A stretch of DNA of 64,000 bases from Sphingomonas sp. (GTDB lineage Bacteria; Pseudomonadota; Alphaproteobacteria; Sphingomonadales; Sphingomonadaceae): NCBI GenBank assembly GCA_002707985.1, contig PAOI01000024.1, forward strand, positions 11,018-75,017. The letters are read 5' to 3'. Positions 1-64,000 of this stretch are shown piece after piece (within the stretch, counting starts at the first letter, position 1; the number at the start of each line of letters is the position of its first letter). A model generated the notes under the pieces. The model was not told the DNA's origin and made no database searches. It saw nothing but the letters and a program-made list of their open reading frames with translations. A program made the position numbers and the translations under genes.

Positions 1-53
1 ACTGCAAGCACCAGTTCGGGCAGCACCATGACCATTTGGGTGGCGTAGCTCAT
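1..53 (-). CDS. nuoN: NADH-quinone oxidoreductase subunit N, N-terminal fragment (continues off the window edge)
   Basis: Reverse complement reads ATG..MSYATQMVMVLPELVLA; its ATG overlaps the nuoM stop (TGATG). Confidence 0.75.
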   Translation of the reverse strand, partial: MSYATQMVMVLPELVLA

Positions 54-1591
54 CAGTGCGCCTCCCCGTGCGCGACATCTTCATGGGCGGGCGCTGCAGC
101 GGGATTGCCCGGCGTCAGCAGCGAATCTCCGGCGGGTTTCGCACGGTCGAGCCGTTCGAGCAGAATGACGGTGTCCTGACGCATCGGTGCAAGGAAGCTT
201 TCGGGATAGACGCCCATCCACAGCACCACCGCCGCGATCGGCGCCAGCAGCCAGAATTCGCGCAGCGACAGATCGGGCATCGCCGCCGCATCGGCGTTCT
301 TCTGATCGCCGAACACGACGCGGCGATAGAGCCACAGCATATAGGCGGCACCCAGAATGATGCCGGTCGTGCACAAGAGCGTGATCAGCGTCGACACCTG
401 ATAGGCACCCATCAGCGCCAGCAATTCGCCGACGAAGTTGCTCGTGCCCGGCAGACCGACCGAAGCCATGGTGAACAGCAGGAACAGCACGGCATAGCGC
501 GGCATGTTGACTGCCAGACCGCCATAGCGGTCGATATCACGCGTATGCAGGCGATCGTAGATCACGCCGACGCAGAGGAACAGCGCGCCCGACACCAGGC
601 CGTGGCCCAGCATCACCATCATCGCGCCTTCGATACCCTGCTGGTTGAACGCGAACAGGCCGACCGTGACGATCGCCATATGGGCGACCGACGAATAGGC
701 GATCAGCTTCTTCATGTCGCTCTGCACCAGCGCGACGAGGCTGGTATAGATCACCGCGACTGCCGACAGCGCGAAGATCAGCCAGACGAGCTGCGCCGAC
801 GCTTCGGGGAACATCGGCAGCGAGAAGCGCAGGAAACCATATCCGCCAAGCTTCAGCAGCACGCCCGCCAGGATCACCGAACCTGCGGTCGGCGCCTGCA
901 CGTGCGCATCGGGAAGCCAGGTGTGGACCGGCCACATCGGCATCTTGACCGCGAACGACGCAAAGAAGGCGAGCCACAGCCATGTCTGGACATGCGCGGG
1001 GAAATCGCTCTGCATCAATTCGGGGATCGACGTCGTGCCGGTCGTCATCACCATATAGATCATGGCGATCAGCATCAGCACCGAGCCGAGCAGCGTGTAG
1101 AGGAAGAATTTATACGAGGCATAGATGCGGTTCGCACCACCCCATACGCCGATGATCAGATACATCGGGATGAGGCCGGCCTCGAAGAAGATGTAGAACA
1201 GGAACAGGTCCTGCGCCGCGAAGGTGCCGATCATCAGCACTTCGGTGAACAGGAACAGCGCCATATATTCCGGAACGCGGGTGGTGATCGCCTTCCAGCT
1301 CGCGCCGATACAGATCGGCATCAGGAATACCGAGAGCAGGATTAGCAGCAGCGCGAACCCGTCGATGCCGAGCGCCCATGCGAAGCGACCGAAGATCGGC
1401 ACATGCTCGACAAACTGCCACTGCGCGCCGCCGATATCGAAATTGGCCCAGAGAATAGCGCCGAGCACCAGATCGACCAGCGTCGTGCCCAGCGCGATCC
1501 ACCGCGCCGTCACTGCATTGGTGAACAGGCACGCCACCGCCGCAGCAGCGGGGATCAGCAGCATCACCGAAAGGATGGGAAAATGTTCCAT
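53..1591 (-). CDS. nuoM: NADH-quinone oxidoreductase subunit M
   Basis: Multi-TM antiporter-like subunit; motifs FFEAGLIPMYLIIGVWGG and LPDAHVQAPTAGSVILAGVLLKLGGYG; operon position. Confidence 0.97.
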   Translation of the reverse strand: MEHFPILSVMLLIPAAAAVACLFTNAVTARWIALGTTLVDLVLGAILWANFDIGGAQWQFVEHVPIFGRFAWALGIDGFALLLILLSVFLMPICIGASWKAITTRVPEYMALFLFTEVLMIGTFAAQDLFLFYIFFEAGLIPMYLIIGVWGGANRIYASYKFFLYTLLGSVLMLIAMIYMVMTTGTTSIPELMQSDFPAHVQTWLWLAFFASFAVKMPMWPVHTWLPDAHVQAPTAGSVILAGVLLKLGGYGFLRFSLPMFPEASAQLVWLIFALSAVAVIYTSLVALVQSDMKKLIAYSSVAHMAIVTVGLFAFNQQGIEGAMMVMLGHGLVSGALFLCVGVIYDRLHTRDIDRYGGLAVNMPRYAVLFLLFTMASVGLPGTSNFVGELLALMGAYQVSTLITLLCTTGIILGAAYMLWLYRRVVFGDQKNADAAAMPDLSLREFWLLAPIAAVVLWMGVYPESFLAPMRQDTVILLERLDRAKPAGDSLLTPGNPAAAPAHEDVAHGEAH

Positions 1592-1604
1592 ATGCCCGGG
1601 CCCC

Positions 1605-3671
1605 TTACCGTGTGATGACCCAGGTGATCGCAGCGGTAAGCCCGATCAGCATGACGAAGGCATAAGTGTAGACATATCCCGATTGCAGTCTGCTCGCGAT
1701 GCCGCTGCCGCGCTGGATCGTCCAGGCCAGCCCGTTGGGGCCGAGCCGGTCGATCGTTCCCTCGTCGCCACCCTTCCAGAGAATGCGACCGATCCACAGC
1801 GCGGGCTTCACGAACACGACATTGTAGAGTTCGTCGAAATACCATTTCCGCAGCAGGAAGGTGTGCAGGACGGCGAATGTCTCTGCCGCCTTTGCCGGGA
1901 AAGCGGGGTTGCGGATATAGGCAAGCCACCCGATCAGCAGGCCGGTCAGCATCGCCACCGTCGCCGACAGCTTCACCCACACCGGCACTTCATGCATCGC
2001 ATGCGCCAGATGTTCGTCGAAGAACAGGCTGCCGTTCCAGAAATTGCCCTCGGCCTCGATGAAATAGCCGTGGAAGACGAAGCCCGCGAATACCGCGCCG
2101 ATCGTCAGGACGAGCAGCGGGATCAGCATGACCGCCGGGCTCTCATGCGGATGATATCCGCCCGTGCCGTCGGTAACCTCATGATGCGTCGCGCCATGGG
2201 GATCGGGCTCATGCCCCGCATCCTCTTCGGCGGGATGGTCGTGATGGCCATGCGCGTCATGGACGGCGTGCTGGATATGCTCGCTGCCCGCCCAGCGCGG
2301 CGTGCCGTGGAAGGTCAGGAACACCAGACGCCAGCTGTAGAAGCTGGTCAGCAGCGCGACGAACACGCCAACCCAGAAAGCCGGAGTTGCGCCCGCGGCA
2401 TAGGCCGCTTCGATGATCGCGTCCTTCGAATGGAAACCGGCGAAACCGAAATTGGTGAAGCCGAACAGGCTGCCCGGAATACCGACGCCCGTGATCGCCA
2501 GCGTGCCGGCCATCATCGTCCAGTAGGTCACCGGGATCTTTTTCCGCAGGCCGCCATAATAGCGCATGTCCTGCTCGTGATGCATCGCATGGATCACCGA
2601 ACCGGCACCCAGGAACAGCAGCGCCTTGAAAAAGGCGTGGGTGAACAGGTGGAACATCGCCGCGCCATACATGCCGACGCCCGCGGCGAAGAACATATAG
2701 CCGAGCTGCGAACAGGTCGAATAGGCGATGACGCGCTTGATGTCGGTCTGGACGACGCCCACGGTGGCGGCGAAGAAACAGGTCGCGGCGCCGATTACGG
2801 TGATGAAGGTCATCGCCGCATGGCTGGTTTCGAACATCGGTGACAGGCGGCACACCATGAACACGCCCGCGGTAACCATCGTCGCGGCGTGGATCAGCGC
2901 CGACACCGGGGTCGGGCCTTCCATCGCGTCGGGCAACCAGGTGTGCAGGCCAAGCTGCGCCGATTTGCCCATCGCGCCGATGAACAGCAGGATGCAGAGC
3001 AACGTCATCGTATCGACGCGCATGCCCAGGAAGCCGATCGTCGATCCGGCCATGCCGGGCGCGGCCTCCAGGATCGCCGGGATCGAAATCGTCCCGAACA
3101 CCAGGAAGGTGCCGAAAATCCCCATCATGAAGCCGAGATCGCCGACGCGGTTGACCACGAACGCCTTGATCGCCGCCGCATTCGCGCTCGGCTTCTTGAA
3201 CCAGAAACCGATCAGCAGATACGAAGCGAGGCCCACCCCTTCCCAGCCGAAGAACATCTGAAGCAGATTGTCGGCGGTGACGAGCATCAGCATCGCGAAG
3301 GTGAAGAGCGAGAGATAGGCGAAGAAGCGCGGCTGATCCGGGTCCTCGCTCATATAGCCCCAGCTATAGAGGTGGACGAGCGCCGACACGCTGGTGATCA
3401 CCACCAGCATCACCGCGGTCAGCGCATCGACCCGCAGGCCCCAGCTGACGTCCAGGTCACCCGATTCAATCCAGGTAAAGACCGGCGCGACGCTTTCGCT
3501 GCCGCCGCCCGTCAGGAACGGGATGAAGATCGACCAGCTGAGCGCGCAGGCGATGAACAGCGCGCCCGTCGTCACCAGCTTCGGGAAAACGATGCCGAAT
3601 GCGCGGTTGCTGAGGCCCGCGACGATGAACGCCAGCAGCGGCAGCAGAATGATGAAATGGATGGCTTGCAC
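1605..3671 (-). CDS. nuoL: NADH-quinone oxidoreductase subunit L
   Basis: [17 protein letters not shown] and [28 protein letters not shown] motifs; operon position. Confidence 0.97.
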
Positions 3672-3678
3672 CGGACGT

Positions 3679-3984
3679 TTACCCCTTCATCCGGTTGACG
3701 TCGTCGACCGCGATGGATCCACGGCTGCGGAAATAGATGACGAGAATGGCGAGGCCGATCGCCGCTTCGCCGGCGGCGACGGTCAGCACGAACATCGCGA
3801 ACACCTGCCCCACCATGTCGCCGAGCGCGGCGGAAAAGGCGACGAGATTGATATTCACCGCCAGCAGGATCAGCTCGATCGCCATCAGGATGACGATCAG
3901 ATTCTTCCGGTTGAGGAAGATGCCGAGCACGCCGAGCGTGAACAGGATCGCCGCAACGACCAGATAGTGCGTGACGCCGATCAC
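3679..3984 (-). CDS. nuoK: NADH-quinone oxidoreductase subunit K (GTG start)
   Basis: [50 protein letters not shown] overlap with the nuoJ stop. The longer ORF 3679..4611 is an upstream extension. Confidence 0.95.
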
Positions 3985-4592
3985 AGCTCCACTCCCTTGC
4001 CGACGGGCGCGTCGACCATCCGCACTGCGTCCTTCGACCGGCGGCTGATCTGACGATTGATGTTCTGCGGCTTCACCCCGGCACGATGGCGATAGGTGAG
4101 CACGATCGCGCCGATCATCGCGACCAGCAGGATCAGGCCCGCCGCTTCGAATGCAAAGAGATAGCGCGAATAGAGCAGCCGCCCGACCGCTTCGATATTC
4201 GGAATGCTCTCGTCGGTCGCGGCGATGCGGCGGCCCAGCTCGATGCCCCCGACCTTCCACGCGCTGACCGCGATCACGATTTCGGCCACCAGCGCCACGG
4301 CGAGCGCAAGGCCCACTGCCGCATATCGCGCCAGCCCGGCCCGCAATTCGGCGAAATCGATGTTCAGCATCATGACGACGAACAGGAACAGCACCGCGAC
4401 CGCGCCGACATAGACGATGACGAGCAGCATCGCGATGAACTCGGCCCCGGCGATCAGCATCAGCCCGGCGGCGTTGAAGAACGCCAGGATGAGCCACAGC
4501 ACCGAATGGACCGGGTTGCGGGAGAAAATCACCATCACCGCGGACGCGATGACGACGAATGCGAACAGGTAAAAGGCGATTGCCTGGATCAC
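3981..4592 (-). CDS. nuoJ: NADH-quinone oxidoreductase subunit J
   Basis: Multi-[53 protein letters not shown]. Confidence 0.96.
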
Positions 4593-4621
4593 AGTGAAAC
4601 CTTGCCCCCAAGGCGCCGTGC

Positions 4622-4669
4622 GCCCTGAGCTTGTCGAAGGGCGGGCTTCGACAGGCTCAGCCCGAACGG
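4622..4669. repeat. REP-like doublet: two inverted related hairpins with a GAACGG tail
   Basis: GCCCTGAGCTTGTCGAAGGGC followed by GGGCTTCGACAGGCTCAGCCC then GAACGG, in the nuoI-nuoJ spacer. Confidence 0.8.
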
Positions 4670-4692
4670 GTTAGAATCGATTGGCATGCCGC

Positions 4693-5178
4693 TTAACGAT
4701 ACGGTGCGTCGGCGGCAAGGTTCGCCGCGATGGCGCTTTCCCACCGGTCGCCGTTCGCGAGCAGTTTTTCCTTGTGGTACACCAGCTCCTCGCGGGTTTC
4801 CGTGGCGAATTCGAAATTCGGCCCCTCGACGATCGCGTCCACCGGGCACGCTTCCTGGCACAGCCCGCAATAGATGCACTTCACCATATCGATGTCGTAG
4901 CGAGTCGTGCGGCGGCTACCGTCCTCGCGCGGTTCGGCCTCGATCGTGATCGCCAGCGCCGGGCAGATCGCCTCGCACAGCTTGCACGCGATGCATCGCT
5001 CTTCGCCGTTCGGATAGCGACGCAGCGCATGCTCGCCCCGGAACCGCGGCGAAATCGGGTTCTTCTCGTACGGATAGTTGATCGTCGCCTTGGGCTTGAA
5101 GAAGTAGCTCAAGGTCAGCGCATGCGCCTTGAGGAACTCCCACAGCGTGAAGGAACGGATGGTTTGGGCGAAGCTCAT
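4693..5178 (-). CDS. nuoI: NADH-quinone oxidoreductase subunit I (2x 4Fe-4S)
   Basis: [16 protein letters not shown] and [16 protein letters not shown] ferredoxin motifs; start [10 protein letters not shown]. Confidence 0.97.
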
Positions 5179-5639
5179 TGCGTATCCATCGGATGAGAAA
5201 GGTAGTCGATCAATTCGGCATCGGCGCTGACAAGGGTGCAACGACCCATGTGAGTCTCCGAACCGTGCAGCTCCCCCAGACCGCTGAGGAAGTCCCCGGG
5301 CTCGTCGCTGGGCATAAGCGTCAGCAGATAGCGGGACGAACCCTGTATGAAGAAAGCAAAGCTGTCGTTGCGCGCCAGATACTGAATGACATGGGCATCC
5401 CCGATGAAATCGGGGCCGCCGAGGACGGTGGTCGCTTCGGGCGCATGTTCTCCGAACTGATCGTCGTCATAAACGATGCTGATGCGGAATGCCTGTGCCT
5501 TACGCTGTTCTGCGGTTTCGGCCGTTTCAGGCCACATTACACAGGTATAGCCAGCACGCAGGCCCGAATCCTGAGCGGAAGCAACGCCCGGCGCCAGCGC
5601 AGCAAGCGCAACAAACCCCAGCAACGCGTGAAGCCGCAT
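5175..5639 (-). CDS. Exported hypothetical protein between nuoH and nuoI
   Basis: Signal peptide [22 protein letters not shown]; 1 nt after the nuoH stop and ATGA overlap with the nuoI start. Confidence 0.8.
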
Positions 5640-5640
5640 C

Positions 5641-6687
5641 TTAGACTCCCACCCGCATCAGCATCAGATAGCCCGACACCAGGAACACGAAGAACAGCGA
5701 CAGCGGCAGGAAAATCTTCCAGCCCAGCCGCATCAGCTGGTCATAGCGATAGCGCGGGACGGTCGCCTTCACCCAGCTGAAGCAGAAGAAGAAGAACAGG
5801 ATCTTGGCGAACAACCAGAGGATGCCCGGCACATAATAGAGCGGCGCCCAGTCGATCGGGGGCAGATAGCCGCCCCAGAACAGCGTCGCATTCAGCGTGC
5901 ACATCAGCAGCACATTGGCATATTCGCCGAGCCAGTAGAGCGCGAAGGCCATCGACGAATATTCGGTCTGATAGCCCGCAACCAGCTCCGATTCCGCCTC
6001 GGTAAGGTCGAACGGCGCGCGTTGCGTTTCGGCGAGGCTGGAGATGAAGAACACCACCGCCATCGGGAACAGCAAGGGGTTCAGGCCATAGGCGTTGATG
6101 AAGCCGAGGATGTGGCCCTTCTGGCCCTCGACAATGCCGCCGAGGTTGAACGTCCCGGCCCACAGCACCATCGCGATCAGCACGAAGCCGATCGAAACTT
6201 CATAGCTGACCATCTGCGCCGCAGCGCGGATCGCCGAATAGAAGGGATATTTGGAGTTGGACGCCCAGCCGGCAAGGATGATCCCGTACACGCCGAGCGA
6301 CGACGCCGCGAGCACGTAAAGCAGCCCGACATTGATATTCGCCAGCGCCCATCCCGCCTGGAACGGCACCACCGCCCAAACGATCAGCGCGACGGTGAAG
6401 GTGATGATCGGCGCGAGCAGGAACAGCCCCTTGTTCGCCGCCGACGGAATGATCGTTTCCTGAAGAAAAACCTTGAGGCCGTCGGCGAACGACTGGAGCA
6501 GACCGAACGGACCGACGACATTCGGCCCCTTGCGCAGCGCCATCGCCGCCCAGATCTTGCGATCCGCATAAATGATCATCGCCACCGCCAGCATCAGCGG
6601 CAGCGCGATCAGCAATATGTCGATGATCGTCGCAATGAACCACGCCCAGCCGAACGGCAGGCCAAGATAGGTGAACCAGCTGGTCAC
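5641..6687 (-). CDS. nuoH: NADH-quinone oxidoreductase subunit H
   Basis: [51 protein letters not shown]-like motif. Confidence 0.97.
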
Positions 6688-6704
6688 AGGGCGCTCCCCT
6701 TAAC

Positions 6705-6782
6705 CCGTTCGTGTCGAGCGAAGTCGAGACACATTTGCACATCGTTTGCGGCACGTCCCTCGACTGCGCTCGGGACCAACGG
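6705..6782. repeat. REP-like doublet, inverted related hairpins
   Basis: CCGTTCGTGTCGAGCGAAGTCGAGACAC and GTCCCTCGACTGCGCTCGGGACCAACGG in the nuoG-nuoH spacer; same core and tail style as 4622-4669. Confidence 0.75.
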
Positions 6783-6799
6783 CCTATTTGAAAGAACCG

Positions 6800-8806
6800 T
6801 CATTCCGCTGCCTCCGCAAAGGCTTCACCATGGATCAGTTCGGCCGAGCAGCGTTGCATCGTCGGGCTGGCGCGGCAGATCGCGTTGGTGAGGTAAAAGT
6901 CCCGGATCGGATAGGCAATCTCGCCTTCCGCCTTGGTCTCGAGGCCCGGCGGCGCCCATTCGAAGCTCGCCAGACCTTCCTGCGCCAGCGCGGGCGCATC
7001 GGCGAACATCTGCGCGCGCAATTCGCCATAGGTGTCGAACGGCAGCGTCTTGCCCAAAGCTTCGGACAGCGCGCGCAGGATCGTCCAGTCCTCACGCGCA
7101 TCGCCCGGCGGGAAGACGGCGCGGTCGCCGCGCTGCACGCGCCCTTCGATATTCACATAGGTGCCCGGCTTTTCGGCATAGCTGGCCGCGGGCAGGATCA
7201 CGTCCGCCGCATGCGCCCCTGCATCGCCATGGTGGCCGATATAGACCTTGTAGCTCGACTTGAACGCCTTGAAGTCGACTTCGTCGGCGCCGAGGAACAA
7301 GGTCAGTTTGGGCTTGGCCGCAACCACATCGGCGATGCCGCCCGGCTGCGCATAGCCGAGCATCAGCCCGCCCATTCTTGCCGCCGAGAAATGCAGCACG
7401 TTGAAGCCGTTCCAGCCCTCTTTCACGAGGCCCAGCGTCTTGACGAGGCCAAGCGCCGCGCCATGGCCGTTCTTCAGCGCCGCACCGCCGACGATCACCA
7501 TCGGCTTTTCGGCGCCCTTGAATGCGTCCTTCACGACCTTGGGCAGCTTGCCGAGCAGGCTCAGATCATTGCCCAGCCACTGAACCTTATAGGTCAGGTC
7601 GACTTCCGGCCCGATCGCAAACACCTTCGCGCCGCGCTTGATCGCCTTGCGCACGCGGGTGTTCACCAGCGACGCTTCCCAGCGCAGGTTCGTACCGACC
7701 AGCAGGATCACATCCGCTTCTTCGGTACCCGCGATGGTGGTGTTGAAATTGACCGCCGCCAGATTGGTGACGTCATAATCCATGCCGGTCTGGCGCCCTT
7801 CGATCAGGGTCGAGCCGAGCGAATTCACCAGCGCCTTGGCGGCATACATGGTCTCGCAATCGACCAGATCGCCGGCGATCGCAGCAACGCTGTCCTTTGC
7901 CTTCTTCGCCGCAGAAGCGATCGCGGCAAATGCGTCTTCCCAGCTCGCGGCAACCAGCTTGCCGTCGCGGCGGACATAGGGCTTGTCGAGGCGACGGTGC
8001 GACAGGCCGTCAACCGCGTGGCGCGTCTTGTCGTGCGCCCATTCCTCGTTCACGTCCTCATTGATCCGCGGCAGCGCGCGCAGCACGCCGCGGCCACGGC
8101 TGTCGAGGCGGATATTGGTGCCGACGCCGTCCATGACGTCGATCGCCATCGTCTTCTTGAGTTCCCAGGGACGCGCTTCGAACGCATAGGGCTTGCTCGT
8201 CAGCGCGCCGACCGGGCACAGATCGACGACATTGCCCGAAAGCTCGCTCTTGACCGCATGCTCCAGATAGCTGGTGATCTGCATATCCTCGCCGCGGAAG
8301 ATCGCGCCGATTTCCTCGCCACCGGCCACTTCCTCGGTGAAACGGATGCAGCGGGTGCAGTGGATGCAGCGAGTCATCACCGTCTTGACGATGGGACCCA
8401 TATATTTCTCGGTGACGGCGCGCTTATTCTCCTGATAGCGCGAATGGCCCTTGCCATAGGCCATGGTCTCGTCCTGCAGATCGCACTCGCCGCCCTGATC
8501 GCAGATCGGGCAATCGAGCGGATGGTTGATCAGCAGAAACTCCAGCACGCCTTCGCGCGCAGCCTTCACCATCGGGGTGTCGGTGCGGATTTCCTGACCG
8601 TCGCCAGCCGGAAGCGCACAGCTCGCCTGCGGCTTGGGCGGCCCGGGGTTCACTTCGACCAGGCACATGCGGCAATTGCCGGCGATCGAGAGGCGTTCGT
8701 GGTAACAGAAGCGCGGAATTTCCTTACCCGCGGCCTCGCAGGCCTGAAGCACTGTGGCTCCCTGGGGTACTTCTACCTCAATTCCATCGACCGTAAGCTT
8801 GGGCAT
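6800..8806 (-). CDS. nuoG: NADH-quinone oxidoreductase subunit G
   Basis: N-terminal 2Fe-2S (CRMCLVEV) and 4Fe-4S motifs (CPICDQGGECDLQD, CIHCTRCIRF); molybdopterin-like domain. Confidence 0.97.
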   Translation of the reverse strand: MPKLTVDGIEVEVPQGATVLQACEAAGKEIPRFCYHERLSIAGNCRMCLVEVNPGPPKPQASCALPAGDGQEIRTDTPMVKAAREGVLEFLLINHPLDCPICDQGGECDLQDETMAYGKGHSRYQENKRAVTEKYMGPIVKTVMTRCIHCTRCIRFTEEVAGGEEIGAIFRGEDMQITSYLEHAVKSELSGNVVDLCPVGALTSKPYAFEARPWELKKTMAIDVMDGVGTNIRLDSRGRGVLRALPRINEDVNEEWAHDKTRHAVDGLSHRRLDKPYVRRDGKLVAASWEDAFAAIASAAKKAKDSVAAIAGDLVDCETMYAAKALVNSLGSTLIEGRQTGMDYDVTNLAAVNFNTTIAGTEEADVILLVGTNLRWEASLVNTRVRKAIKRGAKVFAIGPEVDLTYKVQWLGNDLSLLGKLPKVVKDAFKGAEKPMVIVGGAALKNGHGAALGLVKTLGLVKEGWNGFNVLHFSAARMGGLMLGYAQPGGIADVVAAKPKLTLFLGADEVDFKAFKSSYKVYIGHHGDAGAHAADVILPAASYAEKPGTYVNIEGRVQRGDRAVFPPGDAREDWTILRALSEALGKTLPFDTYGELRAQMFADAPALAQEGLASFEWAPPGLETKAEGEIAYPIRDFYLTNAICRASPTMQRCSAELIHGEAFAEAAE

Positions 8807-8910
8807 GCAACTTTCGTCCTGGTTTCACGACGGCCCACGCGGACTCGGTCCGGGTGCGCCACTGCGCGCGCCACGTCTCTGTCCGAGAGCGCGGCCAAGT
8901 GCAACCCACC

Positions 8911-8926
8911 GCATTTGCGCAAATGC
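8911..8926. promoter_or_regulatory. 16-bp perfect palindrome, candidate operator upstream of nuoG
   Basis: GCATTTGCGCAAATGC equals its own reverse complement; sits between an intrinsic terminator and nuoG. Confidence 0.4.
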
Positions 8927-8959
8927 AAAAAACGGCCGAGGAAACTTCGATTTCCTCGG
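8927..8959 (-). terminator. Rho-independent terminator inside the nuo operon
   Basis: Minus strand CCGAGGAAA-TCGAAG-TTTCCTCGG followed by CCGTTTTTTG; 9-bp perfect stem and T-run, downstream of the 8992..9702 gene. Confidence 0.85.
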
Positions 8960-8991
8960 TCGCCTTACATTGGTTCCGCTTCGGATAAGTC

Positions 8992-9702
8992 TTAAGGATG
9001 GAGCCAGTAGTAAAGGCCCTCGGCGATGGGCCCGCGCTGTGCGGTCGGTGCGATGTCCGCCGGACGCGCGGTCAAGCCACATTCCGGAGTCGCACCGTAG
9101 AGGGCGTCGACCGCGTCCTCTTCGCCCGAAGTGCCCGGATCGCTCTTCAGGACCTTGAACGCGAGGCCCGGCGAATAGACCGCAAGGCAGCGCGAGAAGT
9201 TCGACAGTGTCACGCCGGCGCCGTTAAGATTGCCGTGATATGCCTCGGCCTTGGTGACATCGACGTTGGCCGCGCGATCATCAAGCGTCGGATTCTCGCG
9301 CAGCAACAGCTGTTCGGCGAGCGCTCCGTTGAGTATCACCGGAACGAGACCCGCGACATCACGCACGCAACCGCTGTACCGACCACGCAGCGCGCGGCTC
9401 ATGTCGCTGTAATCGGGATCGTCGGTGCCTGCGCCGCCGAGCAGCGACGCCGCGCGGTTCCCGCCGGTGCGCACCATACAGCGCGCGGTGACGGCGGCGT
9501 GCTCGTAAGCCCGTGAGGCGCTTTCCGGGTTCGCGAACAGCGAGGCGGTGCTGAAGCGATCGGCGAAGTCGCGATTGCCCTCACGCATTTCGGAGGGGCG
9601 CGCCATGTGCTGCGGCTGCTGGTTCTGCGCCATCGCCTGCGCGCCGCCCGCAAGCGAAGCAATTGCCGCCACAACTCCAAGGGTGATATTGTTCATCGCC
9701 AA
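8992..9702 (-). CDS. Exported hypothetical protein, paralog of 9909..10649
   Basis: Signal peptide; shares RC.V..GG..AASLLGG..TDDP.Y, LN.A.AEQL.LR, SPGLA.KVL, TPECG with its neighbour. Confidence 0.85.
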   Translation of the reverse strand: MAMNNITLGVVAAIASLAGGAQAMAQNQQPQHMARPSEMREGNRDFADRFSTASLFANPESASRAYEHAAVTARCMVRTGGNRAASLLGGAGTDDPDYSDMSRALRGRYSGCVRDVAGLVPVILNGALAEQLLLRENPTLDDRAANVDVTKAEAYHGNLNGAGVTLSNFSRCLAVYSPGLAFKVLKSDPGTSGEEDAVDALYGATPECGLTARPADIAPTAQRGPIAEGLYYWLHP

Positions 9703-9908
9703 TCCCCGAAAAATTCAGAATACCGGTTCCGATGCGGGCCCCGCATCAACTACCTATCCCCCGATAATGTCGCGACGGGACTATATTTCGCAAGCATTTA
9801 ATTCGCATTGGCGCGAACCGCAGCGATTTCCACTATCCTGCCGCAGGAACCGGGAGCATCGGCTTCTGCAATTGCTCCCCATATCCTGACCGGCACTTTC
9901 GGCAGCGG

Positions 9909-10649
9909 TTAACCTTCCCGCTGCGTCCAATGATACAGTGCATCAGCAACTGCACCGCGCTCAAATGCGCGGCCGACATCGCTCGGAGCGTTGGAGACTC
10001 CGCATTCCGGCGTGCTGCGATACAGGGTGTCGAGCGCCGCTGCTTCCGCTTCCGAACGCACCGGCGTTTCGAGAACTTTGTACGCAAGGCCCGGCGAGAA
10101 TACCGAGACGCAGCGCGCGACCTTGACCAGCGTCACTTCGCCTTCGAAGCTGCCGTAGAATGCCTCTGCCTCATCCATGTTCACGAAAGACGCGCGATCC
10201 TCGAGGCCGGCACTGCCGGCGCGCAGAACCAACTGTTCCGCAATCGCATAATTGAGCATCAGCGGCGCGACGCGCCCTCCCCGCGAGCAGGTGCGATACT
10301 CTCTCCAAACCGCCGTCCGGACCCCCTGATACTGCGGATCATCGGTCAGATCCCCGCCCAGGAGAGAAGCTGCATCCGATCCGCCGATGCCGACAATGCA
10401 GCGCGCCGTCGTCTGCGCCAGCGAATATTGTTCGGCAAGCTCGCCAGGGCGGTCGCCCAGGCTATACGCGGTATATGCGCGAGGATTTAGATCCCCTGCC
10501 GAACGCGTCGGGCCCCAGGGTGAACGCGGCACGCGCTGCGCCGACGCATTGGAAGGTGCCGACGGCACGACTTGGGCAGATGCCTCAACGGCCACGAAAG
10601 ACATCGCAAGCGCAACAGCGCCGATCGTCGCAGATTTCACGCGCAACAC
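9909..10649 (-). CDS. Exported hypothetical protein, paralog of 8992..9702
   Basis: Signal peptide MLRVKSATIGAVALAMSFVAVEASA; same conserved blocks and Cys positions as its neighbour. Confidence 0.85.
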   Translation of the reverse strand: MLRVKSATIGAVALAMSFVAVEASAQVVPSAPSNASAQRVPRSPWGPTRSAGDLNPRAYTAYSLGDRPGELAEQYSLAQTTARCIVGIGGSDAASLLGGDLTDDPQYQGVRTAVWREYRTCSRGGRVAPLMLNYAIAEQLVLRAGSAGLEDRASFVNMDEAEAFYGSFEGEVTLVKVARCVSVFSPGLAYKVLETPVRSEAEAAALDTLYRSTPECGVSNAPSDVGRAFERGAVADALYHWTQREG

Positions 10650-10956
10650 CCCTTCTAATTCGCAATGTTCAGGGAAGCCTGCGCCAAGCCAACCATTTAA
10701 TCAATAGTTCGGCGGTGGTGGTGACAGATGCACTAAACCGCTTAACTCGAAAAACACTCGCTTCGACCGCTTATCGCGCAAATTCAGTCGGTTCATCGAA
10801 CATTCATACAAAGCTCTACGATACCAAACGAGGAAATTCGGGCAATCTTACTGCGATTTATCTAAGCGGATACCGCACGCTTCGTCAGATAAGTGTCAAT
10901 GCTTTCGAATGGCGTCGCGCGCCACGCCTTTTGATCAGAACACTCGTCTGACAATA

Positions 10957-12273
10957 CTACTCCGCCGCCTCCATCATCGGTGCGCCGCCACCGTTCTTTT
11001 CATTGATACGCCGCTCCAGTTCGGGGCGGAAATGGCGGATCAGGCCCTGGATCGGCCATGCCGCCGCATCGCCCAGCGCGCAGATGGTGTGGCCTTCGAC
11101 CTGCTTGGTCACCTGAAACAGCGTATCGATCTCGCTGATGTCAGCATCGCCCGTGCGCAGCCGTTCCATCACGCGCCACATCCAGCCGGTGCCTTCGCGA
11201 CACGGCGTGCACTGGCCACAGCTTTCGTGCTTGTAGAAATAGCTGATGCGCGCGATCGCCTGAACAATGTCGGTGGACTTGTCCATCACGATGACGGCGG
11301 CGGTACCAAGGCCCGAACCCAGTTCTTTCAGCCCGTCGAAATCCATCGGCGCGTCCATGATCTGCGCCGCCGGTACCAGCGGAACCGAAGAGCCGCCCGG
11401 GATCACCGCGAGCAGATTGTCCCAACCGCCGCGAATGCCGCCACAATGCCGCTCGATCAGCTCGCGGAACGGGATCGACATCGCTTCCTCGACGACGCAG
11501 GGCCGGTTCACATGGCCGCTGATCTGGAAAAGCTTGGTGCCCTTGTTGTTCTCGCGCCCAAAGGACGAGAACCATTCGGGTCCGCGCCGCAGGATCGTCG
11601 GCGCAACCGCGATCGATTCGACATTGTTGACCGTGGTCGGGCAGCCATAGAGGCCCGCACCCGCCGGGAATGGCGGCTTCAGGCGCGGCTGGCCCTTCTT
11701 GCCCTCAAGGCTTTCGAGCATCGCGGTTTCTTCGCCACAGATATAGGCGCCGGCACCGCGATGGCAGAATACGTCGAAATCATAGCCCGAACCGCAGGCA
11801 TTCTTGCCAAGGAAACCCTTGTCATAGGCTTCGGCAATCGCCGCGAACAACGTCTCTGCCTCGCGGATATATTCGCCGCGAATATAGATGTACGCCGCAC
11901 GCGCCCGCATCGCGAAGCCCGCGACAAGCGCCCCTTCGAGCAGCTTGTGCGGATCATGGCGGATGATCTCGCGATCCTTGCACGAACCGGGTTCTGATTC
12001 ATCGGCATTGATGACGAGGAAGCTCGGGCGTTCCGGCGTCGGATTCTTGGGCATGAAGCCCCATTTGACGCCGGTCGGGAACCCTGCCCCGCCGCGCCCG
12101 CGCAGGCCCGAAGCCTTGATCCGATCGATGATCGTATCATTGCCCAGATCCAGCAGCGCCTTGGTATTGTCCCAGTCGCCACGCTTCATCGCAGCATCAA
12201 TGTTCCACGGCTGAAAGCCATAAACATTGGTGAAGATGCGATCCTTGTCGGCGAGAGGCGTGAAGTCGCTCAT
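10957..12273 (-). CDS. nuoF: NADH-quinone oxidoreductase subunit F
   Basis: [26 protein letters not shown] and [15 protein letters not shown] motifs; start [14 protein letters not shown]. Confidence 0.97.
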
Positions 12274-12431
12274 CGGTTCGACTTGTCCTTGAAGAATACG
12301 AGATACACCAGCACCGCCAGGCCGATCAGCAGCAGCGGGCCCAGCAGGTTGAAGGTCAGCTTGAGCACCCAGCCCAGCACGACGATGCCGCCGATGATGG
12401 CAAGGATGGTGACGATCAGATTCTTGTTCAT
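12270..12431 (-). CDS. 53-aa hydrophobic membrane protein between nuoE and nuoF
   Basis: [57 protein letters not shown] overlaps with both nuoE (stop) and nuoF (start). Below the size cutoff of the supplied ORF track. Confidence 0.8.
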
Positions 12432-13108
12432 GCCGTCTTCTCCCACTCGCCACGATAATCGTGGTTTTCGGTCTGCATCGCCGCCAGGTTGGTCGGCTCG
12501 CCCACCGGCTCGACCGTGTGGCGGCCCGGTTCCTGCGTCCCGGGCTTGGGGCTCTCGCCCTTCGCCAGCGCATTCAGGATCGCGGTGGTGCGATCGTAGT
12601 CCAGATCCTCGAAATTATCGTCGTTGATCTGGACCATCGGCGCCGAGGCGCAATTGCCCATACATTCGACTTCGGTCAGCGTGAACAGGCCATCCTCGGT
12701 GGTATGGCCCTTCACCATGCCCTTGTCCTTGCACGCGCGGAAAACCTCGTCGCTGCCGCGCAGCCAGCATGGCGTGGTCCCGCACACCTGAACATGATGC
12801 TTGCCGACCGGATTGAGGTTGAACATCGTGTAGAAGCTCGCGACTTCCAGCACGCGGATCACCGCGAGATCGAGCTCCCTGGCGACAAACTCAATGACCG
12901 GAATCGGCAGCCAGCCCTGCGTATCGGTCTCCGCACCAACCTGCCGCTGGGCGAGGTCGAGATAGGGAATGGTGCAGCTCTGCTGACGCCCCTCGGGATA
13001 GCGCGAACGGATTTCCTTTGCCTTGGCGGCATTCGCCTTGGTCCAGGCAAAGCTACCCCAGCGCGCACGCAGTTCGGGGGTATCGGAAATGACTTTCTTG
13101 TCAGCCAC
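12428..13108 (-). CDS. nuoE: NADH-quinone oxidoreductase subunit E (GTG start)
   Basis: 2Fe-2S thioredoxin-like motifs: [12 protein letters not shown] and [11 protein letters not shown]. Confidence 0.97.
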
Positions 13109-13337
13109 GGTTTCCTCGGAGTTTAGGGATCAGCCACAGCGGGCGTGCAACGATAATCTGCAGCGCTGCGGCAGCGACAAGCGCCAGCGCCGAAAACTGG
13201 ATCACGAACGACGCTCTTTCGAAGCCGATTGCGGAAAAGGCCAGCAGCAGCGCCAGGAACTGCCCCAGCAGCAACAGCCACACGTCCGACAGTGCCCGAA
13301 TCAGCGCGATCACCAGGTTGCGTGTTTCCGTGTGCAT
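13101..13337 (-). CDS. Small two-TM membrane protein upstream of nuoE
   Basis: MHTETRNLVIALIRALSDVWLLLLGQFLALLLAFSAIGFERASFVIQFSALALVAAAALQIIVARP...; TGATG overlap upstream, 8-nt overlap with nuoE. Confidence 0.65.
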   Translation of the reverse strand: MHTETRNLVIALIRALSDVWLLLLGQFLALLLAFSAIGFERASFVIQFSALALVAAAALQIIVARPLWLIPKLRGNRG

Positions 13338-13762
13338 CAAGGCGCCCTCGGCACCAAAACGACCGGCGCACCCCAATAGATAGCCGCGATGCGCCCTTCC
13401 GACGCGCGAAACGTCGCGACCCGGGAGGAGCCATCTGCGCAAGCCCATGAGACGATGGACTCGCTCGACGATGGCGCCTTCCACTCCGGAAAGAGTTTAA
13501 TCGGGTCGACCTTGCAGTCGCCGATATAGGCTCGCACGGCCGACTTGCTCGAAGCGACACCCGTCGATAGGCGTTCGCCATCGGGCCCGAGATAGGATTC
13601 GATCACGGGCTCGGCGCTCAGATACTGCGATCCATCGCTCCCGTTCGCGATGGCCTCGACATAGGACGTCAGGGCCGCGAGATTGCGCGCCTGCGCCTCG
13701 GCATTCCCTGCTTCCGCATCTTGAGCTGGAACGACCGCCAGGGCGAGTATCATGGCAATCAC
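13337..13762 (-). CDS. Exported hypothetical protein (GTG start)
   Basis: Hydrophobic N-terminus MIAMILALAVVPAQDAEAG; start GTG overlaps the stop of the scar ORF in the same context as 13863..14339 after nuoD. Confidence 0.7.
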   Translation of the reverse strand: MIAMILALAVVPAQDAEAGNAEAQARNLAALTSYVEAIANGSDGSQYLSAEPVIESYLGPDGERLSTGVASSKSAVRAYIGDCKVDPIKLFPEWKAPSSSESIVSWACADGSSRVATFRASEGRIAAIYWGAPVVLVPRAP

Positions 13763-13863
13763 CGGTCACACTCCCCGCATGCGCGCACATTCGCCTTGGC
13801 CCAGGCAAAGCCCGACCGGCACTCGCGGATTTCCGGGGTATCGGGGATGGTTTTAGCGGCCAT
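13759..13863 (-). pseudogene. Hybrid remnant ORF: nuoE 5' end fused to nuoD 3' end
   Basis: [35 protein letters not shown]-part matches Nuo[29 protein letters not shown]; last 19 nt identical to the nuoD terminus (GECDR*). Confidence 0.85.
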
Positions 13864-14339
13864 TATCGCTCACCAAGAGGCTTGAGAGGCATCGTTCCCG
13901 TACCAACCAGAACAACGCCGCCTTCTACATTCCTAAGCACAAACAAAACTGCAAAACGCAAGTCTCCTTGGTTCGCCGGACAATCCCAGAGAATCCCCCC
14001 TCCCCCTGGATTCATCCATCTGCAGTTCTTTATGAAATCGATGAATTCGTCAGCCGAATAGGTTCGATATCCTTCAACAGCCGACCGGACAGGACCTCGC
14101 ATTAATGCGGCCATTGCTTCGTAATCACTCGAAGCAGCTGCATCCACAAACCGCGCCCCATAACCCACAAACGAATTGGAAGCTCGGTCGAAGGCATTGG
14201 TACCAACCGTCAGGGAATCTCGACCCGACGGTTGCTCGCTGACAGGGACATCTCCCGACTGGGCCAAGGCAGTCTTCGGCGAAGCAAGAACCAAAATGGC
14301 CGCTCCGAGCACAAGAATAAAGGCATTCCTCTTGCTCAC
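13863..14339 (-). CDS. Exported hypothetical protein (GTG start) directly after nuoD
   Basis: Signal peptide [30 protein letters not shown] overlap with the nuoD stop. Confidence 0.75.
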
Positions 14340-15571
14340 CGGTCACACTCCCCGAACACGATATCCATCGCGCCCAGAATCGCAGTGGTGTCGGCCAGCA
14401 TATGGCCCTTGCCCATGAAATCGAACGCCTGAAGATGGCTGAACGCGGTCGGGCGGATCTTGCAGCGGTACGGTTTGTTGGTCCCGTCGCTCACCATATA
14501 GATGCCGAACTCGCCCTTGGGGCTTTCGGTCGCGACATACACTTCGCCCGCGGGGACGTGATAGCCTTCGCTGTAGAGCTTGAAGTGATGGATCAGCGCT
14601 TCCATCGAATGCTTCATCTCGCCGCGCTTGGGCGGGCCGACCTTGCGGTCTAGCGTCATGATCGGGCCTTCGGGCATTTCCGCCAGGCACTGTTTCATGA
14701 TGCGCGCGGATTCATACACTTCCTTCACGCGAACCATGAACCGATCATAACAATCGCCCTTGGTCCCGACAGGAATGTCGAATTCCATCCGGTCGTACAC
14801 ATCATACGGCTGCGCCTTGCGGATATCCCAGGGGATGCCCGCCGCGCGGATCATCGGCCCCGAAAAGCCCCAGCGCATCGCATCTTCGCGGCTGACAACG
14901 GCGATATCGACATTGCGCTGCTTGAAGATGCGGTTTTCCGCGACCAGGCTGATCGCATCGCCGAACAGCTTGGGCAGCCGCGTGTCGAGCCAGTCGCCGA
15001 TATCGGTGAGCAGCTTCAATGGCGCATCCTGATGGACGCCGCCGACGCGATAATAGTTGGAGTGCATCCGCGCACCCGAAACCCGCTCGAAGAAGTTGAG
15101 GCAATCCTCACGCAGCTCGAACATCCACAGGTTCGGCGTCATCGCGCCCACGTCCATCACATGCGAACCCAGGTTCAGCATATGGTTCGAAATGCGCGTC
15201 AACTCGGCGAAGAACACGCGCAGATATTGCGCGCGGATCGGCACTTCGAGGTCGAGCAGCTTTTCGACCGCAAGGACGAAGCTGTGCTCCATGCAAAGCG
15301 GCGAGCAGTAATCGAGGCGATCCATATAGGGCATCGCCTGCGTGTACGTCTTGTACTCGATCAGCTTTTCGGTGCCGCGATGGAGCAGGCCGACATGCGG
15401 ATCGACGCGCTCGACGATTTCGCCGTCCAGCTCCATGACGAGGCGCAGCACGCCGTGCGCCGCCGGATGCTGCGGGCCGAAATTGATCGTGTAATTGGCA
15501 ATTGCCGTATCGCCCGCCGTGGGATCGGCAGGATCGGTCTTGCCTTCGATTTCATCGATATAGTCGCTCAT
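14336..15571 (-). CDS. nuoD: NADH-quinone oxidoreductase subunit D
   Basis: [47 protein letters not shown]. Confidence 0.98.
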
Positions 15572-16416
15572 GCGTCCTTACCCCCGTCCTTCGGAGGCAC
15601 CACATCGGGGTCCTTGGGCTTGTCTTCGGGCTGGTTGCCCGGATCGGCTTCGCCTGCCCCGGTCTGCGCCGTGCTTTCGGTCGTCTTCGGCGTGTCCGCC
15701 TTGGGTTCGACTTTCTTGTCAGCGGCCTCGTCGGCTTTCTTGATCTCGTCGGCCTTGAGCGGCGTCGGCGCGCCCTTGGCCTCGGGCACCTTGGCGTCGG
15801 CCTTCTCGTCGCCGGGAAGGATATATTCGGCGCCTTCCCAAGGGCTCATGAAATCGAAATTGCGGAAATCCTGCGCCAGCTGCACCGGCTCATAGACGAC
15901 GCGCTTGGCTTCTTCGGAATAGCGCAGCTCGACATAGCCCGAGAGCGGAAAGTCCTTGCGCTGCGGATGGCCGACAAAGCCGTAATCGGTCAGGATGCGG
16001 CGCAGGTCCGGATTACCTTCGAACAGCACGCCGTACATGTCGTACACTTCGCGCTCGAGCCAGCCGGCGACCGGCCAGATGCCCGTCACGCTCGGCACCG
16101 GCTTCACTTCGTCGGTGATCACCTTCACCTTGATACGGTGGTTCCGCGTCAGGCTGAGCAGCATGTACACGACTTCGAACCGCTCGGGACGCGACGGATA
16201 GTCGACACCGGCGATTTCCATCAGCATCTGATATTCAAGGCCCGGCGTATCGCGCAGCGCGATCATGGCATCGACCAGCGTCTCGCGCGCGAGCGTCAGA
16301 TTGACTTCGCCGACACTGTCCTCGCTGGCAAGCAACATGGCGCCCAGCGCCGAAGTCGCGGTTTCGATCACGCCGTCATTGGGCGCGAATTTGGGTGCAG
16401 GGTGGCGCTGCGTCAT
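15568..16416 (-). CDS. nuoC: NADH-quinone oxidoreductase subunit C with long acidic/lysine-rich C-terminal tail
   Basis: [44 protein letters not shown]-type motif; low-complexity tail after [19 protein letters not shown]. Confidence 0.96.
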
Positions 16417-16949
16417 TGCTCGTTTATCCGGACGGAATCAAAGATGCGATCGACCATCGCGTGCCGTGCCGCGGAATCGGCTCCGGCATCGTCAAAGCCG
16501 CCGAGGATCAGGATCAGTCGCGAATGATCGAGTTCGATCAACTGGGTCTGCGCGACCTGCCCATCGGATTCTTCGCGATTGACCAGCGCACGCCGGCCTT
16601 GAAAGTCGAAAGCCCGGATGCTGCCGCCACTTTCCTCATGCTCGATCATTTCCTGAAACGCGTCGAACAGCGCCGGTGCGCTTTCCGGATAGTCGGTCGG
16701 CTCGAAAATGCCGGCGACCAGCAACAACGTGCCCTTCTTGCACAGGATGCGCGAATTGGGCGCGAAGGTGACACCGTCGGTGACCGAAGGCATTTGGTCG
16801 AACGCGGCAATCTCTTCGGCGGTGCACGGCGTATCGATCGTGAACGCCCCGGTTCCGGACGTCGCCGGCGCCCAGCCTTCCTGCCCCGCATTGGCCGCCC
16901 CCGCGAGAGTCAGCGCAGCGCAGGCCGCCAGCATATGCAGCGGTCGCAT
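16413..16949 (-). CDS. Exported hypothetical protein between nuoB and nuoC
   Basis: Signal peptide [26 protein letters not shown] overlap with the nuoB stop and 4-nt overlap with the nuoC start. Confidence 0.75.
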
Positions 16950-17488
16950 CACCGTTCGATCGTCCCGACCCGGCGGATCTTCCGCTGCAACTGCATCACG
17001 CCATAGAGCAACGCTTCGGCAGTCGGCGGGCAACCCGGCACATAGATATCGACCGGCACGATGCGGTCGCATCCGCGCACGACACTGTAGCTATAGTGGT
17101 AATAGCCGCCGCCATTGGCGCAGCTGCCCATTGAAATCACATATTTCGGCTCGGACATCTGGTCGTACACGCGGCGCAGCGCCGGAGCCATTTTGTTGCA
17201 CAGCGTACCGGCAACGATCATCACGTCCGACTGGCGCGGCGAAGCACGCGGCGCGGCGCCGAACCGCTCCATGTCATACCGCGGCATGTTCACATGGATC
17301 ATCTCGACCGCGCAGCAGGCAAGGCCAAAGGTCATCCACCACAGCGAGCCGGTGCGCGCCCACTGGAACAGCTCCTCGGTCGAAGTGACCAGAAAGCCCT
17401 TGTCGCCCAGCTCGGCATTGATGTCGTTGTAAAATGCCAGGTCCGGCGCAGTGCCGGGCGGCGGCGGGGTGGTAAGATCTACTCCCAT
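16949..17488 (-). CDS. nuoB: NADH-quinone oxidoreductase subunit B
   Basis: [34 protein letters not shown] and [16 protein letters not shown] motifs; start [12 protein letters not shown]. Confidence 0.97.
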
Positions 17489-17853
17489 TCCAGCGCTCCC
17501 TTTTTCCACGCATAGACAAGGCCAAGCGCCAGTTCGGCAATGAACACCATCATCGAAATCCAGGCGACCCAGCCCAGATCGAACACCGTTACCGCCCAGG
17601 GAAACAGGAATGCCGCTTCCAGATCGAACACGATGAACAGGATCGCGACGAGATAGAAGCGCACGTCGAACTGGCTGCGCGAATCCTCGAACGCGGGAAA
17701 GCCGCATTCATATTCGGACAGTTTTTCCGGCGTCGGCTGATGCGCGCCCGTCAGGCGGCCGACCAGCATCGGCAGAAAAACGAACGTGGCGGAGAGCGCC
17801 AGAGCCACGCCCAGAAAGAGCAGGATCGGCAGATATTGGCTGAGGTCGACCAA
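17479..17853 (-). CDS. nuoA: NADH-quinone oxidoreductase subunit A (probable TTG/GTG start)
   Basis: [45 protein letters not shown]; start codon uncertain. Confidence 0.95.
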
Positions 17854-17928
17854 GGGGCCTTCTCGCAATTGCGGAAACACAGGGGGCTTCTAGGACTGTG
17901 CCGGGTGAGCCGCAAGGCCCGGAAGCCC

Positions 17929-17943
17929 TGAGAATCATTCGCA
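17929..17943. promoter_or_regulatory. Candidate Fur-like 7-1-7 inverted repeat upstream of nuoA
   Basis: TGAGAAT-C-ATTCGCA: one mismatch from a perfect 7-1-7 dyad, about 80 nt upstream of the nuoA start. Confidence 0.35.
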
Positions 17944-17952
17944 ACTACTGGT

Positions 17953-18843
17953 TCAGCGAAGCGGCAACGCGACCACGGTGTCCGGGCCGCGGCGCGGTGC
18001 CTGCGGATCGCTCGCGCCGGGCCAGCCGGCATCCGCGACGATCAGCAATTGCGCGCCATCGCTGGCGATCTGGGTCGGATCGACCAGCGGCGTACCATGA
18101 TGAACCACCGCAAGATCGATCGCAGCGCCCTCGATCCGGAACCGGACCAGCGATCCGGGGCTGCTGCCATTATGCACCGAATAATAATCGGGACCCACGC
18201 GCACCAGCCCGTCCAGCCCGCGCAACGGCCGATCCCCGGCCATCGGCAGCAGCACGCGCTCCTTGGTGGCCAGATCGATCATGGCAACGCCGCGCCCATA
18301 ATCGGCGACCACCAGCTTGGTGCCGTCTTCGCTGAGCGCGGTCCCCTGCGCCGACCGCCCGACACCCGGCGCGATGAGCGTTTCGAGCACGCCGCCCCGA
18401 AGCCGATAGACGGCACCGTTCAAGCCATCGGAAACGAACACCTGACCATCCGCTGCCGAAACATCGCCCGGATGGAAGCCCTCGCCCGGCGACAGTTTCG
18501 CCTTGAGCTGCCCGGCGCGATCCAGCGCAACCAGCGCCCCGGAATCGCATCGTTCGATTTCAGGAAGGTCGGGACAATCGGTCGCCACCCACAACCAGCC
18601 GCGCGTTGCATCCCACGCAATCCCCATGGGGTTCAGCGTTCCGGCGGGCATGGCAAAGCTGCCCAACGCCGCTCCGTTTGTACGGACCAATATGGTGCGA
18701 TCGAGAACGCTCGACAGCCAGATCGTCTCGCCATCGGTCGCGATCCCTTCGACCAGCCGGTGCCGATCGGGAACCGAGACAAGCACTTGCGGCGAACCGG
18801 AACCGGCGAGCAACGCCAGCGCCAGCACGCCCGCGCGAATCAC
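17953..18843 (-). CDS. Beta-propeller (SMP-30/NHL-like) exported protein
   Basis: Repeated blade-like segments (VEGIATDGETIWLSSV, GMAWDATRGWLWVATD-like, FVSDGLNGAVYRL); signal peptide. Confidence 0.6.
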   Translation of the reverse strand: MIRAGVLALALLAGSGSPQVLVSVPDRHRLVEGIATDGETIWLSSVLDRTILVRTNGAALGSFAMPAGTLNPMGIAWDATRGWLWVATDCPDLPEIERCDSGALVALDRAGQLKAKLSPGEGFHPGDVSAADGQVFVSDGLNGAVYRLRGGVLETLIAPGVGRSAQGTALSEDGTKLVVADYGRGVAMIDLATKERVLLPMAGDRPLRGLDGLVRVGPDYYSVHNGSSPGSLVRFRIEGAAIDLAVVHHGTPLVDPTQIASDGAQLLIVADAGWPGASDPQAPRRGPDTVVALPLR

Positions 18844-19655
18844 CGCAGCGCCCCGGCCACCAGCTTATGCAGCTTGGAATGCAGCACATCATTTGCCGCC
18901 AGAAACTGGCTGCGCTGCATCGCCATGTCCTGCCCCCGGAAATCGGTGACGAATCCGCCCGCTTCCTTGACGATCAACATGCCCGCCGCGACGTCCCACG
19001 GCTGAAGGTCGCTTTCCCAATAGCCGTCGAACCGGCCCGCCGCGACCCAGGCGAGATCGAGCGCCGCCGATCCCAACCGCCGGATGCCCGCGACTTCGGG
19101 CGCGACCGCGCCGAAAATGCGGTTCCATTGCGCGAAATTGCCATGGCCCAGAAACGGAATGCCGGTGGCAATCAGCGCTTCGTCCAGATGGCGACGCGCC
19201 GATACGCGCAGCCGCTGGTCCTGCAACCATGCACCCCGGCCCTTTTCGGCCCAGAAGCTTTCGTCGGTCAGTGGCTGATAAATATAGCCATGGGTGATTT
19301 CGGGCTTGCCCTGGCTTCCGCGCGGATCTTCGACCGCGATCGAAATCGCGAAATGCGGAATGCCGTGGAGGAAGTTCGTGGTGCCGTCGAGCGGATCGAT
19401 GATCCAGCGTGGCTTGTCCGGATCGCCTTCGATCACGCCCGATTCCTCGACCAGGAATCCCCAGTCGGGCCGCGCCTTGCGCAGTTCCTCGATCAGCGTT
19501 TCTTCTGCGCGTTGATCGGCGGCGGAAACGAAATCCGCCGGGCCTTTTCTGGAAACCTGCAACTGCTGGACTTCGTTGAAATCACGACGCAAGCGCGGCC
19601 CCGCCTTGCGGGCGGCGCGTTCCATGACAGTGATCAGGCCGGAATGGGAAACCAA
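18840..19655 (-). CDS. suhB: Inositol monophosphatase family protein (SuhB-like), TTG start
   Basis: DFVSAADQRAEETLIEELRKARPDWGFLVEESG and IIDPLDGTTNFLHGIPHFAISIAVE motifs; DLAWVAAGRFDGYWE. Confidence 0.9.
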   Translation of the reverse strand: MVSHSGLITVMERAARKAGPRLRRDFNEVQQLQVSRKGPADFVSAADQRAEETLIEELRKARPDWGFLVEESGVIEGDPDKPRWIIDPLDGTTNFLHGIPHFAISIAVEDPRGSQGKPEITHGYIYQPLTDESFWAEKGRGAWLQDQRLRVSARRHLDEALIATGIPFLGHGNFAQWNRIFGAVAPEVAGIRRLGSAALDLAWVAAGRFDGYWESDLQPWDVAAGMLIVKEAGGFVTDFRGQDMAMQRSQFLAANDVLHSKLHKLVAGALR

Positions 19656-19665
19656 ATTAACTTCT

Positions 19666-19774
19666 CCCCTCCCGCATGCGGGAGGGGCAGGGATGGACAC
19701 CCGGCCTGCCGCAAACGGTGGCAATTGCGGTGAGCACCGGCTCACCCCATACCCCCTCCCGCCAGCGGGAAGGG
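19666..19774. repeat. REP-like element: two related hairpins
   Basis: CCCCTCCCGCATGCGGGAGGGG (22-nt perfect palindrome) and CCCTCCCGCCAGCGGGAAGGG about 65 nt apart, between efp and suhB. Confidence 0.75.
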
Positions 19775-19784
19775 CAAGCACGCC

Positions 19785-20348
19785 TTATTCCGCGCGCTTC
19801 ACATAAGTCTGTTCGTACACATCGACGACGACGCGCGTACCGCTTTCGATATGCGGCGGCACCATGATCCGCACGCCATTGTCGAGCACGGCGGGCTTGT
19901 AGCTCGAAGAGGCAGTCTGCCCCTTCACCACGGCGTCGGCCTCGACGATCGTCGCTTCGATCGTGTCAGGAAGCTGCACCGAAAGCGCCTCTTCCTCATA
20001 CATTTCCATCAGCACGTCCATGCCGTCCTGAAGGAACGCAGCGGCATCGCCGAGCAGGTCGCTGGGCAGCGTGATCTGTTCGTAGGTGTCCTTGTCCATG
20101 AACGTCAGCATGTCGCCATCGGCGAACAGGAACTGGAAATCCTTGGTATCGAGGCGCACGCGCTCGACCGTTTCCGCCGAACGGAAACGGACATTATTCT
20201 TGCGGCCGTCGCGCAGATTCTTGAGCTCGACCTGCATATAGGCGCCGCCCTTGCCGGGCTGGGTGTGCTGAATCTTCACGGCGCGCCACAGGCCGCCTTC
20301 ATATTCGATGATGTTGCCGGGACGGATGTCCACACCGCTGATCTTCAT
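19785..20348 (-). CDS. efp: Elongation factor P
   Basis: [45 protein letters not shown]. Confidence 0.96.
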
Positions 20349-20390
20349 GGGATCGCCTATCGTCAGGTTGTAAAAGAGCGAGCGGGGCCT

Positions 20391-21077
20391 TTAGCCGCCG
20401 GAATGCGCCTTCGCAAGCAGCGGATAGGGGTTGACCGGCGTCCCCTGCCACCACCCCTCGCCCTGCTGCATCGCCGACACGCCGAAATGCAGGTGGTGGT
20501 TGCCCGCGCCGGCATTGCCGGTATCGCCGACATAGGCGATCGGGTCGCCCGCCTGCACCTGTTTCCCCTCGACGATGCCGGGGGCATAGCCGCCCAGATG
20601 GGCGTAGTAGAAGGTCCATTTGCCGTCGGTCGACCGTTCGTAGAGCGTGATCCCGCCCCCGCCATTGCTGAAATAGAGCTTCTCGATCGTGCCCGGCGCT
20701 GCGGCGAGCACCGGCGTGCCGCCCGGCGCCATGATGTCGATGCCGGTATGGCCGCGCGTGCCGTCGCCGCGCGGGTCGCCCCAGCTGTCGCGCAGATCTT
20801 CTGCGCGGACGCCCTGAACCGGCAGGATCAGGGTCGGCCATTGCTGCGGAGCGGCGATCTGCGCTTCTGCGGTCGCCCGCATGTCCGCGCTTGCACCGGT
20901 CGTTGCCGGCACGTCCTGCGCCGCTGCCGCCCGATCGGGGGAAATCGCCCGAACCGGCGCCGCCACCGCATCGCCATTCGAATGGGTATCGACCCGGATC
21001 ATCGACGCGAACAGCGCGAGCGTCAGGATGATCAACGCCGCCAGCGACCATCCGATGCGTCGGATCACTCTGCCCAA
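20391..21077 (-). CDS. M23 family metallopeptidase
   Basis: GDGTRGHTGIDIMAPGGTPVLAAAPGTIEKLYFSNGGGGITL...GNHHLHFGV. Confidence 0.9.
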   Translation of the reverse strand: MGRVIRRIGWSLAALIILTLALFASMIRVDTHSNGDAVAAPVRAISPDRAAAAQDVPATTGASADMRATAEAQIAAPQQWPTLILPVQGVRAEDLRDSWGDPRGDGTRGHTGIDIMAPGGTPVLAAAPGTIEKLYFSNGGGGITLYERSTDGKWTFYYAHLGGYAPGIVEGKQVQAGDPIAYVGDTGNAGAGNHHLHFGVSAMQQGEGWWQGTPVNPYPLLAKAHSGG

Positions 21078-21203
21078 AACTGCTTCTCCCGTCGCATCTA
21101 CGCAGCAGAATGACCGCGCCGTTGCGCAAAGACAACGATTTGGGTGTCGGAGAGTTTCCCTGCTGGACAGCGCCCTGCCCTCCGGTCACACTCCTTGCCC
21201 GAG

Positions 21204-22283
21204 ATGCGGAGACTGTTATCCGGCGCTGAGAGCCTGCTCGGTTCACCGACGCGCAATCTGGTTACGATCCTGATTTTCGTGGTCTCGGTCACCGCGGTGT
21301 CGACGATCGCCTATATGGCGGCGGGATGGAGCCTCACCGACGCCAGCTACATGGTGCTGCTCACCATCTACACCGTCGGCTATGGCGAAGTGCGGCCGAT
21401 CGATACCACCTATCTCCACACCGTCACCATCGTCACCATGGTGCTCGGTTGCACTGGAATGATCCTGCTCACCAGCGCGCTGGTCCAGTTCTTCACTGTG
21501 ATTCAGCTGCGCCAGATATTTGGAGCCACCCGAATGCAGGCGCGCATCGACAAGCTAGACCATCATGTCGTCATTTGCGGCTATGGCCGGATCGGCCAGA
21601 TGCTTGCCGCCGACCTGGCCGAGGCCAGGGTTCCGCTGGTCATTATCGAGCGCGACGAGGCGCGGCTGCATGAAGCCGAGGAGGCCGGGCATCTCTGCCT
21701 GCATGGCGAAGCCACCGAAGAGGACACGCTGATCGCAGCGGGCGTCGCGCGTGCCCGCGCACTGGCGACGGTGCTGCCCGACGATGCGGCCAATGTCTTC
21801 ATCAGCCTGAGCGCCCGAAGCCTCAACGACCGCGTCGAGATCATCGCGCGCGGCGAGGCACCGACCACCGACCGCAAGCTGCGCCAGGCGGGTGCCGATC
21901 ATATCGTCTTTCCCACCCATATCGGTGCCGAGCGGATCGCACGGATGATCCTGTTCCCGCGTGGCGAATGGGCGGCGACCGACGAAAAGGTGCGGCATTC
22001 GCGGTTGGAACTGGGCAAGCTCGGCCTCGAGCTGGAACACACGCTGGTGCCCGACAATGCGGCGATCTGCGGCATGACCGTATCCGCCGCCGAACGCATG
22101 GCGGACGGCGCGATGTTCATCGTCCAGATCGATCGCGGCGAGGAAGTCATCGCCCGCCCCGCGACCGACGACCGGATCGAGCCGGGCGACCGGTTGCTGA
22201 TCGTGATGCGCCACGCATCGCGCGTGGCACGCGCATTGTTTCAGCCGCGATCGAAGATGCAGGTCGGGCGCAACCGTTTCTAA
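21204..22283 (+). CDS. Two-TM potassium channel with RCK/TrkA-N domain
   Basis: Selectivity filter TIYTVGYGE; Rossmann HHVVICGYGRIGQMLAADLAE. Confidence 0.9.
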   Translation: MRRLLSGAESLLGSPTRNLVTILIFVVSVTAVSTIAYMAAGWSLTDASYMVLLTIYTVGYGEVRPIDTTYLHTVTIVTMVLGCTGMILLTSALVQFFTVIQLRQIFGATRMQARIDKLDHHVVICGYGRIGQMLAADLAEARVPLVIIERDEARLHEAEEAGHLCLHGEATEEDTLIAAGVARARALATVLPDDAANVFISLSARSLNDRVEIIARGEAPTTDRKLRQAGADHIVFPTHIGAERIARMILFPRGEWAATDEKVRHSRLELGKLGLELEHTLVPDNAAICGMTVSAAERMADGAMFIVQIDRGEEVIARPATDDRIEPGDRLLIVMRHASRVARALFQPRSKMQVGRNRF

Positions 22284-22993
22284 CCGTTCAGCAGCGCCGC
22301 GAACGCCTTGACTGCGGCTTCCTCGTCCCCACTCCAGACAGAGCCGCTCACCGCCAGGAAATCGGCACCCGCCTTGACCAGCGGCGCGGCATTTTCCGGC
22401 GTGATACCGCCGATCGCGACGCAGGGCAGTTCGAACAACGCCGACCACCAGCTCAGGATCACCGGCTCGGGATGGTGGCGCACTTCCTTGGTCGTGGTCG
22501 GATAGAAGCTGCCGAACGCGACATAATCCGCACCTGCCTCGCCGGCCTCCATCGCCAGATGGCGGCTGTCATGGCACGTCACGCCGATCTGTACGTTCGG
22601 CCCCAGCACCGATCGTGCATCGCGCGCGTCGCCATCTTCCTGGCCCAGATGCACGCCATCGGCACCCAGCCTTTTGGCAAGGCTGACGCTGTCGTTGACG
22701 ATGAACGCGACATCATGTTCGGCGCAGATCGCCTGCAGCGGTTCGGCGAGTTTCGCCGCCGCATGCTGATCGATGTCCTTGACCCGGAACTGGAACGCGG
22801 CAACCGGCCCGGCGCCGAGCGCGCGGCGCAGCCGTTCCGGAAAATCGCCGCCGACGTCGGGCGGCGAGATCAGATAGAGCTGGCAAGGCTCGCGTGTACC
22901 GTCCCGCTGGAAACGGGCGGCGAAATCGGCGTCGAGCGGGCCGAGCGGATCATCATCGGGATTCATGGCATCGGGTGTCATGGCGCACGCCAT
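22280..22993 (-). CDS. thiE: Thiamine phosphate synthase
   Basis: FQFRVKD, DGVHLGQEDGDARDARS, IGVTCHDSRHLAMEAGEAGADYVAFGSFYPTTTK, VAIGGITPENAAPLVKAGADFLAVS. Confidence 0.92.
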   Translation of the reverse strand: MACAMTPDAMNPDDDPLGPLDADFAARFQRDGTREPCQLYLISPPDVGGDFPERLRRALGAGPVAAFQFRVKDIDQHAAAKLAEPLQAICAEHDVAFIVNDSVSLAKRLGADGVHLGQEDGDARDARSVLGPNVQIGVTCHDSRHLAMEAGEAGADYVAFGSFYPTTTKEVRHHPEPVILSWWSALFELPCVAIGGITPENAAPLVKAGADFLAVSGSVWSGDEEAAVKAFAALLNG

Positions 22994-23102
22994 ATCGCCA
23001 CTCGCGCGCCGCGCCTAGCGCAAGCGTGACCAGACCCGCAAACCGCCATGCCGACGCTACCGTTTCCGGCCAGCGCGTCGACATGGCGGTTCGCACCATG
23101 GG

Positions 23103-24008
23103 TCAGGCGGCGACAGTCGCCTTGTCGACAGATGCGGCATAGATTTCGTCGATCGCGCTACCCAGCGCGGCGTCGAATTCGTCATCGCTCATCTGCGCGC
23201 GCAGATCCTCGAGCAATGCGCGGCTGAAGCTCGCGATCATGCCCTTGTTCTTGGCCAGTTCGGCACAGGCTTCGGGGCGGCTGTATCCGCCCGACAGCGC
23301 GACGACGCGGAGCACGCGGGGATGCGCGACCAGCGGATCGAACGTGCCGGAAACCGCCGGAATCGACAGCTTCAGCATCACTTTATCATCGCCCGGCATC
23401 GCCGCCAGCGCCTTGGCGATCTCGGCGAGCAGGATCACGTCCGACATGGCGCGATCTTCGCTCTTGATGTTCACTTCGGGTTCGAGGATCGGCATCAGCC
23501 CGGCGGCAAGCACCTGCTGACCGACTTCGAACTGCTGCTTCACGATCGCTTCGATACCCGCCTGATTGGCGGCGTTGATCACCGATCGTTCCTTGGTGCC
23601 GAACACCCCCAGCCCCTTGGCACGCTTGAGCAGCGCATCCAGCTCGGGCATCGGCTTCATCATCTGAACGCCGTTTTCCTCGGCCTCCAGGCCCTTGTCG
23701 ATCTTGATGAAGGGCACGACGCCCTTGTCGCGCAGCGCGGTCGGGGTCGACTTCCCGCCGACTTCGCCGTCCATCGTCTTTTCGAACAGGATCGCGCCGA
23801 TCACCTTGTCGCCGGTGAAAGCGGGCGAGGAAATGATGCGTCTGCGCATCTTGTGAATAAGCGCGAACATCTCATCGTCGCCCGAATATTCGCTTTCCTC
23901 GATTCCATAGCCGCGCAGTGCCTTGGGTGTCGAACCGCCGCTCTGGTCGAGCGCCGCGATAAAGCCCTTACCCGAGGCAATCTTCGCCGTCATTTCCGCA
24001 TCTTGCAT
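23103..24008 (-). CDS. Class I fructose-bisphosphate aldolase
   Basis: KGFIAALDQSGGSTPKALRGYGIEE; GLMPILEPEVNIKSEDRA; ALSGGYSRPEACAELAKNKGMIASFSRAL. Confidence 0.92.
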   Translation of the reverse strand: MQDAEMTAKIASGKGFIAALDQSGGSTPKALRGYGIEESEYSGDDEMFALIHKMRRRIISSPAFTGDKVIGAILFEKTMDGEVGGKSTPTALRDKGVVPFIKIDKGLEAEENGVQMMKPMPELDALLKRAKGLGVFGTKERSVINAANQAGIEAIVKQQFEVGQQVLAAGLMPILEPEVNIKSEDRAMSDVILLAEIAKALAAMPGDDKVMLKLSIPAVSGTFDPLVAHPRVLRVVALSGGYSRPEACAELAKNKGMIASFSRALLEDLRAQMSDDEFDAALGSAIDEIYAASVDKATVAA

Positions 24009-24161
24009 ATTTTTTCCCCGCTATGTCGCCGTGGATCGGCAATCTTCCCGATCTGTTAGACGCGCGGGGGGGAAGCCGCAACAACCCCGACGATGCCGTG
24101 GCACGAGCATCGCCGGGGCGCCTCTTTCGAGGATTTCCGCGATAGCGGAACCGGGAAAAAT

Positions 24162-25940
24162 TCAGGCAGCGACAGCCGAAAATGCGGTTACCGCCATTTT
24201 TGACTTCGGCGCAACGGAGCCCGCAACACGCGCTCCGTTTTCAATGACGAACCGCGACGTCAACGCCGCCAGCGTCTGAACTTCACTCGCCAGCGCGCGC
24301 GATGCGGCCGAGGTCTCCTCGACCATAGCGGCATTTTGCTGGGTTGCGCGGTCCATGCCGCCGATCGCGACGTTGATCTGCGTCAGCGCTGCCGATTGCG
24401 CATGATTGTCGGCGGCGATTGCGTTCACCAGTTCGAACACCCGATCGACACCGTCGGAAATGCCGTTAAGCGCGGAGTCGACATTGCGGACTGCATCGAC
24501 TGCCGACCCGATATCGGTCTGCGTCGAAACCAGTTGTTCGCGGGCACGCTTCGATTCCTCTTCCGCACGCATCGCCAGCGCCGAAACCAGATCGGCGACC
24601 ACGGCAAATCCGCGGCCTGCTTCGCCCGCGCGACCGGCTTCGACCGCTGCGTTCATCGCCAGCACGCGCGTCTGGAATGCGATCTTGTCGAGCCCTTCGA
24701 TCACGCTGTCGATGCCTTCTGCGCCGGCCGCGACACGCGCCATCGCCTGCACCGCGCCATCGGTGACTTTCCGTCCCTCGCCAGCGGCGCCCTGCGCTGC
24801 TGAGGTGCTCGCCACCGTATCGGCGGCGGCAGTCGCGGTACCACGCAATCGTTCGTCCATCTGGCACAGCGCGGCAGAGGTTTCCTCCAGGCTGGCCGCA
24901 TTGCCTTCGGCGCGCTTGGCAAGGTCTTCCGAAGCCACCGCGACTTCGTCCGAACTGCCACGGATCGAACCGGTGCTGTTGACGACAGTCGCAATCGCAT
25001 CGCGCAGCGAACCGATCGCGGAATTGAAATTGTCGCGCAGAACCGAATAGCTTTGCGGGAAATCACCCTGGATCGTCGCCGTCAGGTCGCCGCCGGCGAC
25101 CTTTTCCAGCCGATCGGAGAGGGTTTCGACCACTTCACGCTGTTCGGCGTCGGCGATCGCCTTGCGCGCTTCGGCCTCTGCCTTGGCAATCGCATTGTCG
25201 CGGAACACCAGCACGGCCTTCGCCATGTCACCGATTTCGTCACCGCGACCGATCGCCGGTACAGTAACCTCGTTATTCCCGTCGGCCAGTTCACGCATCA
25301 CGCCGGTCATTTCGGTGACGGGGTGGCCGATCTGCTTGCGCAGCACCATCCACATCAGAAAAGCGATGACCAGCATTGCGATCCCGCCGATCGCGATCAC
25401 CATGTCCTCGCGCTTGCCGGCAGCCTTGATCTCCTCCAGCGCCTGTTCAACCTGAAGATGCTTCTCCTCGCGCAGCTTTTCGGCACCGGAGATGATCCCT
25501 TCGATCAGATGCGCTCCGGCAGAACCATCGGGCAATTCACCCAATTGCGCACGCGCGATTGCCGGATCGGCTACTTCGCTACGCCATTTGTTCGCAGTGG
25601 CGCGCGTGCGTTCCAGCAGTTCGATGTCTTGCTGCTCGGTCAGCAACGGCGCGAGCGCCGTAACGTGCTGGTCGAACTCAGTCATCGATTCCTGATAGGC
25701 CGCCGCCTGCGCGGGCTCGTTCTCCGCCTCGAAGGCGCGAAAATGCCCGACTGCGCGGAGCAGGCTGGTTTCGACCTCGGCCGCAAGCGATTGTTCGCGA
25801 TCGAACACTTCGTTTCGGTCGCTCAGTCTGCTGACATGATTGGCCGTCACGAAAACAAAGCCCATCGCGACTGCAGCGATCAGGAATATTGTGCCGAACG
25901 CTGCAGCCAGCTTACGCGAAATGGGGAGCGAATTGAGCAT
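24162..25940 (-). CDS. Methyl-accepting chemotaxis protein
   Basis: 4HB-like sensor domain, HAMP (GRGDEIGDMAKAVLVFRDNA), signalling hairpin (EAGRAGEAGRGFAVVADLVSALAMRAEE). Confidence 0.93.
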   Translation of the reverse strand: MLNSLPISRKLAAAFGTIFLIAAVAMGFVFVTANHVSRLSDRNEVFDREQSLAAEVETSLLRAVGHFRAFEAENEPAQAAAYQESMTEFDQHVTALAPLLTEQQDIELLERTRATANKWRSEVADPAIARAQLGELPDGSAGAHLIEGIISGAEKLREEKHLQVEQALEEIKAAGKREDMVIAIGGIAMLVIAFLMWMVLRKQIGHPVTEMTGVMRELADGNNEVTVPAIGRGDEIGDMAKAVLVFRDNAIAKAEAEARKAIADAEQREVVETLSDRLEKVAGGDLTATIQGDFPQSYSVLRDNFNSAIGSLRDAIATVVNSTGSIRGSSDEVAVASEDLAKRAEGNAASLEETSAALCQMDERLRGTATAAADTVASTSAAQGAAGEGRKVTDGAVQAMARVAAGAEGIDSVIEGLDKIAFQTRVLAMNAAVEAGRAGEAGRGFAVVADLVSALAMRAEEESKRAREQLVSTQTDIGSAVDAVRNVDSALNGISDGVDRVFELVNAIAADNHAQSAALTQINVAIGGMDRATQQNAAMVEETSAASRALASEVQTLAALTSRFVIENGARVAGSVAPKSKMAVTAFSAVAA

Positions 25941-26067
25941 TGGTCAAGAAGCCTCTTGGCGCGCAATATGCGCAGGACATCCCACCAATTATAGACGCGT
26001 AAAGTAGAGCTAGAGTCTTCAGGATAAAGAATTTAGTCGCCAGCACGTTTACCAGCGACGTTAGGAC

Positions 26068-27264
26068 TCACTTGCTCGCAAGTGCGGCAACACCGGGAAG
26101 CTCCTTGCCTTCCATCCATTCAAGAAAGGCGCCGCCAGCCGTCGATATGAAGGTAAATTCGTCCGAAACGCCTGCCTGATTAAGTGCAGCCACTGTATCT
26201 CCGCCCCCTGCGACAGAAACCAGCGTCCCTTCCTTGGTCAACGCCGCCGCGGTTTTCGCCAACGAAACTGTCGCCGTGTCGAAGGGGGGCGTTTCGAACG
26301 CGCCCAGCGGCCCGTTCCACACCAAAGTCTTGCAGGTCTTGAGTGCGTCGGCGAGCGCCTCGGTCGCTGCCGAGCCGATATCGAGGATCATTTCGTCGGC
26401 GGCGACTTCATGCACGTTGCAGGTGCGCAGGCTCGGCGGGTTGGCTGCAAATTCCTTCGCCACCACCACGTCATAGGGAAGGTGCACGGTGCATCCGGCG
26501 GCATCGGCAGCGTCGAGAATTTCCTCGGCAGTACCGGTCAGGTCATGTTCGCACAGGCTTTTGCCCACATTCACGCCGCGCGCGGCAAGGAAAGTGTTGG
26601 CCATGCCGCCGCCGATGATCAGATGATCGACCTTTGCGACCAGATGCTTCAGCACGTTGAGCTTGGTCGAAACCTTCGCGCCGCCGACCACTGCCGCCAC
26701 CGGATGCTCGGGATTGCCCAGCGCCTTGTCCAGTGCATCGAGCTCAGCCTCCATCTGGCGACCGGCAAAGGCAGGCAGTTCATGCGCCAAGCCCTCGGTC
26801 GAGGCATGCGCGCGGTGCGCCGCCGAAAACGCGTCGTTGACAAAGAGGTCACCCAGCGCGGCGAACCGTGCCACCGTTTCCGGCGCGTTCTTTTCCTCGC
26901 CTGCATCGAAGCGCGTGTTTTCCAGGATGCCGATATCGCCCGGCTCCATGGTCGCGATCGCGTCGGCGGCGCCCTGATCGTCGATAAAGCGAACCGGACG
27001 GCCCAGCACCGCTTCGAACGGTTTGGTGACCAGCGCCAGGCTCATTTCCGGTTTGCGCTCGCCCTTGGGACGACCGAAATGCGCCAGCACGATCACTTTC
27101 GCGCCCTTGTCCGCGAGTTCGGCGACCGTCGGCATCGCAGCGCGCAGCCGTGTGTCATCGGTCACCGCGCCATCGGCCATCGGTACGTTCAGGTCTTCGC
27201 GCACCAGCACGCGCTTGCCGCGGATGTCGCCCATATCGTCCAGCGTCTTGAAGCTGCGCGTCAT
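26068..27264 (-). CDS. pgk: Phosphoglycerate kinase
   Basis: [63 protein letters not shown]. Confidence 0.97.
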
Positions 27265-27348
27265 TCGGTACCTCGTTCCTGTTGCCGTCGGCGCTGACCG
27301 TCTCGAAGCACCGTTGTCGTCTTCTTGCCGTGGGCCGAAAGAAGAACT

Positions 27349-27375
27349 GCCCTTCGACAAGCTCAGGGCAAACGG
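27349..27375. repeat. Single REP-like hairpin with AAACGG tail
   Basis: GCCCTTCGACAAGCTCAGGGCAAACGG; same family as 4622-4669. Confidence 0.75.
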
Positions 27376-27392
27376 TGGAAGATCGTCAGCAG

Positions 27393-27851
27393 CTAAACTT
27401 GTTCGATTACGATCGCATCGCCCATCGAAATCGTGCCGCCCGAAATCACCCGGGCCAGCGCCCCGCCCCGCCAATCGGGGATCAGCGCCAGCCGCAGGCC
27501 GTCGACCAGTTCGTCCATGCGGCTGCACGGATCGCATTCCATGGTGATTTCCAGCACCACATCGGCGCCGATGCGGAGGCGCGCGCCGGGCGTCTGCGGC
27601 AGATCGAAATCCTCGACCAGCAGGTTCGCCCGGCGATGCCACCAAGGCAGCGAATGACCGGTTTCGGCCATCGCCGCATCCCAGTCCTTCGCTTCGATCA
27701 GCGACACCTGCCGTTTGGCCTTTTTCCCCGGACGCACCGCGCCGCGGAAATCACCGGCAAGCCCGCCTTCGATCGTCACTTCGACAGTGTCGATCGTTTC
27801 GATCGGCCCGCGCGGGCGATCGTGGCGGGCGATGCCGGCGATCCTGGCCAT
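27393..27851 (-). CDS. MOSC domain-containing protein
   Basis: [55 protein letters not shown]. Confidence 0.85.
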
Positions 27852-28855
27852 CAGCCCAGCTTGGCCATCGCCGCTGCGGTATCGACCATGCGGTTCGAAA
27901 AGCCCCATTCATTGTCGTACCAGCTGACGACACGCACCAGCTTGCCGTCGATGACGGCGGTTTCCAGGCTGTCGACCGTCGAGCTGAACGGCGTGTGGAC
28001 GATGTCGATCGAAACCAGCGGCTCGTCGGTATATTCCAGAACGCCCTTCATCGGGCCTTCGGCAGCTTCCTTGAGCAGCTTGTTGACTTCCTCGACGCTC
28101 GTGTCGCGCTTGGGCGTGAAAGTGAGGTCGACGAGGCTGCCGTCCGGAGTCGGGACGCGAACCGCCGAACCGTCGAGCTTGCCCTTCAGTTCGGGCAGCA
28201 CTTCGCCGACCGCACGAGCCGCGCCCGTCGTCGTCGGGATCATCGACATTGCGGCAGCACGCGCGCGGCGCAGATCCGGGTGGATCTGGTCGAGGATCTT
28301 CTGATCGTTGGTATAGGCGTGGATCGTGGTCATCAGGCCGCGCTCGATGCCGATCGCGTCATTCAGAACCTTGGCCACCGGGGCGAGGCAGTTGGTCGTG
28401 CACGAAGCGTTCGACACGATCTTGTGATCGGCAGTCAGCTTGTCGTTGTTGACGCCATAGACGACGGTCAGATCGACGTCCTTGCCCGGCGCCGAAATCA
28501 GCACCTTCTTGGCGCCTGCATCGATATGCTTTTGCGCATCCGCACGCTTGGTGAAGAAACCGGTGCATTCCAGAACCAGTTCGACGCCGTTTTCGGCATG
28601 CGGCAGGTTCGCCGGATCGCGCTCGGCAGTCACCTTGATCCGCTTGCCGTCGATGACGAGGTCGTTGCCGTCCGCGCTGACATCGCCCGGATATTTGCCA
28701 TGGACGCTGTCGCGCGAAAAGAGCCATGCGTTCGACTTGGCATCCGCCAGATCGTTGATCGTCACCAGCTCCAGCCCGCAATCGGGGCGTTCGAGGATCG
28801 CGCGGGCCACCAGACGGCCAATACGTCCGAACCCGTTGATCGCTACCTTCGTCAT
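27851..28855 (-). CDS. gap: Glyceraldehyde-3-phosphate dehydrogenase, type I
   Basis: [48 protein letters not shown]. Confidence 0.97.
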
Positions 28856-28859
28856 TGTC

Positions 28860-30827
28860 TCACTTCTCCCGGAGTCGTTGCAGGATCTGCGGCACGATGG
28901 CCTCCGCAGTCAGGCCGAAATGTTCGAACAATTGGGGCGCCGGGCCCGACGCGCCGAAGCTGTCGATGCCGAAACGCATGCCGTCGCGCCCGGTATAGCG
29001 CTCCCAGCCCATCGTCGTGCCCGCTTCGATCGAAACCAGCAGCGCGGCGTCGGGCAGAATATCCGCACGATACGCATCCGACTGCGCATCGAATCGCTCC
29101 CAGCAGGGCATGGAAACCACATCGGTACCAAAGCCCTCGGCTTCAAGCCGGTCGCGCACGGCAACGGCGATTTCGACTTCCGAACCCGTGGCGATCACCA
29201 CCACCTTGCGCGCGGCTTCGGCGGGCTTCAGGCGATAGGCGCCCTTCGACGCTTCCATCCCGCCGCTGGTGCGCAACTGCGGCAAATTCTGGCGCGAAAG
29301 CGCGAGCAGGCTCGGCCCGTTCCGGTTTTCGAGGCTCGCCTGCCATGCTTCGGCGGTTTCGATCGTGTCGCACGGACGCCAGACCTCAAGGTTCGGCATC
29401 ACGCGCAGGCTCATCACATGCTCGATCGGCTGGTGAGTCGGACCGTCTTCGCCGAGGCCGATCGAATCATGCGTCATGACATAGACGACGCGGCAGCGCT
29501 GCAGCGCCGACAGGCGAATCGCCGGGCGGCAATAGTCGGAAAAGACCAGGAAGGTGCCGCCATAGGGAATGACGCCGCCATGCAGCGCCATGCCGTTCAT
29601 CGCCGCGGCCATGCCGAATTCGCGAATGCCGTAATAGACATAGCGGCCGCTATAATCCTCGGCCGTCAGCGGCCCGGTCGACTTGGTCTTGGTGTTGTTC
29701 GATCCGGTCAGATCCGCCGAACCGCCGATGGTTTCGGGCAACAGATCGTTGAGCGCGCCGAGCGCCATTTCGCTCGCCTTGCGCGTCGCGACCTTTTTGG
29801 GATCGGCGAGCAGCCCCGCGACATAATCATCCAGGTTGAAACCGTCGGGCAGATCGCCTGCCATGCGACGCTCGAATTCCGCACGATCCGAATGGTTTGC
29901 AAGCCGTCCTTGCCATGCGACATTCGCCTCACCGCCGCGCTTGCCCGCCGCCAGCCAGGTTTCCCGCACATCGTCGGGGACGACGAACGGCGGATAGCTC
30001 CAGCCCAGCGCCTCACGCGCGCCGGCGATTTCGTCGGCACCCAGCGGCGAGCCATGCACGCCGGACGTACCCGACTTGGTCGGCGCGCCCTTGCCGATCA
30101 CCGTCTTGCAACGCACCAGCGAGGGCCGGTCGTCGGCCAGCGCCGCATCGATCGCCGCCCTGATGCTCGCCGCGTCATGGCCGTCGCATTCCACGACATG
30201 CCAGCCGGTTGCGGTATAGCGCGCGGGGATATCCTCGCTCGACGAAAGGCTCACCTTCCCGTCGATGGTGATGTCGTTATCGTCCCACAACACGATCAGC
30301 CGCCCCAGCTTCAGATGCCCGGCCAGCCCGATCGCTTCATGGTTGATGCCTTCCATCAGGCACCCGTCACCCGCGATCACCCAGGTGCGGTGATCGACGA
30401 TGCTGTCGTCATACACTGCGTTCAGGTGGCGCTCGGCCATCGCCATGCCGACCGCCATCGCCAGCCCCTGACCCAGCGGGCCGGTGGTGCATTCGACGCC
30501 GGGCAGTTCGAAATTTTCCGGATGGCCCGCGCACGGGCTGCCGACCTGACGGAAATTCCGGATGTCCTCCAGCGTCGGACGCGCATAGCCGCTAAGGTGG
30601 AGCGCCGCGTAGAGCAGCATCGATCCATGGCCCGCCGACAGGACGAAACGGTCGCGATCGGCCCAGTGCGGATCGGCCGCGTCATATTTCAGATAGTCCT
30701 GAAACAGCACCGTCGCGACATCGGCCATCCCCATCGGCATGCCCGGGTGGCCGGAATTCGCCGCCTCGACGGCATCCATGGCAAGCGCGCGAATGGCGTT
30801 TGCGCAGTCTTTGAACGACGCGGTCAT
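28860..30827 (-). CDS. tkt: Transketolase
   Basis: [39 protein letters not shown]; thiamine-binding [13 protein letters not shown]; start [15 protein letters not shown]. Confidence 0.97.
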
Positions 30828-31152
30828 TGCTCTCCCTTGATGCCGAGGGGACAAAGCCCGCGGCCCAGCCGCGACTGTTGCGGCGAATCGAGTCGCGCAC
30901 GCCTTTGCGACCCAGCCGCCCGCACGTCAACCAGAGCGCGGGCCTGATCGGCGGTGTCGGCTGTTTTCCGGTGGAAGCGATCGGCCTCGATTTTCTACCG
31001 GACATTTCCGAACGCAGAGCCGACGGCGCGCTTGGTCGTGAACCCAAATCGCGGGCAGCGCAATGCGTTATCCCGTCTCATCCTTCGTCCGCCCCGCACC
31101 GGCGCCCGCCCCATTCCAAGGGGTTGTCGCGCCGGAATCGCGTGCTAGTGGC

Positions 31153-31350
31153 ATGGACATGGCGGACACACCCCCCAATGACGCCACCGCGCGGATCGAC
31201 CGTGCTCTGGAACGGATAGAAGCAGCGGCGGCAGCACGTGCTTTCGCGTCGGAGCGGCTTGCCCGACGCCATGCCGTTCTGCGCAGCCGGATCGAAGAAG
31301 CGGTGGCGGCGCTCGACAATCTTATCGCACGCGAGGAGCGGCAGGACTGA
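31153..31350 (+). CDS. Small coiled-coil hypothetical protein upstream of zapA
   Basis: MDMADTPPNDATARIDRALERIEAAAAARAFASERLARRHAVLRSRIEEAVAALDNLIAREERQD; TGATG coupling to zapA. Confidence 0.75.
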   Translation: MDMADTPPNDATARIDRALERIEAAAAARAFASERLARRHAVLRSRIEEAVAALDNLIAREERQD

Positions 31351-31652
31351 TGGCCGAAATTTCGCTTTCTCTGGCCGGTCGCAGCTATTCGGTCGCCTGT
31401 CGCGATGGCGAGGAGCCGCATCTCCGGCGCCTCGAATCGCTGATGGCGGGCCATGCCGAAACCGCGCAGCGCGCTTCGGGCGGGCTCAGCAGCGAACGCA
31501 CCCTGCTCTATCTGTCGCTGATCCTTGCCGATCTTCTGGACGAAGCGCAGCGCAATCCGCCGTCGGGCGTATCGCCGATCCTGCTCGAAAATCTTGCCGA
31601 CAGGCTCGAAGCCGTCGCAGCAGCACTTGAGGAAGACCCCGCCGCGTCCTAA
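31350..31652 (+). CDS. zapA: Cell division protein ZapA
   Basis: MAEISLSLAGRSYSVACRDGEEPHLRRLESLMAGHAETAQ; conserved neighbourhood with 6S RNA and 5-FTHF cyclo-ligase. Confidence 0.9.
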   Translation: MAEISLSLAGRSYSVACRDGEEPHLRRLESLMAGHAETAQRASGGLSSERTLLYLSLILADLLDEAQRNPPSGVSPILLENLADRLEAVAAALEEDPAAS

Positions 31653-31654
31653 AT

Positions 31655-31822
31655 TGGTGTCGGCGGGTTCTGCCCGGTACGAGCTTTAGCGATTATCCCT
31701 GAGGCGATAGAAACATCCAAGGGAGCTGTCCCTGCCCGGGTTCCGGCCCGACGTACACGGCGCCCACCTGACGTTACAGGCGTCAGAGGATATTCAGGCA
31801 AACGGCCAGGGTGGTCCCGCCA
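31655..31822 (+). ncRNA. ssrS: 6S RNA
   Basis: Non-coding gap between zapA and 5-FTHF cyclo-ligase, the conserved ssrS locus; terminal pairing GGCGGG...CCCGCC and GC-rich inner stems. Ends approximate. Confidence 0.8.
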
Positions 31823-31823
31823 C

Positions 31824-32390
31824 ATGAAGACGATTTCCGAAGAAAAACAGGCGATGCGCGCGGAAATGCGCGGCCTGCGTCGCGGGTTCGCGATGGCTGC
31901 CGGCGGCAACCCGATCGCGCTCCCGGCCCTGCTCCAGCATCGTATCAAGCCGGGCACCGTGGTCGCCAGCTATCTGCCGATGCGATTTGAGGCGGACCCC
32001 GGCCCGATGGCCGAGCGGGCACGCGAACTGGGCGCGCGAATCGCGCTGCCCTATATCCAGACCCCTTCGGTTCCGATGCGGTTTCTTGCCTGGCAAGCGG
32101 GTGATGAGACGGAAGTAAACCAGCATGCGATTCGCCAGCCGCTCGCCAGTGCGGAGGAACTGGCCCCCGACATTATCCTGACGCCGCTGATGGCGTTCGA
32201 CGATGCGCTCCACCGGCTGGGTCAGGGGCGCGGCTATTACGACCGCGCCTTCGCCCATTTCGGCGAAGCATTGCGAATCGGAGTCGCCTGGTCGATTCAG
32301 GAAGTCCCCGCCGTCCCCATCGACAGCTGGGACGAACCCCTAGACGCCGTGGTCACAGAGCGCGGCCTGTTCAGCAAGGCGCCGTTATGA
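31824..32390 (+). CDS. 5-formyltetrahydrofolate cyclo-ligase
   Basis: ASYLPMRFEADPGPMAERARELGARIALPYI; DIILTPLMAFDDALHRLGQGRGYYDRAFA. Confidence 0.92.
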   Translation: MKTISEEKQAMRAEMRGLRRGFAMAAGGNPIALPALLQHRIKPGTVVASYLPMRFEADPGPMAERARELGARIALPYIQTPSVPMRFLAWQAGDETEVNQHAIRQPLASAEELAPDIILTPLMAFDDALHRLGQGRGYYDRAFAHFGEALRIGVAWSIQEVPAVPIDSWDEPLDAVVTERGLFSKAPL

Positions 32391-32611
32391 CTGAACCCGA
32401 ATGGCAACCGACCTGGCGCAAGCCGGCGGGCATGCTCGGCATCTGCGGCCTGATTCTCGTGTGGGTCGTACTGGTCGCCAGCCTTTCCGAATGGCTGGCC
32501 ACGCTGCCCTTCCTGCTGCAGTTGCTGTTCTACATCGTCACCGGCATCATCTGGATCGCGCCGCTGAAGCCCGTGCTCCGCTGGATGGAAACCGGGCGCT
32601 GGCGCGCCTGA
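32387..32611 (+). CDS. DUF2842-like small membrane protein
   Basis: 74 aa, two TM segments, WRKPAGMLGICGLILVWVVLV...IWIAPLKPVLRWMETGRW; ATGA overlap with the upstream gene. Confidence 0.7.
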   Translation: MTEPEWQPTWRKPAGMLGICGLILVWVVLVASLSEWLATLPFLLQLLFYIVTGIIWIAPLKPVLRWMETGRWRA

Positions 32612-32624
32612 TCTCCCGACTCAC

Positions 32625-32990
32625 TCAGGGAAAGGGCACGCCGTAAAAGGCGTAGATGCTCTGCCCGAACATGCGATCGAACACCGGCTGGTTCTCGGCC
32701 GCCGGATCATAGCTGGGCGCGCCTTCCAGCTGCTCCTTCGTCACGTCGACGATATAGCCTTCCTGATCGGTGTCATAGGTCAGCGCGCGCCAGGGCAGCG
32801 GATAGTGATTGTGGCCCAGCCCGAACAGCCCGCCAAACGCCATCACGGCATATTCGACCTGTCCTGAGCGTTTATCGACCATGAAGCGCTCGACCGTCCC
32901 CAGTCGCTCTCCGTCGCGATTGTAAACGGCCGTGCCTTCGACCTTGTCCGACGCGATCAGCTGGCCGGTTTCATGGGTATCGACGTCCAT
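32625..32990 (-). CDS. PRC-barrel domain-containing protein
   Basis: LIASDKVEGTAVYNRDGERLGTVERFMVDKRSGQVEYAVMAFGG. Confidence 0.85.
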   Translation of the reverse strand: MDVDTHETGQLIASDKVEGTAVYNRDGERLGTVERFMVDKRSGQVEYAVMAFGGLFGLGHNHYPLPWRALTYDTDQEGYIVDVTKEQLEGAPSYDPAAENQPVFDRMFGQSIYAFYGVPFP

Positions 32991-33122
32991 GTCGTTTCTC
33001 CTCTCACGCAAACGCCGCATGCATTGCGGTCGCGCAGGAAAAACGCATGGCGCGCCCGGGCCGTTGCGTCCTATCGGATCAATTTTTCTGAGGAGCCGCA
33101 GCGCCATTTCCGATGCAGGAAA

Positions 33123-33199
<77 letters not shown>

Positions 33200-33242
33200 G
33201 TTCTTGCGAGAGCGCGGCTGTTAGGGGAGGCTTTGGGGGCTG

Positions 33243-34487
33243 TCAACCCGAATGCTCATCCCCTGCACCACGTTGTTTGCGGCGCCCGCCATTATCATGG
33301 ACCAGCGTGCCGTGTTCGAACAGGAATCCGGCGATATCGGGCGTTCCCGCCGCCTCCATCACCGTCTGGATGATAATCAGCAGCGGCACCGCCAGCAGCG
33401 CGCCCGGCGTGCCCCATACCCAGCTCCAGAAGCTGAGCGACACGAGAATCATCAGCGGGCTGATCGTCAGCCGGTGTCCGACCACCAGCGGCGTGATCAG
33501 ATTCGCCTCCACCAGATGCGCGCCGATCATGATCAGCCCCGGCAGCGCCGCGAGCCACAGGTCGGGGAAGGTCATCAGCCCGCCCAGCCCCAGCAGGATC
33601 GCCGCCAGCACCGGCCCGAAATAGGGGATATAGTTGAGCAAGGTCGCGATGCCGCCCCACATCAGCGGCGTCGGCATGCCGAGCAGCCACAGGCATCCCG
33701 CGACGAACAACCCGAGCAGCAGGTTGATCAGCGTGATCGTGCCCAGATAGGCCGATGTGTCGTCGACCACGTCCTGAATGACGCGCGCCGTCGCCATCGC
33801 GCCGCCAAAGCTCGACCGGCTCGTGATCGCTTTCTTGCGCAGGCGCGTCCATCCGGACAGGAAGAAATAAATCACCAGCACCGCGAAAAAGAGCTGGATC
33901 AGCACATTCGGCGCCGAACTCGTCACGAGATCGACCAGCGATTGCGGCGGCGGCCCGGAAACCGCGACCGGCTCCTGAATCGGCCCGGAAACGAAATTAC
34001 GCAGCGTATCGTCGATGAACTGCTGCAGGCTCGAATAAAAATCGATCAGCGGGCGCAGATTGGCCTGAATCAGATCCACCCGGTCGGGCAGCATCCGCAT
34101 CCATTGCCATGCCGGCACGACGATCAGCGCGAGCGCCGCGTTCACTGCGACAATGAACAGCACGACACAGATCAGCGACGCGAGCGGTGCGGGCACGCGA
34201 TGCCGCTCAAGCCATTCGAGCAGCGGCACCAGCGCGACGGCGATCACCAGCGCGGCGGTCAGCGGCAGGAAAAATTCCGATCCCGCCTGCAGCGCAAAGG
34301 GCAGCGCAAGCACCAGCGCCACGCCGCCCATCAGCGTCAGCCCGGCAAGCAACCGGTCGCGACGCAGTTCGATCGCGCTTTCTTCGGGATATTGCACAGG
34401 AGCCGGAGGCGGCGGGGTCGCCGCGTTCTTCGTTTCGCCGTCCTGCGCGCTCAACTCGCCTTCCACTGCCCCTCTTCCCGCGCTCAC
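33243..34487 (-). CDS. AI-2E family transporter
   Basis: Multi-TM; GIATLLNYIPYFGPVLAAILLGLGGL; VGHRLTISPLMILVSLSFWSWVWGTPGALLAVPLL. Confidence 0.88.
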   Translation of the reverse strand: MSAGRGAVEGELSAQDGETKNAATPPPPAPVQYPEESAIELRRDRLLAGLTLMGGVALVLALPFALQAGSEFFLPLTAALVIAVALVPLLEWLERHRVPAPLASLICVVLFIVAVNAALALIVVPAWQWMRMLPDRVDLIQANLRPLIDFYSSLQQFIDDTLRNFVSGPIQEPVAVSGPPPQSLVDLVTSSAPNVLIQLFFAVLVIYFFLSGWTRLRKKAITSRSSFGGAMATARVIQDVVDDTSAYLGTITLINLLLGLFVAGCLWLLGMPTPLMWGGIATLLNYIPYFGPVLAAILLGLGGLMTFPDLWLAALPGLIMIGAHLVEANLITPLVVGHRLTISPLMILVSLSFWSWVWGTPGALLAVPLLIIIQTVMEAAGTPDIAGFLFEHGTLVHDNGGRRKQRGAGDEHSG

Positions 34488-34580
34488 CGCCGATATGTGT
34501 CATCGAACCAGGATGACCTTTCAAGGAAGCTCCGCTCTAGCGCGGTTTGCAGCGCTTGTAATCCCGGCTAGGCAGAGGAA

Positions 34581-36056
34581 ATGGGAGAGATGCTGCTCGT
34601 CATCGACGAAGGAACCACTTCGACGCGCGCGATGCTGTTCGGCCCGGACGGACGCGTCCGCGCGAGCCATGCGATCGAACTGACACAACATTATCCCGCG
34701 CATGGGCTGGTCGAGCATGACGCCAACGAAATCTGGAGCCATTCGCTCGATTGCGCGCTCGCCGTGGTCGGCAAGGCCGGCGGGCCGGATGCCATCGCCG
34801 CGATCGGCATCACCAATCAGCGCGAAACCATCGTCTTCTGGGATCGCACCACCGGCGAGCCGCTCGCGCCCGCGATCGTGTGGCAGGACCGGCGCAGCGC
34901 CGCGATCTGCCGCCGGTTGAAGGAACGCGGTGAGGAACCGGGGGTACAGGCACGCACCGGCCTGCTGCTCGATCCCTATTTTTCGGGCACCAAGATCGCG
35001 TGGGCGATGGAACATTGGCCGCAGCTGAAGGGTGCGGGCGACCGACTCGCCATCGGCACGGTCGAAAGCTGGCTCGTCTGGAAACTTACCGGCGGGCTCC
35101 ACATCACCGACGCCACCAACGCCTCGCGCACGTTGCTGATGGCGCTGGGATCGGGAAACTGGGACGACGGCCTGCTCGATCTGTTCGGCGTCCCCTCGGG
35201 CGCCCTGCCCCGCATTGTCGACAGCGCGGGGCATTTCGGCACGACCAGGCTGCTCGGCGGCGAAATCCCGATCTGCGGGCTTGCGGGCGATCAGCAGGCC
35301 GCGACGATCGGGCAAGGCTGTTTCAAGCGCGGCGAGGCGAAGGGCACCTATGGCACCGGCGCCTTCATCCTCGCCAATGCCGGCGGCACCCCGCCATCGT
35401 CAAAGAACCGCTTGCTCGCGACGGTGTTGTGGCAGCTTGAGGGGCGCCGCGCCTATGCGCTCGAAGGCGCGGTGTTCGTCGCGGGCAGCCTGATCCAGTG
35501 GCTGCGCGATTCGCTCGGCCTGATCGGATCGGCGGAGGAAACCGAAAAGCTGGCGCGGCAGGCAAAGGATAATGGCGGCGTCTATCTCGTCCCCGCGCTC
35601 GCCGGGCTCGGCGCGCCATGGTGGGAACCGGAAACGCGTGCCGCCATTTCCGGGCTCAGCTTCGCGACCGGCAAGGCGCACATCGTCCGTGCCGCGCTGG
35701 AGGCGCAGGCGCTCCAGACGCACGACCTCAAAACCGCCTTCGCCGCCGATGGCGACGATTGGACGCGGCTGCGCATCGACGGCGGCATGGTGGGCAATGA
35801 CTGGATCGCGCAGGATATGGCCGACGTGCTCGGCATCCCGGTCGATCGCCCGGTAATGACCGAAACCACGGCGCTCGGCGCGGCGATGCTCGCGGCGCGC
35901 GGCTGCGGCATGTTTGCTTCGCTAAAGGACGCCGACGCGATGCGCAGCGCCGTCGAAACCTTCGAACCGAAGCTCAGCGAGGATGCCCGCCAGACCCGGC
36001 TCGCGGGGTGGCAGGCAGCGGTGAAGAACGTGATCGCGCATACCGAAGCGCGATAG
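34581..36056 (+). CDS. glpK: Glycerol kinase
   Basis: LLVIDEGTTSTRAMLF; GITNQRETIVFWDRTTGEPLAPAIVWQDRR; YGTGAFILANAG. Confidence 0.96.
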   Translation: MGEMLLVIDEGTTSTRAMLFGPDGRVRASHAIELTQHYPAHGLVEHDANEIWSHSLDCALAVVGKAGGPDAIAAIGITNQRETIVFWDRTTGEPLAPAIVWQDRRSAAICRRLKERGEEPGVQARTGLLLDPYFSGTKIAWAMEHWPQLKGAGDRLAIGTVESWLVWKLTGGLHITDATNASRTLLMALGSGNWDDGLLDLFGVPSGALPRIVDSAGHFGTTRLLGGEIPICGLAGDQQAATIGQGCFKRGEAKGTYGTGAFILANAGGTPPSSKNRLLATVLWQLEGRRAYALEGAVFVAGSLIQWLRDSLGLIGSAEETEKLARQAKDNGGVYLVPALAGLGAPWWEPETRAAISGLSFATGKAHIVRAALEAQALQTHDLKTAFAADGDDWTRLRIDGGMVGNDWIAQDMADVLGIPVDRPVMTETTALGAAMLAARGCGMFASLKDADAMRSAVETFEPKLSEDARQTRLAGWQAAVKNVIAHTEAR

Positions 36057-36099
36057 GCGGCGTGGAAACACTGCGAACGGCTCCTGCCCGGCGCCGCTC

Positions 36100-36543
36100 T
36101 CAAGGCCCGAAATAGCGCCCCATCCCGAGTACGGGTTCCAGAGAATATCCCAGGCTTTCATAGAAAGCGACGACCGACGCATTGCGCTCGCGCACCTGCA
36201 GATTGATCTTGTTGCAGCCCAGGTCGCGCAACGCGCGCTCGGCTTGGCGCACCATCGCCTTGCCGATCCCGGCGCGGCGATGATCCGGATCGACCGCCAC
36301 CGAATAGAGCCAACCGCGATGCCCGTCATAACCGGCCATCACCGTGCCGATCACCGCCGCCCCCGAGGTGGCGACGAAAAACAGCTCGCCCTGAAACGCC
36401 AGCTTGCGGGGAATGGACTGTGCCGCCGCATTGCGCGGCGGATCATCGGGAAAGACCCGCCGCCAAAGCCGATCGACGCCGTCGAAATCGGAATCGCGAT
36501 AGATCCGGATTTCCCGCCCGGACAGGGAATCGGCGTCGGTCAT
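36100..36543 (-). CDS. GNAT family acetyltransferase (YpeA-like)
   Basis: WLYSVAVDPDHRRAGIGKAMVRQAERALRDLGCNKINLQVRERNASVVAFYESLGY. Confidence 0.88.
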   Translation of the reverse strand: MTDADSLSGREIRIYRDSDFDGVDRLWRRVFPDDPPRNAAAQSIPRKLAFQGELFFVATSGAAVIGTVMAGYDGHRGWLYSVAVDPDHRRAGIGKAMVRQAERALRDLGCNKINLQVRERNASVVAFYESLGYSLEPVLGMGRYFGP

Positions 36544-36585
36544 CGACCTCCCGTGCCGATCCCTCTCACGCTTCGCAAGCCGCGA

Positions 36586-38289
36586 TCAGGCTACGCTCTC
36601 TTCGAACATCCCGCGCAGATCCTTTTTCAGGATCTTGCCATTGGCATTGCGCGGCAGCACCTCGTCAGTGAACTTGATCGCCACCGGCACCTTGAACGCG
36701 GCCAGATGCTGCCCCACCCATTGCTGCAATTCCTCGACGCTCGCCGATGTGCCGGGCTGAAGATGCACGACAGCGACCGGCTCCTCGCCCAGTGTCCGGT
36801 GCGGCATGCCGATCAGCGCGCAATCGGTCACTGCCGGGTGCGAATAAAGCACGTCCTCGACTTCGCTCGAATAGATATTCTCGCCGCCGCGGATGACGAT
36901 GTCCTTCGCGCGATCGACGATGTAGCAGAACCCTTCCTCGTCGAGCTTCGCCAGATCGCCGGTTCTCACCCAGCCGTCGACGAAGGTTTCGGCGCTCGCT
37001 TCCGGTTTGTTCCAATAGCATTTCACGATCATCGGCCCCTTGGCCCACAGCTCGCCGACTTCGCCGAGCGGCAATTCGCGCGTCCCGTCGGGCGACATGA
37101 TCTTCAGCTCCGCCACCGGCACGGGCGGGCCGCAGCTCGTCGGTCGGTTGAGATAATCCTCCGCCGAATGCTGCGTCACGGTCGCCATGGTTTCGGTCAT
37201 GCCCCAGCCATTGCCGGGCAGTGCCCCGAACTCCTCATAGATACGCTTGACCAGTTCCGGCGCGGACGGCGCCCCGCCATAGGAAATCGTGTCGAGCGAA
37301 GAGAGGTCGTATTTCCCGCGATCGGGATGTTCGAGCAGCTGCCATGCGATCGTCGGCACGCCGCCGGTAAACTGCACCTTCTCGCGCTCGATGATCTGCA
37401 TCGCTTCGACCGGGTCCCATTTGCGCATGAAGATCACCGTCGATCCCGTCACCACGCCGGGCACCAGCGCCGCGCTGCACGCCGTAACGTGGAACAGCGG
37501 GATCACCAGCAGCGACACCTTGGGCTCGGGCGTTTCCGGCGGCGTTTCGCCCCGGCGCAGCATCGCGCGCGCCGCCGTATATCCGGCCGACAGGATATTC
37601 GAACAGATGTTGCGATTGGTGCCGAGCGCGCCCTTGGACAGGCCGGTGGTGCCGCTGGTGTAGAAGATGGTGGCATCATCCTCCGGTCCCACGGCAACAT
37701 CGGGAAGCGGCATATCGTCCAGCCCCGCCCAGTCGTGCGGCGTGCCGATCAGCACTTCCAGACGGCTGAATTTGGGTTCCTCGATCGGATCGCGCGCCCG
37801 CGCGACGATCACCCGCTCCAGATCGGGCAGATTGTCATAATGCGGCAGCAACCGCTCATGCCGTTGCCCGTCCAGGATCGCGACCTTCGTCCCGGAATCG
37901 CTCAGGCCATATTCCAGCTCTTCGCCCACCCACCATGCGTTGAGCGGCACCACGATCGCGCCGAGGCTGGCCGCCGCGAAAAACGCCACCGGCCATTCGG
38001 GCAGGTTGCGCATCGCGATCGCCACCCGGTCGCCCTTGCGCACGCCCATCGCCCACAGGCGATTGGCAAGCTGAGTCGTCGCGCGCCAATTGGCTTCGTA
38101 TGTGACGCGTTCGTCCTGATAGATGGTGAAGACGCGATCGCCATGAGCGCGAATAGCCTGCGCCAGAAACCGCAGCGACGGTGGTGCGTTCTTCCAGACG
38201 CGAGTCGAAACGCCTCGAATGTCGGCGGTTTCCATCTCGAACTTCGCATCGGGGGCAGTTAGCAACGCCTCTGTCTGGGCGAGCGTCAT
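36586..38289 (-). CDS. AMP-binding acyl-CoA synthetase
   Basis: TIFYTSGTTGLSKGALGTNRN; GWVRTGDLAKLDEEGFCYIVDRAKDIVIRGGENIYSSEVE. Confidence 0.93.
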   Translation of the reverse strand: MTLAQTEALLTAPDAKFEMETADIRGVSTRVWKNAPPSLRFLAQAIRAHGDRVFTIYQDERVTYEANWRATTQLANRLWAMGVRKGDRVAIAMRNLPEWPVAFFAAASLGAIVVPLNAWWVGEELEYGLSDSGTKVAILDGQRHERLLPHYDNLPDLERVIVARARDPIEEPKFSRLEVLIGTPHDWAGLDDMPLPDVAVGPEDDATIFYTSGTTGLSKGALGTNRNICSNILSAGYTAARAMLRRGETPPETPEPKVSLLVIPLFHVTACSAALVPGVVTGSTVIFMRKWDPVEAMQIIEREKVQFTGGVPTIAWQLLEHPDRGKYDLSSLDTISYGGAPSAPELVKRIYEEFGALPGNGWGMTETMATVTQHSAEDYLNRPTSCGPPVPVAELKIMSPDGTRELPLGEVGELWAKGPMIVKCYWNKPEASAETFVDGWVRTGDLAKLDEEGFCYIVDRAKDIVIRGGENIYSSEVEDVLYSHPAVTDCALIGMPHRTLGEEPVAVVHLQPGTSASVEELQQWVGQHLAAFKVPVAIKFTDEVLPRNANGKILKKDLRGMFEESVA

Positions 38290-38491
38290 GCGCGGCCAGG
38301 AGGGGTCTAGCGGCACTAGCGCTTGGGTGGTCAAAAATCCTCTCCGCACTCGGGTGTGTTGAATATCGGGTTTGGCGTTATCCGCTCTTTGCGCGCAACG
38401 TTACTGTTGATTTGCACCACTCTCAAGGCAATAGAAACCGCGAACCGGCAAAAGGCGCCGATTTGCTTTGTGACCTTTTCGAATAGGGGGT

Positions 38492-39724
38492 ATGGACCTG
38501 AACATGCAATTGGCAGCGCCCGAGTCTCATGGGTTCAGCAGTGTTCGGCTGACCCGGATCGATACCTTTCTGAAGGAACGCTATCTCGACACGGGGCGCC
38601 TTCCGCACGCCCAGCTGCTGATCGCGCGCCACGGTGAAATCGTCCATTTCTCGCATCAGGGCGCGGCGCGCGAAGGCGGCGACGCGATCGATGCAGGCTC
38701 GCTGTTCCGCATCGCTTCGATGACGAAGCCGATCACCTCGATCGCCTTCATGATGCTGGTCGAGGAAGGCAAGGTCGCGCTCGACACCCCCGTGGCCAGG
38801 GTGATTCCCGAACTCGCCGATGTCGGCGTCTATGCCGGTGGCGGCGCCGGCGTCCCGTTCGCGACCACGCCCCCTGCGCGGCCGATGCAGATGGTGGACC
38901 TGCTGCGCCACACATCGGGCCTGACCTACAGCTTTCAGAATCGCTCGAACGTCGACGCGGCCTATCGCGAGGGCAAGATCGAAAACTGGTGGGGCAATCT
39001 CGATCTCGACGAGTTTCTCGCCGCGCTCGGCAAAATCCCGCTCGAATTTTCGCCGGGCGAGGCATGGAATTATTCGGTGTCGACCGACGTGCTCGGCGCA
39101 GTCGTTCAACGTGTGGCCGGCATGCCGCTGGCCGAGTTCTTCCATACCCGCATCTTCGCGCCGCTCGGCATGGACGACACTTTCTTTCAGGTGCCGGAGG
39201 ACAAGCTTCACCGGCTGGTCGATTGCTACACGCTGCAACCGGGCAAGGGGCGCGTGATGTTCGATCGCGGCGCCGATTCCTTCTGGAGCAAGCCGCCCAC
39301 GCTGGTTTCCGGCGGCGGCGGCCTCGTTTCCTCCTCGCTCGATTATCATCGTTTCTGCCGCATGTGCCTCGATGGCGGGGAACTCGACGGCGCGCGGATC
39401 GTCGGTCGCAAGACGATCGATCTGATGACTGCGAACCATCTGCCCGGCGGATCGGACCTGACGGCGATGTCGCAATCGCTGTTCAGCGAAGCCACCAATG
39501 CCGGCACCGGCTTCGGGCTTGGCTTCGCGGTGACGGTCGATCCGGCGCGCTCGCTGATTCAGGGAAGCGCGGGCGAATATTATTGGGGCGGCATGTTCGC
39601 GACTGCGTTCTTCATCGATCCGGTCGAGGAGATGCACATGGTGTTCATGACCCAGGTTTCGCCCTCGATGGCCTTCCCCATCCGGCGCGAACTCAAAACG
39701 CTCATCTATTCGGCGCTCACCTGA
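38492..39724 (+). CDS. Beta-lactamase/esterase-family serine hydrolase
   Basis: [25 protein letters not shown] (SxxK) and [17 protein letters not shown] (YxS-type). Confidence 0.88.
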
Positions 39725-39762
39725 ACGCGCGCCGCACAACAGACCACAGGAGAAAGCTACCA

Positions 39763-41787
39763 ATGTCCGTTATCACCACCGAACGTCACGGCGACGTCCT
39801 CGTCATCACGTCGGATAATCCACCGGTCAACGCCCTCGGCCATGCCGTACGCCTCGGCCTGCAGGAAGGGATTGAGGAAGCCGCAGGCGACGACAGCGTC
39901 AAGGCCGTCGTGATCGCGTGCAGGGGCCGCACCTTCTTCGCCGGAGCCGACATCACCGAATTTTCCAAGGGCATGAAGGAACCCGGTCTGCCGACCGTTG
40001 TCGATGCGATCGAAGCGCTCGACAAGCCGGTCATCGCCGCGATCCATGGTACCGCGCTGGGCGGCGGCTGCGAAGTCGCGCTTGCCTGCCATTATCGCAT
40101 CGGCGTTCCCTCGGCGAAAATGGGCCTGCCCGAAGTCAAGCTCGGCATCCTGCCGGGCGCGGGCGGCACCCAGCGCCTGCCGCGTGTCGTCGGCATCCCT
40201 GCCGCGCTCGGCATGATGACCGGCGGATCGCCGATCTCTGCCAAACAGGCAAAGGAAGCCGGTCTGCTCGATCGCCTCGCCGGGGAAGACAGCCTGCTTC
40301 AGGACGCCATCGCCTTCGCCAATGAAGTCGCCGACACCCGTCCCCTGCCCCGCACCAGCGAGCGCAAGGTCGAAGGCAATGACGCCATGTTCGAGGAATT
40401 CAAGGCCGCGAACGCACGCAAGATGCGCGGCTATGAAGCGCCCTATGAAATCATCGACGTCGTCCAGTCGACCTGGGACAAGCCCTATGCCGAGGGCGTG
40501 CAGCGCGAACGCCAGGGCTTCATGAAACTGATCATGGGCACCCAATCGGCGGGCCTGCGCCACGTATTCTTCGCCGAGCGCAAGGCGTCGAAGATCGACG
40601 ACGTTCCCGAGGACATCAAGCTGCGCGACATCAAGCGCGTCGGCGTGATCGGCGCCGGGACGATGGGCGGCGGCATTTCGATGAACTTCCTGTCCGCCGG
40701 CATCCCGGTGACCATCGTCGAGATGCAGCAGGAAGCGCTGGATCGCGGCGTCGGCATCATGCGCAAAAATTACGAGAGCACTGCGAAGAAGGGCCGGATC
40801 ACGCAGGATCAGGTCGAAGCCGCGATGGGCGCGCTCACTCCGACGCTCAGCATGGACGATCTGGCCGATTGCGACCTCATCATCGAAGCCGTTTATGAAA
40901 GCATGGACGTCAAGAAGGACGTTTTCGGCAAGCTCGACAAGATCGCAAAGCCGGGCGCAATCCTCGCGTCGAACACCAGCTATCTCTCGATCGACGAGAT
41001 TGCCGCTTCGACCAGTCGTCCGGGCGATGTTGTCGGCATGCACTTCTTCTCGCCCGCCAATGTGATGAAGCTGCTCGAAGTCGTGCGCGGCGAAAAGACG
41101 GACAAGGACGTGCTCGCCACCGTCATGGCGCTGTCGAAGAAGATCCGGAAAGTCGCCGTGGTTTCGGGCGTCTGCTACGGCTTTATCGGCAATCGCATGC
41201 TGATCCCGCGCCAGATGGAAGCGCAAAAGCTGCTGATGGAAGGCGCCACCCCGTCGCAGGTCGACAAGGTCCACACCGATTTCGGCATGCCGATGGGCCC
41301 CTTCCAGATGGCCGATCTCGCCGGCGTCGATATCGGCTGGCACCGCGATCCCAGCCGGATCGAGAATATCCGCGACGCGCTCTGCGCCGAGGATCGCTGG
41401 GGCCAGAAAAAGGGCGCGGGCTTTTACGATTATGACGAAAAGCGTCAGCCCTCGCCCAGCCCGCGCGTCGCCGAAATCATCGAGGATTTCCGAAAGAAGA
41501 CCGGCGCTGAGCAGCATGACGTGACCGACGAGGAAATCGTCGCCCGCACGCTCTATCCGATGGTCAGCGAAGGCGCGAAGATCCTTGCCGAAGGCATCGC
41601 CCAGCGCGCGTCCGACATCGATGTCGTCTGGATCTACGGCTATGGCTGGCCTCCCTATCGCGGCGGCCCGATGTTCTGGGCGGACACGATCGGCGCGAAG
41701 ACGGTGGTCGAGGGCCTTGAGAAATACGGCCTCGAAGTCGCCCCGCTGCTCCGCGAAAAAGCGGAAAAGGGCGAACGGTTCAACTAA
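39763..41787 (+). CDS. Bifunctional enoyl-CoA hydratase/3-hydroxyacyl-CoA dehydrogenase (FadJ/FadB-like)
   Basis: [69 protein letters not shown]. Confidence 0.94.
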
Positions 41788-41797
41788 AGCGGACTCT

Positions 41798-41822
41798 CCC
41801 TCTCCCCTTTTTGGGGAGAGGG
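41798..41822. terminator. Hairpin (10-bp perfect stem), terminator or REP-like
   Basis: CCCTCTCCCC-TTTTT-GGGGAGAGGG, 11 nt after the FadJ-like stop. Confidence 0.6.
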
Positions 41823-41847
41823 CTGGGAGAGAGGAAGCGCCGCGCAG

Positions 41848-42057
41848 ATGCTGTTCATGATTTCAAGATCGGCCGTGCACTTTGCGGTCATCCTTGCCGC
41901 CCTGATGCTTTCGGAGCATTTTTTGGGGGGACTGAGTCACATCGCTCGAATGAGCATAGTCGCATTGGTCGGCTTGGTAACAATACCCTTCATCTATCGG
42001 CGCTGGTTCGACCGTGATCGCGGGGATTTGGTCGTTAGCTCTGATGACGCCGAGTGA
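41848..42057 (+). CDS. Small membrane protein, hypothetical
   Basis: 69 aa, two hydrophobic segments MLFMISRSAVHFAVILAALMLSEHFLGGLSHIARMSIVALVGLVTIPFIYRRWF. Confidence 0.5.
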   Translation: MLFMISRSAVHFAVILAALMLSEHFLGGLSHIARMSIVALVGLVTIPFIYRRWFDRDRGDLVVSSDDAE

Positions 42058-42115
42058 ATGCTGCAAATTCTGATGCGCTCGTGTCTCTATCGGTGGATAG
42101 AGAAAGGAGAGGAAA

Positions 42116-43297
42116 GTGATCGACAACCTGGAAACCTTTCGCGCCGAAACGCGCGCATGGCTTGAGGCAAATTGCCCGCCCGAAATGCGGCAGCCGATGC
42201 GCAGCGAAAAAGACGCCAATTGGGGCGGCCGCAAGGCGGTGTACCAGCCGGGGCAGAAGGAATGGATGGACGCGATGGCCAGCCGCGGCTGGACCGTGCC
42301 CGACTGGCCCAAAGCCTATGGCGGCGGAGGCCTGTCACCCGCCGAAACCAAGATATTGCGCGAGGAAATGGCCAAGCTCGGCTGTCGCAATCCGCTCAAC
42401 AGCTTCGGCATCTCGATGCTCGGCCCGGCACTGCTCAAATATGGCACCGAGGAACAGAAGCTCGAACATCTGCCCAAAATCGCACGCGGCGAAATCCGCT
42501 GGTGCCAGGGCTATTCCGAACCCAATGCCGGATCGGACCTCGCCGGCCTCGCCACCTCTGCCGAGGACAAGGGCGATCATTTCCTCGTCAACGGGCAAAA
42601 GGTCTGGACCAGCTATGCCGATCAGGCAGACTGGATCTTCTGCCTCGTCCGCACCGACAAGACGAACAAGCATCGCGGCATCAGCTTTGTCCTGTTCGAC
42701 ATGGAAACGCCGGGCGTTTCGACCCGGCCGATCCTGCTGATTTCGGGCTATTCCCCCTTCTGCGAAACCTTTTTCGACGATGTGAAGGTGCCCAAGGAAA
42801 ATCTGGTCGGCGAGCTTAATCGCGGCTGGGACGTCGCCAAATATCTGCTCGGCCATGAGCGCGAGATGATCTCCGGCATGGGCGGCGAAAGCGGCAATCG
42901 CGCGCTTCACGCGCTTGCCCGCGACAAGACCGGGCTGGATGGCGAAGGCCGCCTCGCCGATCCGCTGCTCCGCGCGCAGATGGCGCTCTATGAAGTGCGC
43001 AGCCGCGCGTTCAAGGCGATGTCCGAAAAGTTCATGGACGAACTCAAGGCGGGTCGCGCGCATCCCGCCCAGCCGAGCATGATGAAATATTACGGCACCG
43101 AGCTGAACAAGACCCGCAACGAGCTGATGATGGCGGCGGGCGGGTCGGACCTGCTCGAATGGGAAAGTGACGCATCAAACGGCGGCGCGGCGGCGCGCGC
43201 ATGGCTGCGCACCAAGGCCAATTCGATCGAAGGCGGGACGAGCGAGATTCAGCTCAACATCATCGCCAAACGCATCCTAGACCTGCCGGGCGCCTGA
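42116..43297 (+). CDS. Acyl-CoA dehydrogenase
   Basis: WCQGYSEPNAGSDLAGLATSAEDKGDHFLVNGQKVWTSYADQADW; C-terminal NSIEGGTSEIQLNIIAKRIL. Confidence 0.94.
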   Translation: MIDNLETFRAETRAWLEANCPPEMRQPMRSEKDANWGGRKAVYQPGQKEWMDAMASRGWTVPDWPKAYGGGGLSPAETKILREEMAKLGCRNPLNSFGISMLGPALLKYGTEEQKLEHLPKIARGEIRWCQGYSEPNAGSDLAGLATSAEDKGDHFLVNGQKVWTSYADQADWIFCLVRTDKTNKHRGISFVLFDMETPGVSTRPILLISGYSPFCETFFDDVKVPKENLVGELNRGWDVAKYLLGHEREMISGMGGESGNRALHALARDKTGLDGEGRLADPLLRAQMALYEVRSRAFKAMSEKFMDELKAGRAHPAQPSMMKYYGTELNKTRNELMMAAGGSDLLEWESDASNGGAAARAWLRTKANSIEGGTSEIQLNIIAKRILDLPGA

Positions 43298-43437
43298 GCC
43301 GTCGCCCCTGCTCAGGCAGGGGCCCATGGCTCCAACATATCGCGAACCAGCTGACACTATCCTGTTCAATCACCGTCAACCGGTTCCGCAAACTACACAG
43401 AAATAGGCCCCGTACAGGGGCGACGGAGTGAGAAAAA

Positions 43438-44550
43438 ATGCCTCTCTTCCTCGATGACGAACAGACGATGCTGCGCGACACCGCGCGCGATTTCGTGTCC
43501 GAACAAATGCCCGTCGCCCATATGCGCAAGCTGCGCGACGACAAAAGCGCCGACGGATTTTCGCGCGACCACTGGAAGTCCTTCGCCGAAATGGGCTTCA
43601 CCGGCATCCTGATTCCAGAGGGTGATGGCGGCCTCGGCCTCGGCCATGTCGAAGCCGGCGTGGTGCTGGAAGAGATCGGGCGCAACCTGTCCCCCTCGCC
43701 CTTTCTCACCACTGCCGTCGCAGCGGTCGAGGCGCTCAGGGGCTCGGCGCAACGCGAACGCTGGTTCCCCGGCATCATCGCCGGCGAAACCGTCGCCGCG
43801 CTCGCGATCGACGAAAAGCCCAAGCATAACGGCAAGGTCGCGATGCAGGCGCGCCGCGCGGGCAATGGCTATCGCCTGTCGGGTGCCAAGCAATTCGTGA
43901 CGCACGGCCATGTCGCCGACCTGCTGATCGTCGCCGCGCATGTCGAAGAGAATGCGGATGTCACGCTCTTCGCCGTCCCCGCGGGCACCGCCGGCGTCAC
44001 CGCCACGCCCGAGCGGCTGACCGATGCCAGCATCGCCGCGCGCGTGCAGTTCGATGATGTTCAGCTCGATGGCGACGCTGTGATCGGCGGCGAGGATGGC
44101 GGCGAGGCCTATGCCCGGCTGCTCGACGCCGCGCGCATCGGCGCTTCGGCGGAAATGCTCGGCGTCGGCGGCGGCGCGATGGACATGACCATGTCCTATC
44201 TCAAGGACCGCAAGCAGTTCGGCGTCGCGATCGGCAGCTTTCAGGCGCTGCAACACCGCGCCGCACATCTCTATTCCGAACTCGAAGTCGCCCGCGCCGC
44301 CGTGCTCAAGGCGCAGCAGCTGCTCGACACCGGATCGGAGGAAGCGGCGATGGCCGCTGCTGTCGCCAAGGCGATGACCGGCCTTGCCACCACGCTGGCG
44401 GTGCAGGAAGGCGTCCAGATGCATGGCGGCATCGGCATGACCGACGAACATGACATCGGCTTTTACATGAAGCGCGGTCGCGTGCTGGCAGAGATGTTCG
44501 GCGACACCAATTTCCACGCCGACGCGGTGGCGCGGATGGCCGGCTTTTAG
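43438..44550 (+). CDS. Acyl-CoA dehydrogenase
   Basis: FAEMGFTGILIPEGDGGLGLGHVEAGVVLEEIGR; QEGVQMHGGIGMTDEHDIGFYMKRGRV. Confidence 0.92.
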   Translation: MPLFLDDEQTMLRDTARDFVSEQMPVAHMRKLRDDKSADGFSRDHWKSFAEMGFTGILIPEGDGGLGLGHVEAGVVLEEIGRNLSPSPFLTTAVAAVEALRGSAQRERWFPGIIAGETVAALAIDEKPKHNGKVAMQARRAGNGYRLSGAKQFVTHGHVADLLIVAAHVEENADVTLFAVPAGTAGVTATPERLTDASIAARVQFDDVQLDGDAVIGGEDGGEAYARLLDAARIGASAEMLGVGGGAMDMTMSYLKDRKQFGVAIGSFQALQHRAAHLYSELEVARAAVLKAQQLLDTGSEEAAMAAAVAKAMTGLATTLAVQEGVQMHGGIGMTDEHDIGFYMKRGRVLAEMFGDTNFHADAVARMAGF

Positions 44551-44655
44551 GCAGCCGGCCATGGCCTCATGCCGCCATTTGCGACCATGATCGGCCCTCG
44601 ACATCCCCGCTGACGAAACTTGCCAGCCGCCACCGGTTGTAACATTGGATCCGGC

Positions 44656-45558
44656 ATGACTGACCATCCCACCCGCGCAACCACGCCCGAACAGCTCGTC
44701 CAGCAGCTGGTGACATTGCTCGATGTCGAGGAAATCGACCGCGACCTCTATCGCGGCAGCCGCCAGCCCGGCGGCGTCGGTCGCGTGTTCGGCGGCCAGG
44801 TGATCGCGCAGGCGCTTCAGTCGGCCCAACGTTCGGTGGAGGGCAAGACCGCCCATTCGCTCCACGCCTATTTCATGCGGCCCGGCGATGAGGATTATCC
44901 GATCATCTATCGCGTCGTTCGCGATTTCGATGGCGGCAGCTTCGCCAATCGCCGCATCATCGCGTTGCAGCGGGGTCAGCCGATCCTCAACATGATCGCA
45001 TCGTTCCAGCGGCCGGAGGACGGGCTGCGCCATCAGGACGCGATGCCCGATGTGCCGCCTCCCGAAGACCTGCGTTCGGAAAATGAAGTGCGGAAGGAAT
45101 ATTCCACCGAAATTCCCGAAAAATTTCGTCCCTTCTTCCTGCGCGAACGTCCGATCGAAATCCGTCCCTGCGATCCGCGCTACTGGATGCACCCGGAACC
45201 GCGCCCGGCGGTACAGAGCAGCTGGTTCCGGCTCGTCGGCACGGCGCCGGACGATCCCGCGCTGCATCGCGCCATCCTCGCCTATGCGTCCGACATGGCG
45301 TTGCTGGGCACGTCGATGCTGCCGCATGGCGTCAACTGGCTGACCACCCGGATGCAGACGGCCAGCCTCGATCATGCGGTCTGGCTGCATGAGGATTTTC
45401 GCGCGGACGAATGGCTGCTCTATCATTGCGACAGTCCCTGGGCGGGTCATGGTCGCGGCTTCAATCGCGGCCAGATCTTCACGCAGGACGGGCGGCTCGT
45501 CGCCAGCACCAGTCAGGAAGGGCTGATCCGCCTGCGCGACAAACCGGCAAAGGACTGA
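44656..45558 (+). CDS. Acyl-CoA thioesterase II (TesB-like)
   Basis: VFGGQVIAQALQSAQRSVEGKTAHSLHAYFMRPGD; SLDHAVWLHEDFRADEWLLYHCDSPWAGHGRGFNRGQIFTQDGRLVASTSQEGLIR. Confidence 0.92.
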   Translation: MTDHPTRATTPEQLVQQLVTLLDVEEIDRDLYRGSRQPGGVGRVFGGQVIAQALQSAQRSVEGKTAHSLHAYFMRPGDEDYPIIYRVVRDFDGGSFANRRIIALQRGQPILNMIASFQRPEDGLRHQDAMPDVPPPEDLRSENEVRKEYSTEIPEKFRPFFLRERPIEIRPCDPRYWMHPEPRPAVQSSWFRLVGTAPDDPALHRAILAYASDMALLGTSMLPHGVNWLTTRMQTASLDHAVWLHEDFRADEWLLYHCDSPWAGHGRGFNRGQIFTQDGRLVASTSQEGLIRLRDKPAKD

Positions 45559-45633
45559 AGGCGCGCGGGGAACGCAGCCGCGATCGGGGCGTTGCCAAAG
45601 GCATCCTGTCCCGAATGCCACGGAAGGCTCCCG

Positions 45634-46032
45634 ATGCTCTTCGCCCTGCTGATGCTTGCCCTGCCGCAAGACGCTTTGCTCGCCGAAACGTCCATGTTCG
45701 ACGCGACCGAAGTTGCCGAACGGCTCGACGTCACCAGCTTTCCCAATTCGATCGGCCCGCGTCGCGAAGCGGACAAGCATCGGTTCGCCGATTACGGCTT
45801 TACCGAAATTGCGGACGATGCCGGTACGGCAGAGCTGACCAGCGCCGACGGCGAATGGGTATTCCGTATCCGCGTGCTCGGCGCGAGTGGAGACACGATC
45901 CGCATCTGCGTGCTCGATCGCGCTCTTAACGGCGGCAGTTATTTCACTGTGAAACCAGTGGAAATTTCCGAAGGTGACGATGGCCTGTTCCATGCGACGG
46001 GGCGCGAAATCACCTCGCCGGATTGCCAGTAA
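45634..46032 (+). CDS. Exported hypothetical protein
   Basis: Hydrophobic N-terminus MLFALLMLALPQDALLAE; no family recognised. Confidence 0.6.
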   Translation: MLFALLMLALPQDALLAETSMFDATEVAERLDVTSFPNSIGPRREADKHRFADYGFTEIADDAGTAELTSADGEWVFRIRVLGASGDTIRICVLDRALNGGSYFTVKPVEISEGDDGLFHATGREITSPDCQ

Positions 46033-46047
46033 GAAAGCCTCCGCCGC

Positions 46048-46740
46048 TCAGCGATTGGGCAGCACCGATATACTCACCGGCAGATATAGATAGACTTCGG
46101 TCAGGCTGGCACGCACCCATCGCACCGGCTGCTCCAGCCCCGAAACCGTAACGCCATATCCGTCGCCGAACGCAGCAGCGGTGCGCTTCGCATCCTCCGC
46201 CGCCAGCGCGATAATCTCGCCACGATATTGATTGGGATCGACCACGGAAAGCGACAGGTCGCTTTCGGCCTCCATCTGCGCGCGTCCGACCGCCGGAACA
46301 GCCGCCACGAAACGCGTGATCCTGCCCAGGGCATCGGCGGAATTCATCCCCGGCTCCAGCCGTGCCTTGACGAAAAAGCGCGTCAGGTTCGTATCGGGTC
46401 GCCGATCGCTTTCCAGCGGAAGGTCGCGATAATTTTCGAGCGTCAGCGGTTCCACGATCAACTGCCCGGTCGCCAGTTCGACACCATGGCGCGGCGCCAG
46501 TTCGATCGCGCGGCGGATCATGCCGTAAATCTCGTCCTGCCGTTGCGGTGCATCGCGCGTATCTCCCGACACGCTGACTTCCAGAATGGCGAAATCGGCA
46601 GTCCGTTTGACACGAATGACGGGAATGGACGTGACATCGTCACGCCGCGCGCCGGTCACGACGATTTCCTGCGCAAATGCCGGGATGGTGGGGAACAGGG
46701 CCGCGACCGTCGCCAATCCCATCAGAACGCGCTTCATCAC
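46048..46740 (-). CDS. Exported hypothetical protein with TonB-receptor-like EIVVTGARR motif
   Basis: Signal peptide followed by QEIVVTGARRDD; the rest resembles a SIMPL/DUF541-type fold but is too short for a beta-barrel. Confidence 0.65.
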   Translation of the reverse strand: MMKRVLMGLATVAALFPTIPAFAQEIVVTGARRDDVTSIPVIRVKRTADFAILEVSVSGDTRDAPQRQDEIYGMIRRAIELAPRHGVELATGQLIVEPLTLENYRDLPLESDRRPDTNLTRFFVKARLEPGMNSADALGRITRFVAAVPAVGRAQMEAESDLSLSVVDPNQYRGEIIALAAEDAKRTAAAFGDGYGVTVSGLEQPVRWVRASLTEVYLYLPVSISVLPNR

Positions 46741-46916
46741 CCCTCTCCCATCGTCGCTGCGGATGGCAAAGGCTCGGCGCGCGAAACCGTCAAGTCAAAT
46801 GACAAAGCCGCACGGAAGAGGGCATTCCGAGGCCAGGCTCCGGCGCCGTGATTCTCCGCTGTCCTACATTTGCGGAAATTGATACCGAATCGGTCGGTCA
46901 TATTGTTGGGGCGCGT

Positions 46917-46940
46917 GCACCAACACGCGCGTGTTGGTGC
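46917..46940. repeat. 24-bp perfect palindrome
   Basis: GCACCAACACGCGCGTGTTGGTGC equals its reverse complement. Confidence 0.9.
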
Positions 46941-47110
46941 GAACCGGTGCGAACTTTGCACGGATTTGCGTGGCTTTTGCCAATCTGGCGATAATGGAAA
47001 ATCGCCCGACCGCATTCCACGCGCTCTTTCTCAGTTCCAGTCGATCCCGCCGGAAGCCAATGCGCGCCCGGCGAGGACGGAGGTCATGCCTGACCTGCGT
47101 CCGTCCCGCG

Positions 47111-47911
47111 TCAGAAACTGGTTTTTCCGAATTCCTGACGCGTCACCGGATGGCTGGTCGAAAGCCCGCCATCGACCACCCATGCCTGTCCGTTGACATA
47201 GCTGGCGTCCGACGAAGCGAGAAACAGTGCAACCCGCGCAATTTCCTCGGGCACGCCGCCGCGCCGCATCGGGTTCAGCCGGCCGATCCTGTCCTCGACG
47301 CCCTTGGCGCGGGCATATTCATATGCCGACGCGGTCATGCCCGTTTCGATAAGCCCCGGGCAGATCGCATTGATCCGCACATTGCTGCCCGAAAACTGCT
47401 GCGCGGCGGTCTGCACCAGATTGATGACTCCCGCCTTGGACGCCGAATAAGCCGGTCCGCCGGCACCCGAGCGAAGTCCCGCGACGCTGGCGGTACAGAT
47501 GATCGCACCGCCGCCACGTTCGACGATCTTCTGCCCGGCATGCTTGATCGCCATCGCCGGGCCGATCAGGTTGATCCGCAGGATTTCCGTCCAGTCTGTC
47601 GCGCTCTGGTCGAAAATTCCGGCCGCACCGCCCGAAACCCCGGCATTGGCGAAAAAGACATCGATCCCGCCATGCGCGTCGCATGCCGTCGCGACCAGCG
47701 CCGCGACATCATCTTCGGATCCCGCATCCATCCGAACTGCCTGGGCGGAACCGCCCGCATCGACAATCGCCGCAACGGTTCGTTCGACGCCATCCGACAG
47801 ATCGGCGGCAATGACGCTGGCGCCTTCAGCGGCAAACAGCATTGCCGACGCACGACCGATGCCCGATGCGGCGCCGGTGACGACCACCGACTTGCCCTGA
47901 AATCTGTGCAT
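47111..47911 (-). CDS. SDR family oxidoreductase
   Basis: [46 protein letters not shown]. Confidence 0.93.
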
Positions 47912-47924
47912 CTTTTCTCTCCTG

Positions 47925-48944
47925 TCAGCGCGCGCCCGCACGCTGTGCGAATTTCCAGCTTGCAGCCGCCAGCGCGGGCAATCGCGCGACCGTCGCAGCG
48001 GCCTGTTTGCTCGACGCATTGCCGTCGATCATCCGCTTCTTGATGCCCTGAACAATCCCCGCCAGGCGGAAGAAATTATACGAGAAATACCAGTCGAGCT
48101 GCGGCACGCCGTCGCGTCCGGTCGCCGCGCAATAACGTTCGACGGTTTCCTCGATCGTGGGAATGCCGCTGTCGCCGCCCGACAGGCCCTCGATACCCGC
48201 ACGACCATCGGCGGGAGTCACCCAGTTCATCAGCAGATAGGAGAAATCGGCAAGCGGATCGCCGAGCGTCGACAATTCCCAATCGAGCACCGCCAATACC
48301 TCGGGCCGGTCGGGGGCATAGATCATGTTGTCGATACGGTAATCGCCATGGACGATCGATGTCCGCGTCTGCTCGGGCACTGTGGCGGGCAGAAATTCGA
48401 TCAGCTTCTCGATTTCCGGAATATCGTCGGTCTGGCTGGCGCGATATTGTTTCGACCAGCGGCCCACCTGCCGCTCGAAATAATTGCCCGGCTTGCCATA
48501 ACTGCCCAGCCCGACCGCCTCGTGATCGATATCGTGAAGCGCGGCCAGCGTATCGACCATCGCCCAATAATGATCGCGCCGCAGATCGGGCGCCATGTCG
48601 GGCAGGCTGCCGTCCCAGATCGTCCGCCCGACCACCATCTCCATGATGTAGAAGGCCGATCCGATCACGCCGTCATCCTCGCACAACCCATAGGGCCGCG
48701 CGACGGGAAAGCCGGTGGGATGCAGCGCCGCGATCAGGCGATATTCGCGGTCGACGGCATGGGCGGAGGGCAGCAACGGCCCGAACGGCTTGCGCCGCAG
48801 GACATAGGCGCCGCTTTTCGCCTGAAGCCGATAGGTCGGGTTGCTCTGGCCGCCCGGAAATTTCTCCGCCGTCACCGGCCCTTCAAAACCGGCCACATTC
48901 GCGGCCATCCATTCGGCCAGCTTTTCGCAATCCAGGTCGCTCAT
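47925..48944 (-). CDS. APH-fold phosphotransferase (ACAD10/11 N-domain/LvaA-like)
   Basis: [71 protein letters not shown]. Confidence 0.9.
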
Positions 48945-50026
48945 GCGAATTCGATCACCGACCGCACGGTGTCTCCCTTGCGCAGCTTGTCCATCGCATC
49001 GTTGATATCTTCCAGCCGAATCCGCTCGGCCACCATGGTGTCGAGGTCGAGCTTGCCGTCGAGATACATCTGCACCAGCCGCGGCATATCGATCGGGAAG
49101 CGCGTCGATCCGAGCAGCGAGCCTTGCAGTTTCTTGCCCGTCAGGAAGGTCGGACCGGCAATCGAGACATTGTTGCCCGGCGCAATCATCCCCAGGATCG
49201 TCGCCGTCCCGCCACGCCGCAGGATGTTCCAGGCCAGCTCCGCCGTGTTCGGTCGTCCGACGGCTTCGATCGCATAATGCACACCGCCATCGGTCATTTT
49301 CAGGACGGTTTTAAAAATGCCGTCTTCGCCCGGATCAGCGACATGCGTAGCGCCCATCTTGAGCGCCAGCTGCCGCTTCTCCGCAACCGGGTCGATCGCC
49401 AGGATCATGCCAGCCCCGGCGATCTTTGCGGCGTTGATTGCGGCAAGGCCGATACCCCCCGCCCCGATCACCGCGACGCTTTCGCCCGGGCGCACCCGGC
49501 TGTCGTTGAAGATCGCACCGGCTCCGGTGATGACCGCACAACCGAGCAGCGCGGCACGATCGAGCGGCATCTCCTTCGAAATCGCGACACAGGCATTTTC
49601 ATGCACCAGCATCGTTTCGGCAAAGGCCGACAGATTGAGGAACGGCGCCAGCGGCGTCCCATCGGCGAGCGACAGACGCGGTTCCTCCCCCTTTGCGCGC
49701 CGCGTCGAAGGGTCGATACACAGCGACGGCCGCCCGGTGATGCACATCTCGCACGATCCGCAGAAAACCGTGAAGAAGGTGATCACATGATCGCCGGGCC
49801 GGATCTGCGCGACGTCGCTGCCAACCGATTCGACAATGCCTGCTGCCTCATGCCCCGGCACCGTCGGCAACGGATGCGGAAAGGCACCATCGATAAAATG
49901 AAGATCGGACCGGCAAACACCGACCGCCGCGGTGCGGATCAGCACTTCGCGCGGTCCGGGCTTCGAAACCCGGACCTCCTCGATCGTCAACGGCTTGCCT
50001 GCCTCGCGGAGCACCGCTGCCTTCAT
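48941..50026 (-). CDS. Zinc-dependent MDR alcohol dehydrogenase
   Basis: GVCRSDLHFIDGAFPHPLPTVPGHEAAGIVESVG; VFCGSCEMCITGRPSLC; GAGGIGLAAINAAKIAGAG. Confidence 0.93.
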   Translation of the reverse strand: MKAAVLREAGKPLTIEEVRVSKPGPREVLIRTAAVGVCRSDLHFIDGAFPHPLPTVPGHEAAGIVESVGSDVAQIRPGDHVITFFTVFCGSCEMCITGRPSLCIDPSTRRAKGEEPRLSLADGTPLAPFLNLSAFAETMLVHENACVAISKEMPLDRAALLGCAVITGAGAIFNDSRVRPGESVAVIGAGGIGLAAINAAKIAGAGMILAIDPVAEKRQLALKMGATHVADPGEDGIFKTVLKMTDGGVHYAIEAVGRPNTAELAWNILRRGGTATILGMIAPGNNVSIAGPTFLTGKKLQGSLLGSTRFPIDMPRLVQMYLDGKLDLDTMVAERIRLEDINDAMDKLRKGDTVRSVIEFA

Positions 50027-50059
50027 GCCTCTTCTCCCTCTTCCCGAAGCAGGCGGCGC

Positions 50060-51316
50060 TTACGGCCGCTCCGCCATATGTTCGCCATGCCGCGCGAATT
50101 CGTGCCGGGCGATCGTGCGGTTGTGCACTTCGTCCGGCCCATCGGCGAACCGCAGCGTCCGGATGTTGGCCCAGGCGGCGGCGAGTGCGAAATCGTCCGA
50201 AACGCCTCCGCCGCCATGCGCCTGAATCGCGTCGTCGAGGATCGACAGGGCCATTTGCGGCGCCTGCACCTTGATCATCGAAATCTCCAGATGCGCGGCC
50301 TTGTTCCCGGCCTTGTCCATCATATCGGCGGCCTTCAGGCACAGAAGGCGCGTCATTTCGATATCGATGCGCGCCCGCGCGATCCGTTGTTCCCAGACCG
50401 AATGGTCCGAAATCCGCTTGCCGAACGCGATCCGGCTGACAAGGCGGCGGCCCATTGCGTCGATCGCCTCTTCCGCAGCGCCAATGGTGCGCATGCAATG
50501 ATGGATGCGGCCCGGTCCCAGGCGCCCCTGCGCGATTTCGAATCCGCGCCCTTCGCCGAGCAGCAGGTTCTCGGCAGGCACGCGAACATTGGTCAGCGAC
50601 ACTTCGCCATGACCATGCGGTGCATGGTCATACCCGAACACCGGCAGCATCCGTTCGATCTTCACGCCCGGCGTATCGAGCGGGACAAGGATCATGCTCT
50701 GCTGCGCGTGGCGCGTGGCATCGGGATCGGTCTTGCCCATCACGATCGCGATCTTGCAGCGCGGATCGCCGGTGCCCGACGACCACCATTTGCGACCGTT
50801 GATCACATATTCATCGCCGTCGCGCTCGATCCGCGTCTGGACGTTGGTTGCATCCGAGCTTGCCACGGCCGGCTCGGTCATCAGAAAGGCGGAACGGATT
50901 TCACCGTTCATCAGCGGACGCAGCCACGCTTCCTTCTGTGCCAGCGTGCCATAGCGATGGAACACTTCCATATTGCCGGTATCGGGCGCCGAGCAGTTGA
51001 AGCACTCCGACGCCCATTCGCTGCGCCCCATTTCCTCGGCGCAGAGCGCATATTCGAGGTTGGTGAGCTGTTCGCCTTCGAACACGAAGCTCTCATCGAC
51101 ATGCTTCTGACCCGAATGCGGCGGCATGAAGAGATTCCACAGCCCCTCGGCCCTTGCGAGCTTCTTGACGTCCTCGATCACCGGGACGTGCTGCCACCGG
51201 TCACCTTCGGCCACCTGGGCGCGATATTGCGGCGTGCGCGGGAGGATTTCGCGCGCTATGAAATTGCGAACCCGGTCGCGAAAATGCGTTTCGCGTTCGG
51301 TCAGCGTGAAATCCAT
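50060..51316 (-). CDS. Acyl-CoA dehydrogenase (ACAD10/11-like)
   Basis: [82 protein letters not shown]. Confidence 0.93.
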
Positions 51317-51370
51317 CTTTCCATCCTCTCTTATACCGCCCAGACATACCAACTGGCCCGGCTTAGAACG

Positions 51371-51386
51371 TACCGGATATTCGGTA
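51371..51386. promoter_or_regulatory. 16-bp imperfect dyad in divergent promoter region, candidate TetR operator
   Basis: TACCGGATATTCGGTA; 7 of 8 positions pair. Confidence 0.4.
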
Positions 51387-51489
51387 AAGGGAAACGAACG
51401 CTGTCGCAGAGCAATTTTTTATCGAATTTTGGCATGCCGCAACATCAAAAAACGCTTTGGCGCGGCGCCAAATCCGCTAAACTGGTCTG

Positions 51490-52740
51490 ATGTCGAAGCC
51501 AAAAGACGTCCGCGAGGAGGACGAAGCACAGGGCACGCAGCGATTCCGCGAAAAGCGCGACGCGATCCTCGCGGCGGCTGCGGAGACGATCAACCTGCAA
51601 AGCGCGCGGGGCATGACCTTCGCCGATGTGGCGCGGCGCGTCGGGCTCAACACCACCAGCGTCACTTATTATTTCAAGCGCAAGGAAGACCTTGCCGCGG
51701 CCTGTTTCGAACAGACGCTCGATCTGCTACACAGCATGCTGGCGGAAGCCGAGCGCGAAACCACCCCGCGCGATCGCGTCGCACGCTATCTGGCGGTGAA
51801 CATGGAACGCCTTGCGCGCATTCGTCGTGGCGAAGCGCATTCGGCGGCCACCCTGTCCGACCTTCGCGCCATGGAAGAGCCGATCAAACGGCGCCTGCTC
51901 GACGGATGGCGCGGCGTTTTTCGCCGTACCCGCGCGCTTTGGGGCGAGGAAGCGCGGTCGCGCGAAGAGATCAATCTATGGGGCGGGCGCGCTCATGTGC
52001 TGCTGGAAAACACTTTCTGGCTGCCGGCGTGGCTCGATCGCTATGAGCTTGACGAATATCCTCGGGTCGAAGCGCGCCAGATGGAGATTTTCCTGCACGG
52101 CATCGCCGCGCCGGGAAGCGGCTGGCACCCGCATCTGCTCGACCTCGAGCCGCCGGGCAACGAACCGGGTCGCGAGGCATTTCTGCTGGCGGCAACGCGG
52201 CTGATCAACGAACTCGGCTATCGCGGAGCGTCGGTGCAGCGGATCGCGTCCGAACTCAACGTCACCAAGGGCAGTTTCTACCATCATCTCGATGCCAAGG
52301 ACGACCTTGCCGTTGCATGCCACGAACGCAGCTTCGATGTGCTGACCAACGCCCAGCGGCTGGGTGCCGAACAGCCGGGAAGCTATTGGGAACGGCTCAC
52401 CAACATTGTCGCAACCTTGCTCGACGTGCAGTTTTCCGAACATGGTCCGCTGCTGCGCACGACGGCGCTGTTCGGCCTGCCGCCGGAAACGCGCAGCGCG
52501 ATGGTCGACCGGTCCAATCGCATCGCGCGGCGCTTCGCCGGCATGATTTCGGACGGGATCGCCGAAGGTTCGGTTCGCGCGGTCGATCCGCTGATCGCCA
52601 GCCAGGCGCTGATGGCGCTGCAGAACGCGGCCTTCGACATGCGCAAATGGGCCAGCACCATGCCGCGGGACAAGGCCGTCGCATTTTACGCTTCGACCCT
52701 TGCATTCGGGCTATTCGACGACCGCCTTCTCGCGGGCTGA
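51490..52740 (+). CDS. TetR-family regulator with two tandem TetR modules
   Basis: Two HTHs: MTFADVARRVGLNTTSVTYYFKRKEDLAAACFE and ASVQRIASELNVTKGSFYHHLDAKDDLAVACHE in one 416-aa ORF. Confidence 0.9.
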   Translation: MSKPKDVREEDEAQGTQRFREKRDAILAAAAETINLQSARGMTFADVARRVGLNTTSVTYYFKRKEDLAAACFEQTLDLLHSMLAEAERETTPRDRVARYLAVNMERLARIRRGEAHSAATLSDLRAMEEPIKRRLLDGWRGVFRRTRALWGEEARSREEINLWGGRAHVLLENTFWLPAWLDRYELDEYPRVEARQMEIFLHGIAAPGSGWHPHLLDLEPPGNEPGREAFLLAATRLINELGYRGASVQRIASELNVTKGSFYHHLDAKDDLAVACHERSFDVLTNAQRLGAEQPGSYWERLTNIVATLLDVQFSEHGPLLRTTALFGLPPETRSAMVDRSNRIARRFAGMISDGIAEGSVRAVDPLIASQALMALQNAAFDMRKWASTMPRDKAVAFYASTLAFGLFDDRLLAG

Positions 52741-52864
52741 CCTGCCTTTCCGCACAACCGGCGGCAGTTCGGATTTTCGGTTCCCCGAAACAGAGAAAGC
52801 GGCCGGCAATGCCGACCGCTTCCCCCTGTTACCGGTCTTTACGGCCGGCTCCCCTCCAAAGGCG

Positions 52865-55606
52865 TCAGAAACCCGCGCGCAGCGTGATGCCATACGTGCG
52901 CGGCTCGGCGAGATACGCCGAATAGGTCTGCTGGGGCGCCACGAAAGGCGTGTTGAACGCGACCTGGGTATAGTCGACGTTGAACAGGTTCTGACCCCAG
53001 AACTCGATACCCCAGCGATTGTCAGGTCCCCGGATACCGATGCGACCGTTGACGACAACATAGCTGTCCTGTTCCTTGCCATAGAGCAGGTCGGAACCGG
53101 TGTTATAGTCGTCAACCGCGCGGGCGTTGAGGTAGAACAGACCCGACAGGCCCGTGCTGCCGATCTCCGGCGTCCACGACATCGACGCGGTCGCGACGAT
53201 TTCCGGAGCATTGGACAGATTGTCGCCGGGCAGCAGGCGCAGTGCCGGATCCAGCGGAGCGCCATTGTCGGTACCGACCAGGTCATCCTTGTAATGCGTA
53301 TCGGCGTAGGTGATGCCCATGGTGAAGGTAAGGTCGCGGGTCGGACGCAGCGTGCCTTCCAGCTCAACGCCCTGGGCAATAACACCCGCAGTTACATCAC
53401 CTGCGGCGCAAGAACCGGTCGCGACACTGGCATCCCGATCGGCGCCACCAAGATCCTGGCTACAGCCATTGATGTTCTGAACCAGGAAGACCGAACCGTT
53501 GAAGGTGTTCAGCTGGAAATTGCTGAATTCCTGACGGAACCCGGCGATGGTCACCATGAAATCGCGCGTTGCGTATTTGGCACCGATTTCGAAAGCATTG
53601 ACCGTTTCCGCGTCGAACTGAAGGTTCGCAGTCGAACCCGTGGTCGCCGGATTGCCGAGCACCGGGCTCGCCTGAAGCGCCGAACGGTCGAGGTTGAAAC
53701 CGCCAGCCTTATAGCCGCGCGAATAGCTGCCATAGAGCATCAGGTCATCGGTCGGGCGATAGGAAACGATCGCCGTGCCGGTGAACTCATCCTCGCTGCG
53801 GCTGTCGGACATCGACACCCCATCGAGTTCCGATGTCGAGTTACCCTGACAGGAAAGCGCGATGATACCGCCGGCAAGGCTGTCGAGAGTCGGATTGATG
53901 CCGAGCAAGCCCGAAAGCAGCGCACGGTTCGCCGGACAGACGGTGTTGTCGTTGCCGAAGGTCGCGGCGAAATCCTTCTTCTCGCTCGTGTAACGCAAGC
54001 CGAGCGTGATGTCGAAGCGATCGGTCACATGGATGATGTTATGCGTGAACAGCGCGAAGTTATTGCTTTCCTGGTTATAAACGTCGCGCGTCGATCCCAT
54101 GTCATTCAGCGTCGACAACTGGTCGAGACCTGCGACCAGCAATCCGCCCGCAGCACCCAGCGGTGTAAGACCGCTGTTAAGCTGAGCGCGCGTCACGCTG
54201 CCGAGGCAACCCGAATTGGCCGGGTTGACGGCGGCCGCGCCGAAGCCGGCACCGGCAAGACCGATCGTGACACGGCACGGCGCAAAAGCGCCATATTGCG
54301 TACCGAAGCGTAGATTATCGCGCGTTTCCAGCTTCTCGTTGGCGTAATAGCCGCCGATCAGCCAGTCGACCGTATTGTCGAACGCCGAACCCTGGAGGCG
54401 GAGTTCCTGGCTGAAGGTCTTGAAAGCACGCGAGGCGCCGTCTTCGTTCGGCGCGCGATACAGGATGTCGACCTGCGTATAGTCGGTGTCCGAACCCTGA
54501 TAGTTCGAATATTCGCGATACGCCGTGATCGAGGTGAGGTTCACCGAACCGAACGAATAATCGATCTGGCCCGAAATGCCGTAGTCCTTGGTCTTGCCCG
54601 CGAATGAGCGACCGGCAGTGTTGTAGATGTCGCGATCATAGGTGCTGCCGTTCAGCCCGTCTGGATTCTGACCCAGCGCCAGAAGGATCGGGATGATCGG
54701 GTTGGAAGTGCTGGTCAGCGCCGGCGCACCGGCGACCGGTCGATTATAGGGATCGAGGCCCGAGCTGACCCGGGCAAGCGGCGCCGAATCGGTCTGGACA
54801 AAGGTTGCCGCACAGCAGCTTTCGCTCTTTTCCGAATAATCGCCGATGATCCGCACCGACAGGTCGGCGCTCGGTTCGAACAGCAACTGACCACGAACCA
54901 GATAACGGTCGCGATTGTTGATGTCGGTGTCGTTCACCACATCATGATAGAAACCGTCCCGCTTGAAATAGACGCCGTCGACGCGCGCCGCGACGGTTTC
55001 GCCGAGCGGTGCGTTGATACCCGCCTCGACGCGGAACGCGTCATAATTGCCATAGGTGAAGGCGCCATAGCCCGAAAATTCGAATTCGGGAGGTGCGGTA
55101 AAGATGCTCAACAGCCCCGCCGACGAGTTGCGACCGCCAAGCGTGCCCTGCGGACCACGCAGCACTTCAATGCGTTCGATCGGTCCGAGTTCGCCGAGCG
55201 CATTACCGCTGCGCGAACGATAGACGCCGTCGATGAACACCGCGACCGAGCTTTCGAGGCCGGGATTGTCACCCACCGTGCCGATGCCGCGAATACGCGC
55301 CGAACCATTGGCTTCGTTACCGGTCGAAGAAACCAGCAGCGAAGGCGCAAGCTGATTGAGCTCGCGAATATCGTTCGTTCCGCTTTCTGCCAGCTGCTCG
55401 GAAGAAACCGCGGAGATGGCGACCGGCACATCGGCCAGCACCTGAGCGCGCCCCTGCGCCGTCACGACGATTTCCGATTGCGACACGTCCTGGCTTTGCG
55501 CGGCAGCATCCTGAGAGGCAGTGGTCTCCTGAGCCTGGGCCGGAGCCGCAAGCGAAATAATCAACGCCGGCACCGCACATGCCGACAAAAGGCGATAGCG
55601 CATCAT
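52865..55606 (-). CDS. TonB-dependent receptor
   Basis: Signal peptide, SEIVVTAQGRAQVLADVPVAISAVSSEQLAESG plug, RIEVLRGPQGTLGGRNSSAGLLSIFTAPP, C-terminal EPRTYGITLRAGF. Confidence 0.95.
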   Translation of the reverse strand: MMRYRLLSACAVPALIISLAAPAQAQETTASQDAAAQSQDVSQSEIVVTAQGRAQVLADVPVAISAVSSEQLAESGTNDIRELNQLAPSLLVSSTGNEANGSARIRGIGTVGDNPGLESSVAVFIDGVYRSRSGNALGELGPIERIEVLRGPQGTLGGRNSSAGLLSIFTAPPEFEFSGYGAFTYGNYDAFRVEAGINAPLGETVAARVDGVYFKRDGFYHDVVNDTDINNRDRYLVRGQLLFEPSADLSVRIIGDYSEKSESCCAATFVQTDSAPLARVSSGLDPYNRPVAGAPALTSTSNPIIPILLALGQNPDGLNGSTYDRDIYNTAGRSFAGKTKDYGISGQIDYSFGSVNLTSITAYREYSNYQGSDTDYTQVDILYRAPNEDGASRAFKTFSQELRLQGSAFDNTVDWLIGGYYANEKLETRDNLRFGTQYGAFAPCRVTIGLAGAGFGAAAVNPANSGCLGSVTRAQLNSGLTPLGAAGGLLVAGLDQLSTLNDMGSTRDVYNQESNNFALFTHNIIHVTDRFDITLGLRYTSEKKDFAATFGNDNTVCPANRALLSGLLGINPTLDSLAGGIIALSCQGNSTSELDGVSMSDSRSEDEFTGTAIVSYRPTDDLMLYGSYSRGYKAGGFNLDRSALQASPVLGNPATTGSTANLQFDAETVNAFEIGAKYATRDFMVTIAGFRQEFSNFQLNTFNGSVFLVQNINGCSQDLGGADRDASVATGSCAAGDVTAGVIAQGVELEGTLRPTRDLTFTMGITYADTHYKDDLVGTDNGAPLDPALRLLPGDNLSNAPEIVATASMSWTPEIGSTGLSGLFYLNARAVDDYNTGSDLLYGKEQDSYVVVNGRIGIRGPDNRWGIEFWGQNLFNVDYTQVAFNTPFVAPQQTYSAYLAEPRTYGITLRAGF

Positions 55607-55983
55607 CCTCTCCTCCGTTTGGCCGAAACACTGAAGGTTCCGTACCCCAAACTCGAATACACTATTTCAACCCAAGGACGTCAAGCATAACCGACACTCG
55701 AATGCCGCAAGAGCACGCTATGTTGCGTAAAAGCCATAGCTATTTTCATGCACTGCAGCAGTGACGGGCAAATTGCCCCACAATACCGAATATTTGAAAA
55801 TGCTGCTCCGCGGCATTCTTACCGGCGTCCTCCGGCCGATTGGAAGCGGGCTTGACGGGTGCGCGCCATCCCCTCGCGACAATTTGCGACAGTTTTCGCG
55901 CAATGTGACATACCGGCGCGACAGCGACGCTCCAGAAAGCAGCTTGCCACGACAACCATGTCAGCAGCGAAAATTTGGAGCAG

Positions 55984-56580
55984 ATGATGAAATTCAAAAC
56001 ATCCCTGATGTCCGCCGCGCTTGCCGCCACGATGCTTACGGGTATCGGCGCGGCCGTCGCGCAGGACGCAAGCCAGACCCCGCCGCGCCACGGACCCGGC
56101 AAGATGGCCGACGCCAACCATGACGGAATCGTCACACGCGAAGAAGTGATCGCGGATGCCGAGCGTCGCTTTGCCAAGGGCGATACCAATGGCGACGGCG
56201 TGATAACCGCCGAGGAACGGCAAGCGGCACGCGAGGCGATGCGCCAAAGGATGCGCGAACGCCGCAGCCAGCGCGCCGAAAATGGCGACGCGACCGATCG
56301 CCGCCGCGACGGACGGCGCGGACATGGCGGACGCCGCGGCGCCCCGCAGGAACGCATGATGGCCCGGGTCGACGCCAACGGCGACGGTCAGGTCACGCTT
56401 GCCGAAGCACGGGATGCCGCGCTTGCGCACTTCGCCATGGTCGACACCAATCAGGACGGCAAGATCGATCAGGCCGAACGTGAGGCGATGCGCGATCGCA
56501 TGATGGCGATGCGCCACCGTCAGGGCCCGCCGCCGCCTCCGGGCGGTGAAACCCCGCCTCCCCCGCCGCCTGCAGACTAA
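55984..56580 (+). CDS. Exported EF-hand protein
   Basis: Signal peptide; four loops ADANHDGIVTREE, GDTNGDGVITAEE, VDANGDGQVTLAE, VDTNQDGKIDQAE; Pro-rich tail. Confidence 0.88.
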   Translation: MMKFKTSLMSAALAATMLTGIGAAVAQDASQTPPRHGPGKMADANHDGIVTREEVIADAERRFAKGDTNGDGVITAEERQAAREAMRQRMRERRSQRAENGDATDRRRDGRRGHGGRRGAPQERMMARVDANGDGQVTLAEARDAALAHFAMVDTNQDGKIDQAEREAMRDRMMAMRHRQGPPPPPGGETPPPPPPAD

Positions 56581-56677
56581 GGCGCTTTGCGCACCGAATA
56601 TGCATGCGGCGCGCCGGGTGGGCTCCCCCCGCCCACCCGGCGCTTCCGACTTTTTCAGGATATGCTAACGGCACGAA

Positions 56678-57397
56678 ATGTCCGATACACCGCACCTCCT
56701 GCTCGTCGACGACGAGCGTTCGATCCGAGAGCCGCTCGCGCAGTATCTCACCAAACAGGGTTTTCGCGTCACGCAGTGCGGCGATGCAGAAAGTGCCCGT
56801 GCGCGGCTCAATGCCTATAGCATCGATCTCGTGATCCTCGACATCATGATGCCGGGCGAGGATGGCCTCAGCCTCTGTCGTCATATCCGCGCGACCAGCG
56901 AGACGCCGGTCATCCTGCTTACGGCGAAAAGCGAAGAGACCGACCGGATCGTCGGCCTGGAGATGGGCGCCGACGATTATGTCGTCAAACCGTTCAGTCC
57001 GCGCGAGCTTGCAGCGCGTATCAAGGTCGTGCTGCGCCGGCTTTCGGCGGGTGGCACACGCCAGCACGCACCCGAATCGGGCAGCTTTTCCTTTGCCGGC
57101 TGGGTGCTCAAAACCGGCGAACGCGCGCTCGTCGACCGTGAAGGCGTATCGGTGCCGCTTTCCACGGGCGAATACAGCCTGCTGCATGCGCTGGTCACGC
57201 GGCCGCGACAGGTGCTGACGCGCGACCAGCTGCTCGACATCACCCAGGGGCGCGAAGCCGCGGCATTCGATCGCGCGATCGATAATCAGGTCAGCCGCCT
57301 GCGCAAAAAGATCGAGACCGATCCCAAGAATCCCGCGATCATCAAGACGGTGTGGGGCGGCGGCTACACCCTCTCTGCCGAAGTGACGCGCCTGTGA
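56678..57397 (+). CDS. OmpR-family response regulator
   Basis: LLLVDDERSIREPLAQYL; LVILDIMMPGEDGLSLCRHI; winged-helix C-terminus. Confidence 0.95.
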   Translation: MSDTPHLLLVDDERSIREPLAQYLTKQGFRVTQCGDAESARARLNAYSIDLVILDIMMPGEDGLSLCRHIRATSETPVILLTAKSEETDRIVGLEMGADDYVVKPFSPRELAARIKVVLRRLSAGGTRQHAPESGSFSFAGWVLKTGERALVDREGVSVPLSTGEYSLLHALVTRPRQVLTRDQLLDITQGREAAAFDRAIDNQVSRLRKKIETDPKNPAIIKTVWGGGYTLSAEVTRL

Positions 57398-58737
57398 TCC
57401 CGCGTCGGCTGCCCGGCAGTCTGCCGGGCCAGATCGCGGTGCTGGTCGCGATCGCGCTGTTCGTGGCGCAGGCGATCAATTTCTCCATGCTGCTTCGCGA
57501 GCGTCAGCAGGTCCGTTTTGCGGAGATCATCGCGCCATCGGTCACGCGCGTCGTCGATGCCGCCGAGCGGGTGACCAGCGGGCGTTTTCAGCGCGATCGG
57601 CGCACGCGTGTCCAACTGGAACCAAACAACCCAATCAATCCGACGTCACGGCATCGCACAGACGTGGAAACCGCCATTCGGCAAGGCTTATCGGATGCTG
57701 GCCTGACGGCTGGGGCGGTGATCACGCGAATCGAAGGCGTTTCCCCCGATGATCCGCGCCTGAAAGACATGTCGGCTGCGCGGAAGAAACGAATGGTACG
57801 CCTGGGCGGCGAACTGCATATCGCCGTGGAAATCCCCGGCCATGGCTGGCTGGTCCTGCGCGCACCATGGCCGCGCACGGAACAGGGATTGATCTTTCAG
57901 CTGCTGCTCCAGACGCTGATCCTGTACATCGTCGTGCTCGTGCCCGTTTTGTGGGCGGGGCATCGGATCGCACGCCCGCTCAACAATCTGGCGCAGGCAG
58001 CGCGACACTTCCGTCCCGGCGAGCCGGCCGATCCCGTCGAAGAGGCCGGGCCCAGCGACGTGCGCGCCGTGATCACGGCGTTCAACGCACTCAGCCTGCG
58101 CGTCAACGCGATGATCGACGAGAAGGACAAGATGCTCGGCGCGATCGGTCATGACCTGCGCACGCCACTGGCGGCACTGCGGGTTCGCATCGAATCGGTC
58201 GAAGACGATGAAGATCGTGCGAAAATGGCCGACACGATCGATGAGATGAACCGGACGCTCGACGACATCTTGTCTCTGGCGCGGCTAGGCCGCCCCAGCG
58301 AACCGGCGACCGATGTCGACATGGCGGCGCTGATCGACGCCGTGGTCGATGATTTTCAGGATCTGGGCGCGAATGTCGCGTTCGAGGAAGCAGCGCGGCT
58401 GACCATGCACCTGCGCCCCTCGCTGATGCGGCGTGCCGTGCGCAATCTTATCGAAAACGCAGTCAAATATGGCGGAGGCGCCGAAGTGCGGCTGGTGCCC
58501 GAAGCACATGCGGTGCGCATCGAAGTCGCCGACCGCGGCCCCGGCATCGCACCGGAGCAGATTGCGCTGGTGTTCGATCCCTTCACGCGACTGGAAACAT
58601 CGCGCAATCGCGAAACCGGCGGAATCGGGTTGGGGCTCGCTCTGGCCCGGGCGATCGTGCGCGAGGCGGGCGGCGAAATCACGCTGGCGAATCGCGATGG
58701 CGGCGGCCTGACCGCCACCATCACGCTGCGGCGTTAA
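57394..58737 (+). CDS. Sensor histidine kinase (GTG start)
   Basis: HAMP-like linker; GAIGHDLRTPLAALRVRIE H-box; N/G boxes LIENAVKYGG, GGIGLGLALARAIV; overlaps the regulator stop. Confidence 0.95.
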   Translation: MIPRRLPGSLPGQIAVLVAIALFVAQAINFSMLLRERQQVRFAEIIAPSVTRVVDAAERVTSGRFQRDRRTRVQLEPNNPINPTSRHRTDVETAIRQGLSDAGLTAGAVITRIEGVSPDDPRLKDMSAARKKRMVRLGGELHIAVEIPGHGWLVLRAPWPRTEQGLIFQLLLQTLILYIVVLVPVLWAGHRIARPLNNLAQAARHFRPGEPADPVEEAGPSDVRAVITAFNALSLRVNAMIDEKDKMLGAIGHDLRTPLAALRVRIESVEDDEDRAKMADTIDEMNRTLDDILSLARLGRPSEPATDVDMAALIDAVVDDFQDLGANVAFEEAARLTMHLRPSLMRRAVRNLIENAVKYGGGAEVRLVPEAHAVRIEVADRGPGIAPEQIALVFDPFTRLETSRNRETGGIGLGLALARAIVREAGGEITLANRDGGGLTATITLRR

Positions 58738-58741
58738 GGTT

Positions 58742-58767
58742 TCCCCTCCCCGATCCGGGGAAGGGAA
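58742..58767. terminator. Hairpin between convergent genes, likely bidirectional terminator
   Basis: TCCCCTCCCCGATCCGGGGAAGGGAA between the histidine kinase and ndk 3' ends. Confidence 0.55.
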
Positions 58768-58775
58768 ACAGCAAC

Positions 58776-59198
58776 TCAGCCGACGATTTCTTCGGGCTTG
58801 AAGAAGAAGTTGATTTCGATTTCGGCGTTTTCGGCCGAATCCGAACCATGGACCGAATTGGCTTCGATCGATTCGGCATAGGGCTTGCGGATCGTGCCTT
58901 CCGCGGCGTTTTCAGGGTTGGTCGCACCCATCACGTCGCGGTTGCGGGTCACGGCGTCCTCTCCTTCGAGCACCTGCACGACGACCGGGCCCGAGGTCAT
59001 GAAGGCAACCAGATCGGCGAAGAAGGGACGTTCGCGGTGAACGCCGTAAAAATCCTCAGCCTGCTCGCGAGTCATGTGGATGCGCTTGGAAGCGACAACG
59101 CGAAGCCCCGCATCCTCCAGCATCTTGGTGACGGCGCCGGTCAGGTTGCGGCGAGTGGCATCGGGCTTGATGATCGAAAAGGTCCGGGTCGCGGCCAT
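58776..59198 (-). CDS. ndk: Nucleoside-diphosphate kinase
   Basis: [74 protein letters not shown]. Confidence 0.97.
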
Positions 59199-59281
59199 GG
59201 CCGTGCGGCTCCTGTGTCTGAATGTTGCGGAAAAGTCGCGTCCCACTAATCCCGCCGGTTACGGGATGCAAGACGTTGCTG

Positions 59282-59719
59282 CTATCCCGCCTGCTCCCAG
59301 CCATTCTGGGTCTGCTTCCAATATTTGCGCTCTACACCATCGCGTCCGGCCAGACCTTTCCACGCCAGTCGCGCCTCCGCGATCCGATCCTCATCGAAAA
59401 AATGAAACGCGCGGTCGAAATCGAGTGCCCCGTCCCGCCACAGCCCGTCGACCAGCGCAACGTTCCGCGCACCGTTCCCTGATCCTATCGTGTCGGCAAT
59501 CAAGATCGGCTGCAGCGAATCGTCCCCCCGCCCCTGCTGGGCGTGCGGCAGGAAGCTCTCTGCAGACCAGGTCCACAGGCTGGCATCGAGTCGGTTGCGA
59601 ATCGGCTGGCCCTCCGCAACGATCAGCAATCGCCCGCCGTCCGACAGGATTCGCGTCGCGATCTGCGGCAGCACACGATCGATGGGCGAGCGAGTGAGAT
59701 GGTAGAAATCGACCTGCAT
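59282..59719 (-). CDS. holC: DNA polymerase III subunit chi
   Basis: MQVDFYHLTRSPIDRVLPQIATRILSDGGRLLIVA; LDASLWTWSAESFLPHA. Confidence 0.88.
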   Translation of the reverse strand: MQVDFYHLTRSPIDRVLPQIATRILSDGGRLLIVAEGQPIRNRLDASLWTWSAESFLPHAQQGRGDDSLQPILIADTIGSGNGARNVALVDGLWRDGALDFDRAFHFFDEDRIAEARLAWKGLAGRDGVERKYWKQTQNGWEQAG

Positions 59720-59850
59720 CGTCTTTCCCTAACCTGCGGCAGGACGCACCGCCAGCGTGTTGCCCGGGCGTTGCGATACGCGGCTTCCGGTGCGATAGGG
59801 CCGGTTTGCGCGTATCGCGTGTATTCAATTGCAAAGGGGTAGGCGTTTCC

Positions 59851-62136
59851 GTGACGCGCAAGGCATTGCTGCTATCGAGTGCGCTACCGCTGGCGCTCTG
59901 TTTCGCGCAGGGCGCCCGTGCGCAGGACGCGGCCGCTCCTCCCATCGATCGGCCATCGGCTGATTCGGTCAGTCTTCAGGACCGCCCGCAGGAGCCGCCG
60001 CCCCCTTCGCAAACCGCGCCCAGCGACGACCCCGACGAACTCCAGTTCAGCGCCGAAGAACTGCTCTATGATTACGACGCCGATGTGGTGACGGCCAAAG
60101 GCGATGTGCGCGTCTATCGTCGCAGCGACCGGTTGCGCGCCGACAGCGTGACCTGGAACCGGAAAACCGGCGAAGTGGTCGCCGAAGGCAATATCGTCAT
60201 CATCAACGCCGGCGGGGACGCTGCCTATGGCGACCGGATCGAACTGACCGACACGCTGAAGGACGGGGTCGTCGACAACATGCTGGTCGTGCTTGAGGCC
60301 GGCGGCCGCATCGCGGCGCGCCGGGGCGAGCGATCGAACGAAATCGTGACGGTCTACGACGCCGCATACACGCCATGCGATGTGACGGATTCGGATGGCT
60401 GCCCCAAGGAGCCGTCGTGGAAGATCACGGCGAATCGCGTCGTCTACGATCCCCGCTCAGGCCGCATCCGCTATCATGGCGCGCGGGTTTCGGTCTTCGG
60501 GTTTGCCACATTGCCGTTGCCGGCCTTTTCGCATCCGGCGGGCGGACGGAGCGACGACGGGATCCTTGCTCCCTCGATCAGCTATACGCGCACCAACGGC
60601 TTTCAGGTCTCGTTACCCTATTTCATTGCGATGGCGCCCGATCGCGACCTGACGATCACGCCGACGCTCTTTTCCGATGTCGCGCCAATGCTGCGCGCCG
60701 AATATCGCGAGCTCAATTCGCTCGGCGCGTTTCGGGTCGCCGCCTATGGCACCTATAGCCGCAGAAGCGACGACCTGACCGTTCCGCTGACGCCCGCGAC
60801 GTCAACCAACAGCTTCCGCGGATATCTGGACGGCATCGCCAATTATCAGCTCGATCCTAACTGGTCGGTCAGCGGATCGGTGCGAGTTGCGACCGATCGC
60901 ACGTTCCTGCGTCGCTACGACCTCTCTCGTGACGATCGCCTGCGGAACAATATCCGGGTCGAGCGGATCGACGAATCGAGCTATTTCGCGATCAATGGCT
61001 GGGCGGTTCAGACGCTGCGCGTCGGCGAATCGCAACGCCTTCAGCCGATTGCGCTTCCCGAAATCGATTATCGTCGCCGGTTCGACGGACCGCTGGGCGG
61101 CAAGGTGGAAGCACAGGTCAACACGCTGGCGCTGACGCGTACGGGCGGTCAGGACACGCAACGCGCCTTCGCGTCGCTGCGCTGGGATCTGCGCCGGCTC
61201 ACCAGCTGGGGTCAGGAAATCACGCTGACCGCATTCGGGCGCGGTGACGTGTACAACGCCAACGACACGCTTTCGACGACAGTGGAAAGCTATCGCGGAA
61301 CCGAGGGTTTTCGCGGCCGCGCCATCGGTGCCGTCGCACTCGACATGCGCTGGCCGCTGATCGGCCCGGCCTTTGGCGGCACCCAGCGCATCACGCCGCG
61401 CTTTCAGATCGTGGCGGCGCCCAAGCTCGATAACCTCGCGGTGCCGAACGAGGATGCACGCGCGGTCGATCTGGAGGATTCCAACCTTTTCGCGCTCAAT
61501 CGCTTTCCGGGATATGACCGGTTCGAGGATTCGACGCGATTCACCTGGGGCGTCGAATATGCGCTCTATCTCCCCGGCCTGTCGATCGATGCCAATGTCG
61601 GGCAAAGCTATCGCCTGACGTCCCGGCCAACGCTGTTCCCGGACGGTACCGGCCTGACCAATCGCGTGTCGGATTTCGTCGGGCGGACGGTGGTCCGCTA
61701 TCGCGATTTCCTCACTCTCACGCACCGCTTCCGCCTCGACAAGGATAATGTCGCGTTCCGCCGCAACGAAATCGACGCGACGGTCGGATCGCGCGCAACC
61801 TATGTCCAGCTCGGTTATCTACGGCTGAATCGCGATATCGGTCCGACGCTCGAGGATCTTCAGGATCGCGAGGAAGCACGATTGGGCGCCCGCGTTCAGA
61901 TTTCGCGTTTCTGGTCGATATCCGGATCGATTCTCGTCGATCTGACCGACAGCAATGAGGATCTGCTGTCGAGTTCGGACGGATTCGAGCCGGTCCGGCA
62001 CCGGCTGGGTGTCCTGTATGAAGACAATTGCCTGCGCCTCGGCGTCACCTGGAAACGCGACTATCAGACGACGGGCGACGCCGTGCGGGGCAATACCTAT
62101 CTTCTGACCTTTGCATTCACCAATCTGGGCGGGTAA
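59851..62136 (+). CDS. lptD: LPS-assembly protein LptD
   Basis: N-terminal OstA-like domain LLYDYDADVVTAKGDVRVYRRSDRLRADSVTWNRKTGEVVAEGNIVI; beta-barrel C-terminus; followed by surA and pdxA. Confidence 0.93.
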   Translation: MTRKALLLSSALPLALCFAQGARAQDAAAPPIDRPSADSVSLQDRPQEPPPPSQTAPSDDPDELQFSAEELLYDYDADVVTAKGDVRVYRRSDRLRADSVTWNRKTGEVVAEGNIVIINAGGDAAYGDRIELTDTLKDGVVDNMLVVLEAGGRIAARRGERSNEIVTVYDAAYTPCDVTDSDGCPKEPSWKITANRVVYDPRSGRIRYHGARVSVFGFATLPLPAFSHPAGGRSDDGILAPSISYTRTNGFQVSLPYFIAMAPDRDLTITPTLFSDVAPMLRAEYRELNSLGAFRVAAYGTYSRRSDDLTVPLTPATSTNSFRGYLDGIANYQLDPNWSVSGSVRVATDRTFLRRYDLSRDDRLRNNIRVERIDESSYFAINGWAVQTLRVGESQRLQPIALPEIDYRRRFDGPLGGKVEAQVNTLALTRTGGQDTQRAFASLRWDLRRLTSWGQEITLTAFGRGDVYNANDTLSTTVESYRGTEGFRGRAIGAVALDMRWPLIGPAFGGTQRITPRFQIVAAPKLDNLAVPNEDARAVDLEDSNLFALNRFPGYDRFEDSTRFTWGVEYALYLPGLSIDANVGQSYRLTSRPTLFPDGTGLTNRVSDFVGRTVVRYRDFLTLTHRFRLDKDNVAFRRNEIDATVGSRATYVQLGYLRLNRDIGPTLEDLQDREEARLGARVQISRFWSISGSILVDLTDSNEDLLSSSDGFEPVRHRLGVLYEDNCLRLGVTWKRDYQTTGDAVRGNTYLLTFAFTNLGG

Positions 62137-62244
62137 TCGGAACACAGGGCGGACCGGGAACGATCGGCAAGTCAGCCTTGGTTCAGGCACAATTGCCGAT
62201 TAAAGCCGCCAATTCTTCCGGTAGATGGTGAGGTTCTGGTTCTC

Positions 62245-63603
62245 GTGAAACTTGTTGCGAAGGCGGCCCGGATGGGCGGCATGGCCGCGCTGGCCTTGGG
62301 ACTTATGGCTCTCGCGCCCGCTGCTGGCGCGCAAACCGTCCCCGACGATGCCCCGCTCCCCTCGACCGGCCTCGATCTGCCCTCCAATCTTCAGATTTTC
62401 GGCGATCCCAATCCGGACGTTCGCAAGCCGACCGCAGTCGTCAACGATACGGTGATCACCGGGACCGATATCGACGAGCGCCTTGCCTTCGTCACCACGG
62501 TCAACAATTTCGAACTCAGCGACGAGGACAAACTTCAGTTGCGCCGGGAAATCCTGTCGCAGCTGATCGACGAAACGCTGCAGATTCAGGAAGCCAAGGC
62601 CAACAAGATCGAAGTCACGCCCGATCAGATCGACCGGTATTTCGCCGTCTATGCTCAGCGGAACTTCAACAAGACGCCCGAAGAAATGACCGAGTGGCTT
62701 GCCTCGATCGGGTCATCGGCTACAACGGTGAAGCGCCAGATCGAAGGTGAAATCTCGTGGCAGCAGCTGCTTCGCCAGCAGGTGCAGGTGAATGTCAGCG
62801 ACGACGAAGTGCGCGCGACGATTGACCGTATCCGCGAAGCACGCGGCACCGAGGAATTTCACCTGAAGGAAATCTATATTTCCGCGCCGACGCCGGAGCG
62901 TCAGCGTCAGGTCTATGACGCATTCCAGCAAATGGCATCGCAGATGCGTGAAGGCACGCCCTTCGAAATGCTTGCCCGGCAATATTCGGAAGCCACGACG
63001 GCGCCGCTGGGCGGCGATCTCGGCTGGGTACGTGCCGGGATGATTCCGCAGCCTCTGGCGCAGGCCGCACAGTCGATGGATGTCGGCCAGATTGCCGGTC
63101 CGATCGATGTCGGCGGTGGTTTTTCGCTCCTCTATCTGGTCGACAAGCGCAAGGTGCTGACTGCCGATCCGGGCGACGCGCGCCTCAGCCTGCGGCAGAT
63201 GACGATTCGCTTCCCGGCGGGAACGAGCCAGGCACAGGCGACGTCGCTGGTATCGGCATTCGCGACCGCGACCCAGGCGATGCGCGGATGCGGCGACGTG
63301 GCCGCGACCGCCGAAAAGATCGGCGCCACGGTGGTGGACAATGATTCGATGCGGGTCCGGGACTTGCCGGTCCAGCTGCGCGATACGATGCAGACGATGG
63401 AAATCGGCACCGCCACCCAGCCGTTCGGATCGCTGGACGATGGCGTGAGCGTCCTGGTCCTGTGCGGTCGCGATGCTCCGTCCGAACCGCTTCTGCCCTC
63501 GGAAGATCAGGTCCGCGATCAGATCGAACAGCAGCGCACCTCGCTTCGCGCACAGCGTATGCTGCGCGACCTGCGGCGGGACGCCCTGATCGAATATCGG
63601 TGA
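62245..63603 (+). CDS. surA: Peptidyl-prolyl isomerase SurA-like chaperone
   Basis: AVVNDTVITGTDIDERLAFV; parvulin domain EFHLKEIYISAPTPERQRQVYDAFQQMASQMREGTPFEMLARQYSEATTAPLGGDLGWV. Confidence 0.93.
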   Translation: MKLVAKAARMGGMAALALGLMALAPAAGAQTVPDDAPLPSTGLDLPSNLQIFGDPNPDVRKPTAVVNDTVITGTDIDERLAFVTTVNNFELSDEDKLQLRREILSQLIDETLQIQEAKANKIEVTPDQIDRYFAVYAQRNFNKTPEEMTEWLASIGSSATTVKRQIEGEISWQQLLRQQVQVNVSDDEVRATIDRIREARGTEEFHLKEIYISAPTPERQRQVYDAFQQMASQMREGTPFEMLARQYSEATTAPLGGDLGWVRAGMIPQPLAQAAQSMDVGQIAGPIDVGGGFSLLYLVDKRKVLTADPGDARLSLRQMTIRFPAGTSQAQATSLVSAFATATQAMRGCGDVAATAEKIGATVVDNDSMRVRDLPVQLRDTMQTMEIGTATQPFGSLDDGVSVLVLCGRDAPSEPLLPSEDQVRDQIEQQRTSLRAQRMLRDLRRDALIEYR

Positions 63604-63616
63604 GCGGAGGCGGCTG

Positions 63617-64000
63617 GTGACCATCCGGCCGCTGGCAGTGGCAATGGGCGATCCCGCCGGGGTCGGCCCGGAAATCGTGGCCAAGGCATGGAATGCGCGC
63701 CAGCTTCATTCGCTGGCGCCGTTTTTTGCCGTGGGGGACGTTCGCGCGATCGAGCGCGTATGGGACGGCCCCATCACGAAAATCGACGACCCCGCTCAGG
63801 CACCCGATTGCTTTGCCGATGCGCTGCCGGTCCTGTCGGTCGCCGATGCCGGAGAAATCACGCCCGGCGAGCCGAGCATCGAAGGCGCGCGCTGCGCGCT
63901 TCAAACGCTGGAGACCGCCTCCGGGCTCGCCCGGTCGGGCGCGGCGGGTGCGCTTGTCACCGGACCAGTGTCCAAGGGACAGCTCTATCAGGTCGGGTTT
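63617..64000 (+). CDS. pdxA: 4-hydroxythreonine-4-phosphate dehydrogenase, N-terminal part (runs off the window)
   Basis: VTIRPLAVAMGDPAGVGPEIVAKAWNAR; follows surA. Confidence 0.9.
   Translation, partial: MTIRPLAVAMGDPAGVGPEIVAKAWNARQLHSLAPFFAVGDVRAIERVWDGPITKIDDPAQAPDCFADALPVLSVADAGEITPGEPSIEGARCALQTLETASGLARSGAAGALVTGPVSKGQLYQVGF

Follow-up and report, generated by a model that had tools for sequence, protein, structure and literature searches.

Gene order between nuoF and nuoG

Complex I requires its subunits in a fixed ratio, and co-transcription of their genes is the usual arrangement. In the window (the whole stretch of 64,000 nucleotides analysed, positions 11018-75017 of contig C24 of genome G000, a Sphingomonas-like bacterium), the nuo operon lies on the minus strand and runs from nuoA (17880) downwards. 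Between nuoF and nuoG it carries two inserted ORFs for secreted-type proteins, here called uX and uY (Table 1), for which no Pfam or NCBIfam family was matched. The original prediction placed the hairpin considered here after the second of two "F/G paralogs"; the position, behind uY, is right, but uX and uY (41% identical) are paralogs of each other and not of nuoF or nuoG.

With 48% GC, the spacer between nuoF and uX (10650-10956) is AT-rich by the standard of this genome. A uX promoter may lie in it, although the nuoA-type matrix described below is not decisive there. Further inserted ORFs without a known family are present on the minus strand of the operon, at 16413-17000, 13863-14339, 13337-13762, 13101-13484 and 5175-5639. 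The nearest relative, G011, whose compared nuo proteins are 95-100% identical, has no match to four of these five, and ORF 13101-13484 gave no hit of its own in either of the two genomes. REP-like short inverted repeats occur in the nuoI-nuoJ (4593-4692) and nuoG-nuoH (6688-6799) spacers, and short motifs resembling them are present at other sites of the genome.

Table 1. Features around the nuoF-nuoG junction of G000 (window coordinates)
Feature	Position	Strand	Remarks
nuoF, last nuo gene before the insert	10957..12273	(-)	start approximate; stop 10957-10959
uX, inserted secreted-type ORF	9909..10649	(-)	related to uY
uY, inserted secreted-type ORF	8992..9702	(-)	terminator at its end
Extended stem	8931..8964	(-)	GGCG pairs into CCGTT past an A.C mismatch
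Core terminator hairpin	8936..8959	(-)	10 bp (9 perfect + U.G), loop CGAA
T6 tract of the terminator	8927..8932	(-)	read from sequence
TTGCAC-N17-CAGAGA, conserved element, candidate nuoG promoter	8876..8904	(-)	-35 8899-8904, -10 8876-8881
nuoG, first gene past the terminator	6800..8806	(-)

A terminator-like hairpin behind uY

Read along the minus strand, the sequence behind uY is GGCGA-CCGAGGAAAT-CGAA-GTTTCCTCGG-CCG-TTTTTT-GCATTTGCGCAAATGC. The 9-bp stem is perfect, with arms CCGAGGAAA/TTTCCTCGG, and a tenth pair, U.G, closes the CGAA tetraloop; the hairpin starts 32 nt past the uY stop codon and the T-run ends 121 nt before the nuoG ATG (which begins at 8806). With its outer extension the hairpin folds at -18.8 kcal/mol (z -3.4, equalled by one of 200 shuffles), and the core without the extension at -13.7 kcal/mol, so that sequence and fold confirm the perfect stem, the T6 and the distance to nuoG that had been predicted. 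The T-run had also been described as following the stem; it is present, and CCG forms a 3-nt gap between it and the perfect stem, the outer pairs extending the stem up to the U-tract. The same hairpin on the plus strand has no T-tail, and the signal is therefore unidirectional, toward nuoG only.

The structure has three features of an intrinsic terminator, namely a stable stem with a short loop, a U-tract behind the stem and a position just past a stop codon. The stability of the 64 nt past the uY stop ranks mid-range among the co-directional gaps of the genome, and it is the U-tract, not stability, that distinguishes the structure of G000. As a calibration, both strands of 507 kb of the same genome were scanned for hairpins with a T-tract, genes being called by codon usage (89% called coding and 11% intergenic). 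With dG of -18 or lower and a T-score of at least 3.9, four hairpins were found, all of them intergenic behind stop codons and none in genes; at less strict thresholds most hits fall within genes, which shows that the grade of the hairpin matters. Clean-stemmed intergenic hits mostly start 7-40 nt past a stop, as the uY hairpin does, and two other co-directional hairpins of the top grade lie in gaps of 174-175 nt, 94-126 nt ahead of the following gene, the corresponding values here being 185 and 124. The intrinsic terminator originally proposed is thus well supported, in form and position, by the fold, the calibration and the core energy.

The verified intrinsic terminators of Zymomonas mobilis, a member of the same order, have stems of about 11 bp, loops of about 4 nt and energies of about -17 kcal/mol (PMC7566282). 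The hairpin behind uY resembles them in stem length, tetraloop, energy, U-tract and place past a stop codon between co-directional genes; unlike that set, for which 3' ends were mapped, it lies within the operon for one enzyme complex and is predicted from sequence.

A riboswitch or other known regulatory RNA was rejected, since the only Rfam match for the region was at chance level (E 0.89, 5.5 bits against a cut-off of 55), and so was a repeat-element (REP-type) origin, the segment 8807-8991 being unique in the genome apart from short chance matches. Directly behind the T-run lies a perfect 16-bp palindrome, GCATTTGCGCAAATGC (8911-8926), which has one exact copy in the genome and is absent from 60 relatives; given this single copy and six near matches at two mismatches, it was discarded as a common operator. 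The stretch GGAAA-N16-CGTT across the hairpin, which by eye resembles a general-stress (EcfG) promoter, was set aside, as it has one mismatch and the stem accounts for the GGAAA.

The F-G junction in other sphingomonads

The 77 distinct sphingomonad loci compared fall into 36 in which nuoG abuts or overlaps nuoF, typically as TAATG, and 41 in which more than 60 nt lie between the two genes. These gaps are usually occupied by one or more ORFs, which mostly overlap or nearly reach the end of nuoF and the beginning of nuoG. A strong terminator at this junction was found in G000 only; the weaker candidate of locus L102 was rejected, since it falls in sequence that codes for a transmembrane segment. 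Three other hits of similar score were found in the roughly 818 kb of sense-strand sequence scanned at these loci, all outside F-G junctions. G011 has nuoG and nuoF proteins that are 97% and 99% identical to those of G000, with ORFs in the F-G slot that are only 26-28% similar; its last insert ends 9 nt before nuoG, and its slot contains neither the hairpin nor the leader element described below.

The insert slot turns over quickly and, as the hairpin is absent from G011 and from the other F-G junctions, the terminator is associated with the insert, in one lineage. The idea that a nuoA-F/nuoG-N split serves to adjust the stoichiometry of complex I is not supported as such, because the signal stands behind an insert and is missing from all those junctions; nor does splitting appear to be a design of the nuo operon, nuoF and nuoG overlapping in the commonest sphingomonad layout. 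Occurrence in one species only, in a slot of such turnover, would be consistent with a hairpin that is a product of chance or decaying, functionless sequence and arrived with the insert, a view that the 507-kb calibration and the fit to the verified Z. mobilis terminators make very improbable.

Using a family profile built from uX, uY and two relatives, we searched 295 genomes of the genus and found genes of this family in 29, most of them occupying the F-G slot; uX and uY belong to a rapidly diverging secreted-type gene family at this slot. In seven relatives with such a gene, the spacer from the insert stop to nuoG exceeds 60 nt, and five of them show a strong stem-loop past that stop: G081 (spacer of 65 nt), G210 (67), G186 (81), G129 (165) and G312 (196). 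Structure is weaker or less clear in G178 (72 nt) and G099 (252 nt). The start of the spacer folds at -40.2 kcal/mol (z -5.8) in G312 and at -35.3 kcal/mol (z -5.5) in G081. No U-tract was found behind the stem-loops of any of the seven, and the five strong ones are unrelated to the hairpin of G000. Strong stem-loops at the same place without a U-tract are consistent with a barrier to decay, which would set the segmental stability of the upstream mRNA without terminating transcription, the T6 having little effect; for G000 we regard this as unlikely, as it has a T6, a run rare in this genome (46 runs of six or more T per 1.01 million strand-bases), and as hairpins with a tail of such grade are found only behind stop codons in the 507 kb.

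A conserved element in the nuoG leader

G312 was retrieved when the F-G region served as query in a DNA search. Its nuoG leader aligns with that of G000 and shares two exact blocks with it, GGGTTGCACTTG and TCGGACAGAGACG (runs of 13 and 12), which are separated and flanked by variable DNA; two exact runs of such length were obtained in 0.13% of column shuffles of this alignment. Among the 295 genomes, the pattern GGTTGCRCT-N16-CAGAGA has a single occurrence in each of G000, G312 and G129 and none elsewhere; the one in G129 is not an independent prediction, since the pattern was written after the G129 spacer had been viewed. All three copies sit in nuoG leaders, with a uX/uY relative upstream and a spacer of 165-196 nt. 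Compared with the Z. mobilis sigma-A consensus TTGNNN-17-TANNNN, TTGCRC-N17-CAGAGA fits in the TTG, the spacing of 17 and the A of the -10 box, and lacks the first T of that box.

A matrix built from 61 sphingomonad nuoA promoters detected no nuoA-type promoter in the nuoG leader (score of -3.6, the 65th percentile of background, versus 21.5 for held-out nuoA promoters); as this matrix misses the element, any promoter there would be a weak one or belong to another type. A simple sigma-70 scan of the first 20 kb of the window gave no site on the minus strand. The separate nuoG promoter that had been postulated between 8807 and 8926 is likely but unproven: it has a candidate, favoured by conservation in two other species and not by the nuoA-type matrix. 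The conserved element may also have a role other than that of a promoter.

Transcription across the junction

The reading that fits best, among those considered, is that transcription stops and restarts at the junction with some leakage, and we give it slightly better than an even chance. The hairpin and its T6 would act as an intrinsic terminator, ending the uY transcript and any transcript coming from nuoA-F and uX; transcription from nuoG onward would start largely at the TTGCAC-N17-CAGAGA element, in the leader behind the terminator, with some read-through adding to it. We infer termination in the cell and its efficiency, like the promoter activity of the element, from the DNA itself. A terminator and a leader promoter at the insert would cut the operon of this lineage into two units. 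Counted against this reading are the CCG gap (unless the extension forms), the -10 box without its first T, the low score with the nuoA matrix, the short spacers of G081 and G210 and the lack of both hairpin and element in G011.

Alternatively, the terminator may be leaky and nuoG without a promoter, all nuoG-N mRNA then arising by read-through and nuoA-F and the inserts being made in excess. With no more than 65-67 nt between the uY relative and nuoG, G081 and G210 leave little room for a promoter, and read-through must therefore suffice there; the leader without a nuoA-type promoter and the CCG spacer, which could weaken termination, also favour this possibility. In ABC-importer operons of cellulolytic clostridia, internal terminators behind secreted-protein genes set the ratio of the flanking transcripts, the upstream ones being in excess (PMC9045158). 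The stem-loop behind uY likewise follows a secreted-type gene, precedes the remaining subunit genes and could set a transcript ratio; unlike the clostridial case, the secreted-type gene is here an insert without a known family and a candidate promoter lies downstream (PMC9045158). A leaky terminator alone is an option that we find doubtful, as it leaves the element conserved in the leaders of three species unexplained and conflicts with the fixed subunit ratio that complex I needs.

Operon-internal termination sites also lower downstream gene expression in Methanococcus maripaludis, which shares termination within an operon with the present case but is archaeal and dependent on the factor aCPSF1 and poly-U tracts (PMC10450193). 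Internal terminators that set transcript ratios being documented in both bacteria (PMC9045158) and archaea (PMC10450193), the kind of signal is already known, and the interest lies in its location within an operon for complex I. In the collection of papers searched, none on nuo-internal terminators or a nuoG promoter was found.

If termination followed by restart is correct, an insert bringing a terminator, together with a nuoG that has its own promoter-like element, would show how a complex-I operon tolerates splitting. The sphingomonad F-G slot, with its many different inserts, is a natural series for the study of how operons absorb genes, in three modes: overlapped and coupled, with a stem-loop and read-through, or with a terminator and restart. 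More speculatively, and in our opinion improbably, terminator and leader element could form a regulated junction, with the palindrome at 8911-8926 perhaps as operator, at which nuoG onward would be switched apart from nuoA-F and the inserted secreted-type proteins, altering complex-I assembly under some condition; any such effect at the level of the subunits is conjectured from the arrangement of the junction.

The region upstream of nuoA

Upstream of nuoA, a promoter TTGCGG-N17-TAGAAG is predicted at 17886-17916 (-). A Fur-like box, TGCGAATGATTCTCA, lies beyond it at 17929-17943 (-) and, by its resemblance to Fur sites, may bind Fur; allowing up to two mismatches, 48 of the 73 nuoA upstream regions compared among sphingomonads contain the box, versus six places in 507 kb of this genome.
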